This document shows positions 1 through 42,683 of a DNA stretch of 42,683 bases, piece after piece. This stretch comes from a virus, in the IMG/VR virus record IMGVR_UViG_3300005095_000165, positions 1 to 42,683 of that record. One strand, given 5' to 3'. Each line of letters starts with the position of its first letter. The stretch's first letter is position 1. The translations under genes were made by a program, and so were the position numbers. Under the pieces are notes generated by a model that saw only the letters and a program-made list of their open reading frames with translations, was not told the origin of the DNA and did no database searches.

Positions 1-91
1 TGATGATTAGATATGTGTTAATACAGTATTACCAGTAAACATTTAATAATTGTAAAGTATATACTTTTGAAGTTATGAGGTTTTAATATAC
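1..91. repeat. Terminal direct repeat, left copy (circular closure)
   Basis: These 91 bases are identical to the last 91 bases of the window (42593-42683). A terminal overlap of this size is what an assembler leaves when a circular or circularly permuted molecule is cut open, so one copy is probably redundant. A real short terminal repeat of a linear virion genome is possible but less likely. Confidence 0.9.
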
Positions 92-346
92 CCGTGTTTT
101 AAATAAGTGTAGCATTTAATGTTTTATATTGAGGTTATTATCTTAAGCGATAGCTTGATATATAGCGATAATAATTAGTTTAATATTGTTGTATTTGTTG
201 CCGATTGTTAAGTGTTTGGTGATTTAGTATTTGTAGGTTTTATGAGGTTTGTAAAGGCGGACTTTTAAAGCCCACACTATGTGTAAAAGTAGATTAAAAA
301 TATAGCGATGATGATTAGTGAGAATATATCATATTCATTACCCATA
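92..346. other. Non-coding region left of the junction
   Basis: No convincing reading frame is seen. The stretch continues the repeat-rich intergenic region that starts at 42079. It holds two near-copies of an 18-base element beginning TATAGCGAT (about 168-186 and 300-318, two differences) and a GAATAT/ATATTC inverted repeat at 322-336 just beyond the last leftward gene. The latter could be a weak transcript end, but it has no T-run. Confidence 0.5.
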
Positions 347-949
347 CTAAAACACCTTAGAAATATTAGCTATTCTAAATGATGTTTTAGTTTCATAATA
401 TCTTATTACAACAATATCATGTGATTTATACCAATCATCTATTTTATAATTATACATATAATCACTTTTAGATGTAAATCTATCACCATCTATTGTCACA
501 TTAAAACGTGGATTACCATTAATGCTATTATTTAAACGCTCAATATTATCAATCACACCATAAGCAAAGCTAAACTTTTTACCGTGTAAAGTGTAACCAT
601 TACTTAAAACATCTAATAATTTAAACATTTTAAAAATACTATCATAGCCAAACATATCTAAGTTATAACAGTATGTGTAAAGCTTGATAGTATTATTACG
701 ATATATTTTTATTAGATCATCTAAGCTCATATTTTCATCAATTTTTAAATCTACTTGCAAAGTTTCGATCATATACTTTTTTGATAGTTTTGTGCTATAT
801 TTTTTACTACTTACGATAAGCAGTCTAACCTCACTATAAATCTTTGCGATATGATCTCTCTTTAGATTTTTTGAATTGTTTAAAAGGTTATTGATACCAT
901 TTTGCAATTCATCCACTAACTTATAATAATTTTCTTTATTTAGTTCCAT
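347..949 (-). CDS. Hypothetical protein, last gene of the 1921-347 operon
   Basis: This 200-residue protein is not recognised. It is Lys/Asn/Tyr-rich and looks soluble, with no signal peptide or membrane segment. The N-terminal half is mostly helical with basic patches. The C-terminal half (about 120-200) looks beta-rich and alternates charged and hydrophobic residues. A GGGG ribosome site precedes the ATG, and the preceding 41-residue gene ends four bases upstream, so the genes are probably translated together. It is the distal gene of a four-gene leftward operon driven by the promoter at 1951-1979. Early host-takeover or anti-defence roles are common for such genes but cannot be shown here. 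Confidence 0.8.
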   Translation of the reverse strand: MELNKENYYKLVDELQNGINNLLNNSKNLKRDHIAKIYSEVRLLIVSSKKYSTKLSKKYMIETLQVDLKIDENMSLDDLIKIYRNNTIKLYTYCYNLDMFGYDSIFKMFKLLDVLSNGYTLHGKKFSFAYGVIDNIERLNNSINGNPRFNVTIDGDRFTSKSDYMYNYKIDDWYKSHDIVVIRYYETKTSFRIANISKVF

Positions 950-952
950 AAT

Positions 953-1078
953 TTACCCCTTAATTTCAATAATTTTTGCATTTAAGCTTTTTAACAAACT
1001 AATCACATTTGCAACTTTATCAAGTGTGATATAAACTGTACTTCTTTGTCCTTGTTTACTTATATATCGAATAAGCAT
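953..1078 (-). CDS. Small hypothetical protein (41 aa)
   Basis: A 41-residue frame starts with ATG at 1078, behind a GAGGAA ribosome site at good spacing, and ends four bases before the 200-residue gene. It begins two bases after the stop of the 143-residue gene, so it fits tightly in the operon. The product is basic with a beta-strand-like first half (alternating Tyr/Ile/Val) and a helix rich in Leu and Lys. No known family is recognised. The tight packing and good ribosome site are the main support. Confidence 0.6.
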   Translation of the reverse strand: MLIRYISKQGQRSTVYITLDKVANVISLLKSLNAKIIEIKG

Positions 1079-1080
1079 TT

Positions 1081-1512
1081 TTAAAATTCCTCTATTTTAG
1101 TTTCGCTTATAATCGTTTGTTGTAAAACTTTAGTTATCTCATCATTTAACTTATTTAAAAAAGTTATGAGAGATTCGATTACATCAATATGTGTATGATT
1201 TTCTGTAAAATATAAATTATTAAAACTACGAACATATTTTCCATTTATTGTAAAAAATACTTCCTCGCTAAATACATCAAACTCACCACTAACTACGACA
1301 TAATCATTGCCAGCGTTATTACACTTTACTTTTAAAAACAACCTCAAATTAGATAGTTTAATCATATCTATTAAATCATCTAAATATAGATTTTTTTTAC
1401 CAACAAGTAGTTCTGTATTTGTTTTAGTATTGTAAATACTAAGGTTTGTTTGGTACAATTTACCAGCTAATGTTACTTTTGTATATGTTACTTTTAATCC
1501 TAAATTTTTCAT
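1081..1512 (-). CDS. Hypothetical protein
   Basis: A 143-residue unknown protein, second gene of the operon led by the gene at 1529-1921. An AAAGGA ribosome site precedes the ATG, and the gap to the upstream stop is 16 bases. The sequence alternates beta-type stretches (about 5-30 and 60-100) with a Leu/Ile-rich C-terminal helix near 108-135. There are no membrane segments, metal motifs or P-loop. Function unknown. Confidence 0.75.
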   Translation of the reverse strand: MKNLGLKVTYTKVTLAGKLYQTNLSIYNTKTNTELLVGKKNLYLDDLIDMIKLSNLRLFLKVKCNNAGNDYVVVSGEFDVFSEEVFFTINGKYVRSFNNLYFTENHTHIDVIESLITFLNKLNDEITKVLQQTIISETKIEEF

Positions 1513-1528
1513 AATTAATCCTTTTTTT

Positions 1529-1921
1529 TTAGTTTACATTTTGAGCTAATATTTCACACTGGTGCTTACCTATAAAGCCAAGTTTGTGTAGTTTGTGAAT
1601 AATATTATAATTCGTTGCGAAAAGCATATTCATTCCGCACCCACTAACTCTTATTGAGTCACTATTATTTACAAATCTAAAACCAAGAATTTTCAAAAAG
1701 TTATAGTATGTTCTATAACTTCCTTTTCTCATTGTACCCTCAAAAGATTTTATAAGTATATTACGACTCATACCACTTCTTGAAACGCTAGTTACTGTGT
1801 ATAAAATACGACCACTTTTTACTGCTTTTAAATAGCACTTAACATCTTCAATAAAACACTCTTTAGTGTAATAATCCTCTTTTGAAATTCTGTTTAAAAC
1901 ATCTTCGCTTAAATTAACCAT
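1529..1921 (-). CDS. Hypothetical protein, first gene of leftward operon
   Basis: A 130-residue basic protein that leads the 1921-347 operon. Its ATG has an AAGGGG ribosome site and lies about 23 bases below the start point predicted from the TTGACA/CATAAT promoter at 1951-1979. The middle contains a Ser/Arg-rich stretch (SRSGMSR, about residues 46-52). A similar pattern occurs in small phage proteins of unknown role, but I cannot name the family. Early expression is inferred from the consensus promoter. Confidence 0.78.
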   Translation of the reverse strand: MVNLSEDVLNRISKEDYYTKECFIEDVKCYLKAVKSGRILYTVTSVSRSGMSRNILIKSFEGTMRKGSYRTYYNFLKILGFRFVNNSDSIRVSGCGMNMLFATNYNIIHKLHKLGFIGKHQCEILAQNVN

Positions 1922-1950
1922 TTTGTACCCCTTAATTTTAAAGATACCGT

Positions 1951-1979
1951 ATTATGACACATTTTAAACATATTGTCAA
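1951..1979 (-). promoter_or_regulatory. Consensus sigma-70 promoter, leftward
   Basis: Read on the minus strand, TTGACA (1979-1974) is followed after exactly 17 bases by CATAAT (1956-1951). Transcription would start near 1944 and read the 130-, 143-, 41- and 200-residue genes. TGACA/TGTCA arms overlap the -35 and -10 boxes (1955-1959 and 1974-1978) and could be an operator. Confidence 0.75.
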
Positions 1980-1996
1980 TATTTTTAATGATAAAT

Positions 1997-2037
1997 TTGA
2001 TAATTTGTAGATTTTTATTAAATTGTTGATAATTTGT
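1997..2037 (+). repeat. Two direct copies of TTGATAATTTGT
   Basis: The 12-base word lies at 1997-2008 and 2026-2037 (period 29). It recurs on the same strand at 3873-3884 inside the primase gene and at 42344-42355 in the region upstream of the terminase genes. A protein-binding site is possible, but the word is AT-rich, so chance contributes. Confidence 0.4.
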
Positions 2038-2118
2038 CAAGAGTGATGATTGATTATAAACTTTTTGTTACTTATATATGTAAGCATTGATAAATTGTAA
2101 AATTTAAGCTTCTTTTAA

Positions 2119-2148
2119 TTGACATATTGTCCATTTTTATGATATAAT
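2119..2148 (+). promoter_or_regulatory. Consensus sigma-70 promoter, rightward, facing no gene
   Basis: TTGACA (2119-2124) and TATAAT (2143-2148) are both perfect consensus boxes with an 18-base spacer. The genes downstream lie on the opposite strand, so the promoter most simply drives the short non-coding transcript that ends at the hairpin at 2234-2263. Confidence 0.75.
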
Positions 2149-2154
2149 ACGTTG

Positions 2155-2263
2155 TAAGTATATTTTTGAGGTTTTAGCTTAAAGTGAGCTGAAATGCGTG
2201 ATTTTTGTGAAAAAGCCTTAATAGCGTTTATAAATTCCACCCAATTTTTTGGGAGAATTTTTT
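2155..2263 (+). ncRNA. Putative small regulatory RNA (about 109 nt)
   Basis: The unit is defined by a perfect promoter upstream and a hairpin plus six T residues at its end. The segment between has no credible reading frame. An AGCT/AGCT stem can form near 2177-2191. The 5' part shares the words GTATAT, TTTTGA and TGAGGTTTTA with the 44-bp repeats near the circle junction. The target is unknown. It could act in trans on phage or host mRNA, or extend as antisense into the gpZ-like gene if termination is leaky. Confidence 0.5.
2234..2263 (+). terminator. Rho-independent terminator, rightward
   Basis: The arms ATTC..CCC (2234-2242) and GGG.GAAT (2251-2258) enclose a T-rich loop and are followed by a T-run to 2263. 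It is placed to end the transcript from the promoter at 2119. Read leftward the same stem has only a weak U-tail, but it could also slow transcripts from the gpZ-like gene. Confidence 0.6.
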
Positions 2264-2294
2264 AGATGGTTTTTGAGATGTCACACTCGCCTAG

Positions 2295-2843
2295 TTACTT
2301 AGAATTACTCATAAGAAAATCTAAATTATTTGAATATCTCTTATCAAACATTTCAAAATATTTTTCAATATAAAGATCATCATAGTCAGACTCTGTAAAC
2401 ATACTCGTGGGTGTAATTGAGAATTGTGGTACAATATCATTATTAGCTCTACGAGTAAACACATAACCTTTAGCCATAAATGCACCTTTAAGTAGTTTAC
2501 GTTTACCTTTTTGAATTTTGTAAGATACACCTTTAGTTTTCCTACCAGTTGGTGTTGCACGTTTCCAAGTAGCTCCAAAGTCTGCTAAGTTTATAGATTT
2601 TGATACCATTCCAAACTTAGTATCAAGTCTATTAACATTAGCTGTTGTACTCCAAGTATAAGCTTTTAAATCACCACTCTTTAAATTCCACTTCTTACGC
2701 ATACCGATAGTATCACTAACAACTGCTGTACGACCTGCTGTGTTTGCTCTGTTCATCGCTTGTGATATAGCCTTATTATTAACCTTGCCAAATTTCGCAA
2801 AATCATCTATGACATTATCTAGGTTGTGAAATCGTACTTCCAT
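2295..2843 (-). CDS. Minor tail protein, phage lambda gpZ-like
   Basis: This 182-residue basic protein resembles the prophage minor tail protein Z family: an N-terminal region with Ala/Asn/Arg-rich helices (AMNRANTAGRTA, about 30-41), a central Lys/Arg-rich basic section and a short acidic C-terminus. gpZ acts at the head-proximal end of siphovirus tails during tail completion. The ATG at 2843 is chosen over an earlier one at 2885 because it has an AGGAG site at ideal spacing. The gene lies outside the late morphogenesis operon, next to the dNMP kinase and just below an 11-bp inverted repeat. No other gpZ candidate is seen between the FII-like and tail terminator genes, where lambda-type phages place it. 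Confidence 0.65.
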   Translation of the reverse strand: MEVRFHNLDNVIDDFAKFGKVNNKAISQAMNRANTAGRTAVVSDTIGMRKKWNLKSGDLKAYTWSTTANVNRLDTKFGMVSKSINLADFGATWKRATPTGRKTKGVSYKIQKGKRKLLKGAFMAKGYVFTRRANNDIVPQFSITPTSMFTESDYDDLYIEKYFEMFDKRYSNNLDFLMSNSK

Positions 2844-2860
2844 TGTCAATCTCCTATATA

Positions 2861-2906
2861 AAAATCGAAAACCTAGATTTTTCAAAACTGAGGACTTTTC
2901 GATTTT
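2861..2906 (-). repeat. 11-bp perfect inverted repeat upstream of the gpZ-like gene
   Basis: AAAATCGAAAA (2861-2871) and TTTTCGATTTT (2896-2906) form perfect arms around a 24-base loop. The end of the stem lies only a few bases above the AGGAG ribosome site of the gpZ-like gene, so the folded leader could hide or expose that site. It could also be a weak terminator after the kinase gene. Confidence 0.5.
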
Positions 2907-2972
2907 GAAAGTGGGTCTTTTTTAAGATAGGGTATAAGCCTTTTTAAGAGCTAGGGTATGTCTAGGTATTGA

Positions 2973-3530
2973 CTAACCCTTTAAAAGCTTTTCTACCCCA
3001 CTCAAATCAACTCCTACACCTTTGTTTGTGTTATCAATAACCACATCAAATACAAAATCATCTAAATCTCGTTCTGATATATGGTCTGTTGGTATAATAT
3101 TATCATCATTCACACGAATTGTAAATATCTGATCAAACTCTTTGGTTAAATATTCATACTCGCTCTTAAATCTAAAGTCACTAACAATCACTAGCTCACT
3201 CTCTGGTATATGCTTAGTGAATAGTTCTACCCACACATCATCACCAAACCACATCTTCATAGCCTCAGTTCCAAATCTTTGTAAGATGGTTCTGAAATCC
3301 GAGATTATCAAGTTACCAGCTTTTAAGTCCAACTCCTCATTTTTCCATTTATCCAAATCATCCATTTTTATATCTAGGGTGTTAGCTACAATATGTTTAA
3401 GAGGGTATGCAAAACTACAAATTGTACCACCAAACATTTTGTTAATCTCATTTGAGACAAAATCTTTACCTGCTCTTTTGTACCCACTAATTAATAGTAA
3501 TTTCTTACTCTGGTTACGGTTACGTTTCAA
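2973..3530 (-). CDS. Deoxynucleoside monophosphate kinase (T4 gp1-like)
   Basis: This 185-residue P-loop kinase would convert dNMPs to dNDPs and feed phage DNA synthesis. The Walker A region is GYKRAGKD near residue 17, where a GxxxxGKD form is typical of T4-type dNMP kinases. An aromatic/Arg-rich central segment (about 80-105) and the pair SDFR (about 116-119), then a conserved DHxSERxLD-like motif (about 148-156), match the substrate/lid region of that family. It starts with TTG behind AAGGAG. With the MazG-like and ThyX-like genes on the other arm it forms a nucleotide-supply set. Confidence 0.82.
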   Translation of the reverse strand: MKRNRNQSKKLLLISGYKRAGKDFVSNEINKMFGGTICSFAYPLKHIVANTLDIKMDDLDKWKNEELDLKAGNLIISDFRTILQRFGTEAMKMWFGDDVWVELFTKHIPESELVIVSDFRFKSEYEYLTKEFDQIFTIRVNDDNIIPTDHISERDLDDFVFDVVIDNTNKGVGVDLSGVEKLLKG

Positions 3531-3804
3531 AACTCACTTCTCCTTAGAAAAAAAAATTTTTAGTAAATATTAAACATATTATCAGTTTTCTACTTATTTA
3601 TTTTTTTTTTACCATTATCTATTTATTTACTGTAACTTTTGTAACTTTGTAACCAAAAATAGAAAACTCCCCAATTTAGGTACTTCTAAAGGATGGTTTA
3701 AGTTACAATTCAGTTACGTTTTATTATTCCTTAAGATTAACAATTTATCAAGTTGATATTTTGTTCAACAATTTGCATTTCAGTTACAATTCAGTTACGT
3801 TTTA
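3531..3804. other. Intergenic region with GTTAC/GTAAC repeats, possible replication origin
   Basis: The stretch has no gene. It is very AT-rich, with homopolymer runs near 3550 and 3600-3610. GTAAC occurs at 3632, 3641 and 3649; its complement GTTAC occurs at 3702, 3713 and 3783, plus 3794 just to the right. Repeated short sites beside a primase-helicase gene are typical of phage origins, but this is inference from position. Confidence 0.4.
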
Positions 3805-3823
3805 TTATTCCTTAAGATTAACA
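3701..3823. repeat. 42-bp perfect direct repeat at the primase 3' end
   Basis: Bases 3701-3742 and 3782-3823 are identical (period 81). Each copy holds two GTTAC sites 11 bases apart. The right copy includes the last codons and stop of the primase gene, so the left copy carries a duplicated gene end. Tandem duplication or slippage is likely; an iteron role is possible. Confidence 0.85.
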
Positions 3824-5976
3824 TTTTGTAGCTCAATCCCTCTAACTGTAATACTCTTACTAATTTTCCAAATTGATAATTTGTAACCTTTTATAAACGG
3901 TTTCACAAAATATTTTTTATACTCAGATGGGCGAGAAAAACTCTTACCGGTGATGTGCAAATAGACTCTTTTTAACAAATTGTTAGACCATCTACAACTA
4001 CTAACAGCCTCCCTAACCTCTTTAATTGTAATATCAAAATCACTCTCATCAATATCAAGCAACTCGATAATAGACTCTAAATCACCTCGTGAGATAGCAT
4101 CGCCTAACAGATCCAGATCGTTTGAGGTCTGCTCTATAACTTTCTGTTTAGCATCAGATACCTCCATAGGTCTAGTAGCTTTTATCTCATCAACTTCAAA
4201 GTTCATAAGATATTTCCCAAACTCCTTAAACTCTTTAATAGCCTTTTTATAACTCTTATCTCCTTTCCACCACTTGTTAGCAGTTAAAGGTTTATTCGAT
4301 ACAACCATATTATATCTACGATCATCCTTATCAACCTCAATAGGGTTAGCTTTATTAGAGTTAATGATGATGTTTACATAGTTATCTATTGGTATCTCTG
4401 GCATATTTTTCATATTCAACCTAAGAACTGGATCAGCTACATAGGCTTTCATCTTACCAGCAACTCCGTGTCTTCCGTGAAAATCAGAAGCTATCTCGTT
4501 GAGGTGTAAGAACTGAGTGTTATGAACATACGAATTGAAGTTACTTTGCAAGTCACTATCACCTACATTTAAAGAACAGTTCTCATACCGTAGTATATGA
4601 GCTATTACATCCACTATCAAACCTTTACCAGAACCACTTGCACCATAAAAGACCCAAGCAACACCAGTACGTTTACCAGTCTGCACTATGTACGCCAACC
4701 AATGCAGGAAATATTCCTTAGCTTTCAAGTCACTCAAAAATAGGTTATCCAAAACTTTTGAGATAGTTTTAGGTATCTTTTTACAACCACCCTCCACACA
4801 CTCAAACATCTCAGCGTTACCACTATATGTATTTATAGTAGGATTACCAAACTCATCAAACCCATCTCGACCATCACGCTTAGTAGGGTTGTACTCAACA
4901 ATCTTTGCAGGTATGGAACATAATCGCTCATTAACATCTGTTGTACTCATATAACCACTTTTGCTTACACAAGTCTGTACGAAGTTCTGCTTATTATAGT
5001 AGATAACCTTACCATTAAGTATCTCAGTAAAAACACCCAAGTTCGTAGCCCATACAACTTCACCCTTGAACATTGAACCAAGACCCTCAGCATCCTCTGG
5101 TAACTCTTTAAGCATCTCACGCATTGTTCCAATACTTATATTAAGTCGCTTCTTGATCTCTTTCATAGTACGTTCAAGCTCTAACGCACCACCTTTTTGT
5201 GCTTTCTTTAAAAGTTCTCTAACCTCTTCATCACTAAAGTCACCACCAACATCATCTTTCACAACTTCTGAAACAGACTCTTTAGGTTTTTTCAACTTCT
5301 CTTGTAGATATAACTCAGCCCCCCATTTTATACGATCAAGCATAAGCTTAACCTCTCTAGGTTTATTACCAAGATATTTCTCAACATAGTTCATACCATT
5401 GAGTATTACCTCATCAACAGTTAGGCCATTTCTAAAGTCACGCATAGCATACGCCAAAGTAGTATCGTGTATCTCACCATTTGGAACTCTCTCCCATTGG
5501 ACTCTGTTTTTCATCTTGTCACGAGAGATACTCATACGCTTTAGGAGATATTTACGAAGCTCTTTTGGCATTTTCTTATATATCTTACCCACACGCTTAT
5601 ACATAATGTTTTTGTTAGACCCTAGATATTGATTGAAGATAATACCACCATCTGATCTAACATCTACAAGCTTACTATATGAAGCTTTGTTTACAAACTC
5701 AGATGATTTTTTATGTTTGAAGTAGTAGTGATAACCACGCTTAGACTCAACAGTAGGTTTTAAACCTTTAAGTATCTTACGAAGCTCTTTATCCAATTCG
5801 CTAAAATCTTTTGTATCAACATCAAGCACCACCAAACCATCACCAGTACGAATAGCCGTAGCGTTTGCCTCACTCTTATCAAGCTTACCCCAACCACCGC
5901 CAAAATATACTGTTTTCTTTTTAGCTTCTTTATCCCAACCTAACTTAGCATAGATCGTTCTATCCTTGAACTTCAT
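3805..5976 (-). CDS. Bifunctional primase-polymerase / SF3 (D5-type) helicase
   Basis: A 723-residue replication protein. The N-terminal third looks like an archaeo-eukaryotic Prim-Pol domain, with the acidic motif VVLDVDTKD near residue 50 and a basic stretch ending in HYYFKHK (about 85-91). The middle is charged, and the C-terminal half carries a D5-like SF3 helicase with Walker A GASGSGKG near residue 450, an acidic Walker B-like segment, and the LNEIAS and IIINSN motifs. It would synthesise primers and unwind DNA at the fork. The ATG at 5976 (MKFKD) is chosen because GAGAGGG lies just upstream; an upstream start at 6033 would overlap the previous gene much more. The 3' end is part of a direct repeat. 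Confidence 0.85.
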   Translation of the reverse strand: MKFKDRTIYAKLGWDKEAKKKTVYFGGGWGKLDKSEANATAIRTGDGLVVLDVDTKDFSELDKELRKILKGLKPTVESKRGYHYYFKHKKSSEFVNKASYSKLVDVRSDGGIIFNQYLGSNKNIMYKRVGKIYKKMPKELRKYLLKRMSISRDKMKNRVQWERVPNGEIHDTTLAYAMRDFRNGLTVDEVILNGMNYVEKYLGNKPREVKLMLDRIKWGAELYLQEKLKKPKESVSEVVKDDVGGDFSDEEVRELLKKAQKGGALELERTMKEIKKRLNISIGTMREMLKELPEDAEGLGSMFKGEVVWATNLGVFTEILNGKVIYYNKQNFVQTCVSKSGYMSTTDVNERLCSIPAKIVEYNPTKRDGRDGFDEFGNPTINTYSGNAEMFECVEGGCKKIPKTISKVLDNLFLSDLKAKEYFLHWLAYIVQTGKRTGVAWVFYGASGSGKGLIVDVIAHILRYENCSLNVGDSDLQSNFNSYVHNTQFLHLNEIASDFHGRHGVAGKMKAYVADPVLRLNMKNMPEIPIDNYVNIIINSNKANPIEVDKDDRRYNMVVSNKPLTANKWWKGDKSYKKAIKEFKEFGKYLMNFEVDEIKATRPMEVSDAKQKVIEQTSNDLDLLGDAISRGDLESIIELLDIDESDFDITIKEVREAVSSCRWSNNLLKRVYLHITGKSFSRPSEYKKYFVKPFIKGYKLSIWKISKSITVRGIELQNVNLKE

Positions 5977-6256
5977 TAAACACCCTCTCAACATCCCTGC
6001 ATAATTTTCTAAAACTATGATAACCCTCAACATCTAAAACTTTTTCAGGATAATCTGACTCTTCACCATAGACAATTTTAAGATCACTAAATAATAGTGG
6101 TAAATCTTCTAACCCATATCCTCGTAAATGTTCATACCTTGTCATTACTACAACATTAACATTTCTAGTGTCTAATTTGTATTTGTAATCACACCAGAAT
6201 TGAGCTGTTTGATATGATGGAGCTAACACTAATGTTTTATTTTGTATTACACACAT
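5960..6256 (-). CDS. Hypothetical protein upstream of primase
   Basis: A 98-residue protein with an N-terminal beta-strand followed by APSYQTAQ (about 12-19) and a second hydrophobic strand NVNVVVMTRYEH (about 33-44). This looks like a small alpha/beta fold, or a piece related to helicase or NTPase domains, but no complete Walker motif is present. An AAAGG ribosome site precedes the ATG. The 3' end overlaps the primase start by 17 bases, so the two are probably co-translated and may work together in replication. Confidence 0.75.
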   Translation of the reverse strand: MCVIQNKTLVLAPSYQTAQFWCDYKYKLDTRNVNVVVMTRYEHLRGYGLEDLPLLFSDLKIVYGEESDYPEKVLDVEGYHSFRKLCRDVERVFNEVQG

Positions 6257-6324
6257 AATATCTACCTTTACTTTATTTTTAAATTTTTGTATAATACTTA
6301 TCTACCTTTCCATAAGTACCACCT

Positions 6325-6352
6325 ATGGTGAGTTATTGATTTAGCTCACCAT
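6325..6352 (-). promoter_or_regulatory. Strong hairpin between RHH gene and the next gene
   Basis: ATGGTGAG (6325-6332) and CTCACCAT (6345-6352) are perfect 8-bp arms with a 12-base loop, just past the stop of the RHH gene. No T-run follows in either direction, so it may be an attenuator, an RNA processing site or a weak terminator that lowers expression of the genes beyond. Confidence 0.5.
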
Positions 6353-6359
6353 CACTTAA

Positions 6360-6539
6360 TTACTTTTCACTTTTCATAGCGTTCATAACAACATATCTGA
6401 TAAAGCGACTAACACTAATACCTTTGTTCTCACAAAACTCTTGTAACTCTTTATGTTCACTAGCTGTAACTTTAAAACCTACGACTTTATCTCTGTTTTC
6501 AGGCTTCAAAGCGTAATCACGAGCTTGTTCTTTTGACAA
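6360..6539 (-). CDS. Small ribbon-helix-helix transcription regulator (TTG start)
   Basis: A 59-residue protein with a charged N-terminus, a short beta-strand VVGFKVT (about 19-25), a helix ASEHKELQEFCEN and a second helix VSRFIRYVVMNAM. This is the strand-helix-helix pattern of Arc/CopG-type DNA-binding dimers. The TTG start at 6539 is preceded by AAGGAGG at good spacing and replaces an absent ATG. It is the first gene of the leftward arm, about 26 bases below the start point of the promoter at 6572-6601. An operator-like site lies directly above that promoter, so it is the best candidate for the regulator that reads the repeated GTTAAAC elements. Repressor or activator cannot be decided. 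Confidence 0.72.
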   Translation of the reverse strand: MSKEQARDYALKPENRDKVVGFKVTASEHKELQEFCENKGISVSRFIRYVVMNAMKSEK

Positions 6540-6571
6540 AATTTCCTCCTTATTTAATATTGAAACACAAA

Positions 6572-6601
6572 AGTATACATAAAAACTACATAAAAAGTCA
6601 A
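6572..6601 (-). promoter_or_regulatory. Sigma-70 promoter of the left arm
   Basis: On the minus strand TTGACT (6601-6596) is followed after 18 bases by TATACT (6577-6572). It would start near 6565 and read the RHH gene, the 98-residue gene and the primase. The operator-like element at 6609-6627 sits just upstream of the -35 box. Confidence 0.7.
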
Positions 6602-6608
6602 ACTTTTA

Positions 6609-6627
6609 GTTTTACCTTTTGTTTAAC
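6609..6627 (-). promoter_or_regulatory. Operator-like element, inverse copy of the cassette core
   Basis: Read on the minus strand this 19-base site matches GTTAAAC-AAAAG-GTTAAAC of the cassette at 15405-15474 with one mismatch. It contains two direct half-sites, as many RHH proteins use. It lies between the divergent first genes of both arms (6539 and 6687) and could control both. Confidence 0.55.
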
Positions 6628-6686
6628 CTTTATTTAAGATTTACTGTGTCATACTACGACAATCAAAACAAAAAGGAGTCTCGAAA

Positions 6687-7193
6687 ATGAGTCAATCAAT
6701 GATGGAAGCTTTCGTAAGAGGGCAGTATAAAGCTATGACAGCTAAAGATAACAAAGAGCGTTTACGCTACGCAGTTGCAGGGTGTAAAGATGGACACCTC
6801 TATAACCACTCAGGTACAGATTTCGGACTGTTCAATGAAGATGCACCAGACGCTGAGTTCATTACAGAAAAAGACCTAACACTATCTCGCATCACTGGTA
6901 GTAAGCTACAACAGATCGCTGATAAGATGGAGAAATTCTTTGCAACTTATGGTAGTAACTCAGGTGAACAAGTTGAAGATGAACCTACAAAAGACGCAGA
7001 AGCTGGTACAGATTTACACGAAGATGAGTCTGAGACAGATGATGTAACATTCGATGTAGAATCCGCAGTAAAAGCTTGTAAAAAAGCTATCAAAAAAGGT
7101 AATGACAAAAAAGCACTTAAACTAATCGCTTCACTTGAAGATGCAGGGTTTAAAAAAGAAGCTAAAAAGCTATCTAAAAAGATGAAAGGCTAA
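6687..7193 (+). CDS. Hypothetical protein, first gene of the right arm
   Basis: A 168-residue protein with a conserved-looking N-terminal part (about 1-90), a very acidic linker (about 91-130, rich in Glu and Asp) and a Lys-rich helical C-terminal part with repeated KKA/KKG units. AAGGAG precedes the ATG at good spacing. It opens an operon with the next unknown gene and the single-strand binding protein, which suggests a DNA replication or recombination role. That is inference from context only; no family was recognised. Confidence 0.82.
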   Translation: MSQSMMEAFVRGQYKAMTAKDNKERLRYAVAGCKDGHLYNHSGTDFGLFNEDAPDAEFITEKDLTLSRITGSKLQQIADKMEKFFATYGSNSGEQVEDEPTKDAEAGTDLHEDESETDDVTFDVESAVKACKKAIKKGNDKKALKLIASLEDAGFKKEAKKLSKKMKG

Positions 7194-7196
7194 GTG

Positions 7197-7517
7197 ATGA
7201 CTGAACAAGATGAATTACTAGATGGACTGTTAATATCTTTTGCAAAAGAAATACTTAAGAGTGCTGGCGAAAAAAAAGACGAACAAATTCGTGAGATCGA
7301 ACTTGAAAACACTAAATATCTTATAGAGTTATATTTAAATAAAACACAAGTGAAACTGCGTAATGTTGATGGATTTAAAGGTGTTGTTGTAGGGTTTAGT
7401 GCAGACTACACTAAGAAGCGATCTGATAAACAGTTCACAGTAACTATTGAAAATGAAGCAGGTAATACTGTAACAACAAATCCAATTTTTATCGAAATTA
7501 TCGAGGAGGATAAGTAA
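7197..7517 (+). CDS. Hypothetical protein
   Basis: A 106-residue protein with an N-terminal Glu-rich helix (about 3-45) and a C-terminal beta-rich part that looks like a small barrel (KLRNVDGFKGVVVGFS, about 52-67). The ATG at 7197 sits three bases after the stop of the upstream gene; a GTG at 7194 is an alternative start. The stop touches the start of the binding-protein gene. It is not recognised, but its position suggests an early replication accessory protein. Confidence 0.75.
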   Translation: MTEQDELLDGLLISFAKEILKSAGEKKDEQIREIELENTKYLIELYLNKTQVKLRNVDGFKGVVVGFSADYTKKRSDKQFTVTIENEAGNTVTTNPIFIEIIEEDK

Positions 7518-8162
7518 ATGGCAGAGTATCACAACATAAGAACACCACTAGGTGAGTTGATGTATGTAAATATCAATGGAAAAGGTGTGCAGAACTATGA
7601 TGGTGATGGATATGAGTACAAAGCATCTATCAAGTTACCGAAGAAACAAGCTAAAAAACTTGAAAAAGAGATTTTAGACTATTTCAATGAGAACAAACCA
7701 TCAAGTTACAAAAAAGATGAACCAGCAAACAAGATTATGCAAAAGCTTGATGATGGCGATTATCTGTTCACATTCAAAACAAAAACAGAGTTTACAGATA
7801 AAGATGGAAATGTTAAAAAAGTAAAAGTACGTCTTTACAATGCAAAAAATGAAGAGAAAGAGCTACCAGATGGCACACTTATCGGAAATGGATCAAAAGG
7901 TGTTATTCGTGCATCGCTAAAAACTTATACAAATGGTAAAGGTAAGTCGCAAACTGCTGGTGTATCTATGTTCTTAAATGCAATCCAACTTGCCAAGTTC
8001 GTACCTTATGTACCAGATAGCGGTTTCGATGAGATCGAAGATGGTGAGTTTGAGGACTTTGATAACCCAGATTTTCCAACGGATGAGAAACCTAAAAAGT
8101 CTAAAAAGAAAGACAAAAAGAAAGACAAAAAGAAAGACAAAAAGAAAAAGTCTAAAGAGTAA
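7518..8162 (+). CDS. Single-stranded DNA-binding protein (T7 gp2.5/DUF2815-like)
   Basis: A 214-residue protein whose first 160 residues resemble the gp2.5-like/DUF2815 OB-fold family: an N-terminal strand with RTPLGELMYVNI, Lys/Tyr-rich strands, the motif KVRLYNAKN (about 94-102) and an Ala-Gly-containing strand before the tail. It would coat single-stranded DNA and recruit replication proteins. Typical family members end in an acidic tail. Here an acidic stretch (about 170-190) is followed by about 25 residues made almost only of Lys, with Asp and Ser. Strong GAGGA ribosome site. Confidence 0.7.
   Translation: MAEYHNIRTPLGELMYVNINGKGVQNYDGDGYEYKASIKLPKKQAKKLEKEILDYFNENKPSSYKKDEPANKIMQKLDDGDYLFTFKTKTEFTDKDGNVKKVKVRLYNAKNEEKELPDGTLIGNGSKGVIRASLKTYTNGKGKSQTAGVSMFLNAIQLAKFVPYVPDSGFDEIEDGEFEDFDNPDFPTDEKPKKSKKKDKKKDKKKDKKKKSKE
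8103..8150 (+). repeat. 12-bp tandem repeat coding for KKKD units
   Basis: Three exact copies of AAAAAGAAAGAC (8103-8138) and a fourth imperfect copy lie inside the 3' end of the binding-protein gene. They encode the Lys/Asp repeat of its tail. The number of units is likely to vary between isolates through slippage. Confidence 0.85.
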
Positions 8163-8185
8163 GGGTTTATACCCTACTCACCTAT

Positions 8186-8277
8186 GAATGTGGGCGTTGA
8201 TAGTTTTTGCAATTTTCTCTCAATGCTAGGTCGGTTTATACCCCTTTTCCGATGTTAGTGCAAATCTAACCACATTC
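8186..8277 (+). ncRNA. Structured RNA, possibly tRNA-like or riboregulator
   Basis: A 7-bp outer stem GAATGTG (8186-8192)/CACATTC (8271-8277) is directly followed on its 3' side by a 5-bp stem GTTAG/CTAAC with a 7-base loop TGCAAAT (8254-8270). This is the geometry of a tRNA acceptor plus T arm. Another stem has a bulge and a 7-base loop (8209-8226). TCGG/CCGA (8231-8252) could be a long variable arm. No normal D arm or CCA end is seen. An alternative long hairpin pairs TTTGCA with TGCAAA (8206-8211/8259-8264). It is called as structured RNA, not as a working tRNA. Confidence 0.4.
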
Positions 8278-8306
8278 TCCCAATATTCTCTATTTTGAAC
8301 TTTAAG

Positions 8307-8345
8307 ACCTACCCTACACAGTACCCCTAAAACTCTAGGGTAGGT
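8307..8345 (+). terminator. 9-bp hairpin before the polymerase gene (attenuator or weak terminator)
   Basis: ACCTACCCT (8307-8315) and AGGGTAGGT (8337-8345) pair perfectly around a 21-base loop. The following bases are only moderately T-rich, so termination would be partial. It may reduce polymerase expression relative to the binding protein. Confidence 0.45.
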
Positions 8346-8392
8346 TCTTATTTGATTGAAGTATTGTTCGCAATGTTTCCATTAAATAAGTG

Positions 8393-10456
8393 ATGAGTGA
8401 AACTGAGTTTGTAACCATAGTTGGTGTTACAGTAATTCTTAGTTGTGTCACAACAGCTTATTATCATTTCATAAAAAAAGGGTATAGAATGAAAGAACCT
8501 ATGTTTTTGGATATTGAGATTTATCCAAACTATTCACTATTCTCATTTCGCAAAAAAGGTAAGTTGCAAGTATTTGATGTTTTTGGAGCTGATAAATCTT
8601 TTTCAAAAAAAGACATCAGTAAGATTACAAAACTGTTAAAGAAAAACTTGATTGTAACATTCAATGGTATCAAATACGATTTACCTTTAGTTCAATATGA
8701 ACTAATAAAGAGTCCTACAACATATCAACTACACCTAGCATCAAAAGCTATGATAGAGCAGAAGCTACACGTTTATCTTATGTATAAAAAAGCAGGTGTT
8801 AAGCGTGATGATTTAATTGATGTTGATCATATAGATTTAATTGATGTTGCAAAAGGCAGTGCTTCACTAAAGCTATATGGTACTCGTATGCACTCTAAGA
8901 AATTATGGGAACTTCCTTATGATCCTATGGTAGAGCTTACTAAAAAAGAAGCTAAAAATCTTAGAGATTATTGTGAAAATGACTTGATTGTCACTGAGGA
9001 CTTGTGGAATATCTTGCAACCAGACATACAACTGCGTGTTGATATGAGTAAAAAGTATGGAATAGACTTACGCTCATTAAAAGGTGCAAATATAGCTCAA
9101 CAAGTTATCCTAAAAGAGGTTGGTTATACTGGTGATAGAATGAGTCCCCCAGACTTTATCAAAGTGAAACCACCAAAATTTATTGAGTTTAAAACAAAAG
9201 AGTATCAAAAAGTACATAAGTTCATTAAAAAGCATAAATTCTTAGTATCTGATAGTGGTAAGGTTGAATTACCAGCTAAGTTAAAGAACTGGGAGTTCTC
9301 ACATAGATACCACATACAGCTAGGAATTGGTGGTTTACATCTAAGCCCTAAATCAGAGAGTTTTTACGCTGATAAGAAGTATACTCTACTAGATATTGAT
9401 GTTACATCTTTTTACCCAACTATGATCATAAAAAACAAATTCCTTATTAAACATTTAGGAGACTCATTCCTAAAAACTCTTGAAGAATTTTACAATACTC
9501 GTATCTATGAGTTAAAGCCAAAACTAGCAACACTCAAAAAAGGTACTAAAGAGTACAATGATGCGTTAGCTCTAAGTAATGGGTATAAACTTATCTTAAA
9601 CTCATTCTTTGGTAAGACTGGTGAGAAGTGGAGTAAACTTTATGATCCTAGTGTTATGTTACATACTACACTTACTGGTCAATTAATACTCTTAATGTAT
9701 ATCGAAACATTAGAGTTAGCAGGGTATGAAGTTCTCTACGGAAATACAGATGGTATAACTATCAGAGTTAAGCGAAAAGATGTTGATAAGGTTAAAAAAA
9801 TCATTGCTAAACTTGATAAGAAGTGTAAAGTTAATATGGAGTTTGAAACTTTTAAAGCTATGCACCTAAGAGATGTAAATAACTTTGTAAACATCACTGA
9901 GAGTGGTTATGTAAAAGCTAAAGGAGCTTATGCACCACCACTTATAGATGAGAACAATAATGTAAACTCAAATGCACTTGATAAGAATATTGATGCACCA
10001 GTAGTTTATAAAGCAGTTCGTGAATATCTACACAATGGAACACCAGTAGAGATCACAATCAAAGAGATGCGAGATGTTAGACAGTTCTTAGTTGGTCGCC
10101 AAGTTAGGGGTGGTGCTTTGTGGAGTGGTGATATACCAGAGCTGTACCCAGAGGATTGGGAAGAGAAGTTAAACTCCAAACGAGGTCTTACTAAAAAGAT
10201 CATAAAAGAGCGTGAGAAGATGGAGGCTATGTGGGTTCGTGATAATGGTACATATCTTGGTAAAGTTGTGCGTTTTTATTACTCAACCAACGGACATTCA
10301 ATACACTATAAAAGCAATGGTAATAAAGTACCTAAAAGTGATGATGCTAAACCTATGATGGACTTGGTTGAGAAGATACCAAAAGACTTAAACTATGATA
10401 AGTACATAGATTATGCAATACAAGCCTTGGAAGATTTAGGAGTATCTTATGAATAA
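8393..10456 (+). CDS. Family B DNA polymerase with 3'-5' exonuclease
   Basis: The replicative polymerase, 687 residues from the ATG at 8393. The exonuclease motifs are DIEIYPNY (about 37-44), FNGIKYD, and YCENDLIVT with the YxxxD pattern. The polymerase motifs are A, DIDVTSFYP; B, KLILNSFFG; and C, YGNTDG, where most family members have YGDTDS. Residues about 6-27 form a hydrophobic segment followed by basic residues, which would anchor the enzyme in the membrane. A second in-frame ATG at 8489, with AAAGGG upstream, would give a soluble form of 655 residues and may be the true start, as the first start lacks a clear ribosome site. The stop overlaps the next gene. Confidence 0.9.
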   Translation: MSETEFVTIVGVTVILSCVTTAYYHFIKKGYRMKEPMFLDIEIYPNYSLFSFRKKGKLQVFDVFGADKSFSKKDISKITKLLKKNLIVTFNGIKYDLPLVQYELIKSPTTYQLHLASKAMIEQKLHVYLMYKKAGVKRDDLIDVDHIDLIDVAKGSASLKLYGTRMHSKKLWELPYDPMVELTKKEAKNLRDYCENDLIVTEDLWNILQPDIQLRVDMSKKYGIDLRSLKGANIAQQVILKEVGYTGDRMSPPDFIKVKPPKFIEFKTKEYQKVHKFIKKHKFLVSDSGKVELPAKLKNWEFSHRYHIQLGIGGLHLSPKSESFYADKKYTLLDIDVTSFYPTMIIKNKFLIKHLGDSFLKTLEEFYNTRIYELKPKLATLKKGTKEYNDALALSNGYKLILNSFFGKTGEKWSKLYDPSVMLHTTLTGQLILLMYIETLELAGYEVLYGNTDGITIRVKRKDVDKVKKIIAKLDKKCKVNMEFETFKAMHLRDVNNFVNITESGYVKAKGAYAPPLIDENNNVNSNALDKNIDAPVVYKAVREYLHNGTPVEITIKEMRDVRQFLVGRQVRGGALWSGDIPELYPEDWEEKLNSKRGLTKKIIKEREKMEAMWVRDNGTYLGKVVRFYYSTNGHSIHYKSNGNKVPKSDDAKPMMDLVEKIPKDLNYDKYIDYAIQALEDLGVSYE

Positions 10457-10913
10457 TAAGTTTGACATATCTCATTTACGAAAAATACTTGGTGATAGTA
10501 TCACACAAGAGGATAATAAAAAAATTACAATATTTTTTAATCAATTACGATCTAATATAGAGTATATAACTAGAAAAAAATTAGTATTAAAAGAGAATAA
10601 TGTTTTTTCTTTTATACAATTGTCTGAATTTGATATTGATGATGCTATAACATTTGTAAAAAACTCAAAAATTAAAAAACATAGAGAGTTTGTTGAGACT
10701 TTGTTATATTCTGTAAAACAAGACTTACTTGATTATAAAGGGTGTGTACCAAATACAACTGATGAGTGGGGTAAACATGATAATATAAATATTTTAAATA
10801 GTTTAAAAAGACCTACTTGGATACCTAAAAGTAAAAGAAGAAAAGATTTTTTGAAAAAATGGAATGAATATGTTGCTAACAACAAAATATTCAAAGAGAA
10901 AGAAAACTCTTAA
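10449..10913 (+). CDS. Hypothetical protein downstream of polymerase
   Basis: A 154-residue basic, mostly helical protein that starts inside the polymerase gene end (8-base overlap) and so is probably co-translated. The first 85 residues look like two or three helices with a Lys-rich middle. The C-terminal part holds conserved-looking Trp residues (about 106, 122, 138) in a basic context. It is not recognised. Tight coupling suggests a polymerase accessory factor. A terminator follows at 10998-11037. Confidence 0.75.
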   Translation: MNNKFDISHLRKILGDSITQEDNKKITIFFNQLRSNIEYITRKKLVLKENNVFSFIQLSEFDIDDAITFVKNSKIKKHREFVETLLYSVKQDLLDYKGCVPNTTDEWGKHDNINILNSLKRPTWIPKSKRRKDFLKKWNEYVANNKIFKEKENS

Positions 10914-10997
10914 AAACTCTCGTATTTAGCTGACAACTGCATAGTGTTGTATTGTTTTTTAACAACTATATTTTTTTTGACAATAGGAAAGACTATA

Positions 10998-11037
10998 TAG
11001 AGGTTATTTAAAACGTAGCCTCTATTATGGTTTTTTT
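10998..11037 (+). terminator. Rho-independent terminator after the polymerase operon
   Basis: TAGAGGTTA (10998-11006) pairs with TAGCCTCTA (11016-11024) with one wobble, and a run of seven T follows at 11031-11037. It should end the 6687-10913 operon just before the regulatory cassette that starts the next one. Confidence 0.7.
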
Positions 11038-11105
11038 GTACGAACATTAAGTTAAACGAAAGGTTAAACCTTATATACTTTTAACATATTAAATAAAAAG
11101 GTGGT
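11036..11105 (+). promoter_or_regulatory. 70-bp promoter/operator cassette, copy A
   Basis: This block is 68/70 identical to 15405-15474. It contains TGTACGAACA, two direct half-sites in GTTAAACGAAAGGTTAAACC (11051-11070), a -10 box TATACT (11074-11079) and a downstream AAGGTGG ribosome site. The half-sites overlap the -35 position. It would drive the 11114-15419 operon. Confidence 0.7.
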
Positions 11106-11113
11106 GAGTGATT

Positions 11114-11206
11114 ATGACACTAACAAAAAAAGAACTTATGCAAAGATTAGTAAAACAACTTATTAATGAAATGTATGATGATTTAACATTAATTAGGAGC
11201 GAGTGA
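11114..11206 (+). CDS. Tiny leader-like protein (30 aa)
   Basis: A 30-residue frame directly after cassette A, with an AAGGTGG ribosome site and a stop that overlaps the next start (TGATG). The product is an amphipathic helix with Lys-rich first half and hydrophobic/acidic second half. It may be a real small protein or a leader that aids translation of the next gene. No homology is recognised. Confidence 0.5.
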   Translation: MTLTKKELMQRLVKQLINEMYDDLTLIRSE

Positions 11207-11568
11207 TGATGGAGCTACCTAAAATAGAGACATTAAGTGCTGTTTTAAATTTACCAATTGTTGAAGTGTTTGAATTAAACGGTGAGGTATGCGTGCGTAT
11301 ATCAGGAGAACCTTCATCTGTTCATAGATGCCATAACAGATATGAATTAGCACATAAGTGTAAAGAATGGGCTTATAAAAATAAATTTTCAATCTCTTCT
11401 GCTAAAACACTACATGATGGGTGGATTGCTGAAATTACAGGTCAGGTGATGTTCAAAGCAAGTACAGAACCAGAAGCTGTATTTAAAGCTTGTAATTGGA
11501 TATTTGATAACACTAAACCAACAGAAGCTACATTTAAACCAAAAGGTGTTGTTAGGAAACTGTTTTGA
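11206..11568 (+). CDS. Hypothetical protein
   Basis: A 120-residue protein with AGGAG upstream of tandem ATG codons (11206, 11209); the second is also possible. It contains a His/Cys-rich part (RCHNRYELAHKCKEW, about 42-56) and two similar strand-helix sections, suggesting a small alpha/beta domain with an internal repeat. No metal-site consensus can be confirmed. It precedes and overlaps the exonuclease gene, so a role in DNA processing is possible but unproven. Confidence 0.75.
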   Translation: MMELPKIETLSAVLNLPIVEVFELNGEVCVRISGEPSSVHRCHNRYELAHKCKEWAYKNKFSISSAKTLHDGWIAEITGQVMFKASTEPEAVFKACNWIFDNTKPTEATFKPKGVVRKLF

Positions 11569-12329
11569 AAACTCGTGATTTAATTATTGATGCTGATCAC
11601 ATACTATTTCTAGTAGCTCACTCAAAATCTTATGATAGTGGTTTTGATGAAATACTAGAGTCTGATGATGACTGGGGTGAAGATGCTAAGATAGATATGA
11701 GACCTTACAAAGAACACTTTAAAGCCATTGTTAAAGATTATGAGTTAACAGCAGAAGTAGAGTCGATATGTTATGGTTGGGAGCTAGGTAAAACTAGAGT
11801 AATTATTAGCGATGATACAAATTTTAGATATGATCTTTACCCAGAGTATAAAGCATCTCGTACAGAAAAATCTGAGGTTTTATCAAAGCTTAAAAAGTGG
11901 GCTAAGAAAAAGTATCAATGCGAACCAAACACCGAGGCTGATGATGTAGTAGCATACTATGTTAGAAAAGGTGGTGTTGGTGTAACAACAGATAAGGACT
12001 TACTATATGGCGTAGCAGGTATTTGGTATAACTCACACTTCAAACATAAGTGTTGGATAAGAACCAACAAAAAAGATGCACTCTATTTCTTTAAATGTCA
12101 ATCCTTAGCTGGTGATACTGTTGATGAGATACCAGCTCTACCACGAGTAGGTTTAGCTACCGCTAGAAAGTTGTTGAAAAAGTACGGTGAAAAGTGGTCT
12201 GATATTCTAAGAGTCTATAAAGATTATGGTTTTGATAAAGAGTATATGGTTATGAACACACGATTAGTTTGTATGACTCAATGGAGTCCAAAAAAAGGTA
12301 TTAAATTATGGGAGTTTCCAAATGAATAG
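11565..12329 (+). CDS. FEN-like 5'-3' exonuclease
   Basis: A 254-residue nuclease of the PIN/FEN superfamily (T5 exonuclease or T4 RNase H type), which removes RNA primers and flaps. The acidic metal ligands are visible as IDADH (about 9-13), the YKASRTEK arch-side motif (about 97-104), EADDV (about 124-128) and TDKDLL (about 139-144). It then has a helix-hairpin-helix-like part with GDTVDEIPALPRVG (about 184-197) for DNA binding. It starts with TTG and overlaps the previous gene by four bases. Its stop overlaps the next start by eight bases. Confidence 0.85.
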   Translation: MKTRDLIIDADHILFLVAHSKSYDSGFDEILESDDDWGEDAKIDMRPYKEHFKAIVKDYELTAEVESICYGWELGKTRVIISDDTNFRYDLYPEYKASRTEKSEVLSKLKKWAKKKYQCEPNTEADDVVAYYVRKGGVGVTTDKDLLYGVAGIWYNSHFKHKCWIRTNKKDALYFFKCQSLAGDTVDEIPALPRVGLATARKLLKKYGEKWSDILRVYKDYGFDKEYMVMNTRLVCMTQWSPKKGIKLWEFPNE

Positions 12330-13287
12330 TGGTTTTGAAAAAAGAAAAGTAAAAAAAGAAAAGATGTTATCGTGGTCTTTAGATAAAAAAATAAAACACG
12401 CAAAAAAGAGAATAAGACAATTCTATAAAGAATTAGATGGAAAAGTATATATTGCATTTAGTGGTGGTAAAGACAGTGTTGTTTTAAAGCATTTAGTTAA
12501 ATCATTATATCCAGATGTTCCATCTGTTTTTAGTAATACTACAAATGAGTATTTAGAAATTTTAGATTTTATAAGAGAGTATCATAAAGATACTATATGG
12601 GTTAATCCTAAAAAAACATTTATAGATATTATGAAAACTGATGGTTTCCCTTTAGTAAGTAAAAAAGTATCAAGGGGTATTAGATATTTAAAAAAAGGCA
12701 CTACTATTAAAAATAAAAATCATCACAATTTATTAAGAACTGGTATAACTGCTGATGGAAAAAAAGCACCATCATTTAAAATAGCTAAAAAATGGTTATT
12801 TCTTGAAAATGAAGATTTTAATATTACTGAACAATGTTGTGATATTTTAAAAAAAGAACCTTTACACCGTTATCAAAGAGAAACTGGAAGATTTCCATAC
12901 CAAGGTGCTCAAATGAAAGAGAGTGGTACTCGTGAACTTAACTGGATAACTTTTGGTTGTAATATTATATCTGATAAAACAAAAGTTTCCAGACCATTAT
13001 CAATTTGGACAGAAGATGATATTTGGGAATATATAAGATTAAACAACTTACCATATTCATCAATATATGATGATGTATTAGATCAAGATGGAAATGTTAT
13101 TGTTAAAGGTGAAAAAAGAACTGGTTGTGCTTATTGTGGTTTTGGTGCAAATTTAGAAAAAGGTGATGATAATAGATTTAAAAGATTATCTATTAGAAAA
13201 CCTAAACAATTTGAAAAAATGATGAATTTGAAAAATAATGGAGTTACATTTCGAGAAGCTTTAAAGAAAGTAGAAGTAGATATTTAG
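12322..13287 (+). CDS. PAPS-reductase-family PP-loop protein
   Basis: A 321-residue protein of the phosphoadenosine phosphosulfate reductase/PP-loop ATPase family. The nucleotide-binding loop SGGKDS is at about residues 47-52. A CC pair lies near 174 and a GCAYCGFG motif near 270, possibly for an iron-sulfur cluster or redox pair. Phage members are often annotated as PAPS reductases, but sulfate reduction is doubtful. The fold also serves tRNA thiolation, queuosine-type and DNA phosphorothioation enzymes. The base composition is more AT-rich than its neighbours, which hints at transfer. Confidence 0.78.
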   Translation: MNSGFEKRKVKKEKMLSWSLDKKIKHAKKRIRQFYKELDGKVYIAFSGGKDSVVLKHLVKSLYPDVPSVFSNTTNEYLEILDFIREYHKDTIWVNPKKTFIDIMKTDGFPLVSKKVSRGIRYLKKGTTIKNKNHHNLLRTGITADGKKAPSFKIAKKWLFLENEDFNITEQCCDILKKEPLHRYQRETGRFPYQGAQMKESGTRELNWITFGCNIISDKTKVSRPLSIWTEDDIWEYIRLNNLPYSSIYDDVLDQDGNVIVKGEKRTGCAYCGFGANLEKGDDNRFKRLSIRKPKQFEKMMNLKNNGVTFREALKKVEVDI

Positions 13288-13299
13288 AAAAGGTTAAAA

Positions 13300-13533
13300 A
13301 TGAATAAGATGCACTCATTGTTAGATATGATTAGAAAAGTTAAACAAACAAACCAATATGATTGTAAAATAGTTATACAACTATCTCCATCAGATAGAGA
13401 TTATTTTACATCTATTAGTGATTGTAGTATTGTAAATGAAATATTAAAGAGAAATACACTGTTTGGGTATAGATTAGATGTTTCACCTAAATATGTTGAA
13501 ATGAAAGTTGTAGTTGATGAAAAAAGCATATAA
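13300..13533 (+). CDS. Hypothetical protein
   Basis: A 77-residue unknown protein with AAAAGG upstream of its ATG. It has a central SPSDRDY segment and beta-type C-terminus. It overlaps the next gene by 17 bases and shares the AT-rich codon use of the PP-loop gene, so the two may have been acquired together. Confidence 0.65.
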   Translation: MNKMHSLLDMIRKVKQTNQYDCKIVIQLSPSDRDYFTSISDCSIVNEILKRNTLFGYRLDVSPKYVEMKVVVDEKSI

Positions 13534-13789
13534 ACAGCTCAGAAAAAAGCTCAAAAATTCTTTCACACCAATCTCAAAAGGTAATGATTATAAAACCTAT
13601 GGTGGTGTAGGCGAGTGGTTTATACACTCTGGTATCAAGCCAACATCAAAACATTTAAATATTGTATGTACTATCTTTGGAAGTGTTCCATACCCTTTTC
13701 AAGAGCAGGATAGAAAAGTTATCTTGAAATATCTACGAAAACATAAATATAAGGAGTTTAAAAGTGAGTTTAAAAAACCACTTAAATAA
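13517..13789 (+). CDS. Hypothetical basic protein
   Basis: A 90-residue Lys/Phe-rich protein. The ATG at 13517 follows a weak ribosome site; a TTG at 13514 is an alternative. Conserved-looking blocks GGVGEWFIHSG (about 28-38) and VPYPFQEQDR lie in the middle and may form a small nucleic-acid-binding fold. It overlaps the helicase start by 26 bases, indicating coupled translation. Confidence 0.65.
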   Translation: MKKAYKQLRKKLKNSFTPISKGNDYKTYGGVGEWFIHSGIKPTSKHLNIVCTIFGSVPYPFQEQDRKVILKYLRKHKYKEFKSEFKKPLK

Positions 13790-14954
13790 AGCTCAACAAA
13801 AAGCATCTAAAAAACTTCAAAAAAGAGTTAGGACTTATGGGATAGCTTGTTTATGGGGTCAAATAAGATCAGGTAAGAGTAGAGCTTTCCTAGATGCTTC
13901 AAAAGGTTATAGAACACTTGTTGTAACGAAAAAAGATGCTATCAATGGTGTACTTAGTGAAGCAAAAGAGATTGGTGTAGATGTTGATGTGATCAATTAT
14001 CACTCAGTACATAAAGTAGATTGCCCAGATGAGTATCAACTGATTATTTTCGATGAGTGTCATTTATACATCTCACAAGCTAAACCAAAACCATCTACGA
14101 TATGGAAAAAGTGTCAAGCAATATCTAAAGGTAAGTTTATAATCTATTCAAGTGGTACACCAACAGCTGAGGGGTACGGAGGTTTATACTATATGTTAAA
14201 ACTATCCTCTTGGAGTCCATTTAAAAAATACACTAGATTTACACTTTGGTTTAAAGATTATGGTGTACCAGAACAGATTTACATCGGTAGTAGGTCTGTT
14301 GAGAGTTATAAAAAAACACAAGCTAAGAAGATTAAAAAGGCAATTAAACACTTAGTTGTTACACTTACTCGTAAAGATGCAGGGCATAAACACGAGTCTG
14401 AGGATATTTATCATAAAATACCTATGACCAAAAAGCAAACAAAAATCACAAAAGAGCTTGATAAACATAAAGTATGGTCTAAAAAAGGTTGTGAGATACT
14501 TATTGATAGTGGTGGAGCTAAACTGCTTACAAAGAAACATCAGATAGCAGGTGGTGTTGGTGTTATGTGTGATGAAGATGTTTTATATAAATTCAAAAAA
14601 GAGCCTAAAAAGGTTGAGTATATAAAAAAGAACTTTGATGTTGACACCACGATCATTTTGAGCTTTTATAAACACGAGCAAGAGTATTTATCTAAAATAT
14701 TTCCTCATACTGGATCAGTTACAAAGCTATCAAGTGGTGTTGATTTAAGCCATTATAAAACAATGATTGTGTATAGTATGTCATTCAGTGCATCAAATTA
14801 TGAGCAAGTGCGTGGTAGATTGATGAATGTTAATCGAAAAACTCCTATGTTTTGCCACTATTTAGTCTCAGGTATTGATGAATATGTACTAGAAGCTGTT
14901 AAGAATAAAGAGAACTTTACAGCCAGTTGGTACAATAAAAAACTAAAGGATTGA
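13764..14954 (+). CDS. DECH-box SF2 helicase (SNF2-like)
   Basis: A 396-residue superfamily 2 helicase. Motif I is WGQIRSGKS (about 30-38), motif II DECH (about 97-100), motif III SSGTP (about 129-133), and motif VI is represented by YEQVRGRL (about 350-357). The length fits the compact phage helicases of replication or recombination. It starts with GTG behind AAGGAG, and its stop overlaps the next start (ATGATG). A VRR-NUC nuclease lies two genes on, an association commonly seen in phages. Confidence 0.88.
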   Translation: MSLKNHLNKAQQKASKKLQKRVRTYGIACLWGQIRSGKSRAFLDASKGYRTLVVTKKDAINGVLSEAKEIGVDVDVINYHSVHKVDCPDEYQLIIFDECHLYISQAKPKPSTIWKKCQAISKGKFIIYSSGTPTAEGYGGLYYMLKLSSWSPFKKYTRFTLWFKDYGVPEQIYIGSRSVESYKKTQAKKIKKAIKHLVVTLTRKDAGHKHESEDIYHKIPMTKKQTKITKELDKHKVWSKKGCEILIDSGGAKLLTKKHQIAGGVGVMCDEDVLYKFKKEPKKVEYIKKNFDVDTTIILSFYKHEQEYLSKIFPHTGSVTKLSSGVDLSHYKTMIVYSMSFSASNYEQVRGRLMNVNRKTPMFCHYLVSGIDEYVLEAVKNKENFTASWYNKKLKD

Positions 14955-15151
14955 TGATGCAAGTAGCCATACTACGGTTGTTAAAAGAAAATAAAGATAT
15001 TCCAGTATCAACAAAAGAACTCAAAGAGCGTTTTGGAAAAGATATTGATCAGGACTTAGAAACACTTGAAAAAGTAGGTTTAATAGTTTCTACAAAAGAG
15101 ACTAAAAAGTTTGGAAAGTTTTACACACTAAGTGCAGAAACTAGAGAGTAA
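14954..15151 (+). CDS. Small winged-helix-like protein
   Basis: A 65-residue protein with the pattern helix, helix, helix, beta-hairpin: VAILRLLKENKDIPVSTKELKERF... followed by LEKVGLIVSTKETKKFGKFYTL. This is the shape of a winged helix DNA-binding domain. It could be a regulator or a helicase partner. The ATG at 14954 overlaps the helicase stop. Confidence 0.65.
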   Translation: MMQVAILRLLKENKDIPVSTKELKERFGKDIDQDLETLEKVGLIVSTKETKKFGKFYTLSAETRE

Positions 15152-15419
15152 AATACAATCTGAGATATTAAAGTATCTCAGAACTTACAAAAAATCATTT
15201 ACATATAAACACGAACCATCCCCTACTGGTATTCCAGATATACACTTCATCCATAAAGGTAAATCTATTTGGTTTGAAGTGAAGCGATCCTCTAAACATA
15301 AACCATCTAAAATTCAAAAGAAGCAACACAAACGCCTACGCAAAGCAGGTTGTAAAGTATTTGTTGTGTGGTCTAAACATCAAGTTGTAGATATTTTAAC
15401 CAATTTGTACGAACATTAA
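15132..15419 (+). CDS. VRR-NUC family nuclease
   Basis: A 95-residue nuclease of the PD-(D/E)xK superfamily. Family features are the N-terminal LESKIQSEILKYL helix, GIPDIHF with the catalytic Asp (about 32-38), WFEVKR with the E-x-K pair (about 48-53), and a QKKQHKRLRKAG segment before the VFVVWS strand. It likely cuts branched DNA with the nearby helicase. A GTG start overlaps the upstream gene. The last four residues and stop are encoded by regulatory cassette B. Confidence 0.85.
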   Translation: MQKLESKIQSEILKYLRTYKKSFTYKHEPSPTGIPDIHFIHKGKSIWFEVKRSSKHKPSKIQKKQHKRLRKAGCKVFVVWSKHQVVDILTNLYEH

Positions 15420-15474
15420 GTTAAACAAAAGGTTAAACCTTATATACTTTTAACATATAAAATAAAAAGGTGGT
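15405..15474 (+). promoter_or_regulatory. 70-bp promoter/operator cassette, copy B
   Basis: Two bases differ from 11036-11105. The block carries TGTACGAACA, the GTTAAACAAAAGGTTAAACC double half-site (15420-15439), TATACT (15443-15448) and an AAGGTGG ribosome site for the gene at 15480. It overlaps the last codons of the VRR-NUC gene. It would drive the 15480-18759 operon. Confidence 0.7.
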
Positions 15475-15479
15475 ACATT

Positions 15480-15743
15480 ATGAGTAAGTTTATAGCATTG
15501 ATGGATAACAATGGAAACTTAGTTTATGAAAGAGTTGAAAACATAGATGCCGTTCATCAGGTTGAGTTTGGAGATAATAGGTCGTTAAAACCTAATAGTG
15601 CTGAGAATTGTAAAACAAAGTTAATCATAAAAGGTAAGAGTAGTAACACTAGATATGATAGTGATAAAACCATAACATACAACTATCGTTATCTTTTCGT
15701 ACAAGAAGATGTTGAAACTGTTATGATGAGAATGGGTTGCTAA
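15480..15743 (+). CDS. Hypothetical protein
   Basis: An 87-residue protein, first gene after cassette B, with an AAGGTGG ribosome site. It is beta-rich, with KFIALMDNNGNLVYERV at the start and a charged centre. No known family is recognised. Placement directly behind a promoter cassette suggests strong early expression. Confidence 0.75.
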   Translation: MSKFIALMDNNGNLVYERVENIDAVHQVEFGDNRSLKPNSAENCKTKLIIKGKSSNTRYDSDKTITYNYRYLFVQEDVETVMMRMGC

Positions 15744-15745
15744 TT

Positions 15746-15958
15746 ATGGATTATCTAATGATAGGTGAAGTTTGTATATATATTGCAATAGGTTTGTCGT
15801 TTGTTCTTTATCTATATGATGAACTTAAAAAAGAGTGTTACTTAACAAGTTGTTTTGAAGCAATTTTGCTTGGAATATGTATAGTATTTCTTTGGCTACC
15901 TTATATATTGTTTGTGATGGTAGTAAGAATTTTCTTTTATTTTGTTGATAAGGAGTAG
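15746..15958 (+). CDS. Small membrane protein, two transmembrane helices
   Basis: A 70-residue protein with two hydrophobic helices (about 7-24 and 40-64) joined by a charged loop with two Cys. The ATG at 15746 follows the previous stop by two bases; an in-frame TTG at 15737 is less likely. It is not in the lysis region, so superinfection exclusion or membrane takeover is a better guess than holin, but neither is shown. Confidence 0.65.
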   Translation: MDYLMIGEVCIYIAIGLSFVLYLYDELKKECYLTSCFEAILLGICIVFLWLPYILFVMVVRIFFYFVDKE

Positions 15959-15961
15959 TTT

Positions 15962-16201
15962 ATGCAGTTACAAGATATATTGGTAGCAATAAATGGTGCT
16001 GCTGCTAAGTTGGAAGATAAGGTTTTAGTTGATGTTGAAGATTTAGTATCTTTGAAAGATCACATTGAAGATTTACGTAAGTCAAACGGAATAATACGCT
16101 CTAAAAATCAACTATTAAATGTTGAGATTAAACGCTTGAAAAATGACTTAGAGTTGGCTTTAAATATGCGTGAGTACAAACCTTTAAATGAGTATGTATA
16201 A
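15962..16201 (+). CDS. Hypothetical coiled-coil protein
   Basis: A 79-residue protein dominated by a heptad-like helix from about 25 to 68 (Leu, Ile and Val at spaced positions). An AAGGAG site precedes the ATG. The stop overlaps the start of the next gene (TAATG). It is likely a small dimer, perhaps a partner of its neighbours; function unknown. Confidence 0.7.
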   Translation: MQLQDILVAINGAAAKLEDKVLVDVEDLVSLKDHIEDLRKSNGIIRSKNQLLNVEIKRLKNDLELALNMREYKPLNEYV

Positions 16202-16641
16202 TGAAGTGTGAACGTGAAGCAAAAGCTGTAATTTATAGCAGTTTCGTAATATTCTCAATAGATACATTGTTAACTCGTGAAGATAGAACTAAAGGTAGTG
16301 TTATCAAACTACGTCAAAATATTGCTAAAGAATTAATGCAAAAGCGGTTTGAACCGCTTATAAGTTTAAGTAATAAAATTTGGATTGAGTTGTTTGAAAC
16401 ATTCTCAAATAAAAATATGAAAATTGTTGTTAGTGATTTCATCGAGTTCATAGTCCTTGAAAACTCAGATATATTTACTGAGTTCTACTCAAAGAATTTT
16501 GTAGATAATGCTTGGAACGCTTCTTTTAAAGTTTCACAAGAGGGTGTTTCAAAAGAAATATTAGCATCTTCTCGTGAAGTAACCAATGAGCTGTTCAAAA
16601 TAGCAGGTAAAAAGATTTATGATTACTGTAAAGGAGTATAA
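16201..16641 (+). CDS. Hypothetical helical protein
   Basis: A 146-residue protein that appears all-helical and is rich in Phe, Ile and Lys. It starts one base inside the previous stop and ends three bases before the next start, so it is part of one translation unit. No motif is recognised. Confidence 0.75.
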   Translation: MKCEREAKAVIYSSFVIFSIDTLLTREDRTKGSVIKLRQNIAKELMQKRFEPLISLSNKIWIELFETFSNKNMKIVVSDFIEFIVLENSDIFTEFYSKNFVDNAWNASFKVSQEGVSKEILASSREVTNELFKIAGKKIYDYCKGV

Positions 16642-16644
16642 ATA

Positions 16645-16842
16645 ATGATTGAGGAATATCTTGTAAAAGATTGCAAAAAGGTTGCTGATTTTTCAGATAA
16701 ACAGATAGGTATTCACTATGATATTACATACAATGATATAAGTATGAAAGACGGTTCAATAACATTCTTTGATATAGAGTATGAAGATCATCAAAAGATA
16801 CGTGAGTACATTTCTAAAATGGGGTTGTGGAGTAATGAATAA
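16645..16842 (+). CDS. Hypothetical protein
   Basis: A 65-residue acidic protein with AAGGAG upstream of its ATG and a stop that overlaps the next gene. It is mixed alpha/beta, with paired strands around SMKDGSITFFDIEYED. Not recognised. Confidence 0.7.
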   Translation: MIEEYLVKDCKKVADFSDKQIGIHYDITYNDISMKDGSITFFDIEYEDHQKIREYISKMGLWSNE

Positions 16843-16981
16843 ACACGATGTAGATAATATTAAAAGTTGGTTTAGAGGTTGTTGTAAGTTCGTAAAGTTT
16901 TTCAAATACGAGCTAGGTTTACTTAGTGTTGTCACACTACTAGGTGTTGCTATAATCTTAGTAACATTTATCAAATATTAA
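16835..16981 (+). CDS. Small single-pass membrane protein (48 aa)
   Basis: A 48-residue protein with a basic, Cys-pair-containing N-terminus and one hydrophobic helix (about 26-46). The ATG at 16835 has GTGGAG upstream and overlaps the previous gene. An in-frame upstream start at 16781 lies deep inside that gene and is less likely. It probably sits in the inner membrane with its N-terminus inside. Confidence 0.6.
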   Translation: MNKHDVDNIKSWFRGCCKFVKFFKYELGLLSVVTLLGVAIILVTFIKY

Positions 16982-16990
16982 GGAGCGATA

Positions 16991-17599
16991 ATGAATATTA
17001 TACAAAGGTTAGAAGCGTGGGCTATGAGCCGACACATCTCAGAACAGTTACCAAACAAAGCTGATTATGTAGCAAACGTTGTTGGTGAACTTGGTGAGTA
17101 TTATGAAGCTGTTAAGAACAAAGATGAGAACGAGACTGTTGATGCTATTGCTGATATTATCGTGTTCAGCATTACAGAGGTTTTCAAAGCATTTAAGAAC
17201 TATCCAGTGATTAGTGCTGTATATGAAGATGATGAGTATTATGCTGAGTTAGTAGCTATGTACCAAAAGTTTGGATATGAGTCTAACAGATCAATATTCA
17301 TCTTTACTGTTGTAAAAGAGATCGGAGCTGAGTCAAGTAAGTATCAATACCTATTTAACACTATCAATACTTGCTATAATAAGCTTGTTAATGATGGTTA
17401 TGATATTCGCTTGGTTATGGATGAAGTTCTAAAGGTGTTAGAGTCTCGTACTGGTACTTGGTCTGATGAAGCAGGTAAGTTTTTAAAAGATGAGTCACTA
17501 GAAGCTAAAGCACTTTGGTATGAACCAGATTACAGTAAGTGTAAATTACCAGTTGTTTTGGAGGTTATTGAAGATGTTACCGAAAAAAACAGAGATTAA
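16991..17599 (+). CDS. MazG-like nucleotide pyrophosphohydrolase
   Basis: A 202-residue protein with the all-alpha NTP-pyrophosphatase signature: GELGEYYEA (E-x-x-E, about 32-40) followed by DAIADIIVF (about 50-58, E/D-x-x-D), which bind magnesium and the triphosphate. MazG-type enzymes hydrolyse NTPs or dNTPs to monophosphates, and phage versions may lower alarmone or remove unwanted nucleotides. The extra C-terminal half repeats a helical pattern and is longer than in minimal MazG proteins. GGAG ribosome site. Function fits with the ThyX-like and dNMP kinase genes. Confidence 0.78.
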   Translation: MNIIQRLEAWAMSRHISEQLPNKADYVANVVGELGEYYEAVKNKDENETVDAIADIIVFSITEVFKAFKNYPVISAVYEDDEYYAELVAMYQKFGYESNRSIFIFTVVKEIGAESSKYQYLFNTINTCYNKLVNDGYDIRLVMDEVLKVLESRTGTWSDEAGKFLKDESLEAKALWYEPDYSKCKLPVVLEVIEDVTEKNRD

Positions 17600-17831
17600 A
17601 AACTCAATCATTCATATCTTGGTTACAGAGGGTGGTTTACCAGTAAGTAAAGCCACTAAAGAGTGTAGTACTATTTTTGATATGATTGATGAGTGTTGTG
17701 AAGAAAAAGTAAGTGTTGATACAAAAACACCATCACTATTCGATGTTAAAGTTTGTAAATACTGTGAAGCAACTTTTACAAATTCTATGGAGATGTTAGA
17801 GCATCAAGATAAATGTTCACAAGGAGTTTAA
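17574..17831 (+). CDS. Small zinc-finger-like protein
   Basis: An 85-residue protein whose C-terminus carries CKYC, then twelve residues, then H and, after three more, C (about 62-82): a C2HC zinc-finger pattern. The N-terminal half has a short helix and an acidic CC pair. The ATG at 17574 has GGAGG at good spacing and overlaps the MazG-like gene by 26 bases. It may bind DNA or a host protein. Confidence 0.7.
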   Translation: MLPKKTEIKNSIIHILVTEGGLPVSKATKECSTIFDMIDECCEEKVSVDTKTPSLFDVKVCKYCEATFTNSMEMLEHQDKCSQGV

Positions 17832-17834
17832 ACT

Positions 17835-18035
17835 ATGGAAATAGACTTATCAAAATATAAAATTACGCTATGTGATTTAGATGGTAGGCATATACATTTA
17901 ACAGTTCTCGATAAAGAGTCTAAAGTATATGTTGTATCACAACTTGAAAAATCAAAAGAAGTTTTATTATCAGAGCATATAGAACTATCTATTAAACAAT
18001 TAGAAAAGGTTAGAAATGAAAATAGAAGTAATTAA
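17835..18035 (+). CDS. Hypothetical protein
   Basis: A 66-residue protein with beta-strands in its first half and a charged helix at the end. AAGGAG lies upstream, and its 3' end overlaps the ThyX-like gene by 20 bases. Not recognised. Confidence 0.7.
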   Translation: MEIDLSKYKITLCDLDGRHIHLTVLDKESKVYVVSQLEKSKEVLLSEHIELSIKQLEKVRNENRSN

Positions 18036-18759
18036 AACACCTACTAAGGTGACTAAGAAAGCGTTACAAGAGTATTTAGCTGAATGTGTATCAGTAGTTC
18101 GTGATAAAGAGCCTAAGAGTGCTGAGAAACTATGGGATAGACTACTTAAAGAGTCTGTTGGTGGAAAACCTAGTCGTGTCTTTGAGTATATTCCTTGTAC
18201 TTTACCTAGTATTAACTATATGAGATCATTTGGTTTTTTAATGCATGTGTTTGGTTTTGTAACAACAGATGGTAAATATCATACAAATGCTAGGGAGCTT
18301 TTGAATGTTGGATGTACTATTAAAGAGATATTACAATATACTGATTTTTCAAACTATGTAGCGTTTAAATGTGAAACACCTTACTTTATCTACGGACAAG
18401 TATCAACACATACACAACTAACTACTGTGTCACACTCACAACGATATGCTGATTGTAATAGAGGTTTTTGGAAACCACCAGAAGTAGGTATGAGCCAAGA
18501 TGAGTGGAACAAAGGTATTGATCATAGATGGCGTAGATGGGAACTGCGAAAAGTTATGAAAGATGCTGGTATAACTCGTAAAGAGGTTTTTGATCGTGGG
18601 TCTGATATGTTACAAAACAGAGTGTTTACTATCGGTGGTTATACAAATAACCCTAATGCGTGGTCTCACTTCATTAAGCAAAGACTTGATAAACACACTC
18701 AGTTAGAGACTAGAGAGTTTGTTAAGCTATTTGATGAACATTTTGAGGGTAAAGTTTAG
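18016..18759 (+). CDS. thyX: ThyX-like flavin-dependent thymidylate synthase with altered signature
   Basis: A 247-residue protein of the length and layout of ThyX, which methylates dUMP using FAD and folate. The C-terminal block WSHFIKQRLDKHTQLETRE (about 215-233) matches the conserved ThyX helix that binds dUMP. The diagnostic RHRxxSxNxxSxRY motif is replaced by THTQLTTVSHSQRY (about 134-147): the central His, last Ser and Arg-Tyr remain, while both flanking Arg are Thr. Activity or substrate may therefore differ. AAAAGG ribosome site. It is the last gene of the right arm. Confidence 0.75.
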   Translation: MKIEVIKTPTKVTKKALQEYLAECVSVVRDKEPKSAEKLWDRLLKESVGGKPSRVFEYIPCTLPSINYMRSFGFLMHVFGFVTTDGKYHTNARELLNVGCTIKEILQYTDFSNYVAFKCETPYFIYGQVSTHTQLTTVSHSQRYADCNRGFWKPPEVGMSQDEWNKGIDHRWRRWELRKVMKDAGITRKEVFDRGSDMLQNRVFTIGGYTNNPNAWSHFIKQRLDKHTQLETREFVKLFDEHFEGKV

Positions 18760-18864
18760 CATTTCGCTAGACTCCCCAAAAATATATGCTAAAACTAAAG
18801 CCAAATATGTGCTAAAAATTATTACAATAATACATAAAATAACTTCTAAAATTTTATAAATCAT
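18727..18864 (-). CDS. Small membrane protein at the end of the late operon (45 aa)
   Basis: A 45-residue frame whose ATG overlaps the stop of the phospholipase-like gene (ATGA), a sign of coupled translation. Residues about 5-29 form one strongly hydrophobic helix followed by a short polar tail. An AAAGGA motif lies close upstream. It overlaps the convergent thyX end by 33 bases. A lysis or membrane role is possible from context. Small size and AT-richness make the call uncertain. Confidence 0.45.
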   Translation of the reverse strand: MIYKILEVILCIIVIIFSTYLALVLAYIFGESSEMLNFTLKMFIK

Positions 18865-19091
18865 TTTCCTTTATTCGCTTTCCAGTAGAAGAGCCACCCA
18901 AACAATCTAACACCATAATAGTAAATATTTGCTATAATCTCATCTCCACTCTTCCTTAAGATACATCGTCTAAGTAACTCATCTGCTTGTTTACGAGTTA
19001 AGCGTTTATTCTCATATCTCTTATCGTGTCTCTTGCAACAAGGGTCACCCCAACACCCGTCTGGGGAGAGTGTACACCAATTTTTACGCAT
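18861..19091 (-). CDS. Phospholipase A2-like small protein
   Basis: A 76-residue Cys-rich protein. CWGDPCCKRHDKRYE (about 13-27) contains the CCxxHDxxY core that carries the catalytic His-Asp of phospholipase A2 folds, preceded by a Gly/Asp-rich possible calcium loop. A later YYGVRLFGWLFYW segment is typical of small phage proteins with this core. The likely role is attack on host lipid during lysis or entry. The ATG at 19091 is preferred over a TTG at 19100. It overlaps the end of the SGNH tail gene. Confidence 0.65.
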   Translation of the reverse strand: MRKNWCTLSPDGCWGDPCCKRHDKRYENKRLTRKQADELLRRCILRKSGDEIIANIYYYGVRLFGWLFYWKANKGK

Positions 19092-20382
19092 TTTCAACAA
19101 GTTTAATATCGAAACTGTCTAAATACAACACATCATCTGTAGTTGTTGTATCTGCACTACTGTTTAAGTATATAATTAATGATATATATGAATCGGTCTC
19201 TCTTGTTGTAAGCAAAGACCCCTCTTTAGTCCATACACCATCTGTGTTCAAGTTTCCGTTAGGAATACCAGAAGAACTACTTGAATACAGGCTAACTCTC
19301 CCTTTTGTTATAGAAGAAGTTGCGGCTTTAAACATTGTAACCTCTGCTAAGAAAGTTCTTCCTCTTAGGTGAGTAGGTAGCCCAATAGTGTATTTAATAT
19401 AACTAGATGAACCATCCTCTGATGGTCTTAACTTTAAGCTTGAACCTTTTTTAGGGTTGAAATATGTGTCTGTTACCTCTTCTACTGTTACATTAGTAAG
19501 AGTAAACCCATCAATACTATCTGCTGTGAACGCTATTAAATCCGTATTATTTGCGATACTTTGACCCGAAAACGAGTATTTAATAGCACACGAGTCACTT
19601 CGAGCTGTATCAATAGCTAAACTCTCTAGAACAGCATCTAAGTGTAGTTGCGTACCAGTATCCCCAAGTCCAGTTGTAGGGTGGATACTATCTATATATA
19701 AGTAGTCTGCTTTATTTTTAGCGATATACTTATCCCACACATTCGCAATACCTATGTTATATTTAGCCGCAAAGTCCATTGCAACTTGCACACGCTCTTC
19801 ATTATCGAAGTCATCTCTCCGAGGCGATTGTTTTAACATTACTACAGACACAGCAGGGAAGTATTGTAATAACTTATCCATAAATTGTTTATATAAGTAT
19901 AGCGTGTCACCTACTTTAGTGTAAGTCCACACATTATGAGAGTGGTTTATTAATACCAAATCAATAACACCAGTGCAGTCAGGATATTTGTCAGTATCCT
20001 TAAGAGCTACTAAACCATTGTCAAACTTATTTGCACCAAGTATATAATTTACTTTAGACCCTCCGATTGAGAAATTAAAAATACTTAGAGTTTTACCATT
20101 TTCTCCATCACTTAGCACATCTCCATCCATATAGTCATTAGTAGACTCATCCCACATATAATAGACCACTCTATACCTTGTATTTGTTGCATAATGTTGT
20201 GCTAATAAGTACACCCATTCACCGTAGTCATTACCAGTACTGTCTCCATTTACAAGTAATACTATGTTTTCTCGTTCTGCCTCGAATTTGTCTAAAAATT
20301 TTCGCACAGAACCGTGTGTTATACCTTTAGCAACTTTAGTAACATCCTCTGCTGTTGCTCCTAACTTTTTAACTTCACTCAT
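19084..20382 (-). CDS. Tail protein with SGNH/GDSL hydrolase domain
   Basis: A 432-residue protein, probably a tail fibre or tailspike. Residues about 40-240 contain the SGNH blocks in order: NGDSTGND (catalytic Ser), FSIGGSKV (oxyanion Gly), INHSHN (Asn/His region) and DSIHP (catalytic Asp-His). Such domains deacetylate or de-esterify surface polysaccharide and help phage reach the cell. The C-terminal part (about 260-432) is beta-rich, like carbohydrate-binding jelly rolls. A short N-terminal helix may attach it to the virion. It follows the fibre gene with a 15-base gap. Confidence 0.75.
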   Translation of the reverse strand: MSEVKKLGATAEDVTKVAKGITHGSVRKFLDKFEAERENIVLLVNGDSTGNDYGEWVYLLAQHYATNTRYRVVYYMWDESTNDYMDGDVLSDGENGKTLSIFNFSIGGSKVNYILGANKFDNGLVALKDTDKYPDCTGVIDLVLINHSHNVWTYTKVGDTLYLYKQFMDKLLQYFPAVSVVMLKQSPRRDDFDNEERVQVAMDFAAKYNIGIANVWDKYIAKNKADYLYIDSIHPTTGLGDTGTQLHLDAVLESLAIDTARSDSCAIKYSFSGQSIANNTDLIAFTADSIDGFTLTNVTVEEVTDTYFNPKKGSSLKLRPSEDGSSSYIKYTIGLPTHLRGRTFLAEVTMFKAATSSITKGRVSLYSSSSSGIPNGNLNTDGVWTKEGSLLTTRETDSYISLIIYLNSSADTTTTDDVLYLDSFDIKLVENA

Positions 20383-20397
20383 TTAATTTCTCCTAAT

Positions 20398-21402
20398 TTA
20401 AGCTGTGAGATAGTTGTCATCACTATCTAGCAATATATATCCATCACTATCAATAAGTAATGGAAATACTGTTCTAAGTGCCTCTTTATAGGCTTCTTCT
20501 GAGTCTATTTCTTTATCAACGACTCTGAAAGCTCGATGCACTGCGGTATCTTCTCCATCAACAGATTTTTGTAATACAAGTTTATCGGTTCTAGGTGTAT
20601 AAGTTTCTACATCAGTACCATTTGTAATCTTACTACCATTTTCATTATAAAGAATATGTGTAGTATGACCGTCAATTTCAACTACTTCTTCAACAGTATA
20701 AACACCATCAGGTATATAGTTTGTGTCTATATACCCTATACCATCGTGTTGTATAACATTGAAAGAGCTATCATAAGGAACTCCATCACTATCTCTCTTT
20801 AGGAAGCAAGTTTGAAGACCATAAGTAAGGTTTACAGCTCTCATATCTTCTATAAAGCCATCAATCTCTAGTAGTTCTAAAGATGTTGGTGTGAATGTGC
20901 TTAAAAAACTGTCAGTCTCACACATAGGAAGATAAGCTACAACACTATCTATCTCATATTGTGTAAGTATCTCAGAGTGTAGAGAGTAAGTCTTGCTACC
21001 GTCTTCTTGAATTTCTGCTACTGAGTATAGGAACTTTTCAGGGTGTGCTTTAAGATACGCAACCTGCTCAGCTGTGAACTGTTTTGAAGTTGAGATAGCG
21101 TTCTGATAAACACCCTCTGCTGTAAACTCTTTAGAGTCTATTGAAGTTACATCCAACTCTTGCAGTTCTCCGTTTAAGAAGTAATAGAGATGCGTAGCTC
21201 CTTGTGTGTTTACAGTAAAGCTCTGGTCTACACCATTAAGCTTGAGACCTCTACCAAAGTAAAGCTTACCATTACTGTGACCTTTACCATAGTCGATAAG
21301 CTCCACGCCGTCAGGTTTAGTGATAGTTACTGGGAACTTGTACTCAAGTAGAGGCACTTTGTCTGTTGGAACGATACCATTTGACGAATCATTAAAAATC
21401 AT
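20398..21402 (-). CDS. Putative tail fibre protein
   Basis: A 334-residue acidic, beta-rich protein in the fibre region between lysozyme and the SGNH tail protein. Repeated short strands and Asp-Gly turns (for example LLIDSDGYILLDSDDNY at the end) suggest an elongated virion protein. No domain is recognised with certainty. It may be the adaptor or receptor-binding protein. Confidence 0.6.
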   Translation of the reverse strand: MIFNDSSNGIVPTDKVPLLEYKFPVTITKPDGVELIDYGKGHSNGKLYFGRGLKLNGVDQSFTVNTQGATHLYYFLNGELQELDVTSIDSKEFTAEGVYQNAISTSKQFTAEQVAYLKAHPEKFLYSVAEIQEDGSKTYSLHSEILTQYEIDSVVAYLPMCETDSFLSTFTPTSLELLEIDGFIEDMRAVNLTYGLQTCFLKRDSDGVPYDSSFNVIQHDGIGYIDTNYIPDGVYTVEEVVEIDGHTTHILYNENGSKITNGTDVETYTPRTDKLVLQKSVDGEDTAVHRAFRVVDKEIDSEEAYKEALRTVFPLLIDSDGYILLDSDDNYLTA

Positions 21403-21410
21403 ATCACAAC

Positions 21411-21659
21411 CTACATTTTATGTACTGGTGTATCTGAACCAAAAGTGTATGTAATGCCTTTTTCAAGTATTAACTTCTCACCTTTTTGGTACTCACAAGT
21501 AACACCATCAATCGTAACATCAACGACAGTCGCTAACTTATACACTTCTGTTTCTGTTGGTGTGTAAGGGTCTCCACCTACAAGCTCCGTTCCAATACGA
21601 GGTACAAATCCTTGTATAAACTGTTTTCTATTTGCTTCTGGTAAGTTGATAAGAGGCAT
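21411..21659 (-). CDS. Hypothetical small structural protein
   Basis: An 82-residue protein, beta-rich in its second half (VDVTIDGVTCEYQKGEKL). It sits eight bases above the fibre gene and could be a fibre-associated or chaperone protein. Not recognised. Confidence 0.65.
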   Translation of the reverse strand: MPLINLPEANRKQFIQGFVPRIGTELVGGDPYTPTETEVYKLATVVDVTIDGVTCEYQKGEKLILEKGITYTFGSDTPVHKM

Positions 21660-21699
21660 TATATATCCTTAATTTGTATTTTACAATTATACTACAATT

Positions 21700-22107
21700 C
21701 TAAACATTCTCAAAATTGCGTACAATATTGCTTAGTCTTTTTGCACGATTAGGTGTTTGAACCGCCCAACGACTATCTAACATCTCATTGGCTGCTTTAT
21801 CATAGTCACCATCTTTTAGTGCTTTCCACATTCTTTTAAACTTCAACACACCATTGACACCTAATTGATAAGCCATCTCTAAAACAACATCTGCAATAGG
21901 TTCAGGTAGATATTTGAAATATGGTTCTTTACGTTCAAGCTCTTCTTTCTTTTGATACAATCTGCCTCTTAAAAGCATTGTAGCTTCAAGTTTTGTAATT
22001 GGCATCTTTGTTCCGTAACCAACTGTGTCGTAACCTAGAGAGTCTTTGTAAACATTTCCACGAAAACCCTCATCGTCTTTAATGCGTTCTATAAGATCAT
22101 CACTCAT
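21700..22107 (-). CDS. Endolysin, T4-type lysozyme (GH24)
   Basis: A 135-residue muramidase. The catalytic Glu lies in IKDDEGFRGNVYKDSLG (about 9-25), followed by the Asp and Thr region YDTVGYGTKM (about 27-36), as in T4 lysozyme (E-8aa-D/C-5aa-T). The C-terminal WAVQTPNRAKRLS part is also typical. There is no signal peptide, so it needs a holin for release. It lies directly after two membrane proteins, forming the lysis cassette. Confidence 0.9.
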   Translation of the reverse strand: MSDDLIERIKDDEGFRGNVYKDSLGYDTVGYGTKMPITKLEATMLLRGRLYQKKEELERKEPYFKYLPEPIADVVLEMAYQLGVNGVLKFKRMWKALKDGDYDKAANEMLDSRWAVQTPNRAKRLSNIVRNFENV

Positions 22108-22108
22108 A

Positions 22109-22372
22109 TTATTTTCCTATTTTCGATTTAATAACCGCAATATCTTGTCTGTTTTTGTAAACTATGATTAGAGTTTGGTTTTGTTTTTCCTCATACTTAT
22201 CTAGTTTACGAACTATCTCATCAAGCTTTTTTGTTACTGTTGGCATTAAAACCTTAACTTCACGATTTCCTATAATTGCTTCACCAGCCCATGCAAATAG
22301 ACCTAACATAATAGGTGCTACAAACATACTTATTAAAATATGAGAGGCTGATTGTTTTACGATTGGTGGCAT
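22109..22372 (-). CDS. Membrane protein of lysis cassette (spanin- or holin-like)
   Basis: An 87-residue protein with one hydrophobic helix (about 11-35) and a C-terminal coiled coil rich in Lys/Glu. This layout fits an inner-membrane spanin or a small accessory holin. It sits between the 3TM-holin-like gene and lysozyme with gaps of one to three bases. No outer-membrane spanin lipobox gene was recognised nearby, so the spanin reading is unproven. Confidence 0.65.
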   Translation of the reverse strand: MPPIVKQSASHILISMFVAPIMLGLFAWAGEAIIGNREVKVLMPTVTKKLDEIVRKLDKYEEKQNQTLIIVYKNRQDIAVIKSKIGK

Positions 22373-22375
22373 TAT

Positions 22376-22768
22376 TTAACCTTTAAAATTTTTAGTTGCT
22401 TTTTCAAGACTTCTACCAACAACATACCCACCTAGACCAGTAGTTAATAGCGTCCACATATCAGGAGGTATATCTAAAGTAGGTATTACAACACCAAAAG
22501 CTGTAAAGTATGGTACGAGAATGTAGTTGTTAGCAATTATGAACACAAAAGTTAGCATTGTTATAGGTCGCCAAGCAGAAGTTATCCAATGCTCACTACC
22601 AGCTTCCGTACTGATAATCTTCTCTTGTGCTTTTAGATATTGTACTTGAAGTTTATTAACTTCCTCTAGGAGCTTTTGAGGGTCTTCTATCTTCTTCCCA
22701 GTAATAGCCTCACGTATAGATGTGAAAACACCACCAACATCATTTAATGAAAAATCTAACAAACCCAT
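22376..22768 (-). CDS. Holin of the 3TM family
   Basis: A 130-residue protein: an N-terminal amphipathic/coiled part with KIEDPQKLLEEVNKLQ (about 26-41), the family-like motif SEHWITSAWRPITM (about 58-71), then hydrophobic helices (about 68-95 and 103-120) and a basic end. This matches the three-TM holin family found in gene transfer agents and phages. It would form the lethal membrane lesion. First gene of the lysis cassette. Confidence 0.75.
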   Translation of the reverse strand: MGLLDFSLNDVGGVFTSIREAITGKKIEDPQKLLEEVNKLQVQYLKAQEKIISTEAGSEHWITSAWRPITMLTFVFIIANNYILVPYFTAFGVVIPTLDIPPDMWTLLTTGLGGYVVGRSLEKATKNFKG

Positions 22769-22822
22769 AACAAACTCCTAACATCAGTTTATGTTAGTAA
22801 TTATATCATAAATGTGTTTTAG

Positions 22823-24235
22823 TTATGCCCTACCATAAGTGTATACAACAATTTGCCATGATATATGTGTATTGCTAGTATCTTCTATATATCTACTAAC
22901 TAATGTTGTGCCGCTAAAAGATTCAACAGTATTACTATTTACAGTACCTACTACGTTAGTTACATAACTAATACCACTAATAGAAACTAATGGTTTTGAA
23001 CTGTTTTGCGGAACACCCAACATCACTTCAAAACTTAACATAGAAGATAGATTAAAATCACATAGATTTAAATTACCTGCACAACCAGAACACCCAACAT
23101 ATCTAATCAAAATTGAATCAACGTCGTACGCAAAACTACAAATTTTCCCAAACTCATCACATGAACACTCTTCTCTGTCTCCTGTTGGAGATCCACCACC
23201 TTTAACAAAACCACTAACATATATACGACTAACATCAACATTAAAATCATACATTGTTAAATTAAAATAACAATTACTTGGAAAAGATATATATCTATAT
23301 GGTTCAATCACTGTTAGGTATGCTACGAAATGCGTAGCACCTCTCAATATCTGTGTTGTTGCATTAAAAGATATATCAAAATATTTATTTGTCGTATATT
23401 TTATATCAATACCGTCAAAAACTTCTTGTGTATACAGTAAATCACGTGTTTGATAATATGTGTATGGTAATTCAAAAACACACTGATCAAGATTAGAAAC
23501 TATCTGTAAAAAAAACTTACTTTTCTCATCATAACTACTTTGATTAAAATGAAAATAAATGTTATCAAAAGTATTATATGTATTTTTTGAAAAATGACAA
23601 TAAGGTGTATAACTACGCTCCATAGTCTCTACAATGTAAATACCTCCATCAGACCAACAATTACCATCTTTTATCCATACCCAAAGCTCTAAATCTATAC
23701 CATCTAATTGATCTTTCACATCTAATTCGATAATTTTATCTTCTTCATTATATGTTGCTAAGTCACTAGGTTTTTTAAACAACCAACCTACATTGTCTAT
23801 GTTAGTATATACATAAACTTCTGTTATATTTTTATAATCATCTATATTTTCAATCTCATAAACAACCTTATCATAATCCTTTACATAGTGTTTTTTTAAA
23901 TCAGGATATTTACCTAACGGATCCCAATCTAAAATCTCTAAATTTTCAAACTCAACTGGATAAGAACCATTTATAGTTTTTAACGATATTTTTGGTAGTT
24001 TTGGAATTTCATCACAAGGGTTTTCATAATCATTAGTATCTGGATATATATCAATAAAAGGTGTATCTCCGCTAACTTCTATACATTTCTCAAAATAATC
24101 ATTTGATACTTTTATACAATTTATTGATAATCCGTCGTCAACCTCTATACACTTATTTGGATCATATTCAACTTCTTCTTCAAAATACTCACTGTTTGAA
24201 TCAACAGTTATTATTGTATAGTTTTCAGAACCCAT
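22823..24235 (-). CDS. Large hypothetical tail protein with 11-residue Cys repeats
   Basis: A 470-residue acidic, beta-rich protein at the end of the tail-tip block. Near the start, CI(E/K)V recurs at residues 29, 40 and 51, an exact 11-residue period. A Cys-rich part (CSCDEFGKICS and CSGCAG, about 355-395) may bind metal or form disulfides. No enzyme domain is seen. Its place between the tail hub genes and lysis suggests a tip or fibre component. It starts one base inside the stop of the 50-residue gene. Confidence 0.65.
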   Translation of the reverse strand: MGSENYTIITVDSNSEYFEEEVEYDPNKCIEVDDGLSINCIKVSNDYFEKCIEVSGDTPFIDIYPDTNDYENPCDEIPKLPKISLKTINGSYPVEFENLEILDWDPLGKYPDLKKHYVKDYDKVVYEIENIDDYKNITEVYVYTNIDNVGWLFKKPSDLATYNEEDKIIELDVKDQLDGIDLELWVWIKDGNCWSDGGIYIVETMERSYTPYCHFSKNTYNTFDNIYFHFNQSSYDEKSKFFLQIVSNLDQCVFELPYTYYQTRDLLYTQEVFDGIDIKYTTNKYFDISFNATTQILRGATHFVAYLTVIEPYRYISFPSNCYFNLTMYDFNVDVSRIYVSGFVKGGGSPTGDREECSCDEFGKICSFAYDVDSILIRYVGCSGCAGNLNLCDFNLSSMLSFEVMLGVPQNSSKPLVSISGISYVTNVVGTVNSNTVESFSGTTLVSRYIEDTSNTHISWQIVVYTYGRA

Positions 24236-24387
24236 TAATAGCTAACCTTTCCTATATTTATAGGAGTTAGATTAGTACCTGCTTTATACAACAAAACCTT
24301 GTTAATTGTTAAAGATTTAGTATCATTTATTTTACTATCTACATAATTATCTAATACTTTTATTAAAGATGTTGTAGTATCACTCAT
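24235..24387 (-). CDS. Small hypothetical tail protein (50 aa)
   Basis: A 50-residue frame fills the gap between two tail genes: it overlaps the upstream gene by eight bases and its stop shares one base with the next start (TAATG). The product has a helical first half and a beta-type end. AAAGGTGAA precedes the ATG. The packing makes it likely real; function unknown. Confidence 0.6.
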   Translation of the reverse strand: MSDTTTSLIKVLDNYVDSKINDTKSLTINKVLLYKAGTNLTPINIGKVSY

Positions 24388-24703
24388 AGCGTTCACCTTT
24401 TATCTGCATAAGTAATTTTGGAGGTGTGAAAGTATATGTTATTTGCTTTACAACCCAAAGTAAACCTCTAAACTCAATTATATCATTTTGTTTTATGTTT
24501 GGTATAAATATACTAGTAAAACTAACTTCTCTTGTTGTATATCCACCTTTTAAAAATTCACTCTTAGCTCTAACAGCAGCAATAGAATCACTATTGACCA
24601 AACTATCTTTTATAATTATTTGCTCAGTACCTCTATCATGCTCATATAACCGTTCAATACCATTAACAGAATCACAAATATTTGTACTTGAAAAATTAGC
24701 CAT
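24380..24703 (-). CDS. Hypothetical tail protein
   Basis: A 107-residue beta-rich protein directly after the 613-residue hub-like gene. The ending FRGLLWVVKQITYTFTPPKLLMQIKGE resembles short oligomer-forming domains of phage tail hubs. It could be a hub completion protein split from the large gene. Not recognised by name. Confidence 0.65.
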   Translation of the reverse strand: MANFSSTNICDSVNGIERLYEHDRGTEQIIIKDSLVNSDSIAAVRAKSEFLKGGYTTREVSFTSIFIPNIKQNDIIEFRGLLWVVKQITYTFTPPKLLMQIKGERYE

Positions 24704-26545
24704 CTATATTACTCCATTTGCATCTACAGTAATTGTACCATTCTCTTTTATAGAACTAGCATCAATAGTGTATAATTTTGCCTCATCGACCGTTACTTCA
24801 ATATTGCCAAAATTATCAACTGTTAATGTTCCAAAATCACCATTTAACTCTGCTCCAAAAACACTACTAATATCAACACCAAAAATATCTGCAACATTTA
24901 TTTTAAAAGTAGCTGGTAAATTACACATAACTGTATCATCAGGTACAAAATCTTCACTAGCTACTCCATCACAAGTTACTACATCCAATATACTAACTGG
25001 ATGATCTGCTAGAGGTGCTGGTATTGTTATCATATCAAACTTAACATTCATTGAAACATCTAATGTTTTATTTTCATATTTATTGTCTACAAATTCAATA
25101 TAAGGTACGATCTGATCAGGAACATACTCATATAAATCTGCTGTTAATAACACACTTCCAAAATAAATATCATTAATACTTTCTATTGGTTTATCTAAAT
25201 ATAATACATATTTTTGTAGATCATCATCAAAAACTACATTGCTTGATGTAGTTTCTATTTTTTCAACAACTTCACTTGTTATATTCCCCATAAAATCTAC
25301 ATCATCCCAATCATCAATATCATAGATATACTTTATTGTTAAAGTACCACCACTAGCTAATGTCATAGTTCCATACTGTACTAAATTTATAGCTCCCTTT
25401 CTTTCAACAAAAACAAATGTAACATCTATACCACTAGATACATATACTGTACCACCATTTTCATAAGTTAAAGGTGATACAATTTCACCATAACATCTAC
25501 CACTATCAATTACATTATCACTGCCTATTTCTAGTAAACCACTACATTCACTACACTCATAATATATTGAGAAATAAGAATCTGTATACGCATAAGCAGT
25601 TATTGTTTTTGTTTTGTATGAAATTTCTAACTCACCAGTTAATTGTTCTTCAAATCTTACAACATTGTATGGAGAATATACAATATAATTTAATAAAGGT
25701 TCACCATTCAATGTTATATAATCTACTGAATCAATACCACCTAATGTTGTTATTGACATTTGATTATCTATAGATATTGACTCTACTTTGTTTGAATATG
25801 TTGGCTCTCTATAATAAATACCTTGGATAGTTACTGGTAAAGATGTAGATAATGATGGGTTAAAAAAAATCTCACCTTTACCGACATTATCATCAAACTC
25901 AAAATTTATAGATGTTTCAGCATATATATCGTCTAGTATTGGGTTAAAAAGAACTTGTTTTACAAGTAAGCTAGATTGTCTAGCATTTGAGTAAGAATAG
26001 TCGAAATATTCACCATCAATGAAACTATGTACTGGTGTAGCATCTTGTGGGATTGCTTTCTTTTCATCTAAAAACAATACTCCATTGTGTTCATAAACAT
26101 CACCACCAACAACTTTAACCATATCTAACACCCTACTTAAGCGTGTTGAAGTTTTAGCATAAGTTTGACCCTCAAATACTATTAATGGTATGTTATATTC
26201 ATATTCAATACCATCCATACAATCAATTAACAAATCATAAGAGTTTGAATAAGCGTATTCAGTATCACTGGGTATTCCATCATCAAGTCTATAGGTTAAG
26301 CTATAACCACTAATCGATACTTGGTCTTGTCGGTTATATTCAACTTTATCAACTAAAAATGAAAAAACTTGACCGTTAATATTAATTGATATTAAATCTG
26401 ATGTAGATACTTGTAAGTTATAACCACTCATAGTGAATGAGTTATACCCTTTGCCTATACCACAAGTAATACTTAATGATGTTGGATATATATTTGTAGA
26501 CCCATTTACTAATACTGATACACTTTCAACTCTAACAATACTCAA
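24704..26545 (-). CDS. Tail hub/tip-like protein
   Basis: A 613-residue beta-rich protein. The first 200 residues (short strands, TMSGYNLQVSTSDL, VDKVEYNRQDQVSISGYSL) look like the split-barrel hub domains of phage tails. The rest holds repeated beta domains, and the last 100 residues a VDEAKLYTIDASSI type repeat. It probably forms the tail tip ring under the tape measure. A TTG start overlaps the stop of the upstream gene (TTGA). Placement downstream of the tape measure supports a tip role; the exact family is not certain. Confidence 0.65.
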   Translation of the reverse strand: MSIVRVESVSVLVNGSTNIYPTSLSITCGIGKGYNSFTMSGYNLQVSTSDLISININGQVFSFLVDKVEYNRQDQVSISGYSLTYRLDDGIPSDTEYAYSNSYDLLIDCMDGIEYEYNIPLIVFEGQTYAKTSTRLSRVLDMVKVVGGDVYEHNGVLFLDEKKAIPQDATPVHSFIDGEYFDYSYSNARQSSLLVKQVLFNPILDDIYAETSINFEFDDNVGKGEIFFNPSLSTSLPVTIQGIYYREPTYSNKVESISIDNQMSITTLGGIDSVDYITLNGEPLLNYIVYSPYNVVRFEEQLTGELEISYKTKTITAYAYTDSYFSIYYECSECSGLLEIGSDNVIDSGRCYGEIVSPLTYENGGTVYVSSGIDVTFVFVERKGAINLVQYGTMTLASGGTLTIKYIYDIDDWDDVDFMGNITSEVVEKIETTSSNVVFDDDLQKYVLYLDKPIESINDIYFGSVLLTADLYEYVPDQIVPYIEFVDNKYENKTLDVSMNVKFDMITIPAPLADHPVSILDVVTCDGVASEDFVPDDTVMCNLPATFKINVADIFGVDISSVFGAELNGDFGTLTVDNFGNIEVTVDEAKLYTIDASSIKENGTITVDANGVI

Positions 26546-28683
26546 ACTAACACCTTAATTGTCACATAAAATCTATCATATCCATTAAAAATGGGTGTAA
26601 ACTTTACTGGTTTATTTAATAGATCAAACTTAGCTTTTATTATTGTTCCATCTGTAAATATTATATCATAAATATCTTTTGTTACTATTGAAGATAATTT
26701 TATATATTCATCATAAGTTATTGAAAAATCTTGCTCAGTTGTTATTGTAGCTGTTACATTAAAATCTTTCAATTTAACAATAGAAATTATTGTATTCCCA
26801 TCAACTGTTTGTGAACTTTCTTGAACATATCTAATATCTTCTATATTTCTACTCCAATATAAAGGTGTTGAAAAAACAACATCACCTATTGATACAACTC
26901 TAGGGTTTATCATAGGTTGAGCTATATTACTATTTGTAGAAAGTTTTAAAAAAATACTATTTGTAAATATAACATCACTTTTTTTAATATCTAAAAACTC
27001 TATTTTTTGTATTATACTAGATGTATTAATATAACAATTTCTACCCAATTTCAAATATAGCATTGTTAGTTTTATATCAATAGGTTGTGCGATTACTGTT
27101 GATAAATAGTTAATAGCTTCTGTTGTATCAGATAAAGTAATTCCACCACTATAATTAGGTTGTGTCATACTAACCCTAATAGGTGTTGATATTGATTGAA
27201 CATAATTTGCTGTTGATATTATATGTTCGCTTATACATTCAGATAATAATAAAATACTATTATCTATAAAACAATCAATGTTAGTAGTATATGGTTCATA
27301 ACAATAAATTGGTATACTTAATACTGATTCAATATTTGAAAATTCCTGTCTACAAGATTTATAATATATCTCATATCTCAATACTGAATATTCATAATTC
27401 GATATACATTTTGAATAAAGCCTAATTTGATCTAAATCAAAATCATTTGCTGAATCAGACACAAAATCATATCCAAAATTTACCCTAGAATCACCTCGCA
27501 ACCATTTATATGCTGTAAAATTAAAAGTCTTATAATAATCATTTATTCTATATGTAACATCAACATCATCAACTATAATTGCTATAAAATGAATAACATC
27601 TTGTATAGCTGCTATATTAGTATTTTCAAAAGTTGGGTTATTATAATCATCACCAATACTAACATAAAAATAACCATTTATTATTTTTATATATGCTGAA
27701 CAATCAACATAGTCCTCTTGGTTTGCTCCTATATAAAATAACGGTGCGTCGTTTTCAGATTTAGGTCTATATTGAAAAGATATTGTATATTGTTTGTTAT
27801 AATTATAATTGGAGTAATAGTTCATATTAACATACAACGCTGAATGATCATCAGATTTACCAGTTAATAAATGTGATCCAAACATAGACGAATCTTCAAG
27901 TACATCACAATGATATTCATCAGCTGGGTTTGAAAAATACACATCTGAATTTACAACTGGTGTTAATTCATTTTCAAATGATAACAACCACTCACAACTA
28001 TTGTCATAAAATATATCAAATACATTAGAACTATCTTCATAAAACCCATATCCACAATTTACAAAAATATTTAAATGTATTGTAGAATCTATTTTTACAA
28101 AAACATCTACACCAATATTTAAAGGACTTTGTTGTAACAAAGTTATATTTAAATCAAAAACACTATCTATAAAATAATTTTTATCACATACTACAATAAC
28201 ATTATCTATAAATGTTATAGGTACTAATACAAAAAAACCATCAATTATTGGAAACCCAAATGTGTTAGTGTGTAGAGCAATTATATCTATTTTTTCAGAT
28301 AGTTCTTGAAAAACACACTCGTATTTAGTAGCTGGTATGATAGTTAAAAATATAGACTCTACATCTATTGGTGTGTTTGGAGGTGTTAGTATGTTTATTG
28401 GTAAAAATAACGGTTTTCTAATTTCAACAATGTTTGATACTCTGCAAACATTGTTGTTTAAATCTATGGGTAAAAATATATTGTCGGAAAAAACAACTTC
28501 ATTAGGTATCGTTTGAGTATTTATATTAATTTCTATATATAATTCGGTATTTACAAGTATTATTTTATTGTTAGATATAGGTTCATTATTAGAAGAAGTT
28601 ATGTATCCTTTTGTAAAATAACCAACTTCAACATAATTTGTTACAAAATATTTATCTTGTAAATAACCTTTTTTTACATACAT
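26542..28683 (-). CDS. Large tail protein with LamG/concanavalin-like domain
   Basis: A 713-residue, Ile/Asn/Ser-rich structural protein. The middle (about 235-450) resembles a LamG-type jelly roll: SNPADEYHC start, repeated strands (QYTISFQYRPKS, YFYVSIGDDY) and DFDLDQIRLYSKCISNYEYS at its end. Such domains bind sugars. The flanking parts are beta repeats, and the last 60 residues resemble the end of the 122-residue tail protein at 29620 (both have an F-x-P-I-(F/Y)-N-G motif). It is likely part of the tail tip or baseplate for cell-surface binding. Confidence 0.65.
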   Translation of the reverse strand: MYVKKGYLQDKYFVTNYVEVGYFTKGYITSSNNEPISNNKIILVNTELYIEININTQTIPNEVVFSDNIFLPIDLNNNVCRVSNIVEIRKPLFLPINILTPPNTPIDVESIFLTIIPATKYECVFQELSEKIDIIALHTNTFGFPIIDGFFVLVPITFIDNVIVVCDKNYFIDSVFDLNITLLQQSPLNIGVDVFVKIDSTIHLNIFVNCGYGFYEDSSNVFDIFYDNSCEWLLSFENELTPVVNSDVYFSNPADEYHCDVLEDSSMFGSHLLTGKSDDHSALYVNMNYYSNYNYNKQYTISFQYRPKSENDAPLFYIGANQEDYVDCSAYIKIINGYFYVSIGDDYNNPTFENTNIAAIQDVIHFIAIIVDDVDVTYRINDYYKTFNFTAYKWLRGDSRVNFGYDFVSDSANDFDLDQIRLYSKCISNYEYSVLRYEIYYKSCRQEFSNIESVLSIPIYCYEPYTTNIDCFIDNSILLLSECISEHIISTANYVQSISTPIRVSMTQPNYSGGITLSDTTEAINYLSTVIAQPIDIKLTMLYLKLGRNCYINTSSIIQKIEFLDIKKSDVIFTNSIFLKLSTNSNIAQPMINPRVVSIGDVVFSTPLYWSRNIEDIRYVQESSQTVDGNTIISIVKLKDFNVTATITTEQDFSITYDEYIKLSSIVTKDIYDIIFTDGTIIKAKFDLLNKPVKFTPIFNGYDRFYVTIKVLV

Positions 28684-28690
28684 AGATTAT

Positions 28691-29185
28691 CTATTCACCA
28701 TCACTTGAATCGAGGATAAATTCAGTATCAAATATATACGAAATACTAAGAGTTGCTTCATAGGTATGACCACCATCATCATCATAGGGTAATTCAAGCA
28801 ACATTGAATATGTATTTGATCTATCACTAAAGTATAACGCACTCATTTCGATAATTGACGAGGTGTCACCAACACTACCTAAATCAGTAGTAACAAACGC
28901 ACCATCGCTATTCACTGTAATTTTTCGTAAAGTTTCAAACTCTTGTGTAATACTTATATCGGACTTATCTGAAATATATGCGGATATAGATACATACATA
29001 GCAGCACCATTCTCCAATTTATTTCTAACATTAAGAGGGAATACTTTAAATTGTGGTGTCCAGTTATTAGAACTATCAGCAACTAAAGCTTGAGTAGCAT
29101 TTCTTGAACACAACAACAAATTAATATCCATATCATCATAGGTTAATTCTACGTTTTTTAAACTTCTTAAAGTTAAGAATAGCAT
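28691..29185 (-). CDS. Hypothetical tail protein
   Basis: A 164-residue acidic, beta-rich protein in the tail block with a five-base gap to the upstream gene. It has Asp/Ser-rich loops and a C-terminal ATLSISYIFDTEF strand. No family is recognised; it is probably a virion protein. Confidence 0.65.
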   Translation of the reverse strand: MLFLTLRSLKNVELTYDDMDINLLLCSRNATQALVADSSNNWTPQFKVFPLNVRNKLENGAAMYVSISAYISDKSDISITQEFETLRKITVNSDGAFVTTDLGSVGDTSSIIEMSALYFSDRSNTYSMLLELPYDDDGGHTYEATLSISYIFDTEFILDSSDGE

Positions 29186-29190
29186 AACTA

Positions 29191-29616
29191 TTAACCTAGT
29201 CTATAGATGCCATCAGAGTGCCATTGGATTACAAAGTCACCAGAACTTGAAGATTTATCTGTAACAAAATCAACATACGCAACTAATGTAGATGTTGTAG
29301 CATCACCAGTATCTAAGTATATAATAGCTCCTCTAGCTGTAATCGTAGAGTTCTCCCATATCACATCATCAGCATCAAATCTAACCCAATCGTTATCATC
29401 ATCACGAGTGATTGTTTTATTGTTAAGAGGTTGCCCACCAGCTGTGTAACCATCTCCCTCAGCTTCTACAGCTAGAGCATCTATATCAGATTTAAAGTTA
29501 TGATTATCAATATCTAACGAATATGAACTAGTAACTAACATAACTTTTATAGAAGCTGTCTCCCAGTTAATAATACCTATCTCTTTCTTAAACTCATTAT
29601 ATACAGCACTTGCCAT
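29191..29616 (-). CDS. Conserved phage virion protein (VYN-type)
   Basis: A 141-residue protein with the pattern VYNEFKKEI..., IKVMLVTSSYSLDID, GDGYTAGGQPLNNKT, VRFDADDVIWENSTITARGAIIYLDTG and a WHSDGIYRLG end. This order of motifs is common in a family of small phage structural proteins in tail or head-fibre regions. The exact role is unknown. It lies between the tape measure and tail-tip genes, so a tail location is likely. Confidence 0.75.
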   Translation of the reverse strand: MASAVYNEFKKEIGIINWETASIKVMLVTSSYSLDIDNHNFKSDIDALAVEAEGDGYTAGGQPLNNKTITRDDDNDWVRFDADDVIWENSTITARGAIIYLDTGDATTSTLVAYVDFVTDKSSSSGDFVIQWHSDGIYRLG

Positions 29617-29619
29617 GTT

Positions 29620-29988
29620 TTATCCTTTTAACATATTTAATGTAGCATTATACCATAACGCACCATTGTAAATTGGTTTGAATGATAGAGGTGTTTTAGT
29701 GTGATCAAAATAAAAAGTATCAGTAGTGCCATCAGTATATGTTATTGTTTTTGGTTGATCGTCAACAATAGTCATAAGTTGATCTTTTATTGTTTCGTGA
29801 ACCCAACAATCACCATCAGAACTAATCTCAACTTCATTTGTAAGTGATCCTTTTGTTTGAACAAACATTACAGAACTACCATCAATAGCTATTGATTTTT
29901 CACCAATATAATTATCAACATCAAACTCAGTTGATATATATAATGGGTAATTTAGCTGAATATTATCTATCTTACTAACTCTTCTCAA
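29620..29988 (-). CDS. Tail protein following tape measure
   Basis: A 122-residue beta-rich protein directly after the tape measure gene; its TTG start overlaps that stop (TTGA) and has AAAGGAG upstream. The position is that of the lambda gpM or distal tail protein. The C-terminus has the F-x-P-I-Y-N-G motif also seen near the end of the 713-residue tail protein. It is likely the first ring below the tape measure. Confidence 0.65.
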   Translation of the reverse strand: MRRVSKIDNIQLNYPLYISTEFDVDNYIGEKSIAIDGSSVMFVQTKGSLTNEVEISSDGDCWVHETIKDQLMTIVDDQPKTITYTDGTTDTFYFDHTKTPLSFKPIYNGALWYNATLNMLKG

Positions 29989-32900
29989 AATGTACTCCTT
30001 TGTAAATGTTCAGCTAAGGCAGTAGCTACATCATCACTTGTAAAAGTTTTGTAGCTATTTTTACCGATATTTAAGTTTAACTCAACACTTCGACTACTGG
30101 TATTTGATTGTTGGACAACTCCGCCAGTATTAAACCTAGGAATAGCTCCAACCTCACCACCATATTGGTATTTCGGTATAATTCCTTGATTTATTTGATA
30201 TAATTTATCCAATCCAATAGCTCTAACGGCTTCTTTTCTAACAATAAATTCACCAGCTTCTAACAATGCTTTAATTTTATCACCGCCACCATAACCACTT
30301 AATTTTCCAGTTTTACGAGAATGACCTTTACCATTCTCTAAAACATTCTTAGCAACACCACCAGTATTAAATTTTTGAATTAAACCACCATTTTTACGAG
30401 CTGGTAGGTATTGCTCTTGAATATAAACTACTTTTGTAACCGTTCTTGATAACTCAGCTTCTAATTGTCTAGCTTTAGCTAATGCTCTAGCTGTATCAGC
30501 ATCTACTGGTTTTGTACCTAATCTTTTAATCTCATTTTCTAACTTTACAACTTCTGCACTAGCCGCCTCTTTATCAGCTTTTAATTTTGCTACCAATTCA
30601 TCAGTAACAACTGTTCGTTTAAAGTCAAGATATGGTTTATCATCTACTTTTGGTTTTACATCTGGGTTTACTTCATCATCATCAATCTTTTTTAAGTCTC
30701 TATCAACTTGTGTTGTATCTGCACCATCAATCTTAATAGTTCTCTTTTGATTTTCTAAATCAGTAAGTTGTTTATTGGCAGATGCAATAGCTTCATCAAA
30801 TGCACTAAAATCTAAATCTAATTTAACACCAGTTGTTTTTGCTAACATTTGATTTACTAGCTCTAACATTTGTTTTTGAATTGCTATTTCTGCTTTTAAC
30901 ATCTCAAGCTTAACACGCTCAGATTCAATGGCTCTATTGTTAGCATCAATCTCTTTAGCTTCCAACTGGTTAATAATTTGTGTTTTTAAATCTTTATAGC
31001 GTAGAGCATCGTTTTCATATTCTTTAGCTGTTTGAGCAGCAGTAGCTCTTGTTTTTTCAATCTCAACACGCTCATATTTATGTGTTTCGCTGTTATACTT
31101 CATAACAGTTTCTTTGGTTTTAATCTCCTCACCTGCATACATTTGAATAAGATTGTTATACTCATCCAAATATTTTTGAGACATTTCAAGATTACCTTTT
31201 TCTAAGTACTCTTTAGCTTTTGCATACGCCTCATCAGCTCGTTTTTGAGCATCTTTATATTTTTCGTAGTCATTTAAACCTTTAGCATAAACACTAGCTA
31301 TCGAACTATTAACACTAAGTTCTAAAGCTGCTCTTTCATCAGCATATTTTTTTCTAATTTGAGCAGTTTTTGCTTCTAATTCAGCTATTTTTGCATAATA
31401 ACTTTGTTCTTTTTGCAACATTGATGCTAAAGTAGTTTCTAATGATGATTTTCGTTGATTTAAAGAGGCTTCTGTTTTATCTATAAACTTCTTTTCCTCA
31501 TCAGTAAGTGTTTTAGTAGCCTCAGATAATTTCTTAGACGCATCTTCTTGATCTTTCAAACTTTTTGTTAGCTCATTACCTCTGTTGATTAATTTTTGTT
31601 CTACATCATTTGAAATCTCTAATTGAGTGTTTAATTGATCTATTTGATTTTCTAATGATTTTACTTTATCATCATCTACAAATATTCCAAACCATCCTTT
31701 TTTAGCCTCAACCAACTCTTCTTGTAACTTTTTAATCTTATATTTTACAATGTCAGTTTCGTTACCTAAAGCCTCAATACCTACTCTAACACCCTCTAAA
31801 TCTAATTGATCAAAACCTCCAATTAAACCATCAATTAAATCACTCAATGATGAGGATGTTTTAATATAATCATCTGTTGATTTATTCAACTTGTTTATTT
31901 CTGAATCTAAATACTCAAATGTAACGCCTATTGCTATCAATCCAGCATTTAAAGCTAATAGATATGGGTTTACTGATCCGAGTAACATAAAAGCGTTTTT
32001 TAAAGCTCCTAGTGCTGGAATAATACCAGTACGAATTTTTAATATCATCGCACCTAAAATTATTATCCACCCAGAACTAACACCAGTTATTTCCGAAATA
32101 GACTGAGTTACTTTTGCAACAAAACCTAATAACTCAACTATTGCACCAGCTAGAGACTTAATAACATTAATAACATTACCAACTTGAGTACCTATATCTG
32201 AAATAGATTGTTTATCTAATGTTCTAATGAACATTGTAGCATCATCTAAAGCACTTCTAAGGGCTGGTGTTAACTCGTTACCAATTCGTAAAGCCAAACC
32301 CTCTAAAGCACTCATAAGAGCTTTATAACTACCTTGTAATGTATCTTGCAACTCTTTAGCATTTTTATGAGCAACACCAAAAGAATTACCTAGTTGATTC
32401 ATTTTGGAATCTATTTTTTCAATATTGTTTAAAAGTAATATCGCACTACCTACAGCCTCGCCACCAAACACTTGACTTAACTTTATATTTCTTTGTGCCG
32501 CAGGTAATTTATCAAGAGCTACTTTAAGCTCTTTTAGTTGTTGATTAAAAGGCTTTAAATTACCATTTGCATCATACATTGACACACCTAGTTCATCTAG
32601 GTATTTTTTAGCCTCTTTATTACCAGCCAACCTACTCATTACAATCTTTAGTTGAGTACCTGCTTCTGTTCCTTTTCTACCAGCATCAGCCATTACTTCT
32701 AACGCCGCAGTAACCTCTTCTAAAGATATTCCATACGCTGTAGCAACTGATCCTGCTTTTTCGTATGCTGCTCCAAGCTCATCTATTGTTTGAGCAGAGT
32801 TTGTTGATGCTACAGCCATAATATCTGTGATGTGTGATATGTCAGTCGCCTCTTTCCCAAAAGACCCCATTGTCCTAACAGCTATTAAAGAAGCATCATT

Positions 32901-33374
32901 TAAATCTAACATACCTATTGTTGCTAAATCTAAAGTTCCTCCAATAGCTTCTAGCTGTTCAGATGCAGACAATCCTGCCATTGCCAATGAGTTCATACCA
33001 TCCGCTACTTGAGATGCACTATATATTGTAGATTCACCTAACGATAATGACTTTTCTTCAAGAGCTTGTAACTCAGTAGCGGTTGCATTTGATATTACAC
33101 CAAGTCGTTGTATTGATTGTTCAAATTCAGCAAATGTTTGAACTGTATTTGTTAAACCTTTAAATGAACCATAGATTACGGCTAGTTTTCCAACATGAAC
33201 CGCTAGTTGTGAAAAACTACGAGTCATTTGTTTAACTTGTGTGTCTAGCTTTTTAAAATCTTTTTCTGTTTTTTGTAATTTGCTAAGTTCTTTGTTTAAG
33301 CGATTTATTTCACTAAGAGCTTTTTCAGTCTTAGCTCTAATTTCAATCTCAATTTTTCTTTCAGTCTGAGCCAT
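29985..33374 (-). CDS. Tail tape measure protein
   Basis: An 1129-residue protein whose length sets tail length. It has an N-terminal coiled coil (about 5-60), a TP901-type core (about 80-330, with SATAT/NATATELQALEEKS, VADGMNSLAMAGLS and AGRKGTEAGTQLKIVMSRL), hydrophobic segments (about 400-490), a long Lys/Glu-rich coiled coil (about 490-960) and a Gly/Asn-rich end with GGGDKIKALLEAGEFIVRKEAV, as in many siphovirus tape measures. AGGA precedes the ATG, five bases after the end of the chaperone reading frame. Confidence 0.92.
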   Translation of the reverse strand: MAQTERKIEIEIRAKTEKALSEINRLNKELSKLQKTEKDFKKLDTQVKQMTRSFSQLAVHVGKLAVIYGSFKGLTNTVQTFAEFEQSIQRLGVISNATATELQALEEKSLSLGESTIYSASQVADGMNSLAMAGLSASEQLEAIGGTLDLATIGMLDLNDASLIAVRTMGSFGKEATDISHITDIMAVASTNSAQTIDELGAAYEKAGSVATAYGISLEEVTAALEVMADAGRKGTEAGTQLKIVMSRLAGNKEAKKYLDELGVSMYDANGNLKPFNQQLKELKVALDKLPAAQRNIKLSQVFGGEAVGSAILLLNNIEKIDSKMNQLGNSFGVAHKNAKELQDTLQGSYKALMSALEGLALRIGNELTPALRSALDDATMFIRTLDKQSISDIGTQVGNVINVIKSLAGAIVELLGFVAKVTQSISEITGVSSGWIIILGAMILKIRTGIIPALGALKNAFMLLGSVNPYLLALNAGLIAIGVTFEYLDSEINKLNKSTDDYIKTSSSLSDLIDGLIGGFDQLDLEGVRVGIEALGNETDIVKYKIKKLQEELVEAKKGWFGIFVDDDKVKSLENQIDQLNTQLEISNDVEQKLINRGNELTKSLKDQEDASKKLSEATKTLTDEEKKFIDKTEASLNQRKSSLETTLASMLQKEQSYYAKIAELEAKTAQIRKKYADERAALELSVNSSIASVYAKGLNDYEKYKDAQKRADEAYAKAKEYLEKGNLEMSQKYLDEYNNLIQMYAGEEIKTKETVMKYNSETHKYERVEIEKTRATAAQTAKEYENDALRYKDLKTQIINQLEAKEIDANNRAIESERVKLEMLKAEIAIQKQMLELVNQMLAKTTGVKLDLDFSAFDEAIASANKQLTDLENQKRTIKIDGADTTQVDRDLKKIDDDEVNPDVKPKVDDKPYLDFKRTVVTDELVAKLKADKEAASAEVVKLENEIKRLGTKPVDADTARALAKARQLEAELSRTVTKVVYIQEQYLPARKNGGLIQKFNTGGVAKNVLENGKGHSRKTGKLSGYGGGDKIKALLEAGEFIVRKEAVRAIGLDKLYQINQGIIPKYQYGGEVGAIPRFNTGGVVQQSNTSSRSVELNLNIGKNSYKTFTSDDVATALAEHLQRSTF

Positions 33375-33378
33375 TTTA

Positions 33379-33941
33379 TTATCCTAACATAGCGTCACGC
33401 ATATTAGCTTCGTGATCTACTTCAATCTTTTTAGGTTTGTTAGTTTTTTCATCTTCAAGTTTCATAAACTCATCAAAATCTTTTTGTTCTAACTGAGATA
33501 ACCTATGTGATAAGCTATTATATCGTATTTGCTCTGATATATAACCATCAAGCTCTTCTAAAGCTGTTTCAAAGAAGTTTAAGCGATACTTTAAAACAGA
33601 TGTATGACCGTTGCGAATAAGTTTAGCACCTAACCACTTTAAGCTTTTTTTTTATTGTTATCATCTGTTTCTTGAAAGTCATCAAGTGTTTTTAAAGTAC
33701 CATCCTCGTTATATAAATGAGGATATGTTAGCTGTAGAATTGTGTTATACAAAATAGTAACATCACTTCTTCTCAACTTGAATATATCTTCTTTAGTCAA
33801 ATCAGTACCATCCTCAACAACACTATGAGTTGTTTCTTCAACCTCACCACTCTCTAGTCCTAAAACAAAACCATAAGTTAAATCTTTACATACAATTTTA
33901 GAACCATCACTCAACTCTACTTTTTTTACATTTGCAAACAT
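33379..33941 (-). CDS. Tail assembly chaperone GT-type fusion by -1 frameshift
   Basis: The 100-residue upstream frame ends in AAA AAA AAA GCT TAA. A slip back by one base at the A run opens an 88-codon frame that continues to 33379, giving a product of about 187 residues. Lambda gpG/gpGT and many siphoviruses make such fusions by -1 frameshifting at this place, directly before the tape measure gene. The downstream part (NFFETALEELDGYISEQIRY..., then a Lys/Glu-rich end) has no start of its own nearby. The fusion binds the tape measure during tail assembly. Confidence 0.75.
33639..33941 (-). CDS. Tail assembly chaperone, G-type
   Basis: A 100-residue unslipped product. It has beta-strands at the start (KKVELSDGSKIVCKDL) and helices later, an acidic centre and a DNNKKKA end. 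It lies between the tail tube and tape measure genes, where lambda has gene G. AGGTGG precedes the ATG. It would be made in excess over the GT-type fusion. Confidence 0.8.
   Translation of the reverse strand: MFANVKKVELSDGSKIVCKDLTYGFVLGLESGEVEETTHSVVEDGTDLTKEDIFKLRRSDVTILYNTILQLTYPHLYNEDGTLKTLDDFQETDDNNKKKA
33645..33653 (-). promoter_or_regulatory. -1 ribosomal frameshift site (A run)
   Basis: Nine A residues on the minus strand fall exactly on three Lys codons, so the heptamer A AAA AAA is in the right phase for a -1 slip. The zero frame stops two codons later, while the -1 frame stays open for 88 codons to just before the tape measure gene. Confidence 0.75.
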
Positions 33942-34002
33942 TTTAAACCACCTTACCTTTAAATTTTAATAAGACCCTCCAAAGAGAGCCTTATAAAACT
34001 TA

Positions 34003-34779
34003 CTAAACAGCTTCCGACGACTCTATTTTGTAAAGTTTTGATTTTGTCTCATCTGTGATCAACTCAGACGCTAACAATGCACCCTCAAAAGATAGTTTAG
34101 CAAACTCATCAGCAGATTTAAGCATAAAGTCACCACTAGCTAGTAACGATACTTTGTGGAATGTGTAAGTATATGATAAACCATTTGCAGGTTTTGATAC
34201 AAAACGCAACACACCCTCTAACTTAGAGTTCATAAATGCTTCAATGCGAATATCATTATATGCCGCATTGTCAAATGTAACATTTAATGTATCACCTACT
34301 AAAATTGTTCCACCAGATGCTAAAACTTTGATTGTACCGTTTTGATAATCTACTGTGTAATCTACACCCTCAACATAAGTTGTTGCATCAGACTCATCTT
34401 TCACTACAACATTAGATACTCTTTTAGCTCCAATAGAAATTGGTGAATCATACGATGTTACAGATACTTGTGATGTGACACCAGTAGCCGCTGCAACAGA
34501 AGTTACAAATTTCGTACCTAAAAATGCTTTAGTGAGCATCTCAGGTGAGATTTCAACTGTGTCAATCTTAATAGACCCAGTAATTTTTTTCAAGATACTT
34601 AAATCTTCAAAAACTGTTGACCCCTCAGTATTGTCGTGAGTAATTGTTTCAACAGATGATGAAAAACTCACATTTTCAGTTTGTCCGAAAGGTGCTTCAA
34701 CACCTAATACGCCATCAACTAATGGTGTAAAAAATAACTCGCCACCACCAGTATTATAATACTTAGATTGTGCACTCAT
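34003..34779 (-). CDS. Major tail tube protein (gpV-like)
   Basis: A 258-residue beta-rich protein, close in length to lambda gpV. It has a PFGQTENVSFSSSVETITHDNTEGS start typical of tube proteins, a Val/Asp/Gly-rich centre and an acidic C-terminus. It lies directly upstream of the chaperone pair. It would polymerise into the tail tube around the tape measure. GGAG-type ribosome site. Confidence 0.82.
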   Translation of the reverse strand: MSAQSKYYNTGGGELFFTPLVDGVLGVEAPFGQTENVSFSSSVETITHDNTEGSTVFEDLSILKKITGSIKIDTVEISPEMLTKAFLGTKFVTSVAAATGVTSQVSVTSYDSPISIGAKRVSNVVVKDESDATTYVEGVDYTVDYQNGTIKVLASGGTILVGDTLNVTFDNAAYNDIRIEAFMNSKLEGVLRFVSKPANGLSYTYTFHKVSLLASGDFMLKSADEFAKLSFEGALLASELITDETKSKLYKIESSEAV

Positions 34780-34789
34780 CTAAATCTCC

Positions 34790-35107
34790 TTAATTTTCAA
34801 AATGAGGCATAATATCTGCCTCAAAATATAGATATTCAACATCCAAATTACCTTGTAAATTCACATCTGAACCTACAAAATAATAACTCATGTTATCATC
34901 CAAACACTGCTTTATTAAAGCATCCAATAAACCATCAACATCCAAAGGCACTATTAAGGCAAATGTTACAAGTCTGTTTAGAGATTGAGATGGTTTTAGA
35001 GTAGCTCTCTTTGCAATTACAACTCTAGGTGCATTTACACCAAAATCTTTTGCAACAGCAATTAACTTATCACTAACATACTTCTCTGTTAATGTTACCT
35101 CATCCAT
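34790..35107 (-). CDS. Tail terminator-like protein (gpU position)
   Basis: A 105-residue protein with an N-terminal helix (LTEKYVSDKLIAVAKDFG) and strands ending in LYFEADIMPHFEN. Length and place between the FII-like and tube genes fit the tail terminator that caps the tube. Sequence support is weak, so the call rests on gene order. It overlaps the previous gene by one base. Confidence 0.55.
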   Translation of the reverse strand: MDEVTLTEKYVSDKLIAVAKDFGVNAPRVVIAKRATLKPSQSLNRLVTFALIVPLDVDGLLDALIKQCLDDNMSYYFVGSDVNLQGNLDVEYLYFEADIMPHFEN

Positions 35108-35406
35108 TACTCAACCTCTTGTATAAACAGTGTAATATCTATCTTCATAGGATCAATAGTATAATCTACTACACCCCATTCAACACCATCAATTATAATA
35201 ACATCCCCATACTCAACAGTAGGAATATCATCATACTTTGCTAAAACGTGTGTGTATGTTGTTTCAAGCTTATCTAAGCTATCTTCAAACACTTGTACTT
35301 TTATTGGTGTTTCACCAGATGATGATTTATACACAACCTCAATAGCATAATCAGATAAAAAAGCATTATCCATATCATCTTTTTGAAGTTGTGCAAAATC
35401 AGTCAT
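35107..35406 (-). CDS. Head-tail joining protein (FII-like)
   Basis: A 99-residue protein with an N-terminal helix (DFAQLQKDDMDNAFLSDYA) and a beta domain with VEYGDVIIIDGVEWGVVDY. This is the typical strand-turn pattern of FII-like connector proteins that follow the capsid genes. It would bridge the portal and tail terminator. Confidence 0.65.
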   Translation of the reverse strand: MTDFAQLQKDDMDNAFLSDYAIEVVYKSSSGETPIKVQVFEDSLDKLETTYTHVLAKYDDIPTVEYGDVIIIDGVEWGVVDYTIDPMKIDITLFIQEVE

Positions 35407-35410
35407 TTAG

Positions 35411-35755
35411 CTATCCAATCTTAACCAGAACTGTTCCAGTTACACCTGCTGGTTTTGTAGATAAAACTAACCCAGCTTCCACACCACCATCCTCGATCTC
35501 GTCAGTGTTGCATAGAACCTTGTTATACTTATCCCAGTAGGCAATCATACCAATTTCAAAAGCATCTCCATCACGAGCAGGGATAATCTCTTGAACACCA
35601 ACAATCTCTACTGAAATATCTTCACCAGCAAATCCAGCTGTTTGTGCAACACCAATCTGCTCTGCTCCAATAGTAACTACATCATTAACCTCAACATCAT
35701 ATGGTGCTGGGATAATAACTACATTTCCGTCATATCTTTTAATAGCTTGTGCCAT
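35411..35755 (-). CDS. Capsid decoration protein (DUF2190-like)
   Basis: A 114-residue Gly/Ala/Val-rich protein with VVTIGAEQIGVAQTAGFAGEDI, GDAFEIGMIAYWDK and AGLVLSTKPAGVTG, matching the DUF2190-type small capsid proteins found next to major capsid genes. It would stabilise the mature head, as lambda gpD does. GGAG ribosome site. Confidence 0.75.
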   Translation of the reverse strand: MAQAIKRYDGNVVIIPAPYDVEVNDVVTIGAEQIGVAQTAGFAGEDISVEIVGVQEIIPARDGDAFEIGMIAYWDKYNKVLCNTDEIEDGGVEAGLVLSTKPAGVTGTVLVKIG

Positions 35756-35790
35756 TTGTAATCTCCTTAGTTATGGTCTACCAAAGTAAT

Positions 35791-37161
35791 CTACTGATTA
35801 CCTTGATAAAGTCCTCTATAATCTTCAACAACGAAACCGATGTCAAAAACACCCTCAAATACTGTACGTGATACTGAGTTTTCACCCATTTTCACTACTG
35901 GTCTACGGTTTGTACCTGCTAGATAACCAACTTTGATAGTGCGTCTATCTGCAACAAGATACCACTCAGTAGGTGATTGAAGCTCTGCGTCTACAATTAA
36001 CTCTAAGTTCATATTTTGAACAGTGTTGATCACACCTGCATTTGGAGCATCAACTTTTGCAGTAGAATATAATAACTCACGAGCTTGTGCTTCAAGTTCT
36101 GGAGCAACAATCAAATAGCGTGGTGCAATATTTAACGGTGTAACACCATCAATACCTTTTTGTTTACGCATTGCAACACGACCTTTTGTGATGGCCTCAG
36201 CACTAAGATCATCAGATGCTAAATTTCCATGCTCTACTGAGTAAACAGATGATCCATCCGCCATTTTGTAGTTAGCATAATCACCAGCATTTCTTAAAAG
36301 GTCATAAGTAAGACCATTAAAAGTAGTCACTGCCATTGTTGCAAATGTTGATAACATATCATTGAAAGCACCAAGATCATCATTAATAATGACTTCACGA
36401 GTAAGTACGAACTTGTTACCAAATGACTCTAGTTTCCAAGACTCTGAATGTTCAGCCATTGTAAGCTCTTTAAGGTCTCCATTTTCAAGAGTTCTCGATA
36501 AGCGCCCACCTTGACCTTTAACAATGTCAGTATTTGTACGGAAGTCTGGTACATCAACTTCTTTAACGAACATACGAGCAGTAGCCATTTGTGCTTCAAA
36601 CTCAGCCTCTAGTACACGATTACCTGCACTTAAAAGTAACGCTGGAAAATCACCAGTCTTTAATGCACGTTCTGCAATAGTAGCTGGGTTAAAACTACGC
36701 TCATTTTCAGGTAGTAACATATTTGCGATCTGAGCTAATGGTGCATTTCGATAGTTTTCTGCATCCGGGTGCATATCATCTGTTTTTGATCTACCTAAAC
36801 GCAACGCTAACGCATCACGCAATGCTTGTCTAAGGTTTTCTTGTTCCACTTTTGTTGTGTCCTCCGTTCTAAAGCCCTCAGTTTGAGTAGCTAGTGTGTC
36901 TAAAATGCTATCTCTAACATTTTCAACTGTCATTTTTTCATCATCAAGCCAAGCTCTAACTTTATCGTCAGAAATACTATACTTACTACCAAGTGCAGTA
37001 ATTTGTGCATCTCGTTGAAGTTTTGCATTTTCAGCTCTAAGCTTTTCAGCCTCAGCTTCTTTTTCACGCTCTTTGTCAGCTAATAGCTGTTTAAGTTCTT
37101 TGTTTTCTGCTTCTGTACGTTCTTGTAACGCTTGAAGTTCATCCAATCGTTCTTTATCCAT
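35791..37161 (-). CDS. Nested scaffold-major capsid product (internal start)
   Basis: Inside the protease-capsid gene, in the same frame, AAGGAG (37173-37168) stands six bases before an ATG (37161). Translation from here gives 456 residues that begin with the scaffold coiled coil and contain the whole capsid part, without the protease. Lambda uses the same trick for scaffold Nu3 inside gene C. This would supply much more capsid than protease. Strong sequence evidence, product not proven. Confidence 0.7.
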   Translation of the reverse strand: MDKERLDELQALQERTEAENKELKQLLADKEREKEAEAEKLRAENAKLQRDAQITALGSKYSISDDKVRAWLDDEKMTVENVRDSILDTLATQTEGFRTEDTTKVEQENLRQALRDALALRLGRSKTDDMHPDAENYRNAPLAQIANMLLPENERSFNPATIAERALKTGDFPALLLSAGNRVLEAEFEAQMATARMFVKEVDVPDFRTNTDIVKGQGGRLSRTLENGDLKELTMAEHSESWKLESFGNKFVLTREVIINDDLGAFNDMLSTFATMAVTTFNGLTYDLLRNAGDYANYKMADGSSVYSVEHGNLASDDLSAEAITKGRVAMRKQKGIDGVTPLNIAPRYLIVAPELEAQARELLYSTAKVDAPNAGVINTVQNMNLELIVDAELQSPTEWYLVADRRTIKVGYLAGTNRRPVVKMGENSVSRTVFEGVFDIGFVVEDYRGLYQGNQ

Positions 37162-37722
37162 TTTAATCTCCTTATTAAGATTTAAGTTAGAGTCCTCATT
37201 TGAACGCTTTTTAGCACCACTGTCAAAGCCAATTCCAACAGCCGATACTTCAAATACATCAAAGTCAGTAATAGTTACATTGTCACGCTCACCATCAGGT
37301 TGAGACTCGACTTTATAATCACGAATTTCATAACCAATAGAAACATCAGTGAGAATACCCTCTAGGTATTTTCGATAAATCTTTTGACTATCTTCGTCTG
37401 TACCAAAGGTAATATCTCCTACAAGTTCACCATTATCTACTCTAACATTAGATACCTTACCAATAGCATCATCAACACTACGAGTATGGTTCTTAAAAAA
37501 AGTATTTAAACGCTCTACTGATGCACCATTTACATCAAGTATTTCATTATAATACTCACCACTTCCCCAGTCAAAACGAACACCTGCGTTATCATTAGAC
37601 ACGAACACAAACGTAAGCGTATTATCACCAGCACGAGCTGATGGTTCAGTTACACGAACTTGAACAGACCTTTTACGTTCAATGTTGCGTAATGCTTCAC
37701 GCTTATCTAACATTTTAGGCAT
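35791..37722 (-). CDS. Prohead protease-scaffold-major capsid fusion
   Basis: A 643-residue polyprotein. Residues about 15-150 look like an S78-type prohead protease, with FFKNHTRS (His about 79) and TDVSIGYEI (Ser about 128). Residues about 188-245 form a Glu/Lys-rich coiled coil, likely scaffold. Residues about 290-643 are the capsid subunit, with AEHSESWKLESFGNKFVLTREVI and NRRPVVKMGENSVSRTVFEGV as conserved-looking blocks. The ATG at 37722 has AAAGGAG and overlaps the portal stop; an earlier ATG at 37740 is less likely. A second start inside the gene is listed separately. Confidence 0.82.
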   Translation of the reverse strand: MPKMLDKREALRNIERKRSVQVRVTEPSARAGDNTLTFVFVSNDNAGVRFDWGSGEYYNEILDVNGASVERLNTFFKNHTRSVDDAIGKVSNVRVDNGELVGDITFGTDEDSQKIYRKYLEGILTDVSIGYEIRDYKVESQPDGERDNVTITDFDVFEVSAVGIGFDSGAKKRSNEDSNLNLNKEIKMDKERLDELQALQERTEAENKELKQLLADKEREKEAEAEKLRAENAKLQRDAQITALGSKYSISDDKVRAWLDDEKMTVENVRDSILDTLATQTEGFRTEDTTKVEQENLRQALRDALALRLGRSKTDDMHPDAENYRNAPLAQIANMLLPENERSFNPATIAERALKTGDFPALLLSAGNRVLEAEFEAQMATARMFVKEVDVPDFRTNTDIVKGQGGRLSRTLENGDLKELTMAEHSESWKLESFGNKFVLTREVIINDDLGAFNDMLSTFATMAVTTFNGLTYDLLRNAGDYANYKMADGSSVYSVEHGNLASDDLSAEAITKGRVAMRKQKGIDGVTPLNIAPRYLIVAPELEAQARELLYSTAKVDAPNAGVINTVQNMNLELIVDAELQSPTEWYLVADRRTIKVGYLAGTNRRPVVKMGENSVSRTVFEGVFDIGFVVEDYRGLYQGNQ

Positions 37723-39160
37723 TGTTATCTCCTTTGGCATCAGATGCCGACCCTAAGTCGGTTGTTGAGTCACTATCTATATTCTTTTGCATCAATTCTG
37801 CTTCAATATAGTTAAAATCAGGTACTCCATATTTATCTTTTAGCTCTTTTTCTTGTTGTTTTTTAGCTAAAACTTGCTCGTAATCTTGACCCTCAGAGTT
37901 CGCAACATCTGTTTCAGTTGTGAGATTTAGCTTGATTTTTTTCTCAATAGCTTGTATCTCTTTCAACGGATCAACTAAATCACGCTTTGGCATTATCCAT
38001 TTTGGTTTTATCCACTTTTCAGGTGCTTTTTCAAAACCACTAGCCTTAATACGCCCTAGAAGTATCTCTGTTTCAAGCCAAGTAGTAAAAATATCATTTA
38101 AGATATAATCTACTAAGTGTGTTTGCTCTAAATCAAAGCGTTTAAAGTCTTGTAGTAACGACGCTCTTGATGATGCAAAGTTCACTTTAGAATAGTCTCT
38201 AAATGCAAGTTCATAAGATACTTTACGAGCTGTTGCAATTAATCTAATAGTGTTTTCGCTAAATTGAACATAGTCAGTAGCTACACTATCTGGGTCAAGT
38301 TTAGTAATATCCTCATTTTCACCAAGATATAATACAGATACACCGTTAATTTGTTGTATCTGATTATTTAAATCAGCGTTGTAAGGCATACCATTAGATG
38401 TGTTATGCTTAACTGCATAAGCAATGTTAGCTCTAGCTCTCGCACCTTGAATAGATGCTGTTTGGAAAGCTGAGAAGTTCTTAATATCCAAAATAGCTTG
38501 TTTATACTCAGATATACCACGATACTGGGTCGGTCTCTCAGGCATAAAATAGTTAATAATATGTTCGGCTGAAATAGCGTATGATTTATTGCTACTATCT
38601 TTAAAGTGATATTTGATAGGTGTCCCAAGTGCATCTAGTTCTACACCACCATCTTGGCGTGTACTATCTAAGAAGTCGGCCTCAATTAGTTGGAGTTTTA
38701 ACCCATCTTTTGTGATACGCTTATAGATAAACAATTCACCATCAACCAAACGAGATTTTAAACTCATTCTTTGCATTGTTGGAAATGTAAATCTACCAGT
38801 GGAATCGCACTTTTTAGGGTTATTAGCCCAATCAAACCAAGCTTTCTCTACAACTTCATCAAATTTCTTTTTACCAGTACGAGATTGAAGCCCTATACCA
38901 GTTCCTACAACATTATTAATAATAGCATTGTCGATATTATCCATAATTGCATTATTAGCACTCAACCATCGAGCCCTAGCTCGTAATCTATCTCTATCTG
39001 GGCTAGCTGTGCTTTCAAAATCACTATTAGCATTCCAAAAGTCTTTATTTACAGCAGTAATTTTACCACCCTCATAAAAACCACGTTTATATGCAAAATC
39101 TACATATTTAGTAGCGACAACTCTTGCAAGGTTATCAATTATTGTAAAAGGGTTAATCAT
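37715..39160 (-). CDS. Portal protein (lambda gpB family)
   Basis: A 481-residue portal with family traits: N-terminal WNANSDFESTASPDRDRLRARARWLSANN style helix, IINNVVGTGI, LIEADFLDST, the MPERPTQYRGISEYKQAI region and DYSKVNFASSRASLLQDF near residue 320. It forms the dodecameric ring at the capsid vertex for packaging and tail attachment. The ATG at 39160 overlaps the gpW-like gene by eight bases. Confidence 0.88.
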   Translation of the reverse strand: MINPFTIIDNLARVVATKYVDFAYKRGFYEGGKITAVNKDFWNANSDFESTASPDRDRLRARARWLSANNAIMDNIDNAIINNVVGTGIGLQSRTGKKKFDEVVEKAWFDWANNPKKCDSTGRFTFPTMQRMSLKSRLVDGELFIYKRITKDGLKLQLIEADFLDSTRQDGGVELDALGTPIKYHFKDSSNKSYAISAEHIINYFMPERPTQYRGISEYKQAILDIKNFSAFQTASIQGARARANIAYAVKHNTSNGMPYNADLNNQIQQINGVSVLYLGENEDITKLDPDSVATDYVQFSENTIRLIATARKVSYELAFRDYSKVNFASSRASLLQDFKRFDLEQTHLVDYILNDIFTTWLETEILLGRIKASGFEKAPEKWIKPKWIMPKRDLVDPLKEIQAIEKKIKLNLTTETDVANSEGQDYEQVLAKKQQEKELKDKYGVPDFNYIEAELMQKNIDSDSTTDLGSASDAKGDNNA

Positions 39161-39389
39161 CACTAAAACTCACTCTAGCTGATCCTCTAGTTACTGCTTG
39201 ACCTGCAACTACATCACCCTCAGTAGCTAACTTATTTGCTAAAAATTCTTCTCGTTTGTGTAACCATTCTAGGTCTGCTTTTTGCATAACACGGCCATTA
39301 TACTCATAGCGTTGACTTGTAAGCACAGCACTAATAGCTGTTTGTACTTCTGCTAATTGTGTACCCCAAGTCTTTAATGTTACTGCCAT
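39153..39389 (-). CDS. Head-tail connector gpW-like
   Basis: A 78-residue protein, slightly longer than lambda gpW (68). It has two helices with LAEVQTAISAVLT and DLEWLHKREEFLANKL and ends with a charged flexible tail. It lies between terminase and portal as gpW does in lambda. The ATG at 39389 has GAAAGGG upstream and is chosen over 39404. Confidence 0.72.
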   Translation of the reverse strand: MAVTLKTWGTQLAEVQTAISAVLTSQRYEYNGRVMQKADLEWLHKREEFLANKLATEGDVVAGQAVTRGSARVSFSDD

Positions 39390-39433
39390 TACAAGCCCTT
39401 TCAAACATTTACTAACAAAAGTATAACATAATT

Positions 39434-41263
39434 TTAAAATTCATCCAAATATGATGTAGGATTACTAACTGTTATTTGTTTTTTTGTTTGTGTTTGTACT
39501 TTATCCATCTCTCCTATATGTAATACTGGTTTTTGAAGTAGATTTACATCAATACCGCATACAGTAAGTGTCGCCATAGCATATATTCTACAATCTAATG
39601 CCTCATTTCGTAATCTTATCTTCTCATATCGACCATTTTCATCTCGTTGTTCTGCTGTAAGCATTTTAAAATACTTGTCATTATATACTGGTTTATTTGG
39701 AAAGTGACAATAATTTGCACCTGCTTCTGTTATTGATAAGTTAGCAAAAAATTCATCCTTTAATGCTGTAACACCAATAGAAAATAGTGTTAGTTCGTTT
39801 GGACGCATATTGCGAATTGTTTTGTTTGTTATAGGTGCGTTTGGTTGGTTAGCCCCTTTAAAAGCAAAAACTCTCTGATTAGCACGTGCTTTACAGTAAT
39901 CATACATTGTTTTAGTTCTGTGTCCACCAGTATCTATGCCAGTAGCCCATATTTTCATATATGTTCCGTCACAACGCTTAAAAACAGTGCTTAAATATTT
40001 ATCTAATTCCTCTTTTGTTGTATCAAACTGTGGATCACCTGCTATAACTTTGTAGTCAATAGACCATGTTTCTCCATTTTTTCCGTGACCTAGTATTTCT
40101 ATCTCAAATCTATCATCTTGTGTATCAACACCTGCGGTTATTATGTAAACCTCATTAGGTACTTCACATCCATAATCTTCTACTCTATCGTGGGCGTTTG
40201 TAATTTCAACACCTGCTAGTTTACGTTTCCAAGCTTTAGCGTTACGAGTATTCACCCAAACCTGCATAAGTCTATCATCACCTCTTTGCATTAAAGCGTG
40301 TGCTTTGATGAACTCAGTAGCTATTTCATTCCACGATAACCATCCAAGAGGTGAATATAGAGATGTTAATTTATAACCTTTATGAATATGACCTTTATTC
40401 TGTGCTATCCAAACACCTTTAGCCATCATTGTAGTCTTTTTATACTCAGGTATCATACTTCCACACTCAGGACACCCAAACATAACATCACCTTTTAACG
40501 AATTGTCACTGTTTGTCTCATAGTGCATATACTCCCATCGGTAAGGTACAAGTTTACTACATTCAGGACAAGGCATAAAATATTCTCTTTGATCACTATC
40601 TAAGAACTCAGTTTCTATGTTAGATTGACCACTAATTGTAGGTGTTGAGTTGATGTAAATCTTCTTATTTGAAAAAGCGTCGGCTCTTGCTTTACCAAGC
40701 TCCATAACATCACCCTCACCAAAGCTACCAAAGCCATCAACATCATCAAGTATTACTACACGAGCTGAGAACGATCTAAATGAAGCTGTTGAGTTAGACC
40801 AACCAAAGGTTAAGTTCCCACCTGCAACAGCTTTAGAGTACGTCTCACCTATATCATCTTTACTCTTACCACCTATGATCTTCTTAGCTAAGTGTGGTAT
40901 AGCTCTAAGTGATGGTGTAATTCTACGCTTAGATGTTCCTTTTGCTAAAGTCTCAGATGGTAGTAGGTATAAAATAGGACAAGGGTATAAGTCTAAATAA
41001 CACATTACAATGTTATCAGCGATTGATGAAAAACCTAACTGAGTACCTTTTATCACCTTTACTTGTTGTGTAGGGCTTGTTGGTGACATTTCATCCATTA
41101 TCTCACGCAAGTATGGTGTTCTATCGGTACGCCATCTACCAGCCTCAGCTGAGGACTCACTTGTTAAAATACGATACTTGTCCGACCATTCACTAACAGT
41201 AAGTCTAGGATCAGGTTTGAAACCATCTATAACACCTTTTATAATAGGGTTAGTTTGTGACAT
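39434..41263 (-). CDS. terL: Terminase large subunit (GpA family)
   Basis: A 609-residue packaging motor. The ATPase half has KVIKGTQLGFSS (Walker A-like, about 68-79) and VVILDDVDGF (Walker B, about 170-179). A zinc-ribbon-like CPEC...CPECG pair lies near 235-265. The nuclease half shows AGVDTQDDRFE (about 375-385) and GIDTGGHRT. GpA-type terminases usually cut at cos sites. The ATG at 41263 has AAGGA and overlaps the previous gene; 41281 is an alternative. Confidence 0.9.
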   Translation of the reverse strand: MSQTNPIIKGVIDGFKPDPRLTVSEWSDKYRILTSESSAEAGRWRTDRTPYLREIMDEMSPTSPTQQVKVIKGTQLGFSSIADNIVMCYLDLYPCPILYLLPSETLAKGTSKRRITPSLRAIPHLAKKIIGGKSKDDIGETYSKAVAGGNLTFGWSNSTASFRSFSARVVILDDVDGFGSFGEGDVMELGKARADAFSNKKIYINSTPTISGQSNIETEFLDSDQREYFMPCPECSKLVPYRWEYMHYETNSDNSLKGDVMFGCPECGSMIPEYKKTTMMAKGVWIAQNKGHIHKGYKLTSLYSPLGWLSWNEIATEFIKAHALMQRGDDRLMQVWVNTRNAKAWKRKLAGVEITNAHDRVEDYGCEVPNEVYIITAGVDTQDDRFEIEILGHGKNGETWSIDYKVIAGDPQFDTTKEELDKYLSTVFKRCDGTYMKIWATGIDTGGHRTKTMYDYCKARANQRVFAFKGANQPNAPITNKTIRNMRPNELTLFSIGVTALKDEFFANLSITEAGANYCHFPNKPVYNDKYFKMLTAEQRDENGRYEKIRLRNEALDCRIYAMATLTVCGIDVNLLQKPVLHIGEMDKVQTQTKKQITVSNPTSYLDEF

Positions 41264-41465
41264 TATATTCCTTAATGACAATATCTTCTTTAGGTTTATT
41301 TATAAGTCTCATAACTTCTGTCTCTGCTTCATCAAAAGTATAATATTCCATAGGTATAAATGTATTTAACAAGTGTCTACCTAATGTATTCCACCCAAAC
41401 AAACCTTTCTTTTGTATTATATAATAACCATTTGTGTTTTTTACAATTCTATATCTTTTAAACAT
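41250..41465 (-). CDS. Hypothetical protein between terminase subunits
   Basis: A 71-residue basic protein with the pattern YRIVKNTNGYYIIQKKGLFGWNTLG and an EAE-type helix, which recalls small beta-alpha phage domains of unknown role. The ATG at 41465 overlaps the small terminase end by eight bases, and its own stop overlaps the large subunit start, so all three genes are translationally linked. Confidence 0.7.
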   Translation of the reverse strand: MFKRYRIVKNTNGYYIIQKKGLFGWNTLGRHLLNTFIPMEYYTFDEAETEVMRLINKPKEDIVIKEYNVTN

Positions 41466-42078
41466 TATTGGAAACCTTGAAACTATCCTCACTAAAACCA
41501 TCTAAAACTATCTCTATCTCTTTGTAAAGCATCTCTTTAATAGTATGAGCATCATCTATTGATGCTAATTCATTTGATAGTCGTTCAGGTATTGTATTCA
41601 ACTTGTTACGAATTGTACGTGCAACTGTGTATGCTGTGTTCTCAACCTCATCACGACTTATCGACTCACCTTTAAGCTTCTCGTATTTTAACTTCTCTAT
41701 CTTACCTTGATAAATTGTCTTGTAAATGTTTGCATCTGTAACAGTTGGCTTTTCACCAAGCTCATTTACAATCATCTCTCCGTACTCTTGTTGTGATTGA
41801 CCCTCTTTTGGTTCAGGCATCTCGTCCAATTTATCTACTAACTTGTTACGCTTTTCTACTTTTGTTTGTTTGGTTTTACTAACACCACCTATACCTGCTT
41901 TTTGAATAGCCTCTACAACCTCATCATAATCATACAGTTTAACCTTGATACCATCCTCGTGATGATATGGTATTTGACCTCTCTTAACAGCCTCGCTGAA
42001 TGATGCTTTTGTGAATGTGGCTAACCCATTCTTGTGGAGCAATTTTAAAACTTCTTTCTGTTTGTATAAGAAACGCAT
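41458..42078 (-). CDS. terS: Terminase small subunit (Nu1-like)
   Basis: A 206-residue DNA-binding protein. The N-terminal part (YKQKEVLKLLHKNGLATFTKASFSEAVKRGQIPYHHEDGIKVKLYDYDEVVEAI) has the helix-turn-helix with wing of Nu1-type subunits, which recognise the packaging site. The rest is helical with a charged linker. First gene of the late operon; AAGGTG precedes the ATG. The likely recognition site is the repeat-rich region directly upstream. Confidence 0.78.
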   Translation of the reverse strand: MRFLYKQKEVLKLLHKNGLATFTKASFSEAVKRGQIPYHHEDGIKVKLYDYDEVVEAIQKAGIGGVSKTKQTKVEKRNKLVDKLDEMPEPKEGQSQQEYGEMIVNELGEKPTVTDANIYKTIYQGKIEKLKYEKLKGESISRDEVENTAYTVARTIRNKLNTIPERLSNELASIDDAHTIKEMLYKEIEIVLDGFSEDSFKVSNNV

Positions 42079-42107
42079 ATAACACCTTGTTAGTTAGTTT
42101 TACCAAA

Positions 42108-42137
42108 AGTATAACACATTGTTCGTACATTTTGCAA
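42108..42137 (-). promoter_or_regulatory. Putative late-operon promoter
   Basis: On the minus strand TTGCAA (42137-42132) is followed after 18 bases by TATACT (42113-42108), about 30 bases above the small terminase ATG. Between the boxes lies TGTACGAACA (42129-42120), the same word that opens both 70-bp cassettes on the right arm, so one factor may act on early and late genes. Confidence 0.55.
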
Positions 42138-42385
42138 CAACTTCATATTAATTAATATAGTATCACTGCTTAAAAATTAATCAACAAGTTGTTTAAAATA
42201 TGGTTAATAAAAATGCTAAAACTAAGCGGTTTTCGGAGCTCGCCCCCTCATGAGATTAGAAAACAAAAAGTAGTACCTAATAAAAATTATCGTTTACCTC
42301 GCAGACCCCTAAAATAGGGCGTTTCAGGCGGTTAACATAATGTTTGATAATTTGTTTGTGATTTATTATAGCAAGTTGATATAGT

Positions 42386-42471
42386 GTTGCGTGTTGATCG
42401 TATGTGTATAGCGTGTAAGCTGTTGCGTGTTGATCGTATGTGTATAGCGTGTAAGCTGTTGCGTGTTGATC
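42386..42471 (+). repeat. 36-bp tandem repeat, 2.4 copies
   Basis: Two exact 36-base units (42386-42421, 42422-42457) and 14 bases of a third. Each unit contains TTGATC and two GTGT-type words. Tandem sites next to the terminase genes are typical for terminase or replication initiator binding. Confidence 0.9.
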
Positions 42472-42497
42472 AAATTATAAACAAATACAAATCTGAG

Positions 42498-42541
42498 AAT
42501 TGTAAAGTATATACTTTTGAAGTTATGAGGTTTTAATATAC
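42498..42541 (+). repeat. 44-bp direct repeat (also at 48-91 = 42640-42683)
   Basis: The 44 bases recur exactly 142 bases further on, across the circle junction. Each copy contains the perfect 14-base palindrome AAAGTATATACTTT and TGAGGTTTTA. Similarity continues beyond the exact part (GTGTTTTAAA follows both). Possible origin, packaging or regulatory site. Confidence 0.85.
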
Positions 42542-42592
42542 AAGTGTTTTAAACTGGCTAGATATTATCTAATAGTTATTAGTAAGATCACT

Positions 42593-42683
42593 TGATGATT
42601 AGATATGTGTTAATACAGTATTACCAGTAAACATTTAATAATTGTAAAGTATATACTTTTGAAGTTATGAGGTTTTAATATAC
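42593..42683. repeat. Terminal direct repeat, right copy
   Basis: Identical to 1-91. It shows that the window ends join to form a circle; it is most simply an assembly overlap. Confidence 0.9.

Follow-up and report, generated by a model that had tools for sequence, protein, structure and literature searches.

Why should a phage carry almost the same promoter region twice, in front of two different operons, and what would such a pair of sites answer to? The question arises in a virus record of 42,683 bases (32% G+C), the whole of which we call the window. A sequence-only reading of this DNA had proposed that a 70-bp promoter and operator cassette was duplicated ahead of two operons of the right arm and that one regulator fires both together. 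We conclude that the duplication of promoter and operator is real and that the two copies probably belong to a regulon of a small ribbon-helix-helix (RHH) protein, a reading that is well supported by the arrangement of the sites.

The window and its repeated block

The ends of the window overlap by 91 bp, and the assembly is therefore circular. The genes form a tailed-phage set. Terminase, portal, head and tail genes belong to a large block that reads leftward, the primase block also reads leftward, and the arm that reads rightward encodes DNA polymerase, exonuclease, helicase and endonuclease. No tRNA was found in the window, and no integrase was present among its family matches.

The two segments reported to match at 68 of 70 bases (11036-11105 and 15405-15474) do so, and the full ungapped block is 71 bp long, with identity dropping sharply to background on either side (Table 1). 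No other interspersed repeat in the 42.7-kb window comes near this block in length; the remaining long repeats are local tandem copies and the overlap of the circular ends. An artefact of the end overlap was considered and ruled out, as that overlap is a different repeat. Every element named in the sequence-only reading is present, namely TGTACGAACA (11037-11046 and 15406-15415), the twin GTTAAAC half-sites, TATACT, and the ribosome site AGGTGGT (11099-11105 and 15468-15474), and the description of the block as a promoter, operator and leader cassette heading two operons holds. Its description as non-coding needs one correction: ORF 15132-15419 ends within copy B, whose first 15-16 bases are therefore coding.

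The half-site GTTWAAC is a 7-bp pseudo-palindrome, and in both cassettes a pair of them, 12 bp apart, lies over the -35 position and the spacer, at about -35 to -29 and -23 to -17. With up to three mismatches allowed, TTAAACNAAAGGTTAAAC has six matches where 0.75 are expected, a number that none of the shuffles reached. Compared with sigma-70-type hexamers, the cassettes have a host-type -10 (TATACT, 5/6) and a -35 that agrees at 3/6 (TTAAAC); a consensus promoter scan made no call at the TATACT of either cassette. The starts predicted from the -10, near 11086 and 15455, agree with those given in the sequence-only reading.

Table 1. Positions of the features discussed in the text, numbered along the window
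Feature	Coordinates	Strand	Remarks
RHH protein, proposed regulator	6360..6539	-	59 aa; Pfam NikA-like, 34.1 bits (cut-off 27)
RHH gene promoter	6572..6601	-	TTGACT, 18 nt, TATACT
Operator array between divergent operons	6597..6638	-	CTTAAAT, GTTAAAC, GTAAAAC, GTTTGAC at 11/12/12 bp
Putative extended -10 of divergent rightward operon	6650..6655	+	CATACT preceded by TGT; weak, inferred from sequence
Intrinsic terminator of polymerase operon	10997..11025	+	directly before cassette A; RNA fold -17.6 kcal/mol, z -5.4
Cassette A	11035..11105	+	promoter, two half-sites, leader, ribosome site; 69/71 identical to B
First half-site of A, GTTAAAC	11051..11057	+	over -35 position; invariant in 5/5 cassettes
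Second half-site of A, GTTAAAC	11063..11069	+	12 bp on, in spacer; GTWAAAC in 5/5 cassettes
-10 of A, TATACT	11074..11079	+	invariant in 5/5 cassettes; predicted start ~11086
Operon behind cassette A	11114..15419	+	30-aa ORF, unknowns, 5'-3' exonuclease, PAPS-reductase-like protein, helicase, endonuclease
Cassette B	15404..15474	+	promoter, two half-sites, leader, ribosome site; 69/71 identical to A
3' end of phage endonuclease ORF (within cassette B)	15405..15419	+	final four codons plus stop (LYEH, stop); source of TGTACGAACA
First half-site of B, GTTAAAC	15420..15426	+	
Second half-site of B, GTTAAAC	15432..15438	+	
-10 of B, TATACT	15443..15448	+	predicted start ~15455
Operon behind cassette B	15480..18759	+	small unknown genes, MazG-like protein, gene weakly matching thymidylate synthase
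Candidate further operator at terminase promoter	42097..42115	-	GTTATAC and GTAAAAC 12 bp apart over TATACT; weak, 2 mismatches in 14

The cassettes in two relatives

Conservation of the block in relatives had been put forward as a check, and the block was found in both of the relatives that we identified, each encoded on a contig from the same metagenome. In the closer one, G002 (IMGVR 3300028534_000073), the DNA is about 96.5% identical to the window upstream of copy B and 92% identical downstream, and the counterpart of cassette B (L001 3577-3647) matches at 67/71 positions. As this contig begins within the operon, copy A falls outside it. The other relative, G001 (IMG/VR 3300028534_000041), has its gene order in common with the window, with 43-87% protein identity over most orthologues (polymerase 79%, exonuclease 76%, helicase 64-74%, and the RHH protein 51% over 49 aa), and it retains the RHH gene, the divergent array and both cassettes at matching places; it is the only diverged relative known to have the same operator. 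Behind B the two genomes begin with different genes, the first in G001 being the orthologue of ORF 16645-16842, the fifth gene in the operon of the window. In all five cassettes, TTAAGTTAAAC, AAAGGT, AAAC and TATACT occur at fixed spacing, and what is conserved is the half-sites and the -10, while the flanks drift. As a separate observation, the helicase ORF of G001 (L003 8789-11017) encodes 742 aa, and the 396-aa helicase of the window matches it in two pieces; the insertion in the G001 gene is possibly an intein.

Direction of copying and concerted evolution

In copy B, the letters TTG TAC GAA CAT TAA are the 3' end of the endonuclease ORF 15132-15419. The same letters are present in copy A, where they are non-coding and stand immediately behind an intrinsic terminator. 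Because this scrap is coding in B and non-coding behind a terminator in A, copying ran from B to A. In G001, too, the aligned block in B starts within the end of the nuclease gene, and A lies behind a stable stem-loop. Ahead of the start codon the tail is GAGTGATT in copy A of the window, AAGTGATT in copy B of G002 and ACATT in copy B of the window, which suggests that the cassette formerly extended to the start codon and that copy B of the window was probably altered later.

The same observations dispose of TGTACGAACA as part of the control site, the role that the sequence-only reading had given it. It encodes the C-terminus of the nuclease in B, and it is not needed, since the cassettes of G001 are without it. 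We also rejected it as the site of a second regulator, on the same two grounds and because exact copies of it lie inside genes of G002. It follows that the exact copy of TGTACGAACA near the terminase promoter (42120-42129) is probably a coincidence.

When the cassettes of the window and G001, the two genomes that have both copies, were aligned, 12 columns grouped the copies by genome and none grouped them by position, which is the pattern of concerted evolution. Copies A and B of the window differ at 2/71 positions, and copy B of the window differs from its G002 counterpart at 4/71. Since G001 has a cassette at each position, the two sites must predate its split from the window, and yet copies within a genome are more alike than positional counterparts. 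The near-identity had been attributed to recent duplication or strong selection; this is supported, and the comparison points to repeated copying. Shared selection alone would be insufficient because the leaders and the coding scraps are identical as well. We consider repeated copying between the sites, through conversion or recombination, the likely cause of the homogeneity.

It could be argued that all this reflects a one-off recent duplication with no regulatory meaning, the copies being alike simply because they are young. Such an event would account for the 97% identity, the B-to-A polarity and the hitch-hiking piece of the nuclease gene. However, the presence of both cassettes at matching positions in G001 means that the two sites are old, and it is the half-sites and the -10 that are conserved while the flanks drift. 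We regard this explanation as very improbable.

A candidate regulator and its proposed operators

The RHH protein is the best candidate for the regulator, as judged from the sequences. NikA-like, the Pfam entry that it matches above the curated cut-off, is an RHH family. An AlphaFold model of modest quality (pLDDT 73) has the two helices of the class, predicted at residues 26-39 and 43-58; in this model of the monomer the strand does not form. The nearest folds found with Foldseek were ParG, Arc and CopG, all with E > 0.1 and none significant. One further sequence (L004, 32%) serves as a row in the RHH fold alignment, and no conclusions rest on it.

The sequence-only reading found the sites in the cassettes and missed an array of the same half-sites that separates the RHH gene from the divergent operon. 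None of 2000 shuffles matched this array with GTTWAAC, at k=3 or k=4. Most of the -35 in the RHH promoter falls within its half-site GTTTGAC, as in G001, and the operator overlaps the promoter of the proposed regulator itself, a feature of autoregulated Arc-like and F55-like systems. GTTWAAC is twofold symmetric, as expected for a site bound by a symmetric dimer. DNA with GTTAAACAAAAGGTTAAAC would be the target of the RHH protein. Across the window, half-site pairs at 12-bp spacing with at most two mismatches number seven, and five of these are in non-coding DNA, which makes up 7% of the window; such pairs are found in the divergent region and at the two cassettes, and in weak form at the terminase promoter. 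At the terminase promoter of G001 (L015 570-588), GTTTTAC and GTTATAT are found 12 bp apart. Right after the RHH gene there is a stem-loop, GGTGAG/CTCACC, at 6325-6352 on the minus strand (-10.2 kcal/mol, without a clear U-tract), which may act as an attenuator separating the RHH gene from the primase genes.

A similar arrangement in a Thiohalocapsa phage

Thiohalocapsa phage LS06-2018-MD03 (OP947165.1), whose polymerase is only 42% identical to that of the window, likewise encodes an RHH protein, annotated as an 'Arc-like repressor', at the same divergent position, and has duplicated promoter cassettes. The two copies agree at 69/75 positions and lie one on each strand, with half-sites ATTTAAT (or GTTTAAT), ATTAAAG and ATTTAAT in steps of 11 and 12 bp that run into TATAAT; a third place has five such half-sites. 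Both phages have TTWAA half-sites in an 11/12-bp phase that differ in their outer bases. MD03 is set apart from the window by its ATTWAAT/G half-sites, its perfect TATAAT, and the placement of its three sites at other genes and on both strands. In its divergent region TTTGAC again stands at the -35, and the half-site phase there is only suggestive (13/2000 shuffles at k=3, 138/2000 at k=4). The paper describing MD03 does not discuss promoters or repressors.

The RHH proteins of these phages differ in the strand. In the register of P22 Arc, the strand residues that would touch DNA are V19, G21 and K23 in the window and G001, and H, A and L in MD03. This change may go with the change in the outer half-site bases, a lead drawn from three sequences only. 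A bolder idea, which we hold tentatively and think somewhat doubtful, is that the lineage actively homogenises its cassettes: after a change in the RHH protein and its operator, copying from one cassette, along with the end of the gene next to it, would carry the new operator to the other operon, and the whole regulon would shift its specificity together. Separate instances would then be seen in the Thiohalocapsa phage and in the window/G001 pair.

These comparisons bear on whether the RHH gene merely happens to lie next to the array, the sites being read instead by a host factor or by the 66-aa winged-helix-like product of 14951-15151. That product has an HTH_11-like match, below the cut-off, and orthologues of both it and the RHH protein are encoded in G001. 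On the other hand, the array is directly upstream of the RHH gene in the window and in G001, the RHH gene of MD03 is likewise divergent, with half-sites that differ at the outer bases, and a 7-bp twofold-symmetric half-site every 12 bp suits RHH dimers. A different regulator seems to us quite unlikely.

The core of the Thiohalocapsa cassette had no exact match in viral contigs; the cassette of the window had only weak matches in annotated phages and was not found in 84,980 species genomes. A tblastn search for relatives of the RHH protein in phages found none. A polymerase profile recovered 23 other phage contigs, mostly 26-40% identical, on which a three-sequence RHH profile found no clear RHH gene, and the polymerase profile found no relative in bacterial genomes. 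GTAAAACTAAAAGTTTGAC occurs in viral contigs L047-L049, which represent one stretch of an unrelated phage; as this stretch lacks an RHH gene and encodes nothing that matches a protein of the window, we attribute the matches to chance. Another phage (L037) has a duplicated leader of a different sort, 31 bp long and ending in ATG, with copies 100% identical (1110-1140 and 2412-2442) behind TGATCGAT-like sequence.

Other repeats were seen in these genomes. Between the primase and dNMP kinase genes of the window (3500-3850), GTTAC/GTAAC motifs recur and a 50-bp repeat is present at 3697-3746 and 3778-3827 (96%); G001 has GTAAC repeats at the corresponding place (L016 480-600), and MD03 has GGGAAC repeats beside its primase gene (L042 1874-1918). 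The region in the window is a possible replication origin. Upstream of the terminase genes, a 36-bp tandem repeat occupies 42385-42471, and other tandem repeats are found in the corresponding region of G001 (L015 1-173, L016 4216-4399) and MD03 (L043 1-133, L044 19909-20491). The long non-coding stretch before the terminase genes also holds a repeat of about 45 bp with the palindrome AAAGTATATACTTT, at 42501-42541 and 42640-42683 (equal to 48-91), the copies being 142 bp apart.

Repression or activation

We consider it probable that the RHH protein represses cassettes A and B together with its own gene, and that A was copied from B and has been kept like it. Host RNA polymerase would initiate at the TATACT of each cassette. 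RHH dimers would bind side by side on the GTTWAAC half-sites 12 bp apart, and two dimers at A and two at B would cover the -35 and the spacer and block initiation, so that the exonuclease-helicase-endonuclease operon and the small-gene operon that follows it would be turned down together. At 6597-6638 the protein would cover its own -35 and, for the divergent polymerase operon, the -35 region; this would amount to negative feedback, and the outcome may be early expression that then limits itself. Cassette A was copied from B together with the 3' end of the nuclease gene, and repeated copying, probably through conversion or recombination, would keep the two alike within each genome. The sequences themselves show the layout of the cassettes, its conservation, the likeness of the copies in each genome and the B-to-A direction, and from these we infer binding by the RHH protein, repression as its sign and the way in which copying takes place.

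The proposal that one regulator 'fires' both operons together therefore survives in part. Coordinate control of the two operons is well supported by their shared sites; firing fares worse, the site layout fitting repression. Repression appears likelier because the half-sites cover the -35 and the spacer, and also the -35 of the RHH gene itself. Activation, by the RHH protein or by another phage protein, would suppose that a poor -35 depends on an activator bound over it. The TTAAAC of the cassettes is indeed poor, and the consensus scan misses the promoter. Most RHH proteins are repressors, but AmrZ and NikR can activate (PMC3325190), as can AvtR at low concentration (PMC5569661). However, the sites are centred at about -26, within the core promoter, unlike the usual positions of activators, and a like half-site forms the -35 of the good promoter of the RHH gene. 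We think activation unlikely, though by no means negligible.

This kind of regulon is already known. What is unusual is homogenisation within a genome, with a scrap of coding sequence that reveals the direction of copying. The window offers a concrete small regulon in an uncultured phage, with putative regulator, operator and targets in one genome and a relative for comparison, as well as a clear case of a regulatory site that was copied along with a coding scrap and kept alike in each genome. It bears on how a phage adds an operon to a regulon, or moves a whole regulon to a new operator sequence.

Comparison with known systems

The immI region of phage P22, with its Arc repressor, resembles the system proposed here in having a small phage RHH repressor. 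The operator of Arc lies between the -10 and -35 of a divergent promoter pair and consists of half-sites, spaced by about 11 bp, to which the dimers bind. In the window, by contrast, the regulator heads the replication arm, the sites are GTTWAAC arrays, and two other operons, both distant, have copies of the site as well. No search gave a significant match to the Arc sequence. Autogenous control by Arc is announced in the title of Youderian 1982 (cited in PMC2629481).

The SAS and ESAS elements of cluster K mycobacteriophages are likewise repeated blocks before phage genes, including the ribosome site, and the ESAS, which are 17-bp inverted repeats, carry half-sites as our cassettes do (PMC3203893). 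Unlike the cassettes, SAS are 13-bp elements, GGGATAGGAGCCC, at the start codon of many genes, and no regulator is assigned to them in the available text of that paper. GGGATAGGAGCCC is not found in the cassette of the window, which thus falls outside the SAS/ESAS group of cluster K.

Further parallels come from archaeal viruses, as far as the available text of PMC5569661 describes them. SvtR and AvtR are RHH regulators of their own genes and of distant viral promoters; they differ from the present case in that their operators are imperfect inverted repeats, and AvtR has two RHH motifs and can activate. F55 of SSV1, a 6.3-kDa RHH protein, represses its own promoter and several early promoters through tandem repeats. 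It belongs to an archaeal virus, acts in lysogeny control and uses a different repeat sequence, and copied promoter cassettes such as those of the window are not described for it in that text. By analogy, F55 is nonetheless the known system nearest in logic to the RHH regulon that we propose.
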